Program-made: the position numbers and the translations under genes
The notes under the pieces: generated by a model
Told to the model about the DNA's origin: nothing
Databases searched by the model: none
What the model saw: the letters and a program-made list of their open reading frames with translations, nothing else
Shown: positions 1 to 60,364 of the stretch, in pieces
Position numbering within the stretch: position 1 is the first letter of the stretch
Layout of the letters: the number at the start of each line of letters is the position of its first letter
IMG/VR virus record: IMGVR_UViG_3300030328_003717
Coordinates: 1 to 60,364 of that record
DNA: 60,364 nucleotides
Direction: 5' to 3' (one strand)
From: a virus

Positions 1-6011: not shown

Positions 6012-8474
6012 ATGGCAATAGGCGACAACAAGCCGACCAATATAGATCGGATCTCTGATCTTATTGACTTAGACGTCGAAGCAGGCGAAACAGTAGAGAT
6101 CGAAGAACCAATGTCCATGGACCAAGGTGCTTCGGTATCGTTTATTGAAGACGGATCAGCGGAAATAAACTTTGGTCCGGAAGAAATGGACATGGACTTC
6201 ATGGATCAGATTCCTTTCGACGCAAACCTAGCGGATTATTTAGAAGAAGGAGAACTGGGACTGATTGCCAATGATCTAGTCGGCGACTTTGACGAAGATC
6301 ATGCAAGTCGTGGCGAATGGGAACAGACTTATGTCGAAGGACTAGACCTACTCGGTTTTAAATACGAAGATCGGGACCGTCCGTTTCCTGGCGCAAGCGG
6401 TGTCACCCACCCCCTCCTAGCAGAATCGGTTACTCAATTCCAAGCTCAAGCCTTTAAAGAGCTTTTGCCATCAAAAGGACCTGTAAAAACACAGGTAATG
6501 GGCATGGAAACACCTGAAATTGAGGCGCAAGCGGAGCGTGTTCAAGAGTACATGAACTACCAAATAACCACCGAAATGCAGGAATATACCCCTGAAATGG
6601 ACCAATTATTGTTCTATTTACCGCTTGCAGGGTCTGCGTTTAAGAAGGTTTATTTTGATCCAAGCAAACAAAGAGCGGTCAGCACCTTTGTACCCACAGA
6701 AGATTTAGTTGTTCCGTATACAGCAAGTGACTTAGAAACTTGCGAGCGCGTAACACACATTGTCAAAATGACATACAACGAAGTTCGAGCGCAACAACTT
6801 GCAGGATTCTACAGAGACATATCCATTGAACCGTCCGAGACAAACATAGACAGCAAGCCACAAGACAAAGTGGATGATCTCGAAGGCGTGTCCGCTAGCG
6901 GTGCAACAGAAATGATGTATGAACTCTTGGAGTTTCATGTGTCCATGGACATACCGGGATTTGAAGATCCCGACGGTATGCACATTCCTTATATAATTAC
7001 TGTTGATCGAACATCAAACAAAGTTTTGTCCATCCGTAGAAACTACGATCAGAATGATCCTCTAAAAAGAAAGACTCAGTATTTTGTTCACTACAAGTTC
7101 CTTCCAGGATTGGGTTTCTACGGATTCGGACTCATTCACATGATCGGCGGTTTGTCTAAAACTGCAACCGCAGCGCTTAGACAATTAATAGATGCGGGAA
7201 CCCTCGCAAACCTTCCTGCTGGATTTAAAGCAAGAGGTCTTAGAATCAGGGATGATGAGACTCCACTAGAGCCGGGAGAGTTTCGCGATGTTGATGCACC
7301 GGGAGGCGCGCTTCGAGATTCTTTAGTACCACTACCATATAAAGAACCATCGCAAACATTGCTCGCACTAATGGGAACTTGTGTTGAAGCGGGACAACGT
7401 TTTGCTTCTTTAGCAAATCTACAAATCGGCGAAGGCAATCAGGAACTACCAGTCGGCACAACCATGGCTCTATTAGAGCAAGGCACTCGTGTCATGTCGG
7501 CAGTACACAAACGACTGCATTACGCACAAAAAACAGAATTTAAAATACTAGCAAGATTGTTTGCTCAGTATCTACCACCAGAATATCCGTATCTTGTTGC
7601 TGGCGGAGATCAGATGATTAAACAACAGGACTTCGACGACCGCGTTGATGTTGTTCCTGTTTCTGATCCAAACTTCTTCTCAATGAGTCAAAGGATTTCA
7701 CTTGCGCAACAAGAACTACAACTGGTGCAAAGCAATCCAGAAATACACAACATTAAAGAATCCTATCGCAGAATGTATGAAGCGTTAGGAACAGAAAACA
7801 TTGAAGCACTGTTACTGCCTGATCCACCACCTCCCGCTCCTGTGGACCCAGCGTCAGAAAACGGTGCAGCAATCATGGGTGCTCCAGCGACAGCGTTCCC
7901 TGAACAAGAACACATGACGCACATTGAGGCGCACCTAACCTTATTAGAAAGTCCTGTGGCCATGATGAATCCAGCAACGGTGCCGTCTTTGGTGTCACAT
8001 ATCTTTCAACACATATCATTAGAAGCACAGAAAGTTGCCGACCAGCAAATGCCTGAACAACCTATGCCACAACAAGGCATGATGCCGCAAATGCAACAAG
8101 GCGGACCAACACCTCCTCCCGGTATGCCACAACAACCGCCTCCACCTAATCCAGAAAAAGAGGCATTGAAGGCGAGCATAGAAGTGGAGCTTATGGAAAC
8201 AATTATGCCTTCTCTCGAAGAAATCTTGACACCACCCGATGATGGAGTGGTAGAATTAAAACAACAAGAGCTTCAGATAAGATCGCAAGAAAACCAAGAT
8301 GATAAAGAAATTGCTGAGAAGAAACTAGAACTTGAAACAGCAAAACTTGTGCAGAAAGACCAAGCTGAAGAAGAAAAAATTAAATCTCAAGAAGACATCG
8401 CAGCACTAAAAGCGAATGTAGAAAGAGAGAGAATTAAAAAAGACATGGAGAAAGACAGTGGCAAGACGACTTAG
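6012..8474 (+). CDS. Portal protein
   Basis: An 820-residue portal of the long podoviral type: a dodecameric ring at one capsid vertex through which DNA passes. After an acidic N-terminus comes RPFPGASGVTHPLLAESVTQFQAQAFKELLPSKGPVKT, cited here as the region near residues 120-160, which is typical of these portals. The C-terminal quarter is Pro/Met/Gln-rich, then a charged coiled coil (about 740-815). The order TerL-portal-scaffold-capsid supports the call. The start ATG is 3 bases after the upstream stop. Confidence 0.9.
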   Translation: MAIGDNKPTNIDRISDLIDLDVEAGETVEIEEPMSMDQGASVSFIEDGSAEINFGPEEMDMDFMDQIPFDANLADYLEEGELGLIANDLVGDFDEDHASRGEWEQTYVEGLDLLGFKYEDRDRPFPGASGVTHPLLAESVTQFQAQAFKELLPSKGPVKTQVMGMETPEIEAQAERVQEYMNYQITTEMQEYTPEMDQLLFYLPLAGSAFKKVYFDPSKQRAVSTFVPTEDLVVPYTASDLETCERVTHIVKMTYNEVRAQQLAGFYRDISIEPSETNIDSKPQDKVDDLEGVSASGATEMMYELLEFHVSMDIPGFEDPDGMHIPYIITVDRTSNKVLSIRRNYDQNDPLKRKTQYFVHYKFLPGLGFYGFGLIHMIGGLSKTATAALRQLIDAGTLANLPAGFKARGLRIRDDETPLEPGEFRDVDAPGGALRDSLVPLPYKEPSQTLLALMGTCVEAGQRFASLANLQIGEGNQELPVGTTMALLEQGTRVMSAVHKRLHYAQKTEFKILARLFAQYLPPEYPYLVAGGDQMIKQQDFDDRVDVVPVSDPNFFSMSQRISLAQQELQLVQSNPEIHNIKESYRRMYEALGTENIEALLLPDPPPPAPVDPASENGAAIMGAPATAFPEQEHMTHIEAHLTLLESPVAMMNPATVPSLVSHIFQHISLEAQKVADQQMPEQPMPQQGMMPQMQQGGPTPPPGMPQQPPPPNPEKEALKASIEVELMETIMPSLEEILTPPDDGVVELKQQELQIRSQENQDDKEIAEKKLELETAKLVQKDQAEEEKIKSQEDIAALKANVERERIKKDMEKDSGKTT

Positions 8475-9642
8475 CACAACAGAACCTAGACGAAGTGGTG
8501 TGCCTAGTACAACAACGGGTCCAGTAATAATTCCTGGAACTGACCTAATCCAGAAAAAGATTCCACCAAGAAAACAGTTTCTTCAACGTCCACCAAGTAT
8601 CGAAGAACAGGTTGCGCAAGTTTTATCAGGACCTAGTTTTCCAGGAAAACAGACGCCAAAATTTACTCAACAACCCATGCGGATGCCAGAACCAGTTGGT
8701 CCCATGACCGACATGAGAACAATGCCGTCTATGCCTACAACAGGCATAGCTTCTTTATCTGACGTTTTACCTTTAATAGATATGGGAGGAGAAGACATTA
8801 TGCAACTTTTGTCCGGTCTTCCTAAAACACCTTCCGCACCTGTGATGGAAGATCCTGGAAGCCAAATTGTGGATTATGATCCATACTACCGTGATAGTTA
8901 TAGGATGATGGAAGATCCAGAAGAAAGGAACAGAGAAATATTAAGAGAAATGGAAGAAAATGCTTTGAACACGCCTAAACTAACCACGAACCGTATTCCA
9001 ATAGAAGAGATTAATCAAAACTTTAGGGACATAATGCAGACGGATCCAATGTCTATTCAGTCTAAAGAAGATTTGGATAATTTAATGACTGGACCATTAT
9101 TTGCTAGGCAAAGAGATGAGATATTTCAAAAGTATATTCAAAATCCTATTAATCAGCTTTGGAAAGCCAGCCAAACACCTATGATGGAAGAGGAAATGGT
9201 TTTTGATGATGTAGTTAGACCAATGCCAGTAGGAGAGGGAGTACCTTTTCCCATAGATTTAGGTGATGTTCAAGAACCAATCGACATAATTGATCCAAGA
9301 CCAATACCTGGGGCTGACCCAATGCCACCATCTCCAGAAACCACACCTGTTCAAGAAACAGGAACCACGCCTGTTCAAGGCATGACCATGGAACAAATGC
9401 AACAAATGATTGCCGACATGCAAGCGCAACAACAAGCGCAACAACAAGCGGCAACAAGGGAAGCTCAAGAAATGTCTAAACAATATATGGTTTATGGAGA
9501 CAGAACAGGATACAATCCTTATTTAAGTGGTCAGTATCAATCAGATCCGTACGGACCATCTGGAGTACCCAACATGGGAGGAATAACAACTATTCCAGTC
9601 CCTGATGGGTACGGAATTTACAACCCTGTATATGGTGGGTAA
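8458..9642 (+). CDS. Hypothetical head-module protein (394 aa), Pro/Met/Gln-rich
   Basis: A GTG start at 8458 overlaps the portal gene by 17 bases and has GGAG 8 bases upstream. The composition is low in complexity: many Pro, Met, Asp and Glu residues and a Gln/Ala tract (MQAQQQAQQQAATREAQ) near residue 320. The C-terminus is Gly/Tyr/Pro-rich. It is probably a largely disordered virion or assembly protein. No domain recognised. Confidence 0.7.
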   Translation: MARRLSTTEPRRSGVPSTTTGPVIIPGTDLIQKKIPPRKQFLQRPPSIEEQVAQVLSGPSFPGKQTPKFTQQPMRMPEPVGPMTDMRTMPSMPTTGIASLSDVLPLIDMGGEDIMQLLSGLPKTPSAPVMEDPGSQIVDYDPYYRDSYRMMEDPEERNREILREMEENALNTPKLTTNRIPIEEINQNFRDIMQTDPMSIQSKEDLDNLMTGPLFARQRDEIFQKYIQNPINQLWKASQTPMMEEEMVFDDVVRPMPVGEGVPFPIDLGDVQEPIDIIDPRPIPGADPMPPSPETTPVQETGTTPVQGMTMEQMQQMIADMQAQQQAQQQAATREAQEMSKQYMVYGDRTGYNPYLSGQYQSDPYGPSGVPNMGGITTIPVPDGYGIYNPVYGG

Positions 9643-9654
9643 TAGGAGCTAGAG

Positions 9655-9846
9655 ATAGATATTTTAGAGTTCGCGACAGCTGTGCAGCGCGCAATTGGGA
9701 AAAAAGAGCAGCAGATACAAGAAATGATGGCCAATGGTGAAACAAAAGATTGGTCACATTATCGTAATCTGGTCGGCCAAATCGAAGCGCTAAACTTCAT
9801 TCGCGAAGAAATTAGAACCATTCTAAAAAACCAGGATATAGAATAA
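9655..9846 (+). CDS. Small conserved-looking phage protein (63 aa), apparent ATA start
   Basis: An open frame with coherent protein composition (LEFATAVQRAIGKKEQQ...HYRNLVGQIEALNFIREEI) fills the gap between the genes at 8458 and 9846 and joins the latter as TAATG. AGGAG (9644-9648) points to the ATA at 9655; there is no ATG, GTG or TTG at that position. ATT at 9661 or GTG at 9682 (without a ribosome site) are the alternatives. The coiled-coil Gln/Glu-rich character resembles small proteins near portals. Confidence 0.7.
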   Translation: MDILEFATAVQRAIGKKEQQIQEMMANGETKDWSHYRNLVGQIEALNFIREEIRTILKNQDIE

Positions 9847-10295
9847 TGGCTAAAACAGCGCTAGAGCAAAAATGGGCTACAGAAGAGTCCGAAAAAACCC
9901 CCTTAGAAAAAGTATATGACGAAGGCATTGGGCTGGATTCAACAAAAGTTGGTGAAGATTTATTAGAAAGTCTTCCAGAGCCAACGGGATGGAGAATAAT
10001 GATTCTTCCTTTTAGAGGCGAAAGAAAAACAAAGGGAGGAATTGAGCTAACAGACGAAACACTTGGAAGACAACAAGTCAGCACCGTCTTAGGCTATGTT
10101 TTAAAAGTAGGTCCTTTGGCCTATAGCGGAGAAAGATTTTCAACCGGTTCTTGGTGCGAAGAGGGAGATTGGGTAATGTTTGGTCGTTACGCAGGATCTC
10201 GTTTTCAAATTGAGGGCGGTGAAATAAAAATACTCAATGACGATGAAATCATTGCAAGAGTACCTAACCCAGAAGCAATTCTGCATCAATTTTAA
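9846..10295 (+). CDS. GroES-like cochaperonin
   Basis: A 149-residue protein. From about residue 46 it follows the 10-kDa chaperonin pattern: PTGWRIMILPFRGERKTKGGIEL, then VLGYVLKVGP, a GDWVMFGRYAG segment and INDDEIIARV-like ending (here ILNDDEIIARV). This matches the beta-barrel and mobile loop of GroES or T4 gp31. About 45 extra N-terminal residues precede it. By analogy with gp31 it may partner host GroEL to fold the capsid protein encoded 2 kb downstream. Confidence 0.85.
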   Translation: MAKTALEQKWATEESEKTPLEKVYDEGIGLDSTKVGEDLLESLPEPTGWRIMILPFRGERKTKGGIELTDETLGRQQVSTVLGYVLKVGPLAYSGERFSTGSWCEEGDWVMFGRYAGSRFQIEGGEIKILNDDEIIARVPNPEAILHQF

Positions 10296-10310
10296 CATGA
10301 GGAAAAAATC

Positions 10311-11216
10311 ATGCCAGAGCATAAACTAAACTTAAATCCTGCGGAAGAGCTTGTACAGATTGACGATACAGGCCCTGAAGTAGACGTTGAAATAGACGAA
10401 GACCAAAATGCAAATTTTGAAGCACAGCCTGTAAAAGAAAATATTTTAGAGGCAATGCCTGAAGAAAAAGAAAAAGTAGAAGACGAACACGAAGAATACA
10501 GCAAAGGTGTAAAGAAACGAATCGGCAAACTCACTGCAAAACTGCGCGAAGCAGAACGTAGAGAAGAAGCAGCGACTAAGTATGCTCAAAATGTACATAA
10601 AGAAAACGCAACACTTAAACAACAAAAACAAAACACAGACGGAAACTATATTCTTTCTGAAGCAAATAGAATTACGGCAGAAACAGAGGCTACAAAAACA
10701 CTATTACAAAAAGCGAACGAAGAACAAAATATAGATGCGCAAGTACAAGCGCAACAAAAATTGGCATCTTTGGCGGTAGAGGCTCAACGCGTACAAGCAC
10801 TCAACCAAAGAAGAACTCAACAGCCTGTACAACAGCAACAAGATTTTGTACAACAGCAACAAGAGGCTCCTATGAAACCCGATCCCAGAGCAGAAGCTTG
10901 GGCAGAAGACAACTCTTGGTTTGGTGATGATCGTGCAATGACCATTACTTCTTTCGCCATTCACGAAGATTTGTTGAACGAAGGGTTTGACGCGACAAGC
11001 GATGAGTATTATAGTGAGATAGATAAACGGATTCGAGATGAGTTTCCCCATAGATTTGGAGAAACATCTCAGCAAAACCGTCCCGCTCAAGCGGTAGCGC
11101 CAGCTAAACGCAGCGCTAAAAGTGGGCGCAAGTCTGTGAGACTCACACCTTCACAGGTAGCAATAGCGAAGAAGCTAGGTGTGCCTTTAAATGAATACGC
11201 GAAATATGTTGAATAA
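10311..11216 (+). CDS. Putative capsid scaffolding protein
   Basis: A 301-residue acidic, strongly helical protein. Residues 50-190 are coiled-coil-like with repeated Glu/Lys/Gln, and the C-terminus is basic (KRSAKSGRKSVRLTP), like the capsid-binding tail of scaffolds. It sits between the chaperonin and capsid genes. The identification rests on position and composition, not on a sequence motif. Confidence 0.65.
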   Translation: MPEHKLNLNPAEELVQIDDTGPEVDVEIDEDQNANFEAQPVKENILEAMPEEKEKVEDEHEEYSKGVKKRIGKLTAKLREAERREEAATKYAQNVHKENATLKQQKQNTDGNYILSEANRITAETEATKTLLQKANEEQNIDAQVQAQQKLASLAVEAQRVQALNQRRTQQPVQQQQDFVQQQQEAPMKPDPRAEAWAEDNSWFGDDRAMTITSFAIHEDLLNEGFDATSDEYYSEIDKRIRDEFPHRFGETSQQNRPAQAVAPAKRSAKSGRKSVRLTPSQVAIAKKLGVPLNEYAKYVE

Positions 11217-11230
11217 ACGTGGAGACAACA

Positions 11231-11719
11231 ATGACAAAAAACAATAAAGTCGACGCAAGTCGCGAACCACGCGAAGCCCAAACTCGTGAGAAAAAACAAG
11301 CGAGAAAACCTTGGGCGCCACCATCCGCTTTGGATGCACCGAATCCTCCAGAAGGATACGTTCACCGTTGGGTAAGAATGGAAGCTAGAGGTCAAGACGA
11401 TCAGAAAAATGTGATGGCTAGACTTCGTGAAGGCTGGGAACCTGTGAGAGCAGATGAACACCCTGATTTCGATTCTCCCGTAATGGAAGAAGGTAAATTT
11501 CAAGGAGTAATTGGTGTTGGCGGATTGATTCTTTGTCGAATCCCAATCGAAACCGTCCAAGAAAGGACCGCTTACTTTACAACAAAGGCAGAGGGACAAA
11601 TGGACGCGGTTGATAATGATTTGATGAAAGATGGAACACATCCTAGTATGTCAATTAGTAAACCTAATAGGCAATCTCGCGTAACAATTGGCGGAACTCA
11701 AGGTTCTTCACAGAACTAA
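11231..11719 (+). CDS. Hypothetical head protein (162 aa)
   Basis: ATG at 11231, with GGAG 6 bases upstream, is preferred to GTG at 11219. The basic N-terminus is followed by PPEGYVHRWVRMEARGQDD and REGWEPVRADEHPDF, a recognisable head-module protein in marine phages (general knowledge). A capsid-associated role is likely from its place between scaffold and capsid genes. Confidence 0.7.
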   Translation: MTKNNKVDASREPREAQTREKKQARKPWAPPSALDAPNPPEGYVHRWVRMEARGQDDQKNVMARLREGWEPVRADEHPDFDSPVMEEGKFQGVIGVGGLILCRIPIETVQERTAYFTTKAEGQMDAVDNDLMKDGTHPSMSISKPNRQSRVTIGGTQGSSQN

Positions 11720-11760
11720 GGGTTTTTAATAATAATTCTTGAATAGAGGAAAAGTTTAAC

Positions 11761-12342
11761 ATGGCAAACGTAGACAAGGCTTTTGGTCTAAGACCTTATA
11801 AAGGCCTAAATGTTGGTTCAGCTGTACAAGAAGCTAATAAATATAGTATTGATCCTTCCGGATATGGTACAAGCATCTTTCAAGGTGACTTGTGCATATT
11901 CGCAGGCGGATATATTAATAGAGCAGCAGCTTCTTCAGCTAACATAGTCGGTGTGTTCTCACACTGCTACTATGTGAACACAAGCGGTGAGCCTACCTTC
12001 TCGAATTACTATCCAGCTAGTACAACGGCACTCGGAGGCGGAGCTATAGAATGTTATATCTATGACGACCCTAACCAAATGTTTCTTGTACAAGCGGACG
12101 GTGCTTCAGCTGTAACATGTATTGGTAGAAATGCTGATACTGACGGCATTGGTGGTTCAACGACTACAGGTGTTTCCACTCGTGAACTCGACTCTAGCAC
12201 TATAGCAACAACGCAAGGACTACAACTTAAAATCGTTGGTGTTGTTCAAGATGACTCTAATGGAGACCTCACAGCGGATAATGCAAATTTGGTTGTAATA
12301 ATCAATGAGCACGCTTACAGAGGTCCTGTTGCAGGAACGTAA
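11761..12342 (+). CDS. Putative capsid decoration or head protein (193 aa)
   Basis: AGAGGAAAAG precedes the ATG. The product begins MANVDKAFGLRPYKGL and is rich in Gly, Ser, Thr and Ala with a beta-type composition, as expected of a capsid-surface protein. It lies 12 bases before the major capsid gene, so comparable expression is likely. Confidence 0.7.
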   Translation: MANVDKAFGLRPYKGLNVGSAVQEANKYSIDPSGYGTSIFQGDLCIFAGGYINRAAASSANIVGVFSHCYYVNTSGEPTFSNYYPASTTALGGGAIECYIYDDPNQMFLVQADGASAVTCIGRNADTDGIGGSTTTGVSTRELDSSTIATTQGLQLKIVGVVQDDSNGDLTADNANLVVIINEHAYRGPVAGT

Positions 12343-12354
12343 GGAGTAATTTAG

Positions 12355-13263
12355 ATGGCAATTAGTAGAGCACAATTGGTAAAAGAATTGCTTCCAGGCC
12401 TTAACGCATTATTTGGTCTTGAGTACGATAGATATGATAACGAACATGAAGAAATTTATGACGTCGAATCAAGTGATCGTGCTTTTGAAGAAGAAGTAAT
12501 GTTAACAGGCTTTGATAGCGCACCTGTTAAGTCAGAAGGAGCAGGAGTTGCATTTGACCAAGCGCAAGAAGCGTTTACGTCAAGGTACACTCACGAAACG
12601 ATAGCATTGGCGTTTTCAATTACTGAGGAAGCGGTCGAAGATAACTTGTATGACAGACTGTCAGCAAGATATACTCGCGCGCTCGCCCGAAGTATGGCAA
12701 ACACTAAGCAAGTAAAAGCAGCATCTGTTTTAAACAGAGCGTTCAACACAAGTTATTTAGGCGGAGACGGTAAAGAACTTTGCGCAACAGACCACCCGAC
12801 TGTGGGTGGCGCTAATTTGCGTAACGAACTTTCAACTGCAGCTGACCTGAACGAAACTTCGTTGGAACAAGCTCTTATTGACATTGCAGCATTTACTGAC
12901 GAACGTGGATTGAAAGTAGCTCTTCAAGGAACGAAACTAATCATTCCTAAAGAACTACAGTTCACTGCCGATAGATTGTTGGAAACACCAGGACGTGTTG
13001 GAACGTCTGATAATGATATTAACGCTATGAAAAACATGGGAATGATCCCTGAAGGTTATACTGTTAATCATTATCTAACTGACACTGATGCTTGGTTCAT
13101 TAAGACTGATTGTCCGAACGGATTCAAAATGTTTGATCGTTCACCAATCAGAACTTCAATGGAAGCTGATTTTGACACAGGCAATGTTCGCTACAAGGCT
13201 AGAGAAAGATACTCTTTTGGATGGAGTGATCCAAGAGCAGTATTTGGAAGCCCAGGAGCATAA
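12355..13263 (+). CDS. Major capsid protein (HK97-fold, Mu gpT-like pattern)
   Basis: A 302-residue protein starting after AAGGAG. The segment FSITEEAVEDNLYDRLSAR followed by ALARSMANTKQVKAASVLNRAF resembles the N-arm/E-loop region of Mu gpT-type capsid proteins. The C-terminus RYSFGWSDPRAVFGSPGA is typical of capsid ends. Order and a terminator directly downstream fit the most highly expressed virion gene. Confidence 0.85.
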   Translation: MAISRAQLVKELLPGLNALFGLEYDRYDNEHEEIYDVESSDRAFEEEVMLTGFDSAPVKSEGAGVAFDQAQEAFTSRYTHETIALAFSITEEAVEDNLYDRLSARYTRALARSMANTKQVKAASVLNRAFNTSYLGGDGKELCATDHPTVGGANLRNELSTAADLNETSLEQALIDIAAFTDERGLKVALQGTKLIIPKELQFTADRLLETPGRVGTSDNDINAMKNMGMIPEGYTVNHYLTDTDAWFIKTDCPNGFKMFDRSPIRTSMEADFDTGNVRYKARERYSFGWSDPRAVFGSPGA

Positions 13264-13272
13264 CCAAATATG

Positions 13273-13291
13273 GAACCCCGCCGGGGGTTTC
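13273..13291 (+). terminator. Probable weak intrinsic terminator after the capsid gene
   Basis: AACCCC (13274-13279) and GGGGTT (13284-13289) form a short GC-rich hairpin followed by TCTT. The T-run is poor, so it may only partly reduce readthrough into the tail genes. Confidence 0.5.
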
Positions 13292-13363
13292 TTACTCAAC
13301 CCGGCACACTTTTCTCTTTATATTTCCCTTCTTTCCAAGTAGTATGTAATTTACTAGGGTTAA

Positions 13364-13418
13364 CTTGTCCTACAGACTGACCTAGCAGACAAGCCAAGAC
13401 GGTAGGACTTATTTTTTT
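13364..13418 (+). promoter_or_regulatory. Two mutually exclusive hairpins before a virion gene, attenuator-like
   Basis: CTTGTC (13364-13369) can pair with GACAAG (13388-13393), or GTCCTAC (13367-13373) can pair with GTAGGAC (13402-13408). The arms overlap, so only one can form. The second is followed by TTATTTTTTTC, like a terminator. The gene at 13434 follows with AGGAGG. Confidence 0.5.
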
Positions 13419-13433
13419 CTCAGGAGGAAAATT

Positions 13434-13940
13434 ATGGCTAAATCAACCTTTTCAGGACCAGTACAATCACTGGCTGGATTTATTTCGGCAGGAAACGCTA
13501 ACGTAGTTAGTTTGACCGCTGACACAACTTTGACCGTTGCATCACATGCAGGCAAAGTATTAATAACCAATGACGCAGACGGTAAGTTTACTTTACCTTC
13601 TATTGTTGCAACTGCTCCAGGCAGTGACGACGATCCAAACCAAACCAATAACCTAGGCGCTACTTTTACGTTTATAGTTGTCACCGCAGCAACAGATATG
13701 GACATCTTAACGGATGGAACAGATAAGTTCGTTGGTGGTCTATATACTGGAGTTACTGATGCAACAGGTAAAACTTTTATTTCTGGTGCGAGCAACGATG
13801 TTATCACTATGAACGGAAGCACTAAGGGCGGACTTGCTGGTAGCATTGTAAAAGTAACTGCAATGGCTTCTGCTAAGTATGCGGTGGAAGGAATCATACT
13901 TGGTTCAGGAACACTAGTTACTCCATTCGCTGACGCATAA
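13434..13940 (+). CDS. Virion structural protein (168 aa)
   Basis: A strong AGGAGGAAAATT site precedes the ATG. The product MAKSTFSGPVQSLAGFISAG... is Gly/Ala/Thr-rich and beta-type, similar in style to small capsid-decorating or head-fibre proteins that follow capsid genes in marine phages. Exact role unknown. Confidence 0.7.
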   Translation: MAKSTFSGPVQSLAGFISAGNANVVSLTADTTLTVASHAGKVLITNDADGKFTLPSIVATAPGSDDDPNQTNNLGATFTFIVVTAATDMDILTDGTDKFVGGLYTGVTDATGKTFISGASNDVITMNGSTKGGLAGSIVKVTAMASAKYAVEGIILGSGTLVTPFADA

Positions 13941-13951
13941 GGAGGTAAACC

Positions 13952-14371
13952 ATGGCTAATACAGTCACAGGCCCTACCATTCAGTATGACTATGACAAAA
14001 AACTAATTGTTTATTGTTCAGTTTTATCAGACGGAAGCGCAAGTAGCACAACGTTGGTTGATGTTTCAGCATTGACAAAAAACAACGCAAAAGCTTGCGC
14101 TCACGTTGCACTAAATAAAATCTGGTACACAGTAGGCGGAGGAACAGATGCTCCTGCTTCCCTAGATTGGGATGCAGACACTAACGTTACTTTTTTAACG
14201 CTTTCTTATGACAATATGTTTGACTTTAGTTCTATTGGAGGATTGGTCAACACAGAAGCTACGGGATACAGTGGAGACGTTCTTTTCGTTATTCCATCAA
14301 CTTCCGATGCTGGAAACGAGTACACAGTTTGGTGCGAGTTCATAAAATATTATGAAGCACCTAATAATTAG
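13952..14371 (+). CDS. Hypothetical virion protein (139 aa)
   Basis: The ATG follows AAGGAGG. The beta-type composition and the position in the head-tail module suggest a structural role. No domain recognised. Confidence 0.65.
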   Translation: MANTVTGPTIQYDYDKKLIVYCSVLSDGSASSTTLVDVSALTKNNAKACAHVALNKIWYTVGGGTDAPASLDWDADTNVTFLTLSYDNMFDFSSIGGLVNTEATGYSGDVLFVIPSTSDAGNEYTVWCEFIKYYEAPNN

Positions 14372-14380
14372 AGGTAAATC

Positions 14381-14551
14381 ATGCCAGGAATGAATGAAAG
14401 AAAAAGACACATGAGAGGCGAAACCAAGACCGCTCGCGGTGACTATGGAACTAAAGGTTACAAGTATGGCGGCAAGGTTAAAGTAATGCCAGGTTATGGC
14501 TCTATTAGTTCATCAATATCAAGAGCGCATAAGAAAGACCGTAGGCGTTAA
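14381..14551 (+). CDS. Small basic protein (56 aa)
   Basis: ATG at 14381 follows GAGGTAAATC. The product is very rich in Arg, Lys and Gly (MPGMNERKRHMRGETKTARG..., ending KKDRRR). It fills the gap exactly, ending 2 bases before the next start. It could be a DNA-binding virion peptide. Confidence 0.65.
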   Translation: MPGMNERKRHMRGETKTARGDYGTKGYKYGGKVKVMPGYGSISSSISRAHKKDRRR

Positions 14552-14553
14552 TC

Positions 14554-15213
14554 ATGGCGACTTCAGGAACTACAGCATTCGATCTGAGTGTTGATGAAAT
14601 TATTGAAGAAGCATACGAGCGTTGCGGAATCGAACTTCGTACTGGGTACGATTTAGAAACCGCACGTCGTTCGTTGAATCTTATGATTGCTGAATGGGCA
14701 AACAGAGGCCTTAATCAGTGGTTAATTGTTAAAAATAATTTTACAGTTACTGAAGGCACAAACTATGTAGACTTAGGCACAGATGTTGTAGACATAACAT
14801 CTGCTGTCATTCAAAGAGACAACACAGATTTTCAACTTGAGCGTATAAGTAGGTCTGATTTTTTATATACACCAGAAAAAGCAGACAAAGCTAGACCAAC
14901 TCAGTTTTTCTTAGAAAGACACATAACACCTAGAATATATCTGTACCCAACACCAGAAAACTCTACAGACGTAGTTTATTACTACGCACTAACAAGGATG
15001 CAAGACGTAGGGGATTATACAAACACCATGGAAACAGTTTTTCGTTTTCTTCCGTGTATGGCCGCTGGTTTGGCTTATTATATAGCAATAAAAAGAGCAC
15101 CAGACAGAGTGCAGTTGTTAAAACAGATTTATGATGAGGAGTTTGATAGAGCAGCGTTTGAGGACATTGATTCTGTAAGTTCTAAGTTTGTTCCGCCTAG
15201 AGTGGTGATATAA
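14554..15213 (+). CDS. Head-tail adaptor-like protein (219 aa)
   Basis: The helical N-terminus has IIEEAYERCGIELRTGYDLETARRSLNLMIAEWANRGLN in the first 60 residues, then a beta-rich middle (YLYPTPENS) and a helical end. This is the pattern of podoviral adaptor proteins that bind below the portal (P22 gp4/T7 gp11 type). The stop overlaps the next start by one base. Confidence 0.7.
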   Translation: MATSGTTAFDLSVDEIIEEAYERCGIELRTGYDLETARRSLNLMIAEWANRGLNQWLIVKNNFTVTEGTNYVDLGTDVVDITSAVIQRDNTDFQLERISRSDFLYTPEKADKARPTQFFLERHITPRIYLYPTPENSTDVVYYYALTRMQDVGDYTNTMETVFRFLPCMAAGLAYYIAIKRAPDRVQLLKQIYDEEFDRAAFEDIDSVSSKFVPPRVVI

Positions 15214-15974
15214 TGGCTTTTTCTGCTGGCAAACATGCTTGGGGAATTTGTGATATTTCGGGTCAAAGATACAGACTAAAAGACATGAAGACACAGTGGA
15301 ACGGTCTTCGTGTTGGTTATGACCAATTTGACACGAAACACCCACAACTAGATCCACCACATATAGCTGCAGACCCACAAGCGCTAAGAAACCCTAGACC
15401 AGACAGAACAGAACCTGTTGCAGAAGCTTTATTAATAAGCAATCCTTTTTTGTCTACAGCTTCTAGCGCAGTAGTAACTGTTTTTGAAGACGATCATGGA
15501 AGAACAACTGGTGATAAAGTTAGGTTTAGAGGAACTGAGTCTTTTGCTGGACTCTCTGCGTCTGTTTTAGAAGATCCTGACGCATACTCAATTACGGTTA
15601 TAAACACAGACACATACAGTTTTGGTGTTTCTTCTGGCACAGCAACTAGCGCTATTAGAGGCGGAGGCGGTTTCGTTTCAGTGGGACCAGCGCAAGCTCT
15701 TTTGCCTTTAGACCCATTTAAAACATTAACTTCTGGAGCAAACGCTGAAATTCAAGTTACAGAGTTTAAACACAACAGAACTACAGGAGATACGGTTAGG
15801 CTTCGTAACACAAAAGCTTTTGACGGCATAACAACAACTATACTTGAAGCTTCGGATGGATATACAATAACAGTTGTAAACGACAATAATTATAAATTTA
15901 CTTCAACAGGAACAGCTACTACTGGCGATGTTAGCGGTGGTGGCTCAAAAGCAACAGCAGGACCTACAACATGA
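15213..15974 (+). CDS. Tail/adaptor-associated protein with two beta repeats (253 aa)
   Basis: The N-terminal 70 residues contain GICDISGQRYRLKDMKTQWNGL and KHPQLDPP, a conserved pattern in marine phage tail-module proteins that in other members has a Cys-rich zinc ribbon; most of those Cys are absent here. Two tandem copies of an about 70-residue beta module follow (RTTGDKVRFRGTESFAG and RTTGDTVRLRNTKAFDG). A related module occurs in the tail hub at 28147. Confidence 0.65.
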   Translation: MAFSAGKHAWGICDISGQRYRLKDMKTQWNGLRVGYDQFDTKHPQLDPPHIAADPQALRNPRPDRTEPVAEALLISNPFLSTASSAVVTVFEDDHGRTTGDKVRFRGTESFAGLSASVLEDPDAYSITVINTDTYSFGVSSGTATSAIRGGGGFVSVGPAQALLPLDPFKTLTSGANAEIQVTEFKHNRTTGDTVRLRNTKAFDGITTTILEASDGYTITVVNDNNYKFTSTGTATTGDVSGGGSKATAGPTT

Positions 15975-16633
15975 GTTTTACATACAGCGGACTAAAGACA
16001 GCGGTACAGAATTATATAGATAGTTCTGAAACCACTTTTGTAAACACGTTGGATACGTTTATACAACAAGCGGAAAACCGCATATTTAATACGATTGAAC
16101 TCAATGTTTTTAGAAAAAATGTAACAGGTACGGCAGCCTCTGGAAATCAATATTTGTCTGCACCAACAGATTTTATTTCTCCTTTGAGTTTGGCTGTTTT
16201 AGACAGTGACAGTAAATACACTTATTTATTATTAAAGCACCCTAGTTTCATGCGCAACTATACAACAACAGCGGCCACCACAGGATCACCTAAATATTAC
16301 GGACAGTTTGATGATGACACATTTATTTTGGCGCCAACACCAAACGCTAATTTAACTTTTGAACTGCATTATCTATATCAACCAAATTCATTGACTGCAG
16401 CGGGAGACAGTGGCACAACTTGGGTTTCAAAAAATGCTCCCGATTTACTACTGTATGGAACGTTAGTGGAAGCAAGCGTGTTTTTAAAACAAGACTTAAA
16501 CGAAACAAACATGTTTGAGGCTCGTTTTCAAGAAAACTTAGTTAGACTTAGTAATTTAATGGAAGGAAGATCTACAAGAGACGAAAATCGATTTGATAGA
16601 CAAAGAGGTTTTGTTTCTGCTTCACCTCAGTAG
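15971..16633 (+). CDS. Phage adaptor protein (220 aa)
   Basis: It starts in ATGA overlap with the upstream gene. The N-terminus YSGLKTAVQNYIDSSETTFVNTLDTFIQQAENRIFNTI and the later DFISPLSLAV and LAPTPNANLTFELHYLY are typical of the SU10-type adaptor family that links portal and tail hub. Normal length. Confidence 0.75.
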   Translation: MSFTYSGLKTAVQNYIDSSETTFVNTLDTFIQQAENRIFNTIELNVFRKNVTGTAASGNQYLSAPTDFISPLSLAVLDSDSKYTYLLLKHPSFMRNYTTTAATTGSPKYYGQFDDDTFILAPTPNANLTFELHYLYQPNSLTAAGDSGTTWVSKNAPDLLLYGTLVEASVFLKQDLNETNMFEARFQENLVRLSNLMEGRSTRDENRFDRQRGFVSASPQ

Positions 16634-17350
16634 ATGCTAGAAAACAAACTTAAAGGCAAGAAAATTGCCATAGTTGCTATGGGCAGAAGTCAAATAGACT
16701 ATCATTTGTCCATCAGCCATAGTCAAGAATACGATGAAGTTTGGACCATAGGTTCAATGTGCGCTGTTGTAAGCCCAGATAGAGCTTTTGTCATGGACCC
16801 AGCCACTCGTTTTTTTGACACAAACGATGCTGGCCCTCAAACAGAAATAATGCGCAAAACACTACCAAGACTAGATATTCCAATTTATTCTTGCACAGAA
16901 GACAACCGTGTTCCTGGGATTGTTTTATATCCTTTGCAGGAAGTCATTCAAAAAACAGGTTGCGCTTATTTTAATAATTCCATTGCTTATGCGATTGCGT
17001 TTGCTCTTTATCAAGAAGTAGGATCTATCAACATGTTTGGAGCAGATTTTACATATAAAACCAACGTGCATTTTGGAGAAATGGGACGAGCGTGCTGCGA
17101 GTTTTGGTTGTCTAAATGTATCCAAAAAGGAATAGATATTGCGATTGCACCGTCTTCTTCACTATTAGACACAAACGTATCTATACAAGAAAAATTATAT
17201 GGATACCATAGGCTTGAAGATCCACCTGTGGTATATTTAGAAAAAGGTGAATTAGTTGTTGGAAACCTTTCGGAAGTTTTAGAAGAAAAACCACTTACAG
17301 GACTTTCGGGAAGACAAGACATTGGTCCACCAGAACCAGAGAAATATTAA
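16634..17350 (+). CDS. Rossmann-like protein resembling DUF115/MptE-type enzymes
   Basis: A 238-residue protein. It has GKKIAIVAMGRSQIDYHLS near the N-terminus, DPATRFF, and NNSIAYAIAFALYQEVGSINMFGADFTY in the middle. The G-x-G-like turn followed by a strand ending in FGADF resembles the DUF115/MptE and some glycosyltransferase folds. It is an enzyme-like gene inside the tail module, with 0-1 base spacing to both neighbours, so it is part of the late operon. Substrate unknown. Confidence 0.55.
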   Translation: MLENKLKGKKIAIVAMGRSQIDYHLSISHSQEYDEVWTIGSMCAVVSPDRAFVMDPATRFFDTNDAGPQTEIMRKTLPRLDIPIYSCTEDNRVPGIVLYPLQEVIQKTGCAYFNNSIAYAIAFALYQEVGSINMFGADFTYKTNVHFGEMGRACCEFWLSKCIQKGIDIAIAPSSSLLDTNVSIQEKLYGYHRLEDPPVVYLEKGELVVGNLSEVLEEKPLTGLSGRQDIGPPEPEKY

Positions 17351-17640
17351 TGGAAACTGATTCATTTAAAATCTCCATAGGAAACCTTGGAGTAAAAACA
17401 ACACATGGTAGAGGCCATACAGTAGAAGAAGTTGCTGAAATGGCTACTAATAAATTGGTTTCGGTGAGCGACACAGCGCCGGAACCGATCAAAGCGCAAG
17501 CCCATGCCTTCAGAAATTCGTGTCAGATTATTATTGCTCATTACATGCGTGAGGCAATTAAAAACCACATGTGTACGATAGGCAATCAATTAGAAGCGCA
17601 AGGACATAAAGACCTTGCAGAAATTATTAGGAGGCTATAA
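17350..17640 (+). CDS. Conserved-looking hypothetical protein (96 aa)
   Basis: A mostly helical protein with KTTHGRGHTVEEVAEMATNKLVSVS and a C-terminal amphipathic helix. It shares TAATG junctions with both neighbours. No function known. Confidence 0.65.
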   Translation: METDSFKISIGNLGVKTTHGRGHTVEEVAEMATNKLVSVSDTAPEPIKAQAHAFRNSCQIIIAHYMREAIKNHMCTIGNQLEAQGHKDLAEIIRRL

Positions 17641-18071
17641 TGGCTATAACACAAGCAATGTGTACTTCTTTCAAAAGTGAGCTTTTGCAAGCGGTACATA
17701 ACTTTAAAGCAACTGGAGGAAACTCCTTTAAGCTTGCTTTGTACACTAGCTCCGCGACCATGAGTGCTTCTACCACAGCTTATAGTACAAACCAAGAAGC
17801 ATCAGGAACGAACTATACTGCGGGTGGTGCAGCTTTAACAAACGTCAATCCTACAACATCAGGAACAACTGCGTACACTGATTTTGCTGATTTGACTTTT
17901 GGAACAGCTACTGTCACTGCGAGAGGTTGTATGATTTATAATGATACAGCTACTGGCGATCCAGCAGTCGCCGTTTTTGATTTCGGTGGAGACAAAACAA
18001 GTACAGCAGGTAGTTTTACAATATCTTTTCCAACCGCAGACGCAAGTAACGCTGTTATTAGAATAGCGTAA
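17640..18071 (+). CDS. Tail-module structural protein (143 aa)
   Basis: The product begins MAITQAMCTSFKSELLQAVHNF and is then Thr/Ala/Gly/Ser-rich with a beta-type pattern (YTSSATMSASTTAY, TFGTATVTARGCMIYND). Proteins of this type are common in tail modules of marine phages. Function unknown. Confidence 0.65.
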   Translation: MAITQAMCTSFKSELLQAVHNFKATGGNSFKLALYTSSATMSASTTAYSTNQEASGTNYTAGGAALTNVNPTTSGTTAYTDFADLTFGTATVTARGCMIYNDTATGDPAVAVFDFGGDKTSTAGSFTISFPTADASNAVIRIA

Positions 18072-18078
18072 ACCAGTT

Positions 18079-18912
18079 ATGTCTGGTTGGGGTCGGTCCA
18101 CATGGGGCACTGGTCCTTGGGGTGAACCTGCAATAGTTAATGTTACAGTTAATGTAACAGGCGTTGCGGGAACAACTGCACTAGGAACAGAAACCGTTAG
18201 TTGTGATGCTAATGTCGCAGAGACAGGTGTCGCTGCTACGGGTGGTATTGGCAGTTTAACTGTAACGGGTGTTGCTAATGTTACGGAAACAGGTGTCGCT
18301 GGAACAAGTGCACTAGGATCATTAAGTATATCCGCTGATGCGAATGTAAGCGAAACAGGAGTTGCTGGTACAGGAGCAGTAAATAGCTTAACTGTTACAG
18401 GTGTAGCTAATCTTTCTGTAACAGGAGTTGCTGGTACTAGTGCTTTAGGCACAGAATCAGTAAGCGGTGATGCGAATGTCAGCGAAACAGGAGTAGCTGG
18501 TACTGGTGCTGTCGGCACAGTTGTTCCAAATGGAGCAGCCATTGTAGGTGTTAGCGGTGCTGCCTCAACGATATCACAAGGCGATGAAACAGTTACTTGT
18601 GACGCGAATGTTTATCCGACAGGAATAGCTGCTACAAGTGCGTTAGGCACAATCAGCACTGTTAGTAATAATGTTATTTCTGTTACGCAAAGTGCTAGTA
18701 CAGGACAAGTTGGCGACCTTACTCCTCAAGCAAGTGCAGGAGCTTCAGTTACAGGAGTAGAGGGAACAGGCCAAATTAGTCAACTCCTTGTTTGGGGCAA
18801 CATTGTTCCAGGGCAAGACGCTGAATGGGCCGTGATTGACGATTCTCAAACAGCAAGTTGGTCTGAGATAGATGATTCTCAGTCCCCAGATTGGACAGAT
18901 GTTGCGGCATAA
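18079..18912 (+). CDS. Repeat-containing virion protein (277 aa)
   Basis: After MSGWGRSTWGTGPWGEP it is built of about ten degenerate 17-19-residue repeats of the form TGVAGTxALGTxxVS-DANVxE. The repeats are likely to form beta-structure in a fibre. The C-terminus has two copies of AxWxxIDDSQ. It lies directly before the long repeat fibre. Confidence 0.7.
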   Translation: MSGWGRSTWGTGPWGEPAIVNVTVNVTGVAGTTALGTETVSCDANVAETGVAATGGIGSLTVTGVANVTETGVAGTSALGSLSISADANVSETGVAGTGAVNSLTVTGVANLSVTGVAGTSALGTESVSGDANVSETGVAGTGAVGTVVPNGAAIVGVSGAASTISQGDETVTCDANVYPTGIAATSALGTISTVSNNVISVTQSASTGQVGDLTPQASAGASVTGVEGTGQISQLLVWGNIVPGQDAEWAVIDDSQTASWSEIDDSQSPDWTDVAA

Positions 18913-18930
18913 TAATATAAAGACTATAAT
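18902..18930 (+). promoter_or_regulatory. Possible internal promoter before the tail fibre
   Basis: TTGCGG (18902-18907), 17 bases, perfect TATAAT (18925-18930). The -35 is weak. It would start transcription just before the fibre gene. Confidence 0.4.
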
Positions 18931-18953
18931 CTATTAAATAACGGAGGCATTTA

Positions 18954-21806
18954 GTGGCAACTTATGTAAATGATTTAAGGCTTAAAGAAATCGCTACAGG
19001 CGATGAGTCGGGTACTTGGGGAACCAGTACCAACACAAATTTAGAATTAATTGCGGAAGCATGGGGTTCTGGCTCAGAAGCCATTACAGGAACAACCCAC
19101 ACAATCACGATGGCAGATGGTACTGCCGATGCAGCGAGAGCCTTTGCTCTAACGCTGACAGGATCAATCACCGCAACCAATACAGTAACTCTCGCACCGA
19201 ACACAGTCAGTAAGACTTGGGTGATTCAAAACAACGCAGGTTATCAAGTAACGATATCTCAAGGCACAGGCGCAAATGTAGTCATTCCGAATGGCGGAAT
19301 CAAGATGGTTGTCACCGATGGTGCTGGTGCAGGTGCTGCTGTAACTGACGTATTAGATATGACAGGCGGTACAGGTAATGTCGGACTAGGTTCTGGCTCA
19401 CTCGGTACAGCAATTACGACAGGAACGGATAATGTAGCCATAGGTGAGAATGCACTTGATGCAGTCACGACTGGCTCAGATAACACAGTGGTTGGAGACA
19501 ATGCTGCTACTGCTTTAACCACAGGTAATTTTAATACTGCTATCGGTTCTGGAGCATTAATTACACAAACAACAGGAAGTTACAACACCGCAGTGGGTTA
19601 TTTATCTTTAACAGCAAACACAACAGGTATAGCAAATGTTGGGTTGGGAGAGTCCACACTAGCAGCAAACACAACTGGAGATAATAATACTGCACTAGGT
19701 TATGGTGCATTAGCAGTAAACACCACAGGCAGTGAAAATACGGCAGTGGGCAGAAACGCTCTTGATGCGAATACCACAGCAGACAATAACACAGCCGTCG
19801 GTTATGCTGCTTTAGGAGCAAACACCACAGGTACAGGTAACACAGCAGTTGGTCAGACTTCTCTAAATAATGCTACTACAGCCGATAACAATACAGCATT
19901 TGGTAGAAATGCTTTATCCTCAACCACAACAGGACACAGTAATACAGCCGTGGGTAAATCTGCTTTGTATGGTAATACAACAGGTAATTATAATGTTGCT
20001 GTTGGTCTTAATGCTGGTCAAGGTACAACAGGCAGTAACAATACATCAGTTGGGTATGAGGCTTTAAAGCCTGTAACCACAGGTGAATACAATGTAGCTA
20101 TAGGTTCTCTTGCTTTAACAGCAAATACAACTGGTTCGCAAAACACAGGTATGGGATATTCAGCAATGAATGTAAATACCACTGGCGATAATAATACTGC
20201 TATGGGTTTTGGCGCATTAGATGCTAATACCACAGCCGATAACAACTCCGCAGTTGGTTATGCAGCTTTAGGAGCAAATACCACAGGTACTTCAAATACA
20301 GCAGTGGGTGCAACTGCTTTAGATGCCAACACCACAGCCAACAACAATACAGCCGTCGGTTATGCTGCTTTAGGAGCAAATACCACAGGACACAGTAATA
20401 CCGCTGTGGGTAAAAATGCAGGTACTGCAATTACAACTGGTGATGAAAATGTTGCTATTGGAAGTGATGCTTTAGAAGCTGCAACTACAGGAGGTTCAAA
20501 TACGGCTGTTGGTCAAAATGCTTTATTAAGTAACACGACTGCTTCAAGTAACACCGCAGTTGGAAAATCATCTTTAGCATCAAACACCACAGGCGGAGAA
20601 AATGTTGCAGTTGGAACTAGTACTTTAGGAGCAAATACTACAGGCGCACAAAACGTGGCAGTAGGTTCAAATGCTTTAGACGCTAACACAACGGCAGCAA
20701 ATAACACGGCAGTTGGCTACAATGCTTTGACAGGAAATACCACAGGAACAGCAAACGTAGCGGTAGGTACTGCATCTTTGGTAAGTAATACAACTGCTTC
20801 AAATAACACTGCAGTTGGATATGCAGCTTTAAACGCAAATACCACAGGCTCTGAAAATACTGCAGTAGGACAAAATGCTGGCGATGCTATAACAACGGCT
20901 GCTGCAAATGTTGCTGTGGGTCAATCTTCGCTTTCAGGAGCTACTACTGGTGGTAATAACACCGCCATAGGAGTAGATGCTCTTAATGGACTTACAACAG
21001 GATCAGGTAATGTTGCAGTGGGTAAAAGTTGCGCAGATGCTTATAATGCAAACAATCTTACAGCAGTTGGTTATGGTGCGCTTGGTGCTGCTACAACAGG
21101 CGGTGGAAACGTGGCTATGGGCTATAATGCACTAGCAGCAAACACCACTGGAGACAACAACACGGCATTTGGTTATGAGGCTTCGGAATCAACCACTACT
21201 GGCACAAATAACACTGCTGTGGGTTCTCAAGCACTGGATGCTCATACAACAGGACATAGTAATGCTTGTTTTGGGTATGCAGCAGGTGGAGACATAACTA
21301 CTGGCGGAAATAATATATGTGTTGGTAATCAGGCTGGAACTTCGGCTGGACCAGGAGGCTCTATTACCACAGGTAATAATTCTCTTGTTTTAGGTAATGA
21401 TAGCATTAGTGCTTTTTATTGTGCCGATACAACTATTTCATCTTCAGATGTTAGGGATAAAACAGACATAACTGACTTTAACGCAGGATTAGACTTTATT
21501 AATAAAATGCAACCTGTTACTTATAAATGGGATAAAAGAAGTTGGTACAGTGATGACCTTTCTGTAGTTCCTGATGGAAGTAAAAAAGAGAATAAAACTA
21601 ATGTTGGTTTTAGAGCGCAAGACGTAGTGGAATTAGAAAAAGAAATAGGTTTTGCTAACGACAAAAACGATATGCTGTTTGCAAGTTTAACAGACGATGA
21701 AAAAAGATACGGAATGAAGTACGAAAGACTGGTAACAGTTATAGTAAATGCAATCCAAGAACTCTCAGCAGATGTTGAAGAATTAAAATCAAAAATAGAG
21801 GAATAA
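18954..21806 (+). CDS. Long tail fibre with trimeric-adhesin-like repeats and C-terminal S74 chaperone
   Basis: GTG start with GGAGG upstream; 950 residues. The N-terminal about 130 residues probably attach to the virion. Residues about 145-825 hold about 39 repeats of 17 residues, consensus TTGxxNTAVGYxALxAN, like the head repeats of YadA/Hep_Hag trimeric adhesins. The end is a Peptidase_S74 intramolecular chaperone: SDVRDK at 831-836 gives the Ser-x4-Lys spacing of the catalytic dyad of K1F endosialidase (S831, K836), followed by MQPVTYKW and a C-terminal coiled coil. The fibre should trimerise and release this domain by self-cleavage. It probably binds the host surface. Confidence 0.85.
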   Translation: MATYVNDLRLKEIATGDESGTWGTSTNTNLELIAEAWGSGSEAITGTTHTITMADGTADAARAFALTLTGSITATNTVTLAPNTVSKTWVIQNNAGYQVTISQGTGANVVIPNGGIKMVVTDGAGAGAAVTDVLDMTGGTGNVGLGSGSLGTAITTGTDNVAIGENALDAVTTGSDNTVVGDNAATALTTGNFNTAIGSGALITQTTGSYNTAVGYLSLTANTTGIANVGLGESTLAANTTGDNNTALGYGALAVNTTGSENTAVGRNALDANTTADNNTAVGYAALGANTTGTGNTAVGQTSLNNATTADNNTAFGRNALSSTTTGHSNTAVGKSALYGNTTGNYNVAVGLNAGQGTTGSNNTSVGYEALKPVTTGEYNVAIGSLALTANTTGSQNTGMGYSAMNVNTTGDNNTAMGFGALDANTTADNNSAVGYAALGANTTGTSNTAVGATALDANTTANNNTAVGYAALGANTTGHSNTAVGKNAGTAITTGDENVAIGSDALEAATTGGSNTAVGQNALLSNTTASSNTAVGKSSLASNTTGGENVAVGTSTLGANTTGAQNVAVGSNALDANTTAANNTAVGYNALTGNTTGTANVAVGTASLVSNTTASNNTAVGYAALNANTTGSENTAVGQNAGDAITTAAANVAVGQSSLSGATTGGNNTAIGVDALNGLTTGSGNVAVGKSCADAYNANNLTAVGYGALGAATTGGGNVAMGYNALAANTTGDNNTAFGYEASESTTTGTNNTAVGSQALDAHTTGHSNACFGYAAGGDITTGGNNICVGNQAGTSAGPGGSITTGNNSLVLGNDSISAFYCADTTISSSDVRDKTDITDFNAGLDFINKMQPVTYKWDKRSWYSDDLSVVPDGSKKENKTNVGFRAQDVVELEKEIGFANDKNDMLFASLTDDEKRYGMKYERLVTVIVNAIQELSADVEELKSKIEE
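19380..21420 (+). repeat. Tandem 51-bp coding repeats in the fibre gene
   Basis: About 39 degenerate 51-bp units encode the 17-residue TTGxxNTAVG repeats. Several neighbouring units are nearly alike at DNA level (for example around 19780-19830 and 20335-20385), so unequal recombination could change the fibre length. Confidence 0.85.
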
Positions 21807-21809
21807 AAA

Positions 21810-22130
21810 ATGGCAGTAACTAAAACGCTAACGAAATCTATTCCCCATGTAAAATCAAGCAAGGTTGAGCAATGGGATTTAGAAATGACTTACGAGAACG
21901 ACAGTGAAGGTGATGCAACTTATTACAAGTCTGTATTTAGTCACACAGCGGTCGCAGCCGATGGTGATTTTACCAAAGCAGCTAAAAGTTCGTTTAATCT
22001 GGCAGCACTGACAGCAATGTTTCCAACAGCACATTGGGATACAGTATTTGCAAGTCAGGTAGATTCAGTGATTACGAATCCCGCTACACCAGCAGTGGCA
22101 GATAACGACTTTTCAGTACCTTCTAGCTAG
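21810..22130 (+). CDS. Hypothetical protein (106 aa) after the tail fibre
   Basis: It starts 3 bases after the fibre stop and ends 2 bases before the oxygenase gene. No motif recognised. The position suggests a tail-associated role. Confidence 0.6.
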   Translation: MAVTKTLTKSIPHVKSSKVEQWDLEMTYENDSEGDATYYKSVFSHTAVAADGDFTKAAKSSFNLAALTAMFPTAHWDTVFASQVDSVITNPATPAVADNDFSVPSS

Positions 22131-22132
22131 TC

Positions 22133-22858
22133 ATGGCTGACAAAGAGGCAGTGCCTGTAGAGGGTACAGATATTGATGTTAATATCTGGACAATGCCTGC
22201 GGTTTTCGTATTAGAGACTCGTATGCCAGACGGCATGGTTGAGGACTTAAATACCTATCTTGACGATCTTAGAGAACAAGCAGATAAAGAATCATTGGCT
22301 CATTCATTGGTAGGACAGATTGCTCATGGTGAGCAACTGAACATGGACCCAGAGCATGAGAAGGTTAGACAGTATTCTAAGTTTGTAACTTTGTTAGGCG
22401 CTCAATACATTAATCATTTTATGAAAAGCACAGGACAATCTTTACCTAAAAATAGGCAGGTTTCTATAGACGAAACGTGGTCGGTGCATAGTTATGAGGG
22501 TGATTACAACCCTATACACGATCACGGCACTAAAACGATTATGGGTATATCAACAACTTGTTGGACTAAAGTACCACAACAAATACTGGATCAACCTGCT
22601 GCTGGAAGTCCTTTATATAATAAATATGAAGCGTCTGGTGCGTGTGATGGTTATTTAGCTTTTAATTATGGTCGTAATGAAATAATGAATGTAGAACGAT
22701 TGAGACCACCACAAAGTTTTGAAGTACAGCCTGAAGTCGGAAAACTATACATTTTTCCATCCTGGCTTTCTCACATGGTTTATCCATTTAGAGGCGAAGG
22801 CGAAAGACGAACAGTTGCTTCTAACCTTAATTGTTGGGAAGTAGAGGAAGCAGCATGA
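22133..22858 (+). CDS. Putative 2-oxoglutarate/Fe(II)-dependent oxygenase
   Basis: A 241-residue protein. NPIHDHGT supplies an H-x-H pair (H129, H131), a second metal ligand is likely H214 in SWLSHMVYPF, and RR at 225-226 before TVASNL is placed to bind 2-oxoglutarate. This fits the phage-common 2OG-Fe(II) oxygenase type with a double-stranded beta-helix. Substrate unknown; the place among tail genes suggests modification of a virion or host-surface molecule. Confidence 0.75.
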   Translation: MADKEAVPVEGTDIDVNIWTMPAVFVLETRMPDGMVEDLNTYLDDLREQADKESLAHSLVGQIAHGEQLNMDPEHEKVRQYSKFVTLLGAQYINHFMKSTGQSLPKNRQVSIDETWSVHSYEGDYNPIHDHGTKTIMGISTTCWTKVPQQILDQPAAGSPLYNKYEASGACDGYLAFNYGRNEIMNVERLRPPQSFEVQPEVGKLYIFPSWLSHMVYPFRGEGERRTVASNLNCWEVEEAA

Positions 22859-23037
22859 GCAAACTTACCATAGCTGAAGTGAACGCTAAAATAGAAAAAC
22901 ACGAAGCGGTTTGTGCAGAGCGTTGGCTAGAAGTTTTACACAGAGTTACTAGACTTGAACAATTCATTTTGATAACTTTGATTACGCTTGTTATGAGTAT
23001 GGCAGGCATAATTTTTAAAGTAATAACAGGGGAATAA
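22855..23037 (+). CDS. Small coiled-coil plus C-terminal membrane helix protein (60 aa), holin/XhlA-like
   Basis: ATG at 22855 overlaps the upstream stop as ATGA and follows AGAGGAAG. A charged helix (residues 1-38) is followed by one membrane segment (FILITLITLVMSMAGIIF) and a short charged tail. This layout is like XhlA-type lysis accessory proteins. It is the first of a run of small membrane proteins. Confidence 0.6.
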   Translation: MSKLTIAEVNAKIEKHEAVCAERWLEVLHRVTRLEQFILITLITLVMSMAGIIFKVITGE

Positions 23038-23038
23038 T

Positions 23039-23203
23039 ATGCAAACATTTGCAAATATAATGGCGATTATAATGACGGTTGTAACAACCGCTAGTGTGAT
23101 CGCTATGGTAACACCAACACCGCAAAAAACGGGTTGGATGAAAAAAGTGTATTCAATCATCGATATGTGTGCATTGAATATTTGGAAAGCAAAAGATAAA
23201 TAA
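23039..23203 (+). CDS. Small single-pass membrane protein (54 aa)
   Basis: ATG at 23039 follows AGGGGAA. An N-terminal membrane helix (IMAIIMTVVTTASVIAMV) is followed by TPTPQKTGWMKKVYSIID and a basic tail. Small phage proteins with the order membrane helix, TPTP, then amphipathic helix are common; the function is unknown, lysis-related at a guess. Confidence 0.65.
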   Translation: MQTFANIMAIIMTVVTTASVIAMVTPTPQKTGWMKKVYSIIDMCALNIWKAKDK

Positions 23204-23335
23204 ATGTATGAACTGTTCCAAAGAGGGAAAATCTCAAAAGAAGTCTTTAACGAATTTCAATTCTACAAAAGATCTTTCTGGATTTGTTTTTCCTACGTTC
23301 TTTGGGACACGTTCAGAGCTTTTGGCCTAATATAA
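23204..23335 (+). CDS. Hypothetical small protein (43 aa)
   Basis: ATG immediately after the upstream stop. It is aromatic-rich (FNEFQFYKRSFWICFSYVLWDTF). No ribosome site of its own, so translation is probably coupled. It fills the gap before the next ribosome site. Confidence 0.45.
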   Translation: MYELFQRGKISKEVFNEFQFYKRSFWICFSYVLWDTFRAFGLI

Positions 23336-23354
23336 ATTTAAGGAGGAAACGGCC

Positions 23355-24500
23355 GTGGCAAAGTGGGGCATCTTTGCAGCGTGGTGGTTGGCGCTGCTAT
23401 TTACAGCAACTACTGTTAAAGCAGATCAGACGGGTGACTGTACTGCTGGGGAACAGTATTGTGAACAAAACTCGATGACAACTACATCCACTACGACTAC
23501 AACCAATACCAACACGAATACTAATACCAACACAAACACCAATACTAATACCAACACCAATAACAACACCAATACCAATACGACTACAACAACATCTACT
23601 GGTACCAATACGAATACAAACACGAACACAAACAACAATACAAACAACAATACCAGCACGTCCACTGCTACGAATACAAACACAAACAACAACACCAGCA
23701 CAACCACGTCTACTGGTACTAACACCAATACTAATACAAACACCAATAACAACACGTCGACAAGTACAAACACCAATAACAACACGTCGACTAATACCAA
23801 CAACAACACAAACACTAGTACGTCTACAAACACAAACACCAACACTAGTACGTCTACAAACACCAACAACAATACCAATACCAACACCAATTTAAATACG
23901 TCAACGTCCAATAACACAAATAAAAATGTGAATGAGTCGACTTCCACATCGAATGTGCAGACAAACAATAAAAACGTGAATGAGAACAACAACACCTCTA
24001 ATAACACAAACCGGAATATAAACGAGTCAAAGTCTGAGCAAACGATTAATCAGAATATTAAAACAGAAGCTCCACCCGCCTCCGCTATCGCACCATCAAT
24101 AATGAGTTACAGTCAGGATCTTTGTACGGTGGGAAGATCAGGAGCGTTTCAAGGTCAAGTGTTTGGTATTTCTACAGGGCGAACAGTAAGAGATGAAAAC
24201 TGTGAGCGACTTAAACTTTCTAAGTATTTATTTGACACAGGCATGCGCGTGGCGGCAGTCGGAATTTTGTGTCAAGACGTAAGAGTTTTTAAAGCAATGC
24301 AAATGGCAGGTACGCCTTGTCCATACAAAGGCAAAATTGGAGAAGAGGCAAAAGCAGCGTGGGCAACTAACCCTAAAGACCGACCAGATTATAAAGAAGC
24401 AAAATCAGCTTATGTTGCCAAGTGCTATAATTCACTAAACAGTTCGGGACTGAAAAAATCTAGGATGACGTGTCGTCGTGAGTTTGATTCGGGCAATTAG
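23355..24500 (+). CDS. Secreted protein with long Thr/Asn repeat region (381 aa)
   Basis: GTG start after AAGGAGGAAACGGCC. An N-terminal signal peptide (GIFAAWWLALLFTATTVKA) is followed by about 180 residues made almost only of Thr, Asn and Ser, and then a Cys-containing C-terminal domain of about 130 residues (DLCTVGRSGAFQGQVFGIS, VGILCQDVRVFKAMQMAG). Codons for Asn and Thr vary freely, so protein-level selection is likely. The repeat looks like a stalk or linker. Role unknown; envelope or virion-surface location inferred. Confidence 0.75.
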   Translation: MAKWGIFAAWWLALLFTATTVKADQTGDCTAGEQYCEQNSMTTTSTTTTTNTNTNTNTNTNTNTNTNTNNNTNTNTTTTTSTGTNTNTNTNTNNNTNNNTSTSTATNTNTNNNTSTTTSTGTNTNTNTNTNNNTSTSTNTNNNTSTNTNNNTNTSTSTNTNTNTSTSTNTNNNTNTNTNLNTSTSNNTNKNVNESTSTSNVQTNNKNVNENNNTSNNTNRNINESKSEQTINQNIKTEAPPASAIAPSIMSYSQDLCTVGRSGAFQGQVFGISTGRTVRDENCERLKLSKYLFDTGMRVAAVGILCQDVRVFKAMQMAGTPCPYKGKIGEEAKAAWATNPKDRPDYKEAKSAYVAKCYNSLNSSGLKKSRMTCRREFDSGN

Positions 24501-26763
24501 TTTATCGATTTTTTTATTTGTACCCACACTTAACGCAGGTTACATCTACGAAGCAGACCAAGCTCTTATTGATTTAACAAACCAAACAGGTACAACTAAT
24601 ATGGGTGTTGGCGATGACCAAGTATCCAGTGCTTTTAATTTAGATTTTACTTTTACGTTTTATGGTGAGGATTTCACATCTGCTAGAATGGCAACCAATG
24701 GTTGTTTACATTTTGGGTCGACAGGAGGTTATTGTAATGACTACACACCTGATCCACTTCCTGAAATCACATACACCTTATACCCTTTTTGGACTGATTT
24801 AATACGAGACAACGGCTCAAAAGTGTTGGCTAAGAATTTCACCGACAAGTCTGTTTTTGGTTGGTATAACTTACGAGAATACAACCGAAGCAACACAGAC
24901 AACTCTTTTGAGGTAATACTTTGGAAAGCAGACGACAGCTTTGAGTATCGTTATGGTGGATTAAATATTATTAATCACGATGTTTTGATTGGTGAGCAAG
25001 GTGCAGCAGACGAACTTTACACTTATTTGTTTTATGACCAATGTGGTAAAGGAACAACGAATGTTTCTGGTACTTGTGTAAACGCTACTTGGAATAATAG
25101 TTCTTTTAATACACTGTTGGAAAATGGTGGTAGCTTATATGGAGTGGGTTCAGGCAATGCGTTAGATTGTAGTAACCCTTTAAACAACACTGCTTGTTCG
25201 GGATATGCGGCAGCTTATTTAACACAACAATGTGACTTAGATGGATTGTATTCTACTCAGTGTCCTAACTATTGGGACGATTTATTTGATTACGAGTGCT
25301 CGTATGACTCGCAATATTCTCCTGCGTGTCCAGGGTACATGGTCGAAACTTTTGTTGAAGATACCTATTATCAAGATGATATCTTTGGTTATGAAGATTA
25401 TCAAGACGACCAGTATGGATATGTGGACTCGTATTATGAAGAAGATTATTTTTTTGAAGAAGACCTTGTATACGCTACTGAGTTATCGTGGATAGAGGAA
25501 GAATACTTTTTTGAAGAAGAGCATTTTTTTGAAGAAACATTGTTTTTTGAAGAAGAATATTTTGATCCTTTTACAGAAGAATTTGATTTAATACCCGAAG
25601 AACTTATTCCATTAAGTTATATTGAAGAAGAGCTTTATATAGAAGAGATATATGAAGAAATCTTGTTAGCGGAAGAGTATTATGAAACAAACTACGCTCT
25701 TCCTGTTTTAGAAGACATTTTATTAGAACATTTTGAACACGAAGAACACATTGAAGAATATTTTGACGAAGAACCTATAGAGTTTTTAGAGTTTGAAACC
25801 ATAGAAGAGTTGGAGGAGTGGATTGAAGAAGAAACTGAAGAAGTGTTGGAAGAACTTGCTGATCTATCTGATGTTGAAGATGGAGACTTGGAGGATTCGG
25901 AGACAGTTGAAGAAGAGGTACAAGACCGAGAAGAAACTGTCGAACTTGTTGTCACGGAGAATGAAGAGAAAAAAGACAACAAAAGAGCAGAACAACTAAA
26001 CATTGTTGCAAACACCATTCGGGCTGCAAGCAACAGTGTTAGTGGAACAACAGCGGGAACTTCAGCGCACTCTACAGGAAACTCTGTTGCATCCGGTGGA
26101 ATAGCGGCCAGTTCTCAAAGTTCCGTTGTAAGTTCTTCTGTTTCAGGTGGTACCATAAGCATTGACAGTTCACCTAGTATCTCTGCTCAAGTTGCTAGTT
26201 CAGCGCAACAAACGCAACAAATTTTATCCATGAGCGTTTCCGATGTAAGCTCCTCAAGTGGAGTAGGAACAACGGATACAAGTATGTCAACGGCGGACCA
26301 AGGACAGGGGACCACGGACAGTACGGCTTCCAATACAGCCGGAGGACAATCTGCCCTTGTTGAAACGGCTGTGGTGGAAGTGCAACAAAACGATAATCAA
26401 ATGCAAGACGTGCAAAGTCAGATAGATACTGCAATATCAGGGGGTATGTCTGAAAGCGAAGCAGATCAAGTAGCAAGTCAAATTGTGGCGCAAAACATAG
26501 AAAACCAAAAAGAAGAAATGGAACAAGAACAGCAAGAAACAGGTGAGTATGCAGATTCCAGCGCTTTAATAGCTTACATGGGCTATGTTCCTGGCTTTAA
26601 CGCATACAGCCAAGTGACGCTTGATGATGCCTCCAACTGGTATGAACCGAAAGCAATTTATGGTAATGTATCCATACCGGACAATAGCTCTGCTTTTGTT
26701 GGGTTATATGGTCAAAGTTTGACTGGAATGAAAGATTTAATGGATATGCAACCTAATTTATAG
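24478..26763 (+). CDS. Secreted NIDO-like protein with very acidic middle (761 aa)
   Basis: A GTG start at 24478 overlaps the upstream gene by 23 bases. A signal peptide (LIRAISLSIFLFVPTLNA) precedes a domain at about 40-190 with FTFYGEDFTSARMATNGCLHFGS and TLYPFWTDLI, like nidogen-type NIDO domains. A Cys-containing segment (about 210-285) is followed by some 220 residues rich in Glu, Asp, Tyr and Phe, and then a Ser-rich and Gln-rich tail. A calcium-binding or adhesive surface protein is possible. Unusual for a phage late operon. Confidence 0.7.
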   Translation: MSLIRAISLSIFLFVPTLNAGYIYEADQALIDLTNQTGTTNMGVGDDQVSSAFNLDFTFTFYGEDFTSARMATNGCLHFGSTGGYCNDYTPDPLPEITYTLYPFWTDLIRDNGSKVLAKNFTDKSVFGWYNLREYNRSNTDNSFEVILWKADDSFEYRYGGLNIINHDVLIGEQGAADELYTYLFYDQCGKGTTNVSGTCVNATWNNSSFNTLLENGGSLYGVGSGNALDCSNPLNNTACSGYAAAYLTQQCDLDGLYSTQCPNYWDDLFDYECSYDSQYSPACPGYMVETFVEDTYYQDDIFGYEDYQDDQYGYVDSYYEEDYFFEEDLVYATELSWIEEEYFFEEEHFFEETLFFEEEYFDPFTEEFDLIPEELIPLSYIEEELYIEEIYEEILLAEEYYETNYALPVLEDILLEHFEHEEHIEEYFDEEPIEFLEFETIEELEEWIEEETEEVLEELADLSDVEDGDLEDSETVEEEVQDREETVELVVTENEEKKDNKRAEQLNIVANTIRAASNSVSGTTAGTSAHSTGNSVASGGIAASSQSSVVSSSVSGGTISIDSSPSISAQVASSAQQTQQILSMSVSDVSSSSGVGTTDTSMSTADQGQGTTDSTASNTAGGQSALVETAVVEVQQNDNQMQDVQSQIDTAISGGMSESEADQVASQIVAQNIENQKEEMEQEQQETGEYADSSALIAYMGYVPGFNAYSQVTLDDASNWYEPKAIYGNVSIPDNSSAFVGLYGQSLTGMKDLMDMQPNL

Positions 26764-26772
26764 AGAAAGGAT

Positions 26773-27138
26773 ATGGACTGGTTTCAAAGTAAAACAACAC
26801 AACTGATTGCACTAGCTGGTATTGTTAGTACCCTTGCTGGTTTCGGCTATACAGGTGCAACGTATGTTAACCGGATAGAGAATCTTGAGTCTAAAATGGC
26901 TCGTTACATTAACGAAATAGATGCGCTTGCTGACGAAGTAGCGGTTATGGATAAGCAAGTGGTTGCTGTAGGGGAACAGATTAAATCGTTAAACATAGAA
27001 ACAGAAGATTTAACGCCGATCAAAGACGATATTGTTTTGTTGCAAACAAGTGTTGCAGGTATAAATGCAAGTGTTGATTCTATATATGACGATGTAAGAA
27101 GTTTAAAAAACATGAACGATAACCCATTGGCAAACTAA
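26773..27138 (+). CDS. Membrane-anchored coiled-coil protein (121 aa)
   Basis: The ATG follows GAAAGGAT. An N-terminal membrane helix (TTQLIALAGIVSTLAGFGYTG) is followed by about 90 residues of coiled coil. The topology would suit a spanin-like or envelope-associated protein. No lipobox. Confidence 0.65.
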   Translation: MDWFQSKTTQLIALAGIVSTLAGFGYTGATYVNRIENLESKMARYINEIDALADEVAVMDKQVVAVGEQIKSLNIETEDLTPIKDDIVLLQTSVAGINASVDSIYDDVRSLKNMNDNPLAN

Positions 27139-27156
27139 ATAAGGAGCGTAATATTT

Positions 27157-27324
27157 ATGACTTGGTATGCAAAAGAAATAGGGCTAACAAACTGGTTTAA
27201 AAAAACATTTTTAGGCATGGAAGAAATAACTGTGCGTACTAGAAACAAAAAAGGCCAGTATGTTAAGGATGATCCAAAAACAAAAAAGAATGAAGCCTAC
27301 ACTAAAAAAGTAGTGAGGAAATAG
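27157..27324 (+). CDS. Small basic protein (55 aa)
   Basis: ATG at 27157 preceded by AAGGAG (9 bases away). Lys-rich (RTRNKKGQYVKDDPKTKKN). It ends one base before the next start. Function unknown. Confidence 0.6.
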   Translation: MTWYAKEIGLTNWFKKTFLGMEEITVRTRNKKGQYVKDDPKTKKNEAYTKKVVRK

Positions 27325-27325
27325 C

Positions 27326-27703
27326 ATGGGCGACGATCAATATCATCCAAGCAGCAGATTCGGTGGCGACATGTCTCGAAACGAAGTTGAGATGGACTTA
27401 TCCAAGTTCATGGAGATGCTTCAAGAGAACTCTGCGCTTAAAGATAAAATAAGAACTTTAGAAGATGAGAAGAACGACAACCCTTATCAAAAGTTTATAT
27501 TTGTAGCACAAGCCATAGACAGTTGGCGCATTATTCCTAGGTGTTTTCTAGGGGTATATATGTATTTATTATACTTTACAACGTTTTGGTTCATGGATTT
27601 ACCAGATCCTACTTTTGAACAATCGGGCTTAATTTCAATTGTTGTGGGTGCTGGCGCAGCCTGGTTCGGCTTGTATACAAATAGCTCTAAACCTAAAGTA
27701 TGA
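27326..27703 (+). CDS. Two-helix membrane protein, holin-like (125 aa)
   Basis: The cytoplasmic-type N-terminus with a coiled coil (residues 15-50) is followed by two membrane segments, FLGVYMYLLYFTTFWFM and GLISIVVGAGAAWFGLY. The GAGAAWFGLY end is recurrent in putative marine phage holins (general knowledge). A lysis role is inferred. Confidence 0.65.
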   Translation: MGDDQYHPSSRFGGDMSRNEVEMDLSKFMEMLQENSALKDKIRTLEDEKNDNPYQKFIFVAQAIDSWRIIPRCFLGVYMYLLYFTTFWFMDLPDPTFEQSGLISIVVGAGAAWFGLYTNSSKPKV

Positions 27704-27704
27704 A

Positions 27705-28145
27705 GTGGGCTTTCCGTTTGAGATAATCACCATGTTGGGATCTACTCTATTGAGTAGTTTATTAAGCATTTGGTCACAAAGCAGAAAAGCTAAAGCAGAA
27801 GAACAAAAACTTCTTATAACAAGAGGTGAGTTTGAGATGAAATCTAAAAAACAATCTCTTGACCATAGTTTAAAAGATAAAGGGTTTGCTTGGACACGAA
27901 GAATAATAGCACTGACTGCTATATTCGCCATTGTTCTTTTACCAAAACTTGTAGCAGTATTTTATCCAATGGTTGATGTAACGGTTGGATACACAAACTG
28001 GAGACCCGGATTTATGTTTTTTAGAGAAGGACGAGAAGTTTTTGAATGGATTACGTTTCAAGGACTTGTAATAACACAACTAGATACAAACTTGGTATCG
28101 GCTATAATTGGAATGTACTTTGGAGGAAGTTTAGTTAAAAAATAA
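27705..28145 (+). CDS. Membrane protein, holin-like (146 aa)
   Basis: The frame is open further upstream; I place the start at GTG 27705, right after the upstream stop, giving MGFPFEIITMLGS. ATG 27732 is the alternative, and neither has a clear ribosome site. A helical charged segment is followed by a membrane helix (IIALTAIFAIVLLPKLVAVF) and a C-terminal Gly-containing helix. Probably works with the upstream membrane protein. Confidence 0.6.
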   Translation: MGFPFEIITMLGSTLLSSLLSIWSQSRKAKAEEQKLLITRGEFEMKSKKQSLDHSLKDKGFAWTRRIIALTAIFAIVLLPKLVAVFYPMVDVTVGYTNWRPGFMFFREGREVFEWITFQGLVITQLDTNLVSAIIGMYFGGSLVKK

Positions 28146-28146
28146 T

Positions 28147-30027
28147 ATGCCTTATAGTAAATATAATTTTAGACCGGGAATAAATAGAGAAGGTACAGAC
28201 TATTCTAACGAAGGTGGCTGGTTTGATTCTAACTTAGTGCGTTTTCGTAAAGGGCTTCCAGAAAAAATAGGTGGTTGGGTAAAAGAAATTTCTACCACTT
28301 TTTTAGGCACAGGCAGAGCGCTATTGGCTTGGGTTTCTTTAGATTCTACAAGATGGTTGGGATTGGGCACGACATGGAAGTATTATGTGTCCGATGGTAA
28401 CTCTTACAACGATATAACACCATTACGAGTAACAACGTCTGCTGGTGATGTGACTTTCTCAGCCACTAATGGTGATGCGACCATTACTGTTGCCGATACT
28501 TCTCACGGTGCAGTACAAAATGATTTTGTTACATTTAGTGGTGTGGACAGCAATGGGTTAGGTGCAGGAGGTAATATTACCGAAGCTGTTTTAGAACAAG
28601 AATATCAGATTGCCACGATTGTAAACGCGAATAGTTACACAATAGAAGCCAAAGACACTTCTGGCGCAACCGTTTTAGCAAACGCAAGTGATTCAGGAAA
28701 CGGTGGATCAAGCACGGTAGGTGCTTATCAGATTAACGTAGGGCTGGATGTTTATGTTTCTTCTACTGGTTGGGGTGTTGGTGCTTGGAACACAGGTGCT
28801 TTTGGTAGTTCTACCGCTGTTTCCGCAACAAATCAGTTAAGGCTTTGGTCACACGATGCGTTTGGTGAAGACCTTTTATTGAATCCTAGATCTGGAAGCA
28901 TCTATTATTGGGATGAATCTTCTGGTACTTCTACAAGAGCAGTAAACATCACAGCTTTGTCAGGAGCAAATTTAGCGCCTACTGTTGGATTTCAAACCAT
29001 AGTCAGTGATATAGACAGACACATTATAGTTTTAGGAGCAGACCCAATAGAAGGCTCAACAAGAAGTGGCACAATTGATCCTTTGTTGATTGCGTTTAGT
29101 GACCAAGAAAGCGCTACTCAATGGGAACCGTTAAGCACAAACACGGCTGGGTCAATACGGCTGTCTTCAGGTTCACAAATTGTAGGCGGTTTACGAGCTC
29201 GTCAAGAAATATTGGTTTGGACAGACACATCTTTGTATTCTATGCAGTTTGTAGGTCCTCCGTTTACTTTTGGTGTTAATTTAATAAACGAAAACATTGG
29301 TTTAATTTCTCCAAACGCGGCTATAAACGCACCAGACGGTATATATTGGATGGCAAGAGACGGCTTTTACAAGTACGACGGCGCTGTTTCAAGAGTGCCT
29401 TGTTCTGTTTTAAATTTTGTATTGGATGGATACAACGCGTCGCAAGCCTTTAAAACATTTGCAATTACTAATCGCGAGTTTAACGAGGTTGGTTGGTACT
29501 ATGTTTCTACGGATAGCACAGAAATTGACCGTTATGTTATATACAACTACTTAGAACAAGTGTGGTCCATAGGTGCATTATCAAGAACAGCTTGGATAGA
29601 CGATGGAATATTTACTAAACCAAGAGCCACATCAAACGGTTATTTGTATGAGCATGAAACAGGAAACGATGCGGACGGTTCTCCTATGGACAATGTGTAT
29701 ATAGAATCCAGTGATTTTGACATTGACGACGGAGAATTTATTTCTTTTGTTAGAAGCATAATACCAGACGTTAAATTTACAGGGAGCGGTGGCACAGGCC
29801 AAGCAATAAACTTTGTTTTAAAACACAGAAACTATCCTGGAGAAAGCTTGACTACTTCTAGCACTTCTTCGGTTACAAGCTCTACAACAAAAGTAGACAC
29901 TCGTTTAAGGGGAAGACAAGCTGTTTTAAGGTTAGAATCTGATGACGATAACGTGCCTGGAAACACAGGCGTAGGTTGGAGGCTTGGTAGCACTCGGTTT
30001 GACATTCGACCAGATGGTAAACGCTAG
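28147..30027 (+). CDS. Tail hub protein (P22 gp10-like)
   Basis: A 626-residue protein that begins YNFRPGINREGTDYSNEGGWFDSNLVRFRKGLPEKIGGW, the usual opening of P22 gp10-like tail hubs. A beta module related to the repeats of the protein at 15213 is inserted near residues 95-195. The C-terminal part has many beta-propeller-like strands (WMARDGFYKYDGAVSR). It should form the lower tail ring below the adaptors. Confidence 0.8.
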   Translation: MPYSKYNFRPGINREGTDYSNEGGWFDSNLVRFRKGLPEKIGGWVKEISTTFLGTGRALLAWVSLDSTRWLGLGTTWKYYVSDGNSYNDITPLRVTTSAGDVTFSATNGDATITVADTSHGAVQNDFVTFSGVDSNGLGAGGNITEAVLEQEYQIATIVNANSYTIEAKDTSGATVLANASDSGNGGSSTVGAYQINVGLDVYVSSTGWGVGAWNTGAFGSSTAVSATNQLRLWSHDAFGEDLLLNPRSGSIYYWDESSGTSTRAVNITALSGANLAPTVGFQTIVSDIDRHIIVLGADPIEGSTRSGTIDPLLIAFSDQESATQWEPLSTNTAGSIRLSSGSQIVGGLRARQEILVWTDTSLYSMQFVGPPFTFGVNLINENIGLISPNAAINAPDGIYWMARDGFYKYDGAVSRVPCSVLNFVLDGYNASQAFKTFAITNREFNEVGWYYVSTDSTEIDRYVIYNYLEQVWSIGALSRTAWIDDGIFTKPRATSNGYLYEHETGNDADGSPMDNVYIESSDFDIDDGEFISFVRSIIPDVKFTGSGGTGQAINFVLKHRNYPGESLTTSSTSSVTSSTTKVDTRLRGRQAVLRLESDDDNVPGNTGVGWRLGSTRFDIRPDGKR

Positions 30028-30350
30028 TGGCAAAACTTTTAAACAGTAGACTGCCTCTTGCTTCAAGCGCTGTAGATGTTGCTTTGTACAACAGAATGGT
30101 GCGTATTTTAGAAATAAATTTAGGTAAATTTGATCCTACAGCAACTCCGCAATATACTGATGTACAGATAGGACAAAATAAATTTGCTGCTGGCGATGTA
30201 GTATGGAACACATCAAAAGGTGTTTTACAAGTTTACACAGGCAGTCAATGGCAAGATTTATCAACACGAACACCAGTAGGACTTGAAGCCACGGGTTCTG
30301 TTGGAACATTAACAGTCGCTACAAACGGCTCAACAACAGTTTCTTTATAA
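30027..30350 (+). CDS. Small tail-module protein (107 aa)
   Basis: A GTG start overlaps the hub stop by one base. The product has VALYNRMVRILEINLGKFDP and VVWNTSKGVLQVYTGSQWQDL, similar in style to small tail proteins next to the hub. Function unknown. Confidence 0.6.
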   Translation: MAKLLNSRLPLASSAVDVALYNRMVRILEINLGKFDPTATPQYTDVQIGQNKFAAGDVVWNTSKGVLQVYTGSQWQDLSTRTPVGLEATGSVGTLTVATNGSTTVSL

Positions 30351-31363
30351 TGCCGATACAAAAAGTAAAAGGAGGATATAAGTGGGGTAAATCTGGAAAG
30401 GTTTATCCAACAAAAGCTCAAGCTGCGAAACAAGCAAGAGCTGCGTATGCTTCTGGATACAAAGGGTATCAGTCAGGTGGTTCGGTTTGGGTAACAGAGG
30501 AGGAAGATGTTTCACCAGCTGTTCAAGAAATTCGTGACGCAGATAAAAAGTTTAAAAGAGACTTTGCCAAACGTATGTTGATGACAGGTATTTTGTCTAA
30601 TCCTAAAGCTAGACAAGGTTTTGGAATGTATAAAGCGTTCAGGGACCAAGGACCTATGGGACTTGGCAAAGCTCTAGGACAACGAGCAGGTATAGAAGCG
30701 TTGTTTAGAAAAGTTGGTCCGTGGGGAATGTTGTTGGGTGGTCGTGGAGGTCTTCTTGGGTTAGGTTCCGAAGGTCCTTTAGGATTAGGTATTAAGCAAG
30801 GACTTCAGGACCCCAGAACAGGAGGGCTTCCAGGAATAATAAACAGGGTGAAGTTTCTTCAAGCGTTTCCACAAGTAGTTGCTACTAGAATGTTGATGGA
30901 TAAAATTCACCAGAGAATACCAGGACAAAAAGGTATTTTAGGTGGGACGTTTGGACCACAAGCTAGAAACATAGCTAGTCTCTTTTTGCCATTTATAAAG
31001 TCTTATGAAGAAAAATACAACACGGGTTCGGTTGAAGAAGACATGTATCCAGACATACAGCCTATAGAAGTGACTGCTCAAACGAGAGAAACACAAGCAC
31101 AAGCAGACGCACGAGAAAGAGCAGAAAGAGCTGCTAGGGTGCAACAGTTTGCTAACGAAAGCTATGCAAACAGAATAGGAGAAACAGGCGGTGATCCTAT
31201 CTCCTATATGTCTGGTTTAGTGCCAGGTGTTGCACAGTCCATGAACCAAGGACAAAGAGCAGTTAATTTTCTAAGAAGAATGACAAAAAGAAAAACACCG
31301 TCTAAAAAAGATTTTTACCAGCCAGACCGTAAAATAAGCAGTGGCGGGTTTTCAAGAAGATAA
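30350..31363 (+). CDS. Putative internal virion/ejection protein (337 aa)
   Basis: It starts with MPIQKVKGGYKWGKSGKVYPT and AKQARAAYASGYK, a short N-terminal motif seen in several phage proteins. The middle is rich in Gly, Leu and Met (GPWGMLLGGRGGLLGLG), suitable for membrane insertion. The C-terminal half is charged and helical. Ejection role inferred from position. Confidence 0.55.
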   Translation: MPIQKVKGGYKWGKSGKVYPTKAQAAKQARAAYASGYKGYQSGGSVWVTEEEDVSPAVQEIRDADKKFKRDFAKRMLMTGILSNPKARQGFGMYKAFRDQGPMGLGKALGQRAGIEALFRKVGPWGMLLGGRGGLLGLGSEGPLGLGIKQGLQDPRTGGLPGIINRVKFLQAFPQVVATRMLMDKIHQRIPGQKGILGGTFGPQARNIASLFLPFIKSYEEKYNTGSVEEDMYPDIQPIEVTAQTRETQAQADARERAERAARVQQFANESYANRIGETGGDPISYMSGLVPGVAQSMNQGQRAVNFLRRMTKRKTPSKKDFYQPDRKISSGGFSRR

Positions 31364-31413
31364 ACATTAACAAAAAAACATGGTAGAATTAAATGAAAAT
31401 AACGGAGACATAA

Positions 31414-32553
31414 ATGGGACTGTTTGACGACGATTACAGTTTTGACGATCTTCTTGGAGATCTCGATTTTTCTTACCCTGTCGGCACTAGTGGCGACATT
31501 TCTGTCGGCACTGATACCAGTGGCGACATTTCTGAATATGGTTCTAGTATTTTTGACATTTATGACACAGCGGGTGCTGATTTATTGGATGATCTTATTC
31601 AAGAAGAAATTTACGGTGGAAGCGGTTCTAGTATTTTTGACACAGAGGGCGCTAATTCATTGGATGGTCTTATTCAAGAAGAAAGTGTAGACGAAGATGT
31701 TTGGCAAGGTCCTTTCGGATGGGGTATTATTCCTGGAATTAGAAACACTATTTTTGGTCAAGGATCAGGTCCTTTGGGCGGAAACGTTTTAGAAGGCGGT
31801 GGCATACTCGGTCAAATATTAGGCTTCGGCGGGGCCGGAGCAGCCGGCGGTGGAGGAGGCGAAGCAGGCGAAAGCGGACTTGGCAGTTTTCTCAGCGGTG
31901 CTAATCCGTTAATGCAGTTTTTAGCCATGAAATCTTTAATGAAAGACGATGGTGGAGGAGGCGGAGCCCCTATTGGAGGACAAGCTTACGGAGGACCAGC
32001 CTTTAATTATCAAGATTATCAACCCACTAACCTACAGCCTGCATTAATGCCGGGTGTTGCGTATGCAAATATGGGCGCACCAGGTATGATAAGCGGTGGA
32101 CTCGCTATGCCGAGCTCTGCTGATCTTGAAAGAAGGCGTCAAAATGTTTTAGAACAACCAGGGCTTACAAGCGGTTTAGAAATGGGAATGCCGTCTTTTG
32201 CAAGACCTGGAATAAGAGTAGAGGTTGAAGAACCAAGCACACAGGAAATACTTGCAGCGATACAAAACGATCAAGTGGTAGAGCTTGGAGACGGCTCTGT
32301 TGTTGTAGCTGTTGATGGCCAGTACACAATAATATCTCCTCGAAGGTTGGCGGGAATAAAAGATGCCTGGAGAAGAAAGGGGTTTACAGGCATGCAAAGC
32401 GGTGGGTCCACGGACGACAGACCAGGTGATATTACTTTTGCAAAACTAGAACCGGGTGAGTTTGTTATTCAAAAGCCGGCTGTAGACGCCATTGGTATTG
32501 AAACATTAAGAAAAATTAACAGCATGGGAGACGGGAGGCCTTATTATGGCTAG
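31414..32553 (+). CDS. Putative internal virion protein, Gly-rich (379 aa)
   Basis: The ATG follows GGAGACATAA. The acidic N-terminus contains two copies of GSSIFDTEGANSLDGLIQEE-like units, the middle is almost pure Gly/Ala, and the C-terminus has FAKLEPGEFVIQKPAVDAIG, a motif recurring in phage late proteins. Overlaps the next gene by 8 bases. Confidence 0.6.
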   Translation: MGLFDDDYSFDDLLGDLDFSYPVGTSGDISVGTDTSGDISEYGSSIFDIYDTAGADLLDDLIQEEIYGGSGSSIFDTEGANSLDGLIQEESVDEDVWQGPFGWGIIPGIRNTIFGQGSGPLGGNVLEGGGILGQILGFGGAGAAGGGGGEAGESGLGSFLSGANPLMQFLAMKSLMKDDGGGGGAPIGGQAYGGPAFNYQDYQPTNLQPALMPGVAYANMGAPGMISGGLAMPSSADLERRRQNVLEQPGLTSGLEMGMPSFARPGIRVEVEEPSTQEILAAIQNDQVVELGDGSVVVAVDGQYTIISPRRLAGIKDAWRRKGFTGMQSGGSTDDRPGDITFAKLEPGEFVIQKPAVDAIGIETLRKINSMGDGRPYYG

Positions 32554-33559
32554 TTACGGAGTTCCAACCACACAAGCTTTTTATGACGAGCCTTATGGTG
32601 GCGCAATGCGTCGTGGGTTCTTAGAGTCCGCGTCTGCTTTAGCAAGACAGCCTATGCCGATTCCGGTCAGGCAATACGCAGGGCTTGATCCTTATAGTAT
32701 GCAAGCACGAGCAATGGCCGGTGGCCTTGGTGGCTTTACACCGTATCTACAACAAGGTGCAAATATGGCACAACAAGGGTTTGGTACGATGCAACAAGGA
32801 GCTGGTGCGTTGCCTATGGCACAACAAATGTATGGTCAAGGTGCTGGAATGTATGGTCAAGCCACAGGTTTGGCTGGTCAAGCGGCAAACATGTTTGCTC
32901 CTGGAGCTGCACAACAGTTCTACAACCCTTACGAAGATCAAGTAATTCAAGGCACCATAGAACAAATGAGCCAACAGAACCAGCAGCAGGCACAGGCTGA
33001 CAGAGCTAATGCTGTATCCTCTGGTGCGTTTGGCGGTTCTCGTGGACGTCTTATGGAACAAGAAAGAGAAAAAGCCTTTGGCCGTGGTCTAACGCAAGCG
33101 GTGGGTGGTTTAAGACAACAAGGTTGGAACCAAGCACAACAAATGGCACAAGGCGCTGGACAAGGTTTAGGACAAATCAGTGGTCAGCTTGGACAATTTG
33201 GACAAGGACTTGGTGCGCTTGGTCAAGGCATTACCAGCATGGCTGGACAATACGGACAACTCGGACGAGGCATGGGTCAAATGGGCGGAGCGTTTACTGA
33301 TCTTGGCATGACTGGGCAACGAGGGTTGATGAATCAAATAAATACTTTTGACAAATTTGGACAAGAAGGACGAGGCATACAAAATAAAATGTACGGCGCT
33401 CAGTATGATGCAGCAAACAAAATGGCGCAAGAGCCTTGGCAACGTATGCGAGCGTATCAAGATATGCTTGGCATGTTGCCACAAGGGTCCAATACCACTT
33501 GGAATCCTCAAGCGGGCAATAGTCTTGCTAATTACATGAAGTTTTTTGGAATGGTTTAA
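32546..33559 (+). CDS. Putative DNA-ejection protein, Gly/Gln-rich (337 aa)
   Basis: The region FYNPYEDQVIQGTIEQMSQQ then SSGAFGGSRGRLMEQE (about residues 130-180) is a recognisable pattern of phage ejection or injection proteins. On both sides are Gly/Gln/Met repeats (GQGLGQISGQLGQFGQGLG). Probably stored in the capsid and ejected with the DNA. Confidence 0.65.
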   Translation: MASYGVPTTQAFYDEPYGGAMRRGFLESASALARQPMPIPVRQYAGLDPYSMQARAMAGGLGGFTPYLQQGANMAQQGFGTMQQGAGALPMAQQMYGQGAGMYGQATGLAGQAANMFAPGAAQQFYNPYEDQVIQGTIEQMSQQNQQQAQADRANAVSSGAFGGSRGRLMEQEREKAFGRGLTQAVGGLRQQGWNQAQQMAQGAGQGLGQISGQLGQFGQGLGALGQGITSMAGQYGQLGRGMGQMGGAFTDLGMTGQRGLMNQINTFDKFGQEGRGIQNKMYGAQYDAANKMAQEPWQRMRAYQDMLGMLPQGSNTTWNPQAGNSLANYMKFFGMV

Positions 33560-34971
33560 TGAATTGGAAAAGACGTAAAATGTTCTCTTCCGCCGTCGAC
33601 ATGCAAAGCGGAGGATCTGTACCTTATCCTAGCTACGAGAGTGGTGGGGTTGTTGGTGCAGTCGGTGCAACGCCTACGGAACGCAAAAGAATGTTTTCTA
33701 TTTGGGACAAGATGACCCAAGATCAGAAAGAAAAAGCCATGGACGGCAACCGTTATCAAATCGGCGGACCTGTTGTGCCTACGCCTTTGTTTGAAGAAGG
33801 CGATCAAGACATCAACATGGCTCTTAATACCATGGCAAGTACCACAAGTCCTTCAGTCAGTGATGTAAAAGAAACTGTTTCTATGGGTCCTTCTATGGAA
33901 GATTCAATGACGATGGACCAAGGACCTGAAAGTTTTGAAGACGCTCTCTTTATGCTTAAACAAGAATTTTATGATGAAATAACAAGCTTTGTCTCATCAA
34001 CGGGAGATATAAAAGAGATAGAAAATTATCTACAAGGAATGAACGCTACTTATACAAACGAGTTGAAGAAAGTAAAAAGAGCTTTTAATATTGATGTTGT
34101 ACATCCTGAAGAAGAGCTTTTGACACCAAGGTTCGTTCAAGAACTTCAGAATATGTTAACGGCTCCTGAGATGCAAGAAGGTGCGTTTACCGGTATGCAA
34201 GACGGAAGTTTAGTGGGGTTGATTAATTCGCAAGACGATCTTGATAAATATGGCATAATGATTCCTTGGGAGTTTTGGAAAAGCTACGACGAAGACAAAA
34301 AACAAAGGTGGATAGAATCCACTCTTTTGAGTCAGCAGGGAGGAAGTTCTTCGGTCGGAGCTAACGAAGCTCAGACACAAATGTTGGGAAGAGTTAACCA
34401 AATTATTGAAGAACGTAAAAAATTGGCGAAAAAATCTGCTGAAATGCCTTTAACCATGCAAGGAGGCTTCGGTGGTTTTGTCGAGCAGATGAACGCATAT
34501 AGAGCCAACCAAGCCGCAGCTGAAGACAAAGTTCTTTCTGATGAGATGGATTACCTTCAATACGCAGTTAGAACGGGACAATCTCCTACAAACAGAAATA
34601 CAATGTCTGCTTTTCAAAAAGAATACGTTCTAAAACCCAAACCAGCGCCTATCACAACTAAAGATTGGGTGGACCTAGCAGAAGGCGCGGCAAGGAAAGG
34701 GGGCGTGAATCCAGATGAAGAAGTTCCTTTTATACAGGTTTATTTAGCACTGAATGGAAAACAAGAGGTTCTTGACGAAGTTTTTCCAGGGTATCTTGAC
34801 TCAGTGAGAGATGTTAAGGTAAATGTGGAAGGAACAGAAGTTGATCAAGCCATGACTTTTGCGGATTTCTTGCGACACAAAAAGAAAATAGAAGGAGACA
34901 CTTTTGATATATCAACCAATCCAGGTTTTTATATCTCCGAATTTTTAGCCCTCGACTTATCGCCGGAGTAA
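33559..34971 (+). CDS. Hypothetical internal virion protein (470 aa)
   Basis: The ATG overlaps the upstream stop by one base. The N-terminal 80 residues contain QSGGSVPYPSYESGGVVG and RYQIGGPVVPTPLFEEG, Gly-Pro-rich segments often found in such proteins. The rest is acidic and helical. Role inferred from the operon. Confidence 0.55.
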   Translation: MNWKRRKMFSSAVDMQSGGSVPYPSYESGGVVGAVGATPTERKRMFSIWDKMTQDQKEKAMDGNRYQIGGPVVPTPLFEEGDQDINMALNTMASTTSPSVSDVKETVSMGPSMEDSMTMDQGPESFEDALFMLKQEFYDEITSFVSSTGDIKEIENYLQGMNATYTNELKKVKRAFNIDVVHPEEELLTPRFVQELQNMLTAPEMQEGAFTGMQDGSLVGLINSQDDLDKYGIMIPWEFWKSYDEDKKQRWIESTLLSQQGGSSSVGANEAQTQMLGRVNQIIEERKKLAKKSAEMPLTMQGGFGGFVEQMNAYRANQAAAEDKVLSDEMDYLQYAVRTGQSPTNRNTMSAFQKEYVLKPKPAPITTKDWVDLAEGAARKGGVNPDEEVPFIQVYLALNGKQEVLDEVFPGYLDSVRDVKVNVEGTEVDQAMTFADFLRHKKKIEGDTFDISTNPGFYISEFLALDLSPE

Positions 34972-34977
34972 TAAGCT

Positions 34978-37900
34978 ATGGGCCTATCTGAAGCTCAGAA
35001 AAAAAGAAACGAGGAAGCACTAGCCGAGGCGATTGCTAATAAAGCCGCGTCTGAATCTAATCAAGAAGTTTCTAGTGATGGGGAGCAAGAACCCGACAAA
35101 AAATATATCGAGGTAGGCGACCTACCTTATCCTGTTGCGTCTTATAACATACCAGAAATTTTTGCTAAAAGTCTTGGTAAAGGTTGGAAAGGAGATCAAT
35201 TATCGTACGCACAAACCAGACAACTTGTTTCTGAAGACGAGGATAGAGCAGAAAAAATCGAAACCCTAAAAGACGAGACCCAAGAAGTTGTTTACGAGTC
35301 TAAGTATGGAGACGAAGGACTCACTCAGTTTAAAAACCTACAGGACCCTAACTGGTGGGCTAAGTCTTTGGGAGAAGGTATCGCGGGCTCTCTTCCCTTT
35401 TTTACTGGAATAGGGGCGGGAGGAGCTGCAGGGTTTGTGGCAGCCGGTCCTGCTGGAGTTATCCCTGGTATGACTATAGGAGGGGGTCTCGCCGTCTACG
35501 CTCAATCTTTTGGACCCGCCTATTATGAATACCTAGAAGCGCATCCTGGTGATGAGCAAGGCGCAGAAGACTACGCAATAATGGTATCTGGTCTTAGCAC
35601 GGTTATCAGTTCCGCTTCGGTTCCTGCTTCCTTGGCTGGGAGAAGCGCCGAGCCTATAAAACGGTTTATTATTCAGTCCATGCTTCAAGGAGGACTAGAA
35701 GCGGGGGACAGTATTTCGGGAAATCTTTTAGCTAAACACTATGTGGACCCCAACAGGGATCCTTTTACTGGTTTGGCGTCTGGCTTGGTTTCTGAAATTA
35801 CTTTTGAAAGCCCCACTTTATTTAAAACAACCACTTCAAGTAAACAAAGACAAGAGGCAAAAGAAGCAAGGGAAGCCGCTTTCAAAGAAAACCAAGAACA
35901 GCAGGATAAGAACCATGCTCTTATGGCTGAAAAAAGAGTTTTAGATGAGATCATGTCAAAAAGAAAAGAGCAAAGCAGAATCGACGGAACTCAAGAAGAC
36001 ATGACTGTTATTAGACCAAAAGTTTTGGCGGAAATACAAGAAGGGAATTTTGATAGTTTAGACATTGGTCATTTAAAAGAGATTGCGGAAAAACTTAAAA
36101 TCAGTTTTTTACCCATTGACAACAAAGAGACCTTGTTTAACAAAGTCAAAGAAAAAATGGAGGCTAATATAAGTAAAATAGTTTCTGATAACGAGGCCAA
36201 GGACATAGCTCAAAGCGAGCTAACTTTTGAAGATAGGTTTAACGAACAAAAAAACATACTTGAGGGGTTGTCTGGACAACAGGTTTTTGACTACATACAG
36301 CGAGAGTTTGATATGGGTTCTCCAGAGAAAACTTGGGAACAGTTTACTTATTGGGCAGAAAGACAAGGAGACTTTTCTTTTTCTCCAGCGGCTTTTGAGT
36401 CGGAGTATTACAACAAGCAAAAAGTGGAGGGCGATTATGGTTCACAAATGATAAACGCTCTGGCTCATGCTAGTGCTACACGTCTTCACAGCGAACAAAC
36501 CACAGGAGCCATCTCTTATTCATTGGGTGGCAAAGGCGAATTTAGAGAGCATGTAAAAGATATTACCGATAGATACACTAGAAAACAATTAGAAGATCAA
36601 TACAGTTTTTTATATACGGTAGACGACACAACTAAAATGTCTAATACAGACTTAGCAGGGAAAATAGCTGAGAAAATGATGATTTTAGAAAACGCTAGAA
36701 TGAAAAAAAAGAAAAGCGTTGGTCCTCTTGAACACACTCTCCCAGATACTTCGGTGAGCGCGAAAGGTTTTGAGGCCAACCCCAACTTTATTAAAGAAGT
36801 TTCACCCGATGGTAATGCTCGTAAAGCAAGGGCCGTTGTCTATGGTGAAGACGGCGAAGCACAAGGCACAATATTTTTTCAAAGAGAGCTTTTAGAGGAG
36901 CCAGAGTATAACAACCTTTTAGACAGAGCAGGGGTTGACCAAGATTTTAGTGACACAGAAACGGAAAGAGTTAAAAACTTAGGTCGATTAGTGGCTGTCA
37001 ATATGGAAAGTCCCTTTGGAGCATCGCCTATATTTGATTGGCAAAACGCAGAAAATTGGAAAGGTAAAACCATAGAAGAACTTGTGGTAGATCCCATTTC
37101 TTCAATACCTAATATTAAAGTGACTCAGTTAGGTACTGTTGGCACAGCGATGCCTCAGTACCAAAGAAGTTGGTTTACAAAAGGAAAAGGAAAAATTTCC
37201 TCTTGGTTTAGACCAGCGGGAAGATTAGGCTATGTCACTTTTCATAAAAAGAAGCAGGTCGAAGCCTTTGAGAGACAAGCTGATAGAGACGCTAAAAATC
37301 TTGCAAACGATGTAGAAGTAGCCATTATAAACGCGGCAAAAGAACAAGTTCTTAAAGGAGACACTCAAAAGAGATTTAATCCGAAAAACATTTTTAGGTG
37401 GAAAAAATATTTAGCCGCAGAAAAAGAGATACGCAGAAAAACCGGAGCTGTATTAAGAGACACTGCCTATAGTTTTATAGCTAATCCACAACAAAGAGCT
37501 GCTATAGAAACAGAAATAAACCGTTTGAAAACAAACATGAGTAAAGGAATCGTTTCAACGCCAGAACAGTTGGCTAATTACGAGGCACAAATAAACGAAT
37601 TAAACCTTCTTCTTGAAGGAAGCAAGCCTATTAAAGCGGCGATTGAAGAGCTTCCTACAAAAGCCTTACAAAGAGCCGTGAGAAACGCTCGATCAACAAT
37701 AGATGCTTTTAGCTCAAGACTTTTAAACGAGTTTCCAGGAGAGCTGTTGGGGGACATAGACGGAGAAAAAGGTGGGGGAAGAAAAGCTATAGAAGAGGGT
37801 CTTGGGTCTTATGTGACCACTTCTTACGGCGTAAATGAGCCGGGTTTAAACTATGCTCCTAAGTTTAGTATGAGATTTTTGGGGTCTAAATCGGCTAAAA

Positions 37901-40710
37901 AACTTTTTGAGGCCGGAGTAACATCTTTTCAAGAACAAAATCGTGGAGATCCTGATTGGGAAGGAGAAAAAGGAAGGCAGTTGGCAATAGATGCTATGAA
38001 CAATCTTTGGGGTCGTGAGCAGCAAAACTCCAGCATGAGTTCGCAAATTCTTCCAGGAACTATAAAAGGTACTTTCTCCAACGAAAAAGGTCAAAGTCTT
38101 CCTACTGTTACACAAATGTTAGAACAACGGCACAAGCTTCCTCTTCCTATTAGAAAGGCTTTGGGTGAAGTAACCGATCCTACGCTATTGATAGCGTCCA
38201 CTATATCTAGGGTTTCAAGAGTTATTTCAAAACAAAATTATTATAGAGATCTTTTAAGGACCAATTATATGCCTGGAGAAATGATGTTCTCAGTTTCAAA
38301 AATAGGTCCTTTTACTGTGCCAATCGCTAAAGATGAAGCCAATCCTTTGAGCGGTCTTTTTACAACCCCTGATTTTGCAAAAGAAATAAGCTCACAAGTT
38401 ACTTCTGAGGCAACTGATATGTCTCCTATGATCCACATTTGGAAATCGTTTGCTCAAATCAAAGGAGGAGTGCAAGGAATAATGATTATTCTCAGTCCGG
38501 GAACACAAACGAGAAACCTTATGGGAGCGGGGCTTATGTTTGCAAATGCAGGACACATAAAGCAAGGTGATTGGGCGTCGTCTTTCAGAGCAATTAACCA
38601 AGAGATTTTCCCAGGAGTAGCATACGACAAAAACGGAAACCTTACAGGGGATGCAACAGAGGCTAGGGAAAACATGCGTTTAATTGCTCGTCTTGGTGTA
38701 ACCAGTACCAACCCTAATATCGGTGACGCCTTTGGAGTAAGTCAAGAAATGGCAAGTGGAAGGTACACCACATTAGACGAAATTGTTCATGCTCTTATGT
38801 CAACCAGAAAGTTTAATCCTGAAACCCTTAGAAGTACGGCTGTCACGGGTGTAGGGGCTGCTGTGGATAAAACCGTGGGGGCTGTTTGGAGAAAAGCCAA
38901 GGCCTTTTACACAGGCATTGATGACTTTTTTAAACGAATGGCTTGGGGAGCAAATGTAATAGAAATAAAAAGAAGTTTGGATAGGTTTGATGAAATCGCT
39001 AGAAACATGCCACCAATAGACGTAACTCCATCAAAACCCGTCTTGGGGACCGAACTCGTTGAGACTGTGGGTAAAGAGCCTGTGGCACCTGTAGTAAAGG
39101 AACAACTGCCTGGGTTGGAGTATAGCCAAGATGGAAAGGTCTTGGGTGTAACCGACGAATGGAAACTGGCTTTGTTAAGAGAATACACAAGCACTTTAAC
39201 AAACAATATGGGAACCTATCGTACAAATGCGGCGGTTCTGTACAGAAATGTTGATAATTTAAGCGATTATATTAAACATTTAGCTGCTCACTTAACTAGA
39301 AACACAATGCCAAACTACGATTATGTAGGTGCTTTTGCCAAGCTCATACGACTTCTTCCTTGGGGTAATTTTATTGCTTTTGATACCGAGATGATAAGGG
39401 TAACGGGAAACTTAATACAACTGCAATACAAAGACACCATGTTTAAACTTTCAGATAAACTTATGGCACAGGCGGGTCTGCCCAAAGAACAGGTTGTGTA
39501 CAACGCGGTGAAAGATTCGGACGGTAATTGGCAGGCAACAAACCCTTATGTGAAACAATTGAATCAAAGACCTTTTCATCGTAAAGCGGTGAAACGGGCT
39601 GTGATTGGAAACGCTGCAATGGTCGGACTTATCCCCGCTATTATTGCAGGGGCACAATGGATTTACGATGTTGACGACGAGGAATTAGAGGCCGCGGATA
39701 AGATTGGACCGGAGTACGCAAAAGGTTCGTCAAGAGCGCCTACCAGTGGTGTCAAAGACGGTAAGATGAAGTTTCTTTTATTAGACTACCTTATTCCTAC
39801 TTCTTTTTTGTTTAGGGCTAAAAACATTATTCTGCAAAGTACGAAAGACGCAGAAGACATGAACGAGACAATTCCAGAGGCTGCTGTAAAAGGAGTTTTT
39901 GAAGCTTTTTTTGATTTTATGGAAACCTATTATAAAATCTCCATTGCTCCCGCCACTGCGAAGGAGATTATAGAAAACAAAAACAAAAACGGAAAACCTG
40001 TTTACAACGAAACGGATAATTGGGGAGAAATACTCAACGTCGTGTCAAAATATATTTTGAATGAAGCGGGTCCTGGTGGGTATAGGCAGATGAGAGATAT
40101 TTACAAAGCTTTTGCAAAGGACCAAGATTTAAGCTACACCGCATCGGGTAAGAAAATAGAAAAGATGCCCGCTGCTTTGAAAGTTGTTGGATTTGGTGAA
40201 GGTGAAGTTGATGGTAATAAGGGCATAGGTTATAGAATAGACAACATTACCAATATCACAAGAGGGAGTTTCAAAAATAATGTTTCATCGAATATGGATG
40301 TTGTGAGGTGGGACACACAAACCACGTCGCAAGACATACTAGATCAGTGGACAGACGCTCAAGTAGCGTGGTTTGATATTCAAAAGCAGTTGTACTTCGA
40401 CCTACAGGAGTACGAAATAATGGAAACAAACCCCAAAAAAATAAAAGAAGCACTAAGCCGTTTAGGAAACCTTCCTGGGGTGTACACCAGTTCAGAAACT
40501 GAAACGAATATTACAAACAATCTAAAAAAAGGAATATTTACTCCTTGGAAGATGCCAAATAAGTATAAAAAGACGTTTAATGACGTTAAACGAGAGTCGA
40601 ATTTAAAAAGAGTGTGGCCTCAAAACGAGTTAAGAAGAAGGGAAAGACAATTAAAAGGAATTAGTCTTCGTGAACACAGTTCTCTTCCTCTTGCTTGGAC
40701 AGAAGACTAA
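34978..40710 (+). CDS. Giant internal virion/ejection protein (1910 aa)
   Basis: The largest gene. Residues about 125-260 form a Gly/Ala-rich hydrophobic region (GIAGSLPFFTGIGAGGAAGF, GVIPGMTIGGG) apt to enter membranes, resembling the same part of the protein at 50162. Long charged helical regions follow. The C-terminal third has LSPGTQTRNLMGAGLMFANAG and YDYVGAFAKLIRLLPWGNF. I see no lysozyme motif. By size and place at the end of the virion operon it is likely an ejection protein like T7 gp16. Its last 50 bases overlap the convergent nuclease gene. Confidence 0.65.
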   Translation: MGLSEAQKKRNEEALAEAIANKAASESNQEVSSDGEQEPDKKYIEVGDLPYPVASYNIPEIFAKSLGKGWKGDQLSYAQTRQLVSEDEDRAEKIETLKDETQEVVYESKYGDEGLTQFKNLQDPNWWAKSLGEGIAGSLPFFTGIGAGGAAGFVAAGPAGVIPGMTIGGGLAVYAQSFGPAYYEYLEAHPGDEQGAEDYAIMVSGLSTVISSASVPASLAGRSAEPIKRFIIQSMLQGGLEAGDSISGNLLAKHYVDPNRDPFTGLASGLVSEITFESPTLFKTTTSSKQRQEAKEAREAAFKENQEQQDKNHALMAEKRVLDEIMSKRKEQSRIDGTQEDMTVIRPKVLAEIQEGNFDSLDIGHLKEIAEKLKISFLPIDNKETLFNKVKEKMEANISKIVSDNEAKDIAQSELTFEDRFNEQKNILEGLSGQQVFDYIQREFDMGSPEKTWEQFTYWAERQGDFSFSPAAFESEYYNKQKVEGDYGSQMINALAHASATRLHSEQTTGAISYSLGGKGEFREHVKDITDRYTRKQLEDQYSFLYTVDDTTKMSNTDLAGKIAEKMMILENARMKKKKSVGPLEHTLPDTSVSAKGFEANPNFIKEVSPDGNARKARAVVYGEDGEAQGTIFFQRELLEEPEYNNLLDRAGVDQDFSDTETERVKNLGRLVAVNMESPFGASPIFDWQNAENWKGKTIEELVVDPISSIPNIKVTQLGTVGTAMPQYQRSWFTKGKGKISSWFRPAGRLGYVTFHKKKQVEAFERQADRDAKNLANDVEVAIINAAKEQVLKGDTQKRFNPKNIFRWKKYLAAEKEIRRKTGAVLRDTAYSFIANPQQRAAIETEINRLKTNMSKGIVSTPEQLANYEAQINELNLLLEGSKPIKAAIEELPTKALQRAVRNARSTIDAFSSRLLNEFPGELLGDIDGEKGGGRKAIEEGLGSYVTTSYGVNEPGLNYAPKFSMRFLGSKSAKKLFEAGVTSFQEQNRGDPDWEGEKGRQLAIDAMNNLWGREQQNSSMSSQILPGTIKGTFSNEKGQSLPTVTQMLEQRHKLPLPIRKALGEVTDPTLLIASTISRVSRVISKQNYYRDLLRTNYMPGEMMFSVSKIGPFTVPIAKDEANPLSGLFTTPDFAKEISSQVTSEATDMSPMIHIWKSFAQIKGGVQGIMIILSPGTQTRNLMGAGLMFANAGHIKQGDWASSFRAINQEIFPGVAYDKNGNLTGDATEARENMRLIARLGVTSTNPNIGDAFGVSQEMASGRYTTLDEIVHALMSTRKFNPETLRSTAVTGVGAAVDKTVGAVWRKAKAFYTGIDDFFKRMAWGANVIEIKRSLDRFDEIARNMPPIDVTPSKPVLGTELVETVGKEPVAPVVKEQLPGLEYSQDGKVLGVTDEWKLALLREYTSTLTNNMGTYRTNAAVLYRNVDNLSDYIKHLAAHLTRNTMPNYDYVGAFAKLIRLLPWGNFIAFDTEMIRVTGNLIQLQYKDTMFKLSDKLMAQAGLPKEQVVYNAVKDSDGNWQATNPYVKQLNQRPFHRKAVKRAVIGNAAMVGLIPAIIAGAQWIYDVDDEELEAADKIGPEYAKGSSRAPTSGVKDGKMKFLLLDYLIPTSFLFRAKNIILQSTKDAEDMNETIPEAAVKGVFEAFFDFMETYYKISIAPATAKEIIENKNKNGKPVYNETDNWGEILNVVSKYILNEAGPGGYRQMRDIYKAFAKDQDLSYTASGKKIEKMPAALKVVGFGEGEVDGNKGIGYRIDNITNITRGSFKNNVSSNMDVVRWDTQTTSQDILDQWTDAQVAWFDIQKQLYFDLQEYEIMETNPKKIKEALSRLGNLPGVYTSSETETNITNNLKKGIFTPWKMPNKYKKTFNDVKRESNLKRVWPQNELRRRERQLKGISLREHSSLPLAWTED

Positions 40711-41380
40711 ACTTCTCTACTCGATCCATCCAAGCTTCAGCGGCTCGGTCAAACTCACTGCCTTCTAAAACAAACTCTTGATACAAGCAGTCTACTGAAC
40801 ACATCATAATCACGCCTTTGTGTATGTCTGTGCCGTACAGTTCGTTGTGTGCCAAAGAATATGCAGCAAGTTGTTGAAAGTAATCCCAAACCCACTGTCT
40901 GCGCTTTGGTTTGTTTGTCTGCTTAAAGTCTATGATAGAAAGATCGTTGTCGTGTACACCAATAACATCCGCTTGGCCTGCGTATTTATCAGGATAATAC
41001 AAAGATACTTCACAACCATACACTTGTGATATGTTAGGAAACCCTTCGTCCATGATCGTACATGCCATCTTCAAAGCTCTCTTTTGCTCTGCGTTCTCAG
41101 GCTTGTATTCCCAAATCTCACCGTTGATGATTTGTTTCTCAAGAATGTTGTGCATGTATGTGCCTCTGGCCGCAGCTTCAAGGCGAATACGTTCTGCTTC
41201 TTCCTCACCTACTTTGTCTATCCATTTTTTTAAGAAGTCTCCTTCTTTTGTTCCAGATAGTACAGTAGTTACTGAAGGAAGCTTGTCTCCATTGCAGTCA
41301 TAAAACCTTCCGCTTTTGCGAGTTTCACTAGAGAACACACCGTACTCATACGGTGATTCGTAAAGTATTTTGTGCTTCAC
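40661..41380 (-). CDS. RecB/Cas4/MGME1-like PD-(D/E)XK exonuclease (239 aa)
   Basis: A GTG start overlaps the upstream TGA. Motifs in order: RGTYMH (H77), E124, GQADV (D138), IIDFK (D151, K153) and QQLAAY (Q170, Y174). This is the full active site of RecB-family nucleases. It probably processes DNA ends in replication or recombination. It is the last gene of the leftward replication operon and overlaps the convergent giant gene by 50 bases. Confidence 0.85.
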   Translation of the reverse strand: MKHKILYESPYEYGVFSSETRKSGRFYDCNGDKLPSVTTVLSGTKEGDFLKKWIDKVGEEEAERIRLEAAARGTYMHNILEKQIINGEIWEYKPENAEQKRALKMACTIMDEGFPNISQVYGCEVSLYYPDKYAGQADVIGVHDNDLSIIDFKQTNKPKRRQWVWDYFQQLAAYSLAHNELYGTDIHKGVIMMCSVDCLYQEFVLEGSEFDRAAEAWMDRVEKFSLLSKQEEENCVHED

Positions 41381-41547
41381 TGCTTTGGTACTTCAGAGAG
41401 GTTGCCTTCTTCTATGTCTTTTTTCAAACGTTTTACCGCGAAAGCAAAAACATTGCTGGTAGGTCTTTCCGTTTTTTCACCGATTTCAGCGGCTATATCA
41501 ACGATTTCTCTGCGTATTGCTACACTTTTCCATTTTTTTGTGTCCAT
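41377..41547 (-). CDS. Small RHH-like protein (56 aa)
   Basis: ATG at 41547 has AGGAG 5 bases upstream. The product starts MDTKKWKSVAIRREIVDIAAE and continues with two short helices and a basic FAFAVKRLKKDIEE, which resembles a ribbon-helix-helix strand-helix-helix, so DNA binding or autoregulation is possible. It overlaps the nuclease start. Confidence 0.6.
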   Translation of the reverse strand: MDTKKWKSVAIRREIVDIAAEIGEKTERPTSNVFAFAVKRLKKDIEEGNLSEVPKQ

Positions 41548-41572
41548 TTCGACTCCTATTTTACAGTATATT

Positions 41573-43450
41573 TTAAGATATATCTTGATTTTTTGCGATC
41601 ATAGAATCGCCCCAATTCTTTCCAACTTCGGCATCAACCTTGTTTGGAACATCCAGGGGAACGGCTTCTTCCATGAGTTTGCAGATGTTGCTAACGTCCT
41701 CTTTATCCCTGACTGAGAACACCAGCTCGTCATGCACTTGAAGCAGAGGGGGGAACCCCGCTTCAAAACATTGGACCATGGACTGCTTCGTCATGTCAGC
41801 AGCCGAACCTTGAATTAGTTTATTGAGCGCCTTGTAAACAAACGCTCGTTTAATTTCTCCGTTGTACTCGTGTACAGCTTCTTTATATTTCATAGGCCTA
41901 CCTGTTCCATATCTAAGCGGTTCCCACATATCAAAGTGACAACGCCTACCCAATATGGTTTTAATATATCCTTTCTGACTTGCGCTTCTCATTACAGAAT
42001 CTGCAAGTTGTCTAACAAAAGGAGTGTAGGTATTAAACTTGGCGAGTATTTCTGAAGCTTCTTCTACTGTCACACCCAACTGATCTGCCAGCTTGCCTTT
42101 GCCCATGCCATACATAATGCCAAGCCCTATGGTCTTAGCGGTCTTTCTGTCTATGCCTGCAAGATTCGCAACCTCTTGGTGAAAGTCTGCGTCTCCTTGT
42201 TGATAAGCGTCGGCAACCGACTCTGCTCCGTCGTAATGAGAACGATTGGCATAATGTGTCAGTATTCTTGGCTCTTGTTGAGAAAAGTCAGCAGAACACC
42301 ACTGCTCTCCCTTTTCCGGTAAAAACAAAGACCGAATCAAAGGACCGATCTCTTTGTTTCTCGCGGGCACTTGCTGTAGGTTTGGATTGCTCATGGACAA
42401 CCGACCAGTGACTGTGCCACCAGACTCTCCTTTTAGTTGCCTAATCTCAGCGTGTATACGTCCGTTGTGTTCATGCTTTAAAATAGAGTCTATAAACGTG
42501 CTGTGTGTTTTATTGACTTCCCTAGCTTCTCTTATCTTTTGAGCTATGGGGTGTCTGTGGTTTTCTAAGAACGCTTTGGTAAAGCTAGGCAGTCCTGTGG
42601 GCGTCCTAGAATAAGATAGGTCCATCGCATCAAAAACTTTCGCCAAAGAGTTTGCTGCCCAAAGCTGTATGTCTTTAACGCCAGACTCATCCAGTATTTC
42701 TTTCACAATTTTCTTTTCTCTAGCAATCAATTTCTTTTTAAGAACAGACGCTCTTTCAACATCTACGCGAACGCCTCTTTGTTTCATATCAAGAACCACG
42801 GGAAGAACTCTCATCTCTAGTTCAAAGATGTTCCAAAGATTTTGTTCTTCAAGCAGTAGTTTAAAATGATTCCAAAGTTTTAAAGTCAGTGCAGCATCTT
42901 GTGTTGCATAGGTTCCCACATAAGCAGAAGGCAGTCGCCACATTTCTGCTTTCGGATCAATGCCCCATTCTTCTGCGGCTTGTCGTAACTCTGCTTCTGA
43001 TTTTCCTTCTTGCAAATACTCTTGTCCCAAAGCATTTAACGTATACCAATACATGTTCTCGTTAATTAAAGGTGCGACAATCATGGTATCTATAATCTTT
43101 CCTTTGACGTCTATGCCTTCGTTCTTTAACCAACCCACATCGTATGTTGCATTGTGAAACACTTTGTCTTGTTGTTCTGACACAACGTCTTTAACAAAAT
43201 CTAAAACTCGTTTCTTTGGAAAATTAAAACCAGACTCGTGTGCAAACGGAAAGTAGTCGGCAAAGCCGTCGCAAGCAATAGACACGCCTACGGCTTCTCC
43301 ATCGCCACGAATATATCCAGGGCCTAATTCTTTTAGTCTTGGATCTCTAGTCTCCAAGTCAATTGCAATCTCCTTTGCATCTTTCAATAGTTGTGTTGGA
43401 AAAACATCTGGTGGTGTCCACTCTGTGGGGGGTTTGTAAACAAAACTCAT
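41573..43450 (-). CDS. polA: DNA polymerase, family A (PolA-like), without 5' nuclease
   Basis: A 625-residue replicative polymerase. The 3'-5' exonuclease domain starts with AIDLET (D31, E33). Polymerase motif A is SADFSQQEPRI (D388, E393), motif B is RKTAKTIGLGIMYG (R435, K439, L443, Y447) and motif C is QVHDEL (H573-D574-E575). L443 aligns with E. coli Phe762, so this is a Leu-type enzyme. No N-terminal 5'-3' nuclease domain. It overlaps the helicase gene by 4 bases. Confidence 0.95.
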   Translation of the reverse strand: MSFVYKPPTEWTPPDVFPTQLLKDAKEIAIDLETRDPRLKELGPGYIRGDGEAVGVSIACDGFADYFPFAHESGFNFPKKRVLDFVKDVVSEQQDKVFHNATYDVGWLKNEGIDVKGKIIDTMIVAPLINENMYWYTLNALGQEYLQEGKSEAELRQAAEEWGIDPKAEMWRLPSAYVGTYATQDAALTLKLWNHFKLLLEEQNLWNIFELEMRVLPVVLDMKQRGVRVDVERASVLKKKLIAREKKIVKEILDESGVKDIQLWAANSLAKVFDAMDLSYSRTPTGLPSFTKAFLENHRHPIAQKIREAREVNKTHSTFIDSILKHEHNGRIHAEIRQLKGESGGTVTGRLSMSNPNLQQVPARNKEIGPLIRSLFLPEKGEQWCSADFSQQEPRILTHYANRSHYDGAESVADAYQQGDADFHQEVANLAGIDRKTAKTIGLGIMYGMGKGKLADQLGVTVEEASEILAKFNTYTPFVRQLADSVMRSASQKGYIKTILGRRCHFDMWEPLRYGTGRPMKYKEAVHEYNGEIKRAFVYKALNKLIQGSAADMTKQSMVQCFEAGFPPLLQVHDELVFSVRDKEDVSNICKLMEEAVPLDVPNKVDAEVGKNWGDSMIAKNQDIS

Positions 43451-44988
43451 ATAACGTACCTATAATAATCATCTTGGGCTTTTATAAAATACAAGTTCTC
43501 AACTGTACGCGTAACTGCGACATAGAACTGTCTGTGAAGCCCATCGGGTTGTAGTGTTGAAGACTGTTTTTGTGCTTTCGATAAATCAAGATACACAGCC
43601 ACATTCTCCGCTTCACCGCCTTTTGCTTGGTGTATCGTAGATATAACAATGCGCGGTTCTCCATGTAGGTCTTCTTTGTTATTCATTGCTTTTTCAATAA
43701 ATCCTTTTCGTTCTACGTCTATGCTTTTGTCAAATAGTTCTTTCCATGTTTTGTCTAATATTTCTTCTTTTAAACCATAGTTGTCCATGGCTTCGTCTAA
43801 AGTTACTTTGTGTCCCAGCTCTTTGTCTTGTCCCACCTTACTTATAAACCCTCTTTTTACACCCTGTTTTCCTAAGTAATAATACAAATCATCTAGCTCT
43901 GATAAAGTGACCGGCTCGGTTTTTATTTTTTCCCAAGTTTCAATAGCTGAAATCATTCTTAAAGGAATGTACCTGTAGTGGTTGTGAGCAAAAGGATAGC
44001 CGTTGTCTATTAAATACTTTCTAATGTTGTATCCTTTTGATGTGTCGGTCAACATGTAATCACAAGAAGCCATAATCAACCACTCTCCTTTTTCCAAAGG
44101 CAACGTATCTATTGAAGAAACGTTATTGACACTTCCTGGTTCTTCTCTTGGCTTATATTCTTTTGGTTCCCTAGAGACTATTCTCTCTGATATTCTTTTT
44201 GCAATCGGATGCACAGTTCTTGGTATCCTATAGGACTGATTTAGCACGATTTTATTTCCCTCATAGTTTACAAACCTTTCAGGCCTAGCTCCGTTCCATT
44301 CATAAATGGCTTGGTCATCGTCTCCAGCAATAAAAGTTCTCTCCGTTGTGCTCGCTAGTTTGTCTACCAAACGCCAGTTCAGCTCCGCCAAATCTTGTGC
44401 TTCGTCTACAATTAAAAGGTCTAGTGGTGGTGGTGTGCCGTCTTCTAAAAAACTTACAATCATATCGGCAAAAGAAAACAACACAGGTGTTCGAGACAAC
44501 CTAAACTCTTCCCAAGCTTCTGATAACGGTTCCAACATGTGTGGTACAACACCTTTTCTTTGAGACGCGTCTAAAGACAGTCGCTCTTCTTTTAAAGACC
44601 GACAGTTTGTTTTTGCTCGTTCTATGATGTCGAAATACGGATCTTGGACCACGGACCTAATTGCTCTTGCGTTGTTTGGATATTCTTTGGTTAACTTAAA
44701 TTCGTATTCTTTTAAAAAATCAAACACGTCTCTGCCACCCACCACATGCGATATGCCCATGACTCTTTTGCAAAACGCGTGGCTTGTGCAGAAGTAAGGC
44801 ATCTCTTCAAAAGTTAAACCAAACTTGACGTGTGCTCTGTTCTTTCCTTCTTCAGCTGCTTTTTTAGAAAAAGATATAAAAGCAATTCGCTCTGGTGCAA
44901 CTCCCTCGTCTATGCTTTTCTCTATAATATTTAGCAAAGTTGTTGTCTTCCCTGTTCCTGGAGGACCATAATATTTTGTTACTCCCAT
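43447..44988 (-). CDS. SF1A (UvrD/Rep-like) DNA helicase (513 aa)
   Basis: Walker A is GPPGTGKTT (residues 8-16), motif II IVDEAQDL, motif III AGDDDQAIYEWNGA, motif IV QSYRIP, motif V STIHQAKGGEAENV and motif VI FYVAVTR. The complete set supports an active 3'-5' helicase. It is shorter than UvrD, as is usual in phages. It lies between primase and polymerase and is probably the replicative or repair helicase. Confidence 0.9.
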   Translation of the reverse strand: MGVTKYYGPPGTGKTTTLLNIIEKSIDEGVAPERIAFISFSKKAAEEGKNRAHVKFGLTFEEMPYFCTSHAFCKRVMGISHVVGGRDVFDFLKEYEFKLTKEYPNNARAIRSVVQDPYFDIIERAKTNCRSLKEERLSLDASQRKGVVPHMLEPLSEAWEEFRLSRTPVLFSFADMIVSFLEDGTPPPLDLLIVDEAQDLAELNWRLVDKLASTTERTFIAGDDDQAIYEWNGARPERFVNYEGNKIVLNQSYRIPRTVHPIAKRISERIVSREPKEYKPREEPGSVNNVSSIDTLPLEKGEWLIMASCDYMLTDTSKGYNIRKYLIDNGYPFAHNHYRYIPLRMISAIETWEKIKTEPVTLSELDDLYYYLGKQGVKRGFISKVGQDKELGHKVTLDEAMDNYGLKEEILDKTWKELFDKSIDVERKGFIEKAMNNKEDLHGEPRIVISTIHQAKGGEAENVAVYLDLSKAQKQSSTLQPDGLHRQFYVAVTRTVENLYFIKAQDDYYRYVI

Positions 44989-46568
44989 TCTTTGTTCTCC
45001 GTTTCTAGTCTAAAATCATCTAAAGACACAGCGTCTTCATTTATCTCTCTAACATCCATGATCCAAACCTTTTTGTTTCCAACAGCCTTGTCAACCCATT
45101 TAGATGTGTTGATGCCTCCCATTTCTTTTAACTGTGTAAACACCTCTGCTTCTTTAATGTTCCTCATCTTCTTAAACTCTTGTATAAAGATGACTGCATC
45201 CCTACCTGTAAACCACCACTCTTTAATGCCTTCTTCTTCGTGTCTATACACGCCACCAGAAACCAAAGCCATACGAGAAGAGGACTCTGATATTCTGCAA
45301 AACTCATATATTGCGTCTTTTAACACTCCTCGTTTTGTCATGTCAGAAGGAACATCCACAATCTGCACTTCCTGTAGCCATGCGTTAAGTTGCGCAACCC
45401 AGTCTGATTTCTTTTTATCGGGCGGACATATATTTAAAACCTCCATACATTTTTGTTGATACATAGAAAAGTTATGAAGCTGTTTTGTTTCTAAAACAAT
45501 TGTTTGACCATCAATGTCTAAATGCCAAAGAGGTGGATCAGTCATGTATTTTCTAAGACCACCATAAACAGGTTCTCTTTGTGATGCGTCTATGCCATGT
45601 CTTTTGGTTATACAAATACCGCTCTGGCAAAAACTTTTTAATGGGTCTTTGCCGCACTGATATTTGTAATCCGTTTTTTCTAAACTTTGTATGATTGAGT
45701 TAAGCTCGCTGTGAGACAGAGCGTTTGTGCAAGCTGTTTTGTTTACTTCCTGTAGTTTGTCTTTCCACTGCTCGCCTTCAGGGTAAACCTTTCTTAAAAA
45801 TACTCCGTAGTTCAACATTGCGTTATTTCTTGTGCCTTCAGGCACGCCGTTAAGTTTCATGTGAACCAAACAAGGAGGCGCCTCGTCCCACAAACCGTCT
45901 CCGTTTAATTGTTTCTTTCTGCTCTTTTTTATTGCAACAAACTTATCTAGGTCTTCTTCACTAATTGCTCTTCTTTTTACAATCCTTACAAACTCCTCAA
46001 TGCTTAAAGCGTCTCCTTTTGAGTTCAGAGCGTATCTAGTAGTATCGTCTCCAGAAAAATACGGCATGTTTAACCAATTTCCTGTTTGTTTTTGTTGAGG
46101 CAACTGCTTTGACCATTCATATTGTTTAGGAAATATCTCATCGCCTGTACGGCCCATTGCTGCCGCTATCTCTTCTAGCTTGTTTTGAAACTTAAACGCG
46201 GGTATGGGTTCTTTAGTGAACATAAAAAGATGCACCCCGCCTGATTTTGTCATGCAGGGTACAAGGGGCAGTTGCATTTCACTGATTGTCTTTAGAATTT
46301 GCTTGGTGTTGATAGGATATTCGTCCACATCAATACACCCCCAAGAGCATTTTTCATCATCTGTTAAAGGAATAATTCCTATTGATACCTCTCCGGCAAC
46401 GTGTTTTTGCCAAAGCTCTGTTGTAACTGGTTGGTGCAGAGTTTTCCCTCTGCCTTCTTTTTTAATTCCTTTTGCTGTGTTCTTTTGCTTTCCTGTTATC
46501 TCGTAAATTCCGTGTGCTCTAGTTAAACCAGAGAAAATGCGCATCAAAATTTCTGCTTTTTCTTTCAC
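44979..46568 (-). CDS. Archaeo-eukaryotic-type (AEP) primase (529 aa)
   Basis: The catalytic pattern is CIDVDEYP (D80, D82), TKSGGVHLFMF (S109, H113) and QTGNWLNMPYF, which matches AEP primases of the TOTE/phage type. A central segment has CGKDPLKSFCQSGICITKRHG, a likely zinc site, and a helical C-terminal region follows. It makes primers for the PolA. It overlaps the helicase by 10 bases. No T7-like TOPRIM primase-helicase was seen. Confidence 0.8.
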   Translation of the reverse strand: MKEKAEILMRIFSGLTRAHGIYEITGKQKNTAKGIKKEGRGKTLHQPVTTELWQKHVAGEVSIGIIPLTDDEKCSWGCIDVDEYPINTKQILKTISEMQLPLVPCMTKSGGVHLFMFTKEPIPAFKFQNKLEEIAAAMGRTGDEIFPKQYEWSKQLPQQKQTGNWLNMPYFSGDDTTRYALNSKGDALSIEEFVRIVKRRAISEEDLDKFVAIKKSRKKQLNGDGLWDEAPPCLVHMKLNGVPEGTRNNAMLNYGVFLRKVYPEGEQWKDKLQEVNKTACTNALSHSELNSIIQSLEKTDYKYQCGKDPLKSFCQSGICITKRHGIDASQREPVYGGLRKYMTDPPLWHLDIDGQTIVLETKQLHNFSMYQQKCMEVLNICPPDKKKSDWVAQLNAWLQEVQIVDVPSDMTKRGVLKDAIYEFCRISESSSRMALVSGGVYRHEEEGIKEWWFTGRDAVIFIQEFKKMRNIKEAEVFTQLKEMGGINTSKWVDKAVGNKKVWIMDVREINEDAVSLDDFRLETENKEWE

Positions 46569-46592
46569 ATAGCTTCCTTGTCTCTAGGAAAA

Positions 46593-46655
46593 CCCCTCTG
46601 AAACCAATTTGGACTCGGTTATTGTTTATTTGTCTATACACAATACACAGAGGGG
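46593..46655 (-). terminator. Terminator-like inverted repeat between SSB and primase
   Basis: Read leftward, CCCCTCTG (46655-46648) pairs with CAGAGGGG (46600-46593), which is followed by TTTT. The loop is long (47 bases), so it could be an attenuator between the putative SSB gene and the primase gene rather than a strong terminator. Confidence 0.45.
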
Positions 46656-46669
46656 CATCCTTTTTTCGT

Positions 46670-47464
46670 TTAGTCTTCCCAATCCTTTTTGTTACCGGAC
46701 TGTTCCAACGCAGGACTGCTACCAGATTTGCTAGGGCCACCTAGCTGATCCAAAGCACCAGAAGATCCGAATTTAGCAAACTCTTCTGCTTCTGCAAAAA
46801 GGTCTCTTTCTTTCTCTTCTAACACCCGCTCCTGCATGATGTGATAACTGTACCAGCTACCTCTATCATTGGACTCGACTTGTGTGGATAGACGGTACCA
46901 ATGAGAGTAAGCCGGAGGCGTGAACATGCCTTTTGCTCCTTTCATTTTTGTACCTTGGATCATCGTGTTCCACGCACGCGAATGCTTCAGTTGCGATCCT
47001 GTCATGTTAATGACGCATTTTTGTGGCACGTCATCAACGAGCGCGAAGCCGTAGTGGTTTGAGGTTACGGTCAATTGGGTTTCCCCATTTGGTGTAACCA
47101 TACGCCCTTGGCTGTCGCGTGTGCATCGGTTCAAAAGGTCAGAATCTGCTGGGTGCACGCCTTTGAAGCCTCCACCTTTCTCACGCAAGCCCCACTCAAC
47201 GAGTGTTTTGCTATAGTAAGAAGGTAAAAACAACAAGCCGTCATCGCCACTAATAGCGACACTGCTTCCACTGTAGTACAAATCACCTTCTTCCGCGTCA
47301 GCAAGATAATCACTAGAGTTCTTTTGTCTCTGTGGAGACAAAGCCTGGATTATGCTGATTCTTGGAGTACGAAGGTCTTCCGTACTGAGATCACCGAAAC
47401 CTTTTTCTTCGATGTTTTCAAATAGGGACGTTATAGATGTCCCATTACTTTTCTTCGTTGCCAT
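46670..47464 (-). CDS. Putative single-stranded DNA-binding protein (264 aa)
   Basis: An OB-fold-like central part rich in strands (YYSGSSVAISGDDGLLFLPSYY, TVTSNHYGFALVDD), and a C-terminal Ser/Gly linker ending in the acidic tip NKKDWED, as in phage and bacterial SSBs. The place at the head of the replication operon supports this. Not proven by a diagnostic motif. Confidence 0.6.
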   Translation of the reverse strand: MATKKSNGTSITSLFENIEEKGFGDLSTEDLRTPRISIIQALSPQRQKNSSDYLADAEEGDLYYSGSSVAISGDDGLLFLPSYYSKTLVEWGLREKGGGFKGVHPADSDLLNRCTRDSQGRMVTPNGETQLTVTSNHYGFALVDDVPQKCVINMTGSQLKHSRAWNTMIQGTKMKGAKGMFTPPAYSHWYRLSTQVESNDRGSWYSYHIMQERVLEEKERDLFAEAEEFAKFGSSGALDQLGGPSKSGSSPALEQSGNKKDWED

Positions 47465-47486
47465 ATCTTATTTCCTCTTTATTTAT

Positions 47487-48050
47487 TCAACGGTTTATTT
47501 TTGTGCGTTTGCCTGCATACACGGAGAAACTTTTCTGTGTGTCTACATCAAACGATGGGTCCCCCGATTCTATTCTTTCTTTTACGAAAGCACGGAGGGT
47601 GCTTGGATGAACTGCTTCTTTCGTTGCTGGCATGTGGCCTTGTTTCGTAAGCAGCTCCGCCAATTCGGAAGCGATCTCATCCTCACCTTGTCCAAAAGTA
47701 AGCGTCAAAGTGTTCTTTATTAGATCACCGTGTCCGTTTTCTCTTAGCCAGTTGTGAGCTGTCTCGACGTTGCGAGCCGTGATGCGAGCGCTGTAAAATG
47801 GTTCTGCTGATATGCTAGAGCCGTCTGATAGTTTCAATTCAGAAACGCCGTACTCTGCAAGTTTATTTGGAATGGTTTGTTCACTGAGTTCCCTAGACTG
47901 CTCTTTGAGTCGTCTCAGTTTTTCTTCAGTGTTGCCGATTTGTCCTTCAAGTGTAAGTAAGTCTTTGCAAAGTTTACTCAGACTTTCGATGTCTGTTTCT
48001 TCGATGCTTTCTACTTGTTTTCTTATGCTCTCTTCAAATAACTCTTTCAT
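47487..48050 (-). CDS. Hypothetical replication-module protein with coiled coil (187 aa)
   Basis: Residues 1-60 are a coiled coil; the C-terminal part has PATKEAVHPSTLRAFVKERIESGDPSFDV. Proteins with this ending often accompany SSB in marine phages. It may be a recombination or nuclease-inhibitor factor, but that is a guess. One-base overlap with the upstream gene. Confidence 0.6.
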   Translation of the reverse strand: MKELFEESIRKQVESIEETDIESLSKLCKDLLTLEGQIGNTEEKLRRLKEQSRELSEQTIPNKLAEYGVSELKLSDGSSISAEPFYSARITARNVETAHNWLRENGHGDLIKNTLTLTFGQGEDEIASELAELLTKQGHMPATKEAVHPSTLRAFVKERIESGDPSFDVDTQKSFSVYAGKRTKINR

Positions 48051-48346
48051 TATTTTTTACCTCGTTCTATTGGTGTTACGTTATTTTTTTCTTCTTTCTT
48101 CGGTTCGTAGTTGATCTCAAAGTCAGGCACAAAAAATATAAGGCCTTCGTTGTTAACCTCTACAACTTCAACACTATGTTTTGGTTGATCCAATATAGTG
48201 TACACATATCTTAATGATTCATCCAAACTGTTGAACGGACCTAAAGATTCGCCGAAACTTTGATGAGGAGTGAAGTTAATAAACCATTCATTTTTTCTGT
48301 TGCTACAGATTTCTAAAATGATTTTTTTCTTTCGTTCTCTCGTCAT
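48050..48346 (-). CDS. Hypothetical protein (98 aa), first gene of the replication operon
   Basis: A basic start (MTRERKKKIILEI) and an acidic-to-basic C-terminus. No domain recognised. Its promoter overlaps the divergent SNF2 promoter. Confidence 0.6.
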   Translation of the reverse strand: MTRERKKKIILEICSNRKNEWFINFTPHQSFGESLGPFNSLDESLRYVYTILDQPKHSVEVVEVNNEGLIFFVPDFEINYEPKKEEKNNVTPIERGKK

Positions 48347-48348
48347 GG

Positions 48349-48385
48349 TTGACTAATCTTATACTATCAGTAGAATAGATTGCAA
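48349..48385. promoter_or_regulatory. Overlapping divergent promoters
   Basis: Rightward: TTGACT (48349-48354), 16 bases, TAGAAT (48371-48376). Leftward: TTGCAA (48385-48380), 16 bases, TATAAG (48363-48358). The two face each other on the same DNA, so they should exclude one another. The spacer holds ATACTAT, also present in the operator at 2138-2148. Confidence 0.6.
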
Positions 48386-48421
48386 GAAATATTTTAACGA
48401 ATAACGAAGGATATGAAAATA

Positions 48422-49870
48422 ATGGATATAGAAGCTTATAATTACAAAACCGAACCCTACGACCACCAACGAGAAACTTTAGCCAAGAGTGCTCACAAAA
48501 GTCTTTACGCACTTTTCCTTGAGATGGGCCTTGGCAAATCAAAAATCTTATTAGATAACGCCGGTATGCTCTTCGAGCAAGGAAAAATTACTGGACTTCT
48601 TATTGTATCACCAAAAGGTAATTTAAGAAACTGGGACGTGCATGAGGTCAACAAACATTTACCGGACCACATACAAAGAAACGTTTTGGTTTGGCAGCCT
48701 AATCATACTAAACAATGGCTAAAGGACTACAAAGAAATGGTTGAAGGCAACAGCGACGGAACACTAAACATATTTTTAGTCAATGTCGAAGCGTTTGCTA
48801 CTGTTAAAGCGTGTAAGTTTGTAGAAGAGTTTATGGTTGTTCACGATGTAATGATGGCTATTGATGAATCCACGACAATAAAAAATCCGAAAGCTAAAAG
48901 AACAAAACATTTAATCAAGTTGGCACCTCTTGCTGACTACCGAAGAATCCTTACCGGATTTCCAATCACAAAAGCCCCTCTAGATTTGTACAGCCAGTGT
49001 TATTTTCTGTCGCCTAACTTACTCGGCTTCAGTAGTTATTATGCGTTCAGCGCACGTTATGCAATCACCCAGGCACGTCGCATGGGATCGCACAGCTTTC
49101 AACAGATCGTAGGGTTTCAAAGGCTTGAAGAACTGCAAGAATCCATCAAAGACTTCTCGATTCGTAAGACGAAGGACCAATGCCTAGACCTTCCTCCGAA
49201 AGTCTACACAAAGCGGTATGTTGAACTGACTGATGAACAGAAAAAAGCGTATGCAACCATGAAACAAAAAGCATTGATGGTTTTAGACAATGAAGTATTC
49301 AGCACTATGAATGTGTTGACACAGATTATGCGGTTGCAACAAGTCGTTGCTGGTAGTTTGCGTAACGAAGATGGAGAAACGATTGTTCTTAAAAACAATC
49401 GAGTGCGTACTGTGCTAGATCTATTAGAAGAAACGTCTGATAAAGCTGTGATTTTTGCTGTGTTTCAAACCGACATTCAACAATTAGAAAAAGCCATAGC
49501 GGAGAAGTTTGGTGAAAACTCTGTTGCGTCTTATTATGGCAAAACACCACAGGACGAAAGACAAAGAATTATTGATAAGTTTCAAGATCCAGAGTCTGAG
49601 TTGCGCTACTTCATTTCCAATCCGCAAACAGGTGGCCGAGGTATTACTTTAACCGAAGCCGGTACCATGATATTTTATTCTAATTCCTATGATTTAGAAC
49701 TCAGGGTGCAAGCCGAGGATCGGATTCACAGAATAGGACAAGAAAAAAGTTGCACATACATCGACCTTGTATCAGAAAATACGGTTGATGAAAAAATACT
49801 TCAAAATCTTTTAAGCAAAGTTAAAATCAGCAATGAGATTCTTGGAGAAATAAGAAATTGGTTTAAATAA
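48422..49870 (+). CDS. SNF2-type superfamily 2 helicase/translocase
   Basis: A protein of 482 residues from ATG 48422; ATG 48413 in the same frame lies too close to AAGGA (48407-48411). Motif I is LEMGLGKSK, motif II IDESTTIKN (DEST in place of DEAH/DEGH), motif III LTGFP, motif V GGRGITL and motif VI QAEDRIHRIGQ, the SNF2 signature. It is a minimal phage enzyme with no extra domains. It may remodel DNA-protein complexes or assist replication. Confidence 0.9.
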   Translation: MDIEAYNYKTEPYDHQRETLAKSAHKSLYALFLEMGLGKSKILLDNAGMLFEQGKITGLLIVSPKGNLRNWDVHEVNKHLPDHIQRNVLVWQPNHTKQWLKDYKEMVEGNSDGTLNIFLVNVEAFATVKACKFVEEFMVVHDVMMAIDESTTIKNPKAKRTKHLIKLAPLADYRRILTGFPITKAPLDLYSQCYFLSPNLLGFSSYYAFSARYAITQARRMGSHSFQQIVGFQRLEELQESIKDFSIRKTKDQCLDLPPKVYTKRYVELTDEQKKAYATMKQKALMVLDNEVFSTMNVLTQIMRLQQVVAGSLRNEDGETIVLKNNRVRTVLDLLEETSDKAVIFAVFQTDIQQLEKAIAEKFGENSVASYYGKTPQDERQRIIDKFQDPESELRYFISNPQTGGRGITLTEAGTMIFYSNSYDLELRVQAEDRIHRIGQEKSCTYIDLVSENTVDEKILQNLLSKVKISNEILGEIRNWFK

Positions 49871-49882
49871 AAGGCTATAATA

Positions 49883-50146
49883 ATGAGTACAGACACAGTA
49901 AAAGAATATCTAGATCACCCCATGACACAAACAACCGTAGACAAAATTGTCGCAGACATGATTCCAATAATACGAAATCATTTTGACGAAGAAGACGTAA
50001 GTCCCTGGGAAGTAGCCACTGCTTTGGTTGTGCTGTTGTCTTCTGTTACAAACACCATGGATCTTGATCGAGAGACAATGGTCGAACTAGCCACGTTTAT
50101 TATGCAAACAACGGCGGACCAAGGACTTTTTTCAAACCGACATTAA
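49883..50146 (+). CDS. Hypothetical acidic protein (87 aa)
   Basis: A helical acidic protein (MSTDTVKEYLDHPMTQTTVDKI...). It lies 12 bases after the SNF2 gene and directly before the next start. No function recognised. Confidence 0.65.
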   Translation: MSTDTVKEYLDHPMTQTTVDKIVADMIPIIRNHFDEEDVSPWEVATALVVLLSSVTNTMDLDRETMVELATFIMQTTADQGLFSNRH

Positions 50147-50161
50147 GTGTATGATAGGGGT

Positions 50162-53100
50162 ATGGCGACGACCCCCAAAGATACAAGCCTTTCTTCGGCT
50201 TTTCGATACGCAATAGATCAACCCCTGGAGAACATGGCAACCACTTTTCAAGCCCTTGGTATGAAGGATTGGGAAAAGTTTATGCGTGACATTGTTGAAG
50301 AACCTGAAAACTATGAAGCTGCGGCCGGAGAGTTTATCAATGCCCAGGGCGAAGGGTTTAATTGGGAGTATTTTCCAAGAGCTATATTTGAACAAGCGGG
50401 ACAAATCGCTGGAAGTTTAGCGACCAGAGCCGGTGGTGCGGCAATTGGTGCCACAGCGGGGCCTGTCAGCATGGCGGTTGGGGCTTTGTTGGGACCTGCT
50501 TTGTTTGAAGCGGTGCAGATTGCTGGACCTGTTGCATTGGAAAGGGCAAAAAACGAAGGTAGAGAAGAGCCGAATTGGGAAGATTGGACAGGCGCGCTGG
50601 GCACAGCGGCAGCCAGTGGTGTGTTAAACGCGGTTGGTATTAAAAACGTTGGGGTTCTAAACAGCATTGGTAAAGGCACTCTTAAACAAGCGGGGAAACA
50701 AACAGTTAAAGCCGGTGTTGCTGAAGGATCGACTGAAGGGCTGCAAGGAGCAACGGAACAAATTGGCGGTTCAGCGCTCACGGCCCAGGGACTACAGTTT
50801 GATCCCAAAGCAGCCGTTGGTGAAGGTTTGTTGGGAGCCGGTGCTGGAACAGGCACACAGATTGGTACACAAACTGTAGGGCAAATTGCTCCTCCAACTC
50901 AAGATGGAACGCTGGGCGCTAATCTTTTTACAAAACTTTTTGGAAAGAAAAAAGACACACAAGAAGTTGTTGAAGAGGTTGTTGAAGAAACTCCCGTTGT
51001 ATCACAAGACGAAGAAAGACAAGCTAGAATAGAACAAGCTCAAATTAATGCGAGAGTTACAGCAGAGTCTTTGTACCCAAATTTAATAAAAGCGTATGAG
51101 CCTTCTGAAATAGATTTTTTAGAAATAGGGGCTACGCAAATGTCCAATGGAAACGTTGATGCACAAAGCTTTGACGAAATTTTTCCTAAAATACTTTCTA
51201 CAGCGGAACAGTTTGGCATAAAAGAAGAGGATGTTGTTCCTTTCGTTAAAAGAATAATGGGTAAAGTCTCAACAGACGACGCTTATCTTATAGTACCAGA
51301 ATACACAGACGATGAGCGTTTGGTTGGACTGGATGAAAACGCAATTTTAGATTTTGTTGCAGAATCAGCTAAAGGTTATTACGACGAAGTGAAGTCTTCA
51401 AGACCTGAAATGTACCTTAATAAGCCAAAAATTAAAGGAAAAGACATTTACAACAAACCTCCTTTGTTAAAGGTTGAAGGAATATCCCAAGACATACACC
51501 AGTTTGATCCTGATTTTCCTAGAGGCGCCACCCCTCCGCTTGGAATGGTAAAGCCAAGGTTTAGCGAAGAACAATCGGACATTTTATTGAACTCAAAACA
51601 AGGTATGGTTGAGCCAACTTTGTTTTCATACAGTAAATTTTTGTCTCCAGAAAATCCTTTGTTAGCCAATTTTCCTAAAAAAGGAGTGCCAGCCGACGAA
51701 GCGTTAAAGCTTTTAAACATTGAACTTGCACCAGGAGAAGGTAAAAAATCTCACGGTATGTTTAAACCAGCAAAAAATAAAAATTCTTTGTTTGCTACGA
51801 GAGCCATAGAAGGAAAGATAGCTGATTTTCTTTTAAACAAAGGAAAAGAAACAGTTACCAAACAAGATATTATAGATAGATATGTAAACCACTTGTCTGC
51901 GTTTAACGGTATTTTGTTGTCGGATGCTGGTAGGACGGTTGACAGAGACGACTACACTTCTTTTGCTATTCCAAACTTAGATGAAAGGTTTGATAGAGAC
52001 ACTTATTTTGGAAACAGGTATTTGGAAATTGTTAAAGAGGAGTTAGAAAAAGTTGATGCACCTAGAACACTTATAGATACTTTAAATGAAGACCCAGACG
52101 ATGTTGAAACCAGAATACTGGAATTTCCTGCTCAACAAGATATGGAAATGCAAAACAAGTTAGATGATGCAAAAGAAAAAGCCGACGAAAGAATGGCTGG
52201 AATAGTTTCTCTCAATTCCATGTTCTTTCCTTCTGAACAATCGAAAGGAAGACCGATTGAGCCTTATACACCAAAACACGGCGCAAGTATGCAAACATTT
52301 AGCGAGTTTCAAGGAAACGGTACACCTGAACTAAGAAGATTGGGCGAAGACATAGAGGTTGTTTTAAACTATGATGCGGAACTTGATCCAGAAGGAGAAG
52401 CCAGCTTGTCTCAGCTTCCTCCTGACATAGATTTAACCGCTCCTATGAACCAACAGCTTAGAAGAATTGCTACTTACCAAGAAGAAATAAAACGACGCGA
52501 TCCTGATTACTATTCTTTTAAAGACAGCACGCACCATTGGACTGGAGATGGGACATTGGCGTGGATGCGTGGCGGTATGTTTAGCCATGGGCCAGATGGT
52601 AAATACAAAAACACCAAAGGCGTAAACATGACCGAAGTACAGTCGGGAGCGCATGGTTGGGTGCAAAGCACAAGGCCTTCGTACAGCGACTTTATTTACA
52701 AAAGCAAGGCTGGTGGAACCAAACTTACGAGAAAAGAGTTTGACAAACTAGAAAACGGTTACATGTTTGACAGAGCTATTGATCAACTTCAAGCTGTTGC
52801 GTTTCCAAGCGCTCCTGGAGCGGCTTTATTTTCTTTGTTGCCAGACTTTAATAGAAACGTGTTTTTAAAACCAAGCGCAGTGCGTGATCTCAATGTTGGT
52901 CCTTCTGCGTATGTTTCGGTTCTTAAAGAGATTCTTCCTAGTAATATTTATACGAATTTAAAAAACTCAGGTGAGTTGCGTGAAAATATGAAAAAAGCTA
53001 GTGACATGTATGCAGACTATGGCAGAAGTATAGCAGAAGCCGAATTTACACGTTCCCGAACACCAGCTTTAGGTACTACCACCATAGGTGGAATGTTAAG

Positions 53101-53902
53101 ACAAACATTGGGAGTGGTTCCAACCAAAGAACAGGTCGACACTTTGACTGAAGATTGGATTGGAGACGGAAACTTTACATACAAACCTGGTTCTCTTTTA
53201 AAACTTGGTTTAATGAGCCGTGATGATATTGGAGATCCAGAAATCGGTGATTTGGGGCAAAGAATACAAACAAGGTTGAATAAAATTCAAGACACTGCCG
53301 CAGAATGGAACAAAAAAGATGTTGCTGCGTTGTACAAACCGTATTTTGAAGAGGCCATGGTACACAGCCCAGCGCTTTTTGAGTTATATAAAAGAGCGTC
53401 TGATGAGAGTAACCTACCAAATTTAAACGAGTTTGCTGACCTTAAATTAATGGAGTCTCAAGCCACGGCGACGGGTCGTGGTGTAACTCCTGATATGCCT
53501 TTAAAGAAAGACTGGCCTAGGGCTATGGTTCAACTTACGATTGTGAAAAGTCTCATGCACGATCCCAATGTGACTCACCTTTATATTCCTACTGCAAGTA
53601 AGGGAGGCGGTCCAACAAGTCCTTACTTAGACGCTTTTAATGAAGCAGAACAAATATCTGAACAGTTTGATTTGGATTTTAAAAAGATATTTGATTTTAT
53701 AGGAGAGGTGAAAGATCCAGAAACAGGACGGACAGTGGAAAAACCCGTAGATGTTTTTGCATTGGAAATCGCACCGCTTCGAGAAATGCTTATCGAAGGT
53801 GGTGGATTTGAAGGTAAGATGCAGAAAGGCGGTTTGGTCAAAGGCTCTTCACCTGTGCATGAAGTTCTAAACCTAGGCGATTACGGACGTAGGTTTATTT
53901 AA
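50162..53902 (+). CDS. Second giant polyvalent/ejection-like protein (1246 aa)
   Basis: ATG 50162 is chosen; GTG 50147 is an alternative. The N-terminal region (about 80-240) is Gly/Ala-rich and hydrophobic (GSLATRAGGAAIGATAGPVSMAVGALLG) and resembles residues 125-260 of the protein at 34978. Long charged helical parts follow, including THHWTGDGTLAWMRGG and a C-terminal KGGLVKGSSPVHEVLNLGDYGRR. Such proteins may be packaged and ejected. It is outside the virion operon. Confidence 0.6.
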   Translation: MATTPKDTSLSSAFRYAIDQPLENMATTFQALGMKDWEKFMRDIVEEPENYEAAAGEFINAQGEGFNWEYFPRAIFEQAGQIAGSLATRAGGAAIGATAGPVSMAVGALLGPALFEAVQIAGPVALERAKNEGREEPNWEDWTGALGTAAASGVLNAVGIKNVGVLNSIGKGTLKQAGKQTVKAGVAEGSTEGLQGATEQIGGSALTAQGLQFDPKAAVGEGLLGAGAGTGTQIGTQTVGQIAPPTQDGTLGANLFTKLFGKKKDTQEVVEEVVEETPVVSQDEERQARIEQAQINARVTAESLYPNLIKAYEPSEIDFLEIGATQMSNGNVDAQSFDEIFPKILSTAEQFGIKEEDVVPFVKRIMGKVSTDDAYLIVPEYTDDERLVGLDENAILDFVAESAKGYYDEVKSSRPEMYLNKPKIKGKDIYNKPPLLKVEGISQDIHQFDPDFPRGATPPLGMVKPRFSEEQSDILLNSKQGMVEPTLFSYSKFLSPENPLLANFPKKGVPADEALKLLNIELAPGEGKKSHGMFKPAKNKNSLFATRAIEGKIADFLLNKGKETVTKQDIIDRYVNHLSAFNGILLSDAGRTVDRDDYTSFAIPNLDERFDRDTYFGNRYLEIVKEELEKVDAPRTLIDTLNEDPDDVETRILEFPAQQDMEMQNKLDDAKEKADERMAGIVSLNSMFFPSEQSKGRPIEPYTPKHGASMQTFSEFQGNGTPELRRLGEDIEVVLNYDAELDPEGEASLSQLPPDIDLTAPMNQQLRRIATYQEEIKRRDPDYYSFKDSTHHWTGDGTLAWMRGGMFSHGPDGKYKNTKGVNMTEVQSGAHGWVQSTRPSYSDFIYKSKAGGTKLTRKEFDKLENGYMFDRAIDQLQAVAFPSAPGAALFSLLPDFNRNVFLKPSAVRDLNVGPSAYVSVLKEILPSNIYTNLKNSGELRENMKKASDMYADYGRSIAEAEFTRSRTPALGTTTIGGMLRQTLGVVPTKEQVDTLTEDWIGDGNFTYKPGSLLKLGLMSRDDIGDPEIGDLGQRIQTRLNKIQDTAAEWNKKDVAALYKPYFEEAMVHSPALFELYKRASDESNLPNLNEFADLKLMESQATATGRGVTPDMPLKKDWPRAMVQLTIVKSLMHDPNVTHLYIPTASKGGGPTSPYLDAFNEAEQISEQFDLDFKKIFDFIGEVKDPETGRTVEKPVDVFALEIAPLREMLIEGGGFEGKMQKGGLVKGSSPVHEVLNLGDYGRRFI

Positions 53903-54164
53903 AAAAGTCTTCGTCTTCTACAACAACGGCCCACTCACCACTAAAAGGTATAAACCCTAAACAACAAGGGATTTCTTGTTCCTCGTATATTTTGTATGCC
54001 GTTAAAGCAGACAATTGACTCTCAAAGAAATGAATTATGGGTGAATGCGTTGGCAGCTCTCCTCTGTATGTTTCTTTTGGGTCAAGAAAGTCTTTGGTGT
54101 ATTGCGCTGTTGTATGACTTAAAAAGTCTGCGTCTTCTTTTGTGTAATAAATTAATGTGTTCAT
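53895..54164 (-). CDS. Hypothetical protein (89 aa)
   Basis: ATG at 54164 with AGGAG 7 bases upstream. The product starts MNTLIYYTKEDADFLSHTT; no domain recognised. It overlaps the convergent giant gene by 8 bases. Its 155-base leader is heavily structured. Confidence 0.65.
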   Translation of the reverse strand: MNTLIYYTKEDADFLSHTTAQYTKDFLDPKETYRGELPTHSPIIHFFESQLSALTAYKIYEEQEIPCCLGFIPFSGEWAVVVEDEDFFK

Positions 54165-54191
54165 AGTATGCTCCTAAATATGTGTTTAAGT

Positions 54192-54307
54192 GGTGTGGCC
54201 TCATTGTTTACTAAAATCCACTTGGGAGAACTAAGCGCTAATCTTTAGTAAACTTTTTCCTACGAACTGAGACCACCTCTTATCCGTATAACTTAACGCG
54301 CTTAGTT
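54192..54307 (-). promoter_or_regulatory. Structured leader with interleaved inverted repeats
   Basis: GTTTACTAAA (54206-54215) pairs with TTTAGTAAAC (54244-54253). AACTAAGCGC (54229-54238) pairs with GCGCTTAGTT (54298-54307). The arms are interleaved, so both together would make a pseudoknot. A third stem, GTGG-CTCA (54195-54203) with TGAG-CCAC (54268-54276), encloses the first. No gene is seen in 54165-54319. Its place before the leftward gene at 54164 suggests a regulatory RNA leader. Confidence 0.6.
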
Positions 54308-54319
54308 ATAGTTAATTGA

Positions 54320-54472
54320 CTAAGTATATAAAATTAGTCCCATACATACAAGTATAATTGTGGATAAAAATACGTCGAGTAGGAATTGTACAATTTGACG
54401 TTCGTTGAGTTTTTTAGGGACGAAGGACCAAGGACTTTTGGTCATTTCCCACAGTTTTCTTACTGTTTCCAT
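54320..54472 (-). CDS. Small membrane protein (50 aa)
   Basis: ATG at 54472 with GGAG 8 bases upstream. The basic N-terminal half (KSPWSFVPKKLNERQ) is followed by one membrane helix (FLLDVFLSTIILVCMGLILY) at the C-terminus. Function unknown. Confidence 0.6.
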   Translation of the reverse strand: METVRKLWEMTKSPWSFVPKKLNERQIVQFLLDVFLSTIILVCMGLILYT

Positions 54473-54534
54473 GTGGTGCACTCCAATTTATAGGCATAAA
54501 GGTTTAATTTCTAGGGGTTTTGTGTTGATTTATC

Positions 54535-54808
54535 CACCGCACCTCAAAAAAACGTAGAAGTTCACTAAAAGTTAGGTAAAAATCGAGGTATGGTACGCCC
54601 GAAACCCTTTAAAATCAAGGGGTCTTGTTTTCCTATATAGACAACTACAACCTAACCTGAACTTCTGTTTTTGAGATTTTACAAAAGACTAATCAGAATT
54701 TTTTTTCAAAAAGTGAGGTGCGGAGGTGCGTTTTGGACGAAAGCCTTTGTTTATAGGGGTTTTCACCTAACCTGAGTGAGGTGCGGTGGAGGTGCGGTGG
54801 GTGCGGTG
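54535..54808. repeat. Iteron-like repeats, candidate pac site or origin
   Basis: GAGGTGCGGTG occurs exactly at 54778-54788 and 54789-54799, with near copies at 54715-54723, 54723-54730 and 54799-54808, and as its exact reverse complement at 54535-54545. CCTAACCTGA is repeated at 54651-54660 and 54766-54775. The stretch 54473-54851 has no gene. It lies immediately before terS. Confidence 0.75.
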
Positions 54809-54815
54809 AAATATC

Positions 54816-54845
54816 TTTACTTATTTTTACTTTGATGGGTATAAT
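54816..54845 (+). promoter_or_regulatory. terS promoter, apparently giving a leaderless mRNA
   Basis: TTTACT (54816-54821), 18 bases, perfect TATAAT (54840-54845). The terS ATG begins 7 bases after the -10, where transcription itself should start, and there is no Shine-Dalgarno site. Confidence 0.55.
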
Positions 54846-54851
54846 TCAAAC

Positions 54852-55361
54852 ATGCCAAAAGGAACATCAGGAAACATAAAAGGCCGAAACGATAAACACT
54901 TGACCAACAAGCAAATCAAATTTGCGAAAGAGTTTGTTTACAACGACGGATCTAAAACACAAACCGAGTGCGCTATTGCAGCCGGGTATAGCAAAGAAAG
55001 TGCTCATGTCAGAGCATCAGAACTTCTAAACCCACAAAAATATCCTGTTGTAGTTAGGTATATAAGAGAACTCCAAGCTGAAGTAGATCGTAAATACGAA
55101 GTTACATTCGGTAGGCACGTTAGAAAATTAGCAGATATTCGAGATCAGGCCTTAGAAAAAGGTAATTTGACTGCTGCTGTGTCAGCTGAAGTGCAAAGAG
55201 GAAGAGCTGCGGGACTTTATGTTGAGCGTAAGGAGATCCGTACAGGCTCTTTGGATTCTTTATCTGAAACTGAAATCAAGAAAAGAATTAAGGACCTGTT
55301 GTCAGACTACAAGCCTCTCCTGGAAGCAGAAGAGGCTGTGTTTACTGAAGGTTCTGATTAG
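54852..55361 (+). CDS. terS: Terminase small subunit
   Basis: A 169-residue protein. Its N-terminal helix-turn-helix has the typical LTNKQIKFAKEFVYNDGS followed by AIAAGYSKESAHVRASELLN, the Terminase_2-type pattern. A central helical region for oligomer formation and an acidic C-terminus follow. It recognises the packaging site and stimulates TerL. The gene is remote from terL and stands beside the repeat cluster at 54535-54808. Its 3' end overlaps a small convergent gene by 20 bases. Confidence 0.85.
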   Translation: MPKGTSGNIKGRNDKHLTNKQIKFAKEFVYNDGSKTQTECAIAAGYSKESAHVRASELLNPQKYPVVVRYIRELQAEVDRKYEVTFGRHVRKLADIRDQALEKGNLTAAVSAEVQRGRAAGLYVERKEIRTGSLDSLSETEIKKRIKDLLSDYKPLLEAEEAVFTEGSD

Positions 55362-55500
55362 TCCTGTTTAATAGTCTTATGGCTCTTTTCGCTAGCTTGT
55401 GTGCTTCTTTCTCAACTTGAGTACAAAGCCTAACTTTTTGTCCATTAGAACTAATTAACAAGTATTCATCAGGTTTCTTTATCAGTCGGTAATCCTGCAT
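55342..55500 (-). CDS. Small basic protein (52 aa)
   Basis: ATG at 55500 inside the end of the upstream gene, with AAGGTG 6 bases before it. A helical Lys/Arg-rich C-terminus (VEKEAHKLAKRAIRLLNR). It overlaps the 3' end of terS. It is the last gene of the leftward operon. Confidence 0.5.
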   Translation of the reverse strand: MQDYRLIKKPDEYLLISSNGQKVRLCTQVEKEAHKLAKRAIRLLNRTNQNLQ

Positions 55501-55726
55501 CGTTTTCACCTTGTTTTTCTATATGAAGCCTCAACCTTGCTAAGTACCATTGAGCCTTCTTTAAATCTTCTATACCATTTTTATGCTCATAACGCCATAA
55601 ATATTTGATAATATTTCCTTTTAAATAAGCTCGAAACCCTTCTGATGTCATACTTGATTCGATAGCTATAATGCACTCTACCCCTCCTTGGTTGTAATGA
55701 GGAGGTTTGTTTACCATGTCAGTCAT
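55469..55726 (-). CDS. DUF3310-family protein (85 aa)
   Basis: NKPPHYNQGGVECIIAIESSM and LKGNIIKYLWRYEHKNGIEDLKKAQWYLARL are the DUF3310 signature (small phage proteins, sometimes labelled nucleotide kinase-like without firm proof). Full length for the family. Confidence 0.85.
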   Translation of the reverse strand: MTDMVNKPPHYNQGGVECIIAIESSMTSEGFRAYLKGNIIKYLWRYEHKNGIEDLKKAQWYLARLRLHIEKQGENDAGLPTDKET

Positions 55727-55727
55727 T

Positions 55728-55934
55728 TTAAGATTCGCCGTAAAATTTTTCTCTTAACCATTCGGGATATTTCCTGTAGTAATCAAATACGTTTTGATAC
55801 TCTCTTTGTCCATGCTCTCTTCTTTCTCGACAATTGCTGTCGTACATTTGCTGAACAAAATAATAAAACTTAGGATCTTTTTGAAGGTCCTCAGTCATTT
55901 CTTCCCATTCGTTTTTTCGCCATATTTTTGTCAT
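55728..55934 (-). CDS. Hypothetical protein (68 aa)
   Basis: An aromatic-rich, charged protein (NVFDYYRKYPEWLREKFYGES). It starts in ATGA overlap with the small gene upstream. Function unknown. Confidence 0.6.
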   Translation of the reverse strand: MTKIWRKNEWEEMTEDLQKDPKFYYFVQQMYDSNCRERREHGQREYQNVFDYYRKYPEWLREKFYGES

Positions 55935-56044
55935 TTTTTCTTTGGTAGGGTTTGTATAGGCCCGTTTTTAATTCTATTGATTTTTTGTTTAATCCAATCA
56001 AACAAATTAAAAATAGGGTCTAGGATTTTAGTTATTAGTTTCAT
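55931..56044 (-). CDS. Small amphipathic/membrane-associated peptide (37 aa)
   Basis: ATG at 56044 overlaps the upstream TGA, and its own TGA overlaps the next ATG, so coupled translation is likely. Sequence MKLITKILDPIFNLFDWIKQ then a basic tail. No ribosome site of its own. Confidence 0.45.
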   Translation of the reverse strand: MKLITKILDPIFNLFDWIKQKINRIKNGPIQTLPKKK

Positions 56045-56244
56045 GTTGGTGTTGCGTCTATCCAACCAGGTTCGTTGCAAGTGCCACAACACTCAGGTGT
56101 GCCACAATTTTCGTGTATTTCTCTTTGCTTCCAATACATCTTTCTAATGTATTTGCCTAAAGCAGCATCATTAGGATATTCCACAACCAACTGGTTAAGT
56201 TCTTTTAACCCTAAGAACTGATGTTCTTTGTTTTTAACTTTCAT
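56041..56244 (-). CDS. Small Cys-rich protein (67 aa)
   Basis: The start is set at 56244 (MKVKNKEHQF), overlapping the upstream gene by 11 bases; a longer version would overlap it by over 100 bases. The C-terminus CGTPECCGTCNEPGW has four Cys that may bind zinc. Function unknown. Confidence 0.55.
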   Translation of the reverse strand: MKVKNKEHQFLGLKELNQLVVEYPNDAALGKYIRKMYWKQREIHENCGTPECCGTCNEPGWIDATPT

Positions 56245-56533
56245 AATCAAAACCATAAAATTTTCTGGGACCATCTGGCATTTTATCATAATCTTCTTTA
56301 GACATTCTTTTGCCCTCATAAAAATGAATTTTGGTCCACTCACCATTTTCTATAATTCTCTTGGTTGTGTTCCGCACACTTCCGTTAGACTCAAACAACT
56401 CCTCAACAAAGTTTAAAACAATGTCGTTTAATTCTTTCCTGGTCAAAAGTTTTTTGTTTGTAGTGTTGTTGTATTTTTGAGCTAGGTTCAAACGTTGGTC
56501 GTCCGATAGCTTTATTGAAATATTTGTTTTCAT
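56234..56533 (-). CDS. Hypothetical protein (99 aa)
   Basis: A basic N-terminal half (KLSDDQRLNLAQKYNNTTNKKLLTRKEL) that could be a small DNA-binding fold, and a Tyr/Asp-rich C-terminus. No family recognised. Confidence 0.6.
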   Translation of the reverse strand: MKTNISIKLSDDQRLNLAQKYNNTTNKKLLTRKELNDIVLNFVEELFESNGSVRNTTKRIIENGEWTKIHFYEGKRMSKEDYDKMPDGPRKFYGFDYES

Positions 56534-56534
56534 G

Positions 56535-56741
56535 TTATTTTCCCGTTAGATAAAAACCATAGCCTACGATTGAAACACACAAAAAAGATTGTGCAACGGC
56601 CGTGGTGTAGTTAAGTGAAAAAAGGTTATTAAAAGTTCCCAGTAAATATATAAAATACAAATCCTTCTTGATTGGCAAAGTAGATAAATCTAACCACACC
56701 AAACCAAGAACGATAAGTATTAAACCAAGTAACCTCAACAT
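56535..56741 (-). CDS. Small membrane protein, two helices (68 aa)
   Basis: Membrane segments LLGLILIVLGLVWLDL and FLCVSIVGYGFYL, with a possible third in between. Overlaps the upstream stop by one base. Function unknown. Confidence 0.6.
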   Translation of the reverse strand: MLRLLGLILIVLGLVWLDLSTLPIKKDLYFIYLLGTFNNLFSLNYTTAVAQSFLCVSIVGYGFYLTGK

Positions 56742-56962
56742 CAGTTTTGCGCCTTTTTATATATTACTTTTGCTCTGCTGATAAGAATTTGGCTGACCCT
56801 AGCATCTTCGCTAGGATCAATCCAAGTTATCTCGTTTGTTGTTGGGTCTTTTTCAAACAGCACTTTACCTCTGCCCCAACCCAACATAACAGCGCCTTTG
56901 TTTTCGTTGTCTTGTTCGTAGACAACTTCTTGACGAGTGCCTTGTTTGTAATAATTAGTCAT
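56741..56962 (-). CDS. Hypothetical protein (73 aa)
   Basis: Contains GWGRGKVLFEKDPTTNEITWIDP. No domain recognised. One-base overlaps with both neighbours place it firmly in the operon. Confidence 0.6.
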   Translation of the reverse strand: MTNYYKQGTRQEVVYEQDNENKGAVMLGWGRGKVLFEKDPTTNEITWIDPSEDARVSQILISRAKVIYKKAQN

Positions 56963-57291
56963 CAGACATTCCCTCTTATAAAAGCTACAGTTTTATAGTA
57001 AGCGGTCGTAAATATTGCCCTTAAAGTATGGCTATTCTCGTCATAACAAGAATGACAAAGCACATCGTAAGGGTGGCAATTTACATTTTCTTCCCAATCA
57101 TCTCCTTTACAACACACCTCTCCTTCCCAACTTTGTATGATGCCGCACTTATCGCAAGAAGTTAAACCTGTGTTTCCTTCATCAAGCCATTCTTTTTGTT
57201 CTTTGGTTAGTTTGTGATAATAGTTGTCGTATATGTCATTAAAACAAACCTCTTTTTCATAAAATAAATGCTCGTTGTATTTACTCATCAC
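56962..57291 (-). CDS. Cys-rich putative zinc protein (109 aa)
   Basis: CDKCG, VCCKGDDWEENVNCHPYDVLCHSC: two CxxC pairs with further Cys and His, probably binding one or two zinc ions. It starts MM at 57291 in overlap with the upstream stop. Function unknown. Confidence 0.65.
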   Translation of the reverse strand: MMSKYNEHLFYEKEVCFNDIYDNYYHKLTKEQKEWLDEGNTGLTSCDKCGIIQSWEGEVCCKGDDWEENVNCHPYDVLCHSCYDENSHTLRAIFTTAYYKTVAFIRGNV

Positions 57292-57926
57292 ACCACCTCC
57301 TCAAAAACCGCAACTTCTGAGTTCAAAAGCTCGTTGTCGTCTAGGTCTTGTGTTTTTCTTGGCATAACTCCAACAACCCCATTCGGTGTTTGAAAGATAT
57401 TAACTTTCTCTGCACTAGATCGAAGAAGCGTTACTGAGTCGTTTGATCCTTTTAATACAAAGTCCTTTAATAAAGCCAAGTATTTTGGATCAAAACTTAC
57501 ATTTTCTTGATGCTCAACTTCTTGCTTAAATATCTGTCGCCAGTCAGGATACATTCCATCAATAACAGTAACCAATCTTGAATTGAGCGCGTCGTCGTCT
57601 GTAATAGAAACAGCACCAGACCAACCTTCATCGGTCATATTTACTCTTCTTGGTTTCTTTTTAAGATCACCAAAAAAAGAATGTATTCTTGATGAGTTTT
57701 CTTGGTAGATGTCGAGTATCACACCTTCAAAATCTTCGTTTGGTATGGCTTCTTCATCTGTGTAACAACAAAGAATATGGCCGTTGGTGGCTACTATGTA
57801 AACACCTCCCTCTTCTCTGCGTTCAACAAACACGCTTCTTAAATAGAAACGTGAGTCTTTTGGTTTAGCTGCAAAAGCGCAGGCTCTGGCTAACATTTCG
57901 CCGTTTAAGTGTTTTACTTTATTCAT
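57288..57926 (-). CDS. Sliding-clamp-like (DnaN-related) protein (212 aa)
   Basis: RFYLRSVFVERREEGGVYIVATNGHILCCYTDE resembles the RYYLNGVLLE...VATDGHRLA core of bacterial beta clamps. VIDGMYPDWRQIFKQE matches the EGxFPDYxxVIP part. Only about two clamp domains fit in 212 residues, against three in DnaN. It may be a phage processivity factor for the PolA. It heads the leftward operon after a GGGAG site. Confidence 0.65.
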   Translation of the reverse strand: MNKVKHLNGEMLARACAFAAKPKDSRFYLRSVFVERREEGGVYIVATNGHILCCYTDEEAIPNEDFEGVILDIYQENSSRIHSFFGDLKKKPRRVNMTDEGWSGAVSITDDDALNSRLVTVIDGMYPDWRQIFKQEVEHQENVSFDPKYLALLKDFVLKGSNDSVTLLRSSAEKVNIFQTPNGVVGVMPRKTQDLDDNELLNSEVAVFEEVV

Positions 57927-57959
57927 AATTAACTCCCTTAGTTAAGTTTGTTTTTACAA

Positions 57960-58022
57960 GTAGTGCCAACCGAAGATGACACTACCCGTCGTTTATCCGT
58001 GTAGAAAATTATTTCTCTACAC
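57960..58022 (-). promoter_or_regulatory. Structured leader of the clamp operon
   Basis: GTGTAGA (57999-58005) pairs with TCTACAC (58016-58022), and GTAGTG (57960-57965) pairs with CACTAC (57980-57985). Between them on the leftward strand is ACGGATAA, a motif also present in the structured leader at 54280-54287. A cis-acting RNA is possible. Confidence 0.5.
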
Positions 58023-58029
58023 TACTCAA

Positions 58030-58049
58030 GTCTATCAAACCTATCTTAT
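58030..58049 (-). promoter_or_regulatory. Promoter or operator motif shared with 2041-2060
   Basis: GTCTATCAAACCTATCTTAT, 16 of 20 identical to 2041-2060. Leftward, TTGATA (58056-58051), 16 bases, TAGACT (58034-58029) is a plausible promoter for the clamp operon. Confidence 0.45.
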
Positions 58050-58092
58050 ATATCAAGTTCTTTTTTGTTTATTCTGATACACTCGACTTACT

Positions 58093-58524
58093 GTGGCTAA
58101 AAAAGAATCTTTATTTTGGAAAAAAGTCAAAACGAATTTGAAGTCGTTTCGGCTGATACGCATTGAGTCATGGGTTAATCTAGGTATTCCTGATGTATTG
58201 GGGGTGTCCCCAGCTGGCGTGTACTTTACTGCTGAACTTAAAGTAACCCAAAGTAACAAAGTTTCGCTATCGCCGCACCAGATCGCATATCACGAAGAGA
58301 GAGCAGACGCACCCGCTTTTATCCTGGCCCAGGCCCTCCGCCCTTCTACCCCCAGAAAATTTACGATGCACCTCTATCATGCGTCCCAGGTCGAGTCGTT
58401 GGTCGTCCATGGGCTAAAAACAGAGCCTATATGGACCGGGGACCAAGGTTCTTGGGCCGAGCTCGAAGAAACATGGACCAAAGCCCTTAGAAATCCAATC
58501 AGCCGCTTCTTTATTCTGCCGTAA
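58093..58524 (+). CDS. VRR-NUC/Hjc-like PD-(D/E)XK nuclease (143 aa)
   Basis: A GTG start with no ribosome site. Active-site pattern: E25, GIPDVLG (D34), FTAELK (E48, K50) and SPHQ (Q63). This is the layout of small VRR-NUC or resolvase-like nucleases. An extended -10, TGATACACT, ends 9 bases before the GTG, so the mRNA may be nearly leaderless. It may cut branched DNA for packaging. Confidence 0.75.
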   Translation: MAKKESLFWKKVKTNLKSFRLIRIESWVNLGIPDVLGVSPAGVYFTAELKVTQSNKVSLSPHQIAYHEERADAPAFILAQALRPSTPRKFTMHLYHASQVESLVVHGLKTEPIWTGDQGSWAELEETWTKALRNPISRFFILP

Positions 58525-58526
58525 CC

Positions 58527-58567
58527 TGTGGATAACTAACCACAAACTGTTAATAACCTGTGGATAA
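58527..58567. promoter_or_regulatory. Two perfect DnaA boxes
   Basis: TGTGGATAA at 58527-58535 and 58559-58567, 32 bases apart (about three helical turns), each within ACCTGTGGATAACT. The DNA between is AT-rich. They immediately precede the hairpin repeat cluster, so they may mark a replication origin. Confidence 0.7.
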
Positions 58568-58568
58568 C

Positions 58569-58812
58569 TGCTTGCTTGTCTGTTCTGGCAAAAGAGCTGC
58601 CGTCTGGGCCAGCCTGGCAGCAGGATCCGCCGTGCTTGCTTGTCTGTTCTGACAAAAGAGCTGCCGTCCCTGGGCCGCTGCTGGTGCATCTAACGTAGCT
58701 ATTGGTGCTTGCTTGTCTGTTCTGACAAGCGATCGGCAGCCCGCGGTCTGCTAACGCATCTGTGCTTGCTTGTCTGTTCTGACAAGAGATCGGCAGCCCG
58801 TCTGGTGCAGCG
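58569..58812 (+). repeat. Dispersed hairpin repeat cluster, copies D-G
   Basis: TGCTTGCTTGTC starts at 58569, 58633, 58706 and 58763 and continues TGTTCTGRCAA. Copies F and G fold as GCTTGTC/GACAAGC (58711-58717, 58724-58730) and CTTGTC/GACAAG (58769-58774, 58781-58786). Each is followed by a GC-rich segment with its own dyad, for example GCTGCC...GGCAGC in copy D. No coding sequence accepted here. Confidence 0.85.
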
Positions 58813-58829
58813 GGTTGTAAAAACAAGTG

Positions 58830-58858
58830 TTGTATATCTATGGGATATTTCGTATAAT
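58830..58858 (+). promoter_or_regulatory. Sigma70-like promoter
   Basis: TTGTAT (58830-58835), 17 bases, perfect TATAAT (58853-58858). The -35 is within AAGTGTTGTA, as at 1121. It drives the gene at 58888. Confidence 0.7.
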
Positions 58859-58887
58859 GTATATTCTTTAATAAACAGGGAGAAACA

Positions 58888-59274
58888 ATGAAAACTTATA
58901 ACGTAATTATAGACATGACTGAGAGCTTTCTATGTCCAATAGAGGCCGAGTCAGAAGAAAAAGCCTTAGAAAAAGCTGAAGGTGTTAACCCCTCTGAAAA
59001 TAATGTTCCATACTACAGCGAAGCAAACGTGATCGGTGTTCGTGGTGATGATTATATTATTAATCAGTCGCGAAACTATGTGCAAGCTGCAGAAGAAAGA
59101 GGTTATAAAGATACAGATACTTTTGAGTTGTTCAAAAAAGATTTAGACAAAGTGTTAGAAAAACATTATCCAGACACAGACTATCAATGGGATTTTTTAG
59201 ATGAGCATTGGATTGAATTAAAGGTGTGGCTTAGAGAGCCAATAGAGGAGAAAAGCGATGAGCATAACTGTTGA
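58888..59274 (+). CDS. Hypothetical acidic protein (128 aa)
   Basis: The ATG follows AGGGAGAAACA. An acidic protein that begins MKTYNVIIDMTESFLCPIEAES. No domain recognised. First gene of a small rightward operon. Confidence 0.7.
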   Translation: MKTYNVIIDMTESFLCPIEAESEEKALEKAEGVNPSENNVPYYSEANVIGVRGDDYIINQSRNYVQAAEERGYKDTDTFELFKKDLDKVLEKHYPDTDYQWDFLDEHWIELKVWLREPIEEKSDEHNC

Positions 59275-59434
59275 TAAAGATAATGGTGACGTTTTAGTGG
59301 TAGAAACTGTATGTGACTTACTTGAGCTTTTAAGTAGATATGAAATATGGGTTAGGGTAGCGGAAGATACAAGCCTTTTTAAATTTATAGATACAGATAA
59401 AGCATTAAAATTGGAGGTGTCTGATGATGAATAG
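59258..59434 (+). CDS. Small acidic protein (58 aa), paralogue of the gene across the window ends
   Basis: ATG at 59258 overlaps the upstream gene; GAGGAG lies 7 bases before it. The core (DVLVVETVCDLLELLSRYEI) is the same as in 60315-154, but the first ten and last about nine residues differ. No known domain. Confidence 0.65.
   Translation: MSITVDKDNGDVLVVETVCDLLELLSRYEIWVRVAEDTSLFKFIDTDKALKLEVSDDE
59287..59404 (+). repeat. Imperfect long direct repeat, right copy
   Basis: Matches 1-118 with three mismatches; see that entry. Confidence 0.9.
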
Positions 59435-59570
59435 ATATTATGTTGAATTTATAAATGACGGCTTCGGTAATGGAAAAAGGGTTTGCATTTATGTATACGC
59501 ACACAGTCCAGAGCAAGTGAAAGAAATGTTCAATGAATATATTTTAATTGCTTGTGATCCAACGGATTAA
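59424..59570 (+). CDS. Hypothetical small protein (48 aa)
   Basis: ATG at 59424, GGAGG 6 bases upstream, overlapping the previous gene by 11 bases. Sequence contains GKRVCIYVYAHSPEQVKEMFNEY. Function unknown. Confidence 0.6.
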   Translation: MMNRYYVEFINDGFGNGKRVCIYVYAHSPEQVKEMFNEYILIACDPTD

Positions 59571-59597
59571 TTAAATTAAAAAGACAGGAGTTTAACA

Positions 59598-60296
59598 ATG
59601 AGCTACAAACTACTATCAGTAAACAGCAATCCTAAGATTGATAAGAGCAATGAGATACAAGGTGAGTATTGGTCGTGTATTCTACATATGCGACCTATTA
59701 ATACTAAGATATGTCCGTATCAAAATATTGCAGGTTGTAAGGATGCTTGTTTAAATACAGCAGGATTAGGCGGTGTATATCCTAGTATTCAAAATGCTAG
59801 GCAGAGAAAGACTGATCTATTCTTAAATGATAGGGCTGAGTTTATGTCTCAACTAGTGTTGGATATTATAAAGTTTATCGGTGCTTGTGATCGTAAAGGT
59901 AAGAAGCCTTGTATTAGATTGAATGGCACGAGTGATATACAATGGGAAAAGATTATGGTTGAGTGTGGCCAAAATATATTTGAGATGTTTCCACAGGTGC
60001 AGTTCTATGACTACACTAAGATACCTACAAGAAAAGTAGATCACATATCTAACTATCATTTAACGTGGAGCTATAGTGAAGCTGCAGAAAAGTATGCTAA
60101 GTTGTTTGATAGTGTGCCTTATAATAAAGCTGTGGTGTTCCGTAATAAAGACTTGCCTTCTACCTTCAAAGGTGTTAAGGTTATAGATGGAGACAAGCAC
60201 GATATGAGATTTTTAGATGAGACTAATGTAGTAGTAGGTCTGAAAGCAAAAGGTAAAGCCAAGTTAGATGACTCAGGCTTTGTAATTGATAATTAA
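59598..60296 (+). CDS. GP88-like protein (232 aa)
   Basis: The pattern LSVNSNPKIDKSNEI, then ICPYQNIAGCKDACLNTAGLGG (C39, C47, C51), QRKTDLFLNDR and CIRLNGTSDIQWE is that of the GP88 family named after a mycobacteriophage protein. The Cys cluster suggests a metal or iron-sulfur site. Function unknown. Good ribosome site (CAGGAG). Confidence 0.75.
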   Translation: MSYKLLSVNSNPKIDKSNEIQGEYWSCILHMRPINTKICPYQNIAGCKDACLNTAGLGGVYPSIQNARQRKTDLFLNDRAEFMSQLVLDIIKFIGACDRKGKKPCIRLNGTSDIQWEKIMVECGQNIFEMFPQVQFYDYTKIPTRKVDHISNYHLTWSYSEAAEKYAKLFDSVPYNKAVVFRNKDLPSTFKGVKVIDGDKHDMRFLDETNVVVGLKAKGKAKLDDSGFVIDN

Positions 60297-60314
60297 TGTA
60301 GGAGAAAGAGAGTT

Positions 60315-60364
60315 ATGTCACATTGGAGTAAAGATGCTATCGTTGATAGAGTAGAGAGTGAACT
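60315..60364 (+). CDS. 5' part of small protein, continues at 1-154 if circular
   Basis: ATG at 60315, with GGAG 13-16 bases before it. Encodes MSHWSKDAIVDRVESE and two bases of a Leu codon that is completed by base 1. See the entry at 1-154. Confidence 0.6.
   Translation, partial: MSHWSKDAIVDRVESE

Follow-up and report, generated by a model that had tools for sequence, protein, structure and literature searches.

The present study describes a conserved minus-strand RNA of a marine phage lineage, most likely the leader of a C5-cytosine DNA methyltransferase gene, in which four of the five helices form two intertwined pseudoknots. The RNA was found in the window, the whole stretch of 60,364 nucleotides of viral DNA that was analysed, where it spans positions 54186-54307 on the minus strand; another 14 IMG/VR records also carry it. 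In 13 of these 15 records it stands directly before the start of the methyltransferase gene, as a leader pseudoknot beside the ribosome site of its own gene; the exceptions are the window itself, from which the gene has been deleted, and one close relative (L002). The decisive evidence for the RNA is covariation among its homologues rather than the statistics of its repeats. We file the element as a new family among the structured leaders of phage mRNAs, with an unusual double-pseudoknot fold, and the leader probably controls the amount of methyltransferase made.

Results

Source and genomic setting

The source of the window is a marine phage. The large subunit of its terminase shares 55-61% identity with the subunits from Pelagibacter phages HTVC027P and HTVC023P, and 61% with those from phages 023Pt_psg01 and DSL-LC04. 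The region that holds the element is non-coding, as the initial annotation had described it. An ORF of 53 aa with a hydrophobic C-terminal half (54320-54481, minus strand) adjoins the leader and is kept in 14 of 14 contigs compared, with 83-94% identity; neither this ORF nor the 89-aa ORF downstream had a match in Pfam or PHROG. A sigma-70 promoter ahead of the leader was considered for the candidate -10 box in Table 1 and rejected, as the -35 element matches at only 3 of 6 positions and the site is absent from the promoter-scan hits, the number of which on the window is no higher than chance.

Three further features of the surroundings were observed. First, short repeats resembling GAGGTGCGG are clustered at 54712-54810 on the plus strand, just upstream of the gene for the terminase small subunit (TerS), and could be a packaging or replication site. 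Second, one short motif (QNRQAS / LLVCSDKR) recurs in ORFs of both strands at 58414-58826, which suggests an array of DNA repeats and not a gene. Third, an ATG within the conserved leader sequence AATGRGGCCAC starts a short frame (window 54082-54204, minus strand) that is 40 aa long in the window and, by reading, spans 12 codons in L005 and 5 in type B (the second of the two sequence types defined below); since its length is not conserved, it is probably not a leader peptide.

Table 1. Features of the leader and its surroundings in the window, in the 5' to 3' order of the minus strand
Feature	Position	Strand	Remark
Candidate -10 box TATACT (TATAAT in L014)	54323..54328	-	sequence only; 17 nt after TTGTAT at 54346-54351
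P1 5' arm AACTAAGCGC	54298..54307	-	pairs with GCGCTTAGTT, 10/10
P4 5' arm TTAAGT	54291..54296	-	weak helix, 6 bp here
P5 5' arm TATACGGAT	54282..54290	-	hairpin; P3 5' arm in its loop
P3 5' arm GTGGTCTCA	54268..54276	-	pairs with 54195-54203
P5 3' arm GTTCGTAGG	54259..54267	-	pairs with P5 5' arm
P2 5' arm GTTTACTAAA	54244..54253	-	pairs with TTTAGTAAAC, 10/10
P1 3' arm GCGCTTAGTT	54229..54238	-	inside loop of P2
Unpaired CTCCC in P2 loop	54224..54228	-	in 7/7 sequences; possible anti-Shine-Dalgarno
P2 3' arm TTTAGTAAAC	54206..54215	-	pairs with P2 5' arm
P3 3' arm TGAGGCCAC	54195..54203	-	pairs with P3 5' arm
P4 3' arm ACTTAA	54186..54191	-	pairs with P4 5' arm
9-bp repeat TTAAACACA, deletion site	54181..54189	-	one copy in window
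Methyltransferase 3'-end remnant KHIFRSIL*	54161..54187	-	identical to C-terminus in L004/L005
Shine-Dalgarno GGAG of 89-aa gene	54171..54174	-	from sequence
89-aa ORF, downstream of leader	53895..54164	-	ATG 54162-54164

Helices and fold of the element

The initial annotation had reported two interleaved, perfect 10-bp inverted repeats, and both pairs of arms (P1 and P2) are indeed complementary at all ten positions. The third stem that it placed around the first repeat is also present, as P3 (GUGGUCUCA/UGAGGCCAC), with 9 bp including one U-G that pairs in the minus-strand RNA only. From 54307 down to 54186 on the minus strand, the 5' arms of P1, P4, P5 and P3 are followed by the P5 3' arm, the P2 5' arm, the P1 3' arm, the CTCCC loop and then the 3' arms of P2, P3 and P4. 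P5, which we added to the stems named before, is a 9-bp hairpin whose 14-nt loop holds the whole P3 5' arm, with zero nucleotides between this arm and the P5 3' arm; P5 and P3 thereby make up a second pseudoknot of the H type. The hallmark of this type, a helix whose loop supplies an arm of another, together with compensatory change, was found for both P5/P3 and P1/P2, with P5/P3 and P2 counted on alignment A4 and P1 read directly in all seven distinct sequences.

Across the 60-kb window, no other perfect 10-bp repeats interleave within 130 nt as P1 and P2 do. The claim that such an arrangement is far beyond chance is fair locally: when the 116-nt segment was shuffled 20,000 times, interleaved perfect 10-bp repeats never arose. 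For a search across the window the figure is about 1%, as 2 of 200 dinucleotide shuffles of its full length contained an interleaved 10-bp pair anywhere. Folding energy alone is a weak witness for the structure, the nested fold being only mildly more stable than shuffles on the minus strand (z -2.08), with z -1.76 on the plus strand.

Covariation and strand

Members were gathered through DNA patterns and protein searches; 33 matching loci collapse to seven distinct sequences, 148-154 nt long as cut out, on which all counts are made, and the other matches of that loose search are non-members and were left out. The seven fall into two types, A (window, L002, L004, L005 and L010) and B (L023 and L056). 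Compensatory changes in homologues had been set beforehand as the test of the RNA, and such changes between the two types were found for all three stems of the initial annotation as well as for P5, supporting a conserved pseudoknotted RNA. For P5, P3 and P2 together, 99.0% of 196 cells of A4 pair, compared with a mean of 93.9% in shuffled alignments (0 of 500 as high) and only 34-44% in slid versions of the helices. In six pairs of these helices both partners changed (mean of 2.8 in shuffles, 4 of 500 of which reached six), and the covariation score of 0.255 was equalled by 0 of 500 shuffles. The number of further pair types showed no excess (11, with 12.3 in shuffles). An earlier count, in which P5 was shorter, agreed with these results. 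Because all 15 records belong to one lineage, this covariation is essentially one divergence between types A and B plus a few single changes.

The individual helices contribute as follows. In type B, both bases of four P2 pairs have changed, and one P2 pair is broken in L056. P3 pairs in 63 of 63 cells, with one pair changed from UA to CG. In P5, a CG pair became UA on both sides in two of the seven sequences, and one pair (columns 24/53) is broken in the window. The ends of P1 are shifted by a few bases and are out of register in A4, so this helix was read directly and not counted: in the five type A sequences it is AACTAAGCGC/GCGCTTAGTT, with one C-to-U change in L005 that yields a G-U pair, and in the two type B sequences it is GCCAACGC/GCGTTGGC; the helix is fully paired in either type. 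Shuffling the type B flanks 20,000 times produced an 8-bp match of the P1 kind in 138 and 170 cases, for a search stretch that is wider than the P2 loop. The type B P1 5' arm (L056:1853-1876, also in L023) lies within the last codons of a pyrimidine-dimer glycosylase gene (...DLANAS*), so this helix is also under coding constraint there. P4 consists of six invariant pairs in all seven sequences, extended to 9 bp in type B; being invariant, it is uninformative on covariation and is kept as tentative.

The sense of the RNA was also evident from the pairs. Over the five helices, 274 of 276 cells pair on the minus strand, compared with 263 on the plus strand; for the four added P5 pairs, by arithmetic from the table of pairs, the counts are 28 of 28 and 13 of 28. 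The G-U pairs thus hold the helices in minus-strand RNA only, and the RNA sense is the minus strand. This result bears on a reading at the level of DNA, in which the repeats act in duplex or extruded form as an operator or as a methylation-sensitive, recombination or packaging site. The element lies near TerS, the methyltransferase resembles HhaI and HaeIII, and GCGC occurs in type A and GGCC in all seven sequences, all of which speaks for this reading. However, the strand-specific G-U pairs, the lack of GCGC in type B P1 and interleaved pairs with no evident role in duplex DNA make this reading very unlikely.

The methyltransferase gene and its loss in the window

The methyltransferase belongs to PF00145 (E 1.7e-52 and 5.5e-50 for two members), and the HhaI and HaeIII methylases are among its closest solved relatives by sequence; the L009 contig stops 27 codons into the gene. 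As read from the sequences, 6-7 nt separate the end of the conserved fold from the methyltransferase GGAG. The initial annotation had set the repeats before a small gene, and in the window the 89-aa ORF does lie downstream; this arrangement is a derived state, the RNA belonging to the lost methyltransferase gene. The small gene was accordingly rejected as the primary partner, as in L003-L005 the methyltransferase gene ends just before the 89-aa gene and the element lies upstream of the methyltransferase gene. In the same three loci TTAAACACA occurs twice, at the end of the leader and near the methyltransferase 3' end, 915 nt apart. The window has a single TTAAACACA, with the leader before it and the last methyltransferase codons after it, which indicates a deletion between the two copies that left the leader standing before the 89-aa gene. 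A search for a methyltransferase in the rest of the window record returned no match, although an empty search answer is weak evidence. Relatives of the 89-aa gene were found in four loci, and one of these, L002, bears an almost identical element. The leader is intact without the methyltransferase in both the window and L002, apart from the one P5 pair lost in the window.

Among the best 80 of 279 relatives, methyltransferases at 71% identity or less are without the leader; thus, the enzyme in general does not need it. Unrelated leaders with a repeated GGGGCGA were seen in Pelagibacter phages HTVC134P and HTVC309P and in the uncultured phage S42-C7 (L015:1412-1495 and L017:1390-1466), before methyltransferases that are about 62-64% identical. 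In HTVC134P (L015), the methyltransferase start is immediately preceded by one GGGGCGA copy at the ribosome site, and this leader is possibly a second, different control element.

Spread of the element

As far as searched, the family occurs in a single phage lineage, since its members share the 53-aa ORF, TerS (near full length and 96-98% identical in 13 of 14 contigs compared, the fourteenth being cut there) and a 1251-aa gene (matched in 9 of the 14). The element is carried by 12 of 80 methyltransferase loci (best 80 of 279 relatives) and was absent from the other 68 and from five phage-record loci, model R1 giving nothing better than E 8.4 over these 73. Likewise, it is carried by 4 of 80 pyrimidine-dimer glycosylase loci (best 80 of 223), and R1 found no element in the other 76, with nothing better than E 1.9. 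Pattern scans of viral contigs gave, among the matches listed, no members outside the lineage; the element was absent from L007, from the non-member loci among L099-L129 and from L130-L135, and L226-L334, among the matches listed, reached a best E of 4 with the model. A pattern scan of genome contigs returned 11 stretches, none with the element, and searches of phages and plasmids returned nothing beyond pieces of 21-24 nt resembling chance. More divergent members could have been missed by these searches. Against Rfam 15, the covariance-model check gave no match for the window or its homologues at the gathering cut-off; relaxing the limit to E 10 brought up miRNA, snoRNA and lncRNA models and no others, all scoring far below that cut-off.

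Between the types, the leaders are 76-79% identical and the first 600 nt of the methyltransferase gene 90-94%. Either the helices change more quickly than the gene, or leaders are exchanged with unsampled relatives. A cassette at two genome positions was considered and rejected, as the locus has the same neighbours, TerS and the 53-aa ORF, in the contigs compared; all that varies is a pyrimidine-dimer glycosylase gene, which some have and others lack between this ORF and the RNA.

The constancy of the locus is relevant to a further explanation, namely that the RNA acts in trans or stabilises the mRNA and that the methyltransferase gene is a mere neighbour. The RNA is still folded in the two phages without the gene, which favours this explanation. 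However, their retention of it may simply be recent, and the element is present in one copy in each of the eight member records searched whole and always at the same locus wherever it can be placed, so that we regard a trans-acting or stabilising role as decidedly unlikely.

Discussion

Herein, we propose that the element is a structured, cis-acting leader of the methyltransferase gene that sets translation initiation, most likely through autogenous binding of the enzyme, a proposal that we hold with somewhat more belief than doubt and that draws on analogy. In this mechanism, the leader of about 125 nt would form the 5' part of the methyltransferase mRNA and would fold into two H-type pseudoknots, the P5 loop pairing downstream as P3 and P1 joining the 5' end to the P2 loop. 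The folded leader would then set translation initiation, an effect that is the natural inference from a fold that stops so close to the GGAG. Methyltransferase in excess may bind its own folded leader, as gp32 does in T4. Both the action on translation and the enzyme as effector are inferred, and autogenous control is preferred on the link to the methyltransferase gene together with the analogy to T4 gene 32; the persistence of the RNA in two phages without the gene weakens this autogenous part. As a broader and more tentative possibility, rather less probable than not, the element may represent a new class of double-pseudoknot leaders through which the synthesis of a phage DNA methyltransferase is governed by the enzyme itself or by its cofactor SAM/SAH. 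On this reading, with helices that change much faster than the gene, related phages may have leaders that are orthogonal in sequence and equal in fold.

Two known operators resemble the proposed one. According to a passage of PMC3014915, T4 gp32 binds a pseudoknot 67 nt upstream of its own start codon. The present leader shares with it a phage mRNA, a pseudoknot upstream of the start codon and the gene of a DNA-binding protein. It differs in its two intertwined pseudoknots with helices of 9-10 bp, in an unrelated protein whose binding is only putative, and in that no A+U-rich cooperative region is shown. The same source mentions the E. coli rpsO (S15) operator as an autogenous translational leader pseudoknot (PMC3014915). 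A leader pseudoknot in a translational operator is common to both, autogenous in S15 and only proposed as such here. The S15 element includes the translation start, whereas the present fold ends 6-7 nt before the Shine-Dalgarno sequence.

A switch between two exclusive folds was also considered, in which P1 and P5 with CUCC paired to the Shine-Dalgarno sequence (off) would alternate with P2 and P3 (on). In the nested ensembles of L005 and L010, the invariant CUCC pairs with the Shine-Dalgarno sequence at 0.92 and 0.96, P1, P5 and this pairing having probabilities of 0.85-0.99, and forcing P2 and P3 with the P1 and P5 arms blocked frees the Shine-Dalgarno sequence (0.56-0.94 per base), which speaks for a bistable leader. 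However, this behaviour is not common to all, because the nested ensembles of L023, L056 and the window consist of P2 and P3, with the CUCC pairing at 0.0. In comparison with shuffled leaders, the masking counts (of 300 shuffles) were 7 for L010, 36 for L005, 88 for L004, 248 for L023, 219 for L056, 274 for the window and 271 for L002. Masking is thus above chance in one of seven leaders (L010); it was rejected as a shared mechanism, and the proposed mechanism is not built on it. Moreover, type B keeps P1 although its probability as a nested alternative is 0.0, which argues that P1 and P2 form together; in these models, their joint formation explains the type B P1 better than alternative folds, and a bistable switch is rather unlikely.

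A small-molecule riboswitch that controls methyltransferase translation, with SAM or SAH as the obvious ligands, would suit the position of the leader ahead of the gene for a SAM-dependent enzyme, and the conserved unpaired nucleotides amid varying helices (CTCCC, AA between P2 and P3, and the purine-rich P5 loop) are likewise in its favour. SAM-II and SAM-V are pseudoknotted SAM riboswitches, and the present leader is like them in placing a pseudoknot near the ribosome site, here of a gene encoding a SAM-using enzyme. However, it is much larger and contains two pseudoknots, and neither the window nor its homologues match Rfam, the SAM/SAH families included. Metabolite riboswitches usually spread across several genes and hosts, whereas this element was found, within the searches made, before one gene in one phage lineage. 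A riboswitch appears unlikely.

The compact topology also resembles that of a self-cleaving ribozyme or of a structure that serves mRNA processing at the transcript's 5' end, since double pseudoknots occur in several small ribozymes; HDV-like and twister ribozymes are nested double pseudoknots, and the present leader likewise holds two pseudoknots in about 100 nt. The conserved nucleotides differ, and so does the order of the helices, P3 closing before the P1 3' arm in HDV; with no match to an Rfam ribozyme, this explanation is most improbable. No description of the RNA was found in the literature searched, a body that does not include the 224-motif survey, and a term search of PMC9599517 and PMC12753301 returned no mention of a methyltransferase.

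The element is a covariation-supported pseudoknotted RNA without an Rfam family that is tied to a phage DNA methyltransferase. If it does control the methyltransferase, it would be the second phage example of a leader pseudoknot of the gene 32 type and would reveal a way for phages to dose a DNA-methylating enzyme. The window would also show a regulatory RNA stranded before another gene once its own gene was deleted.
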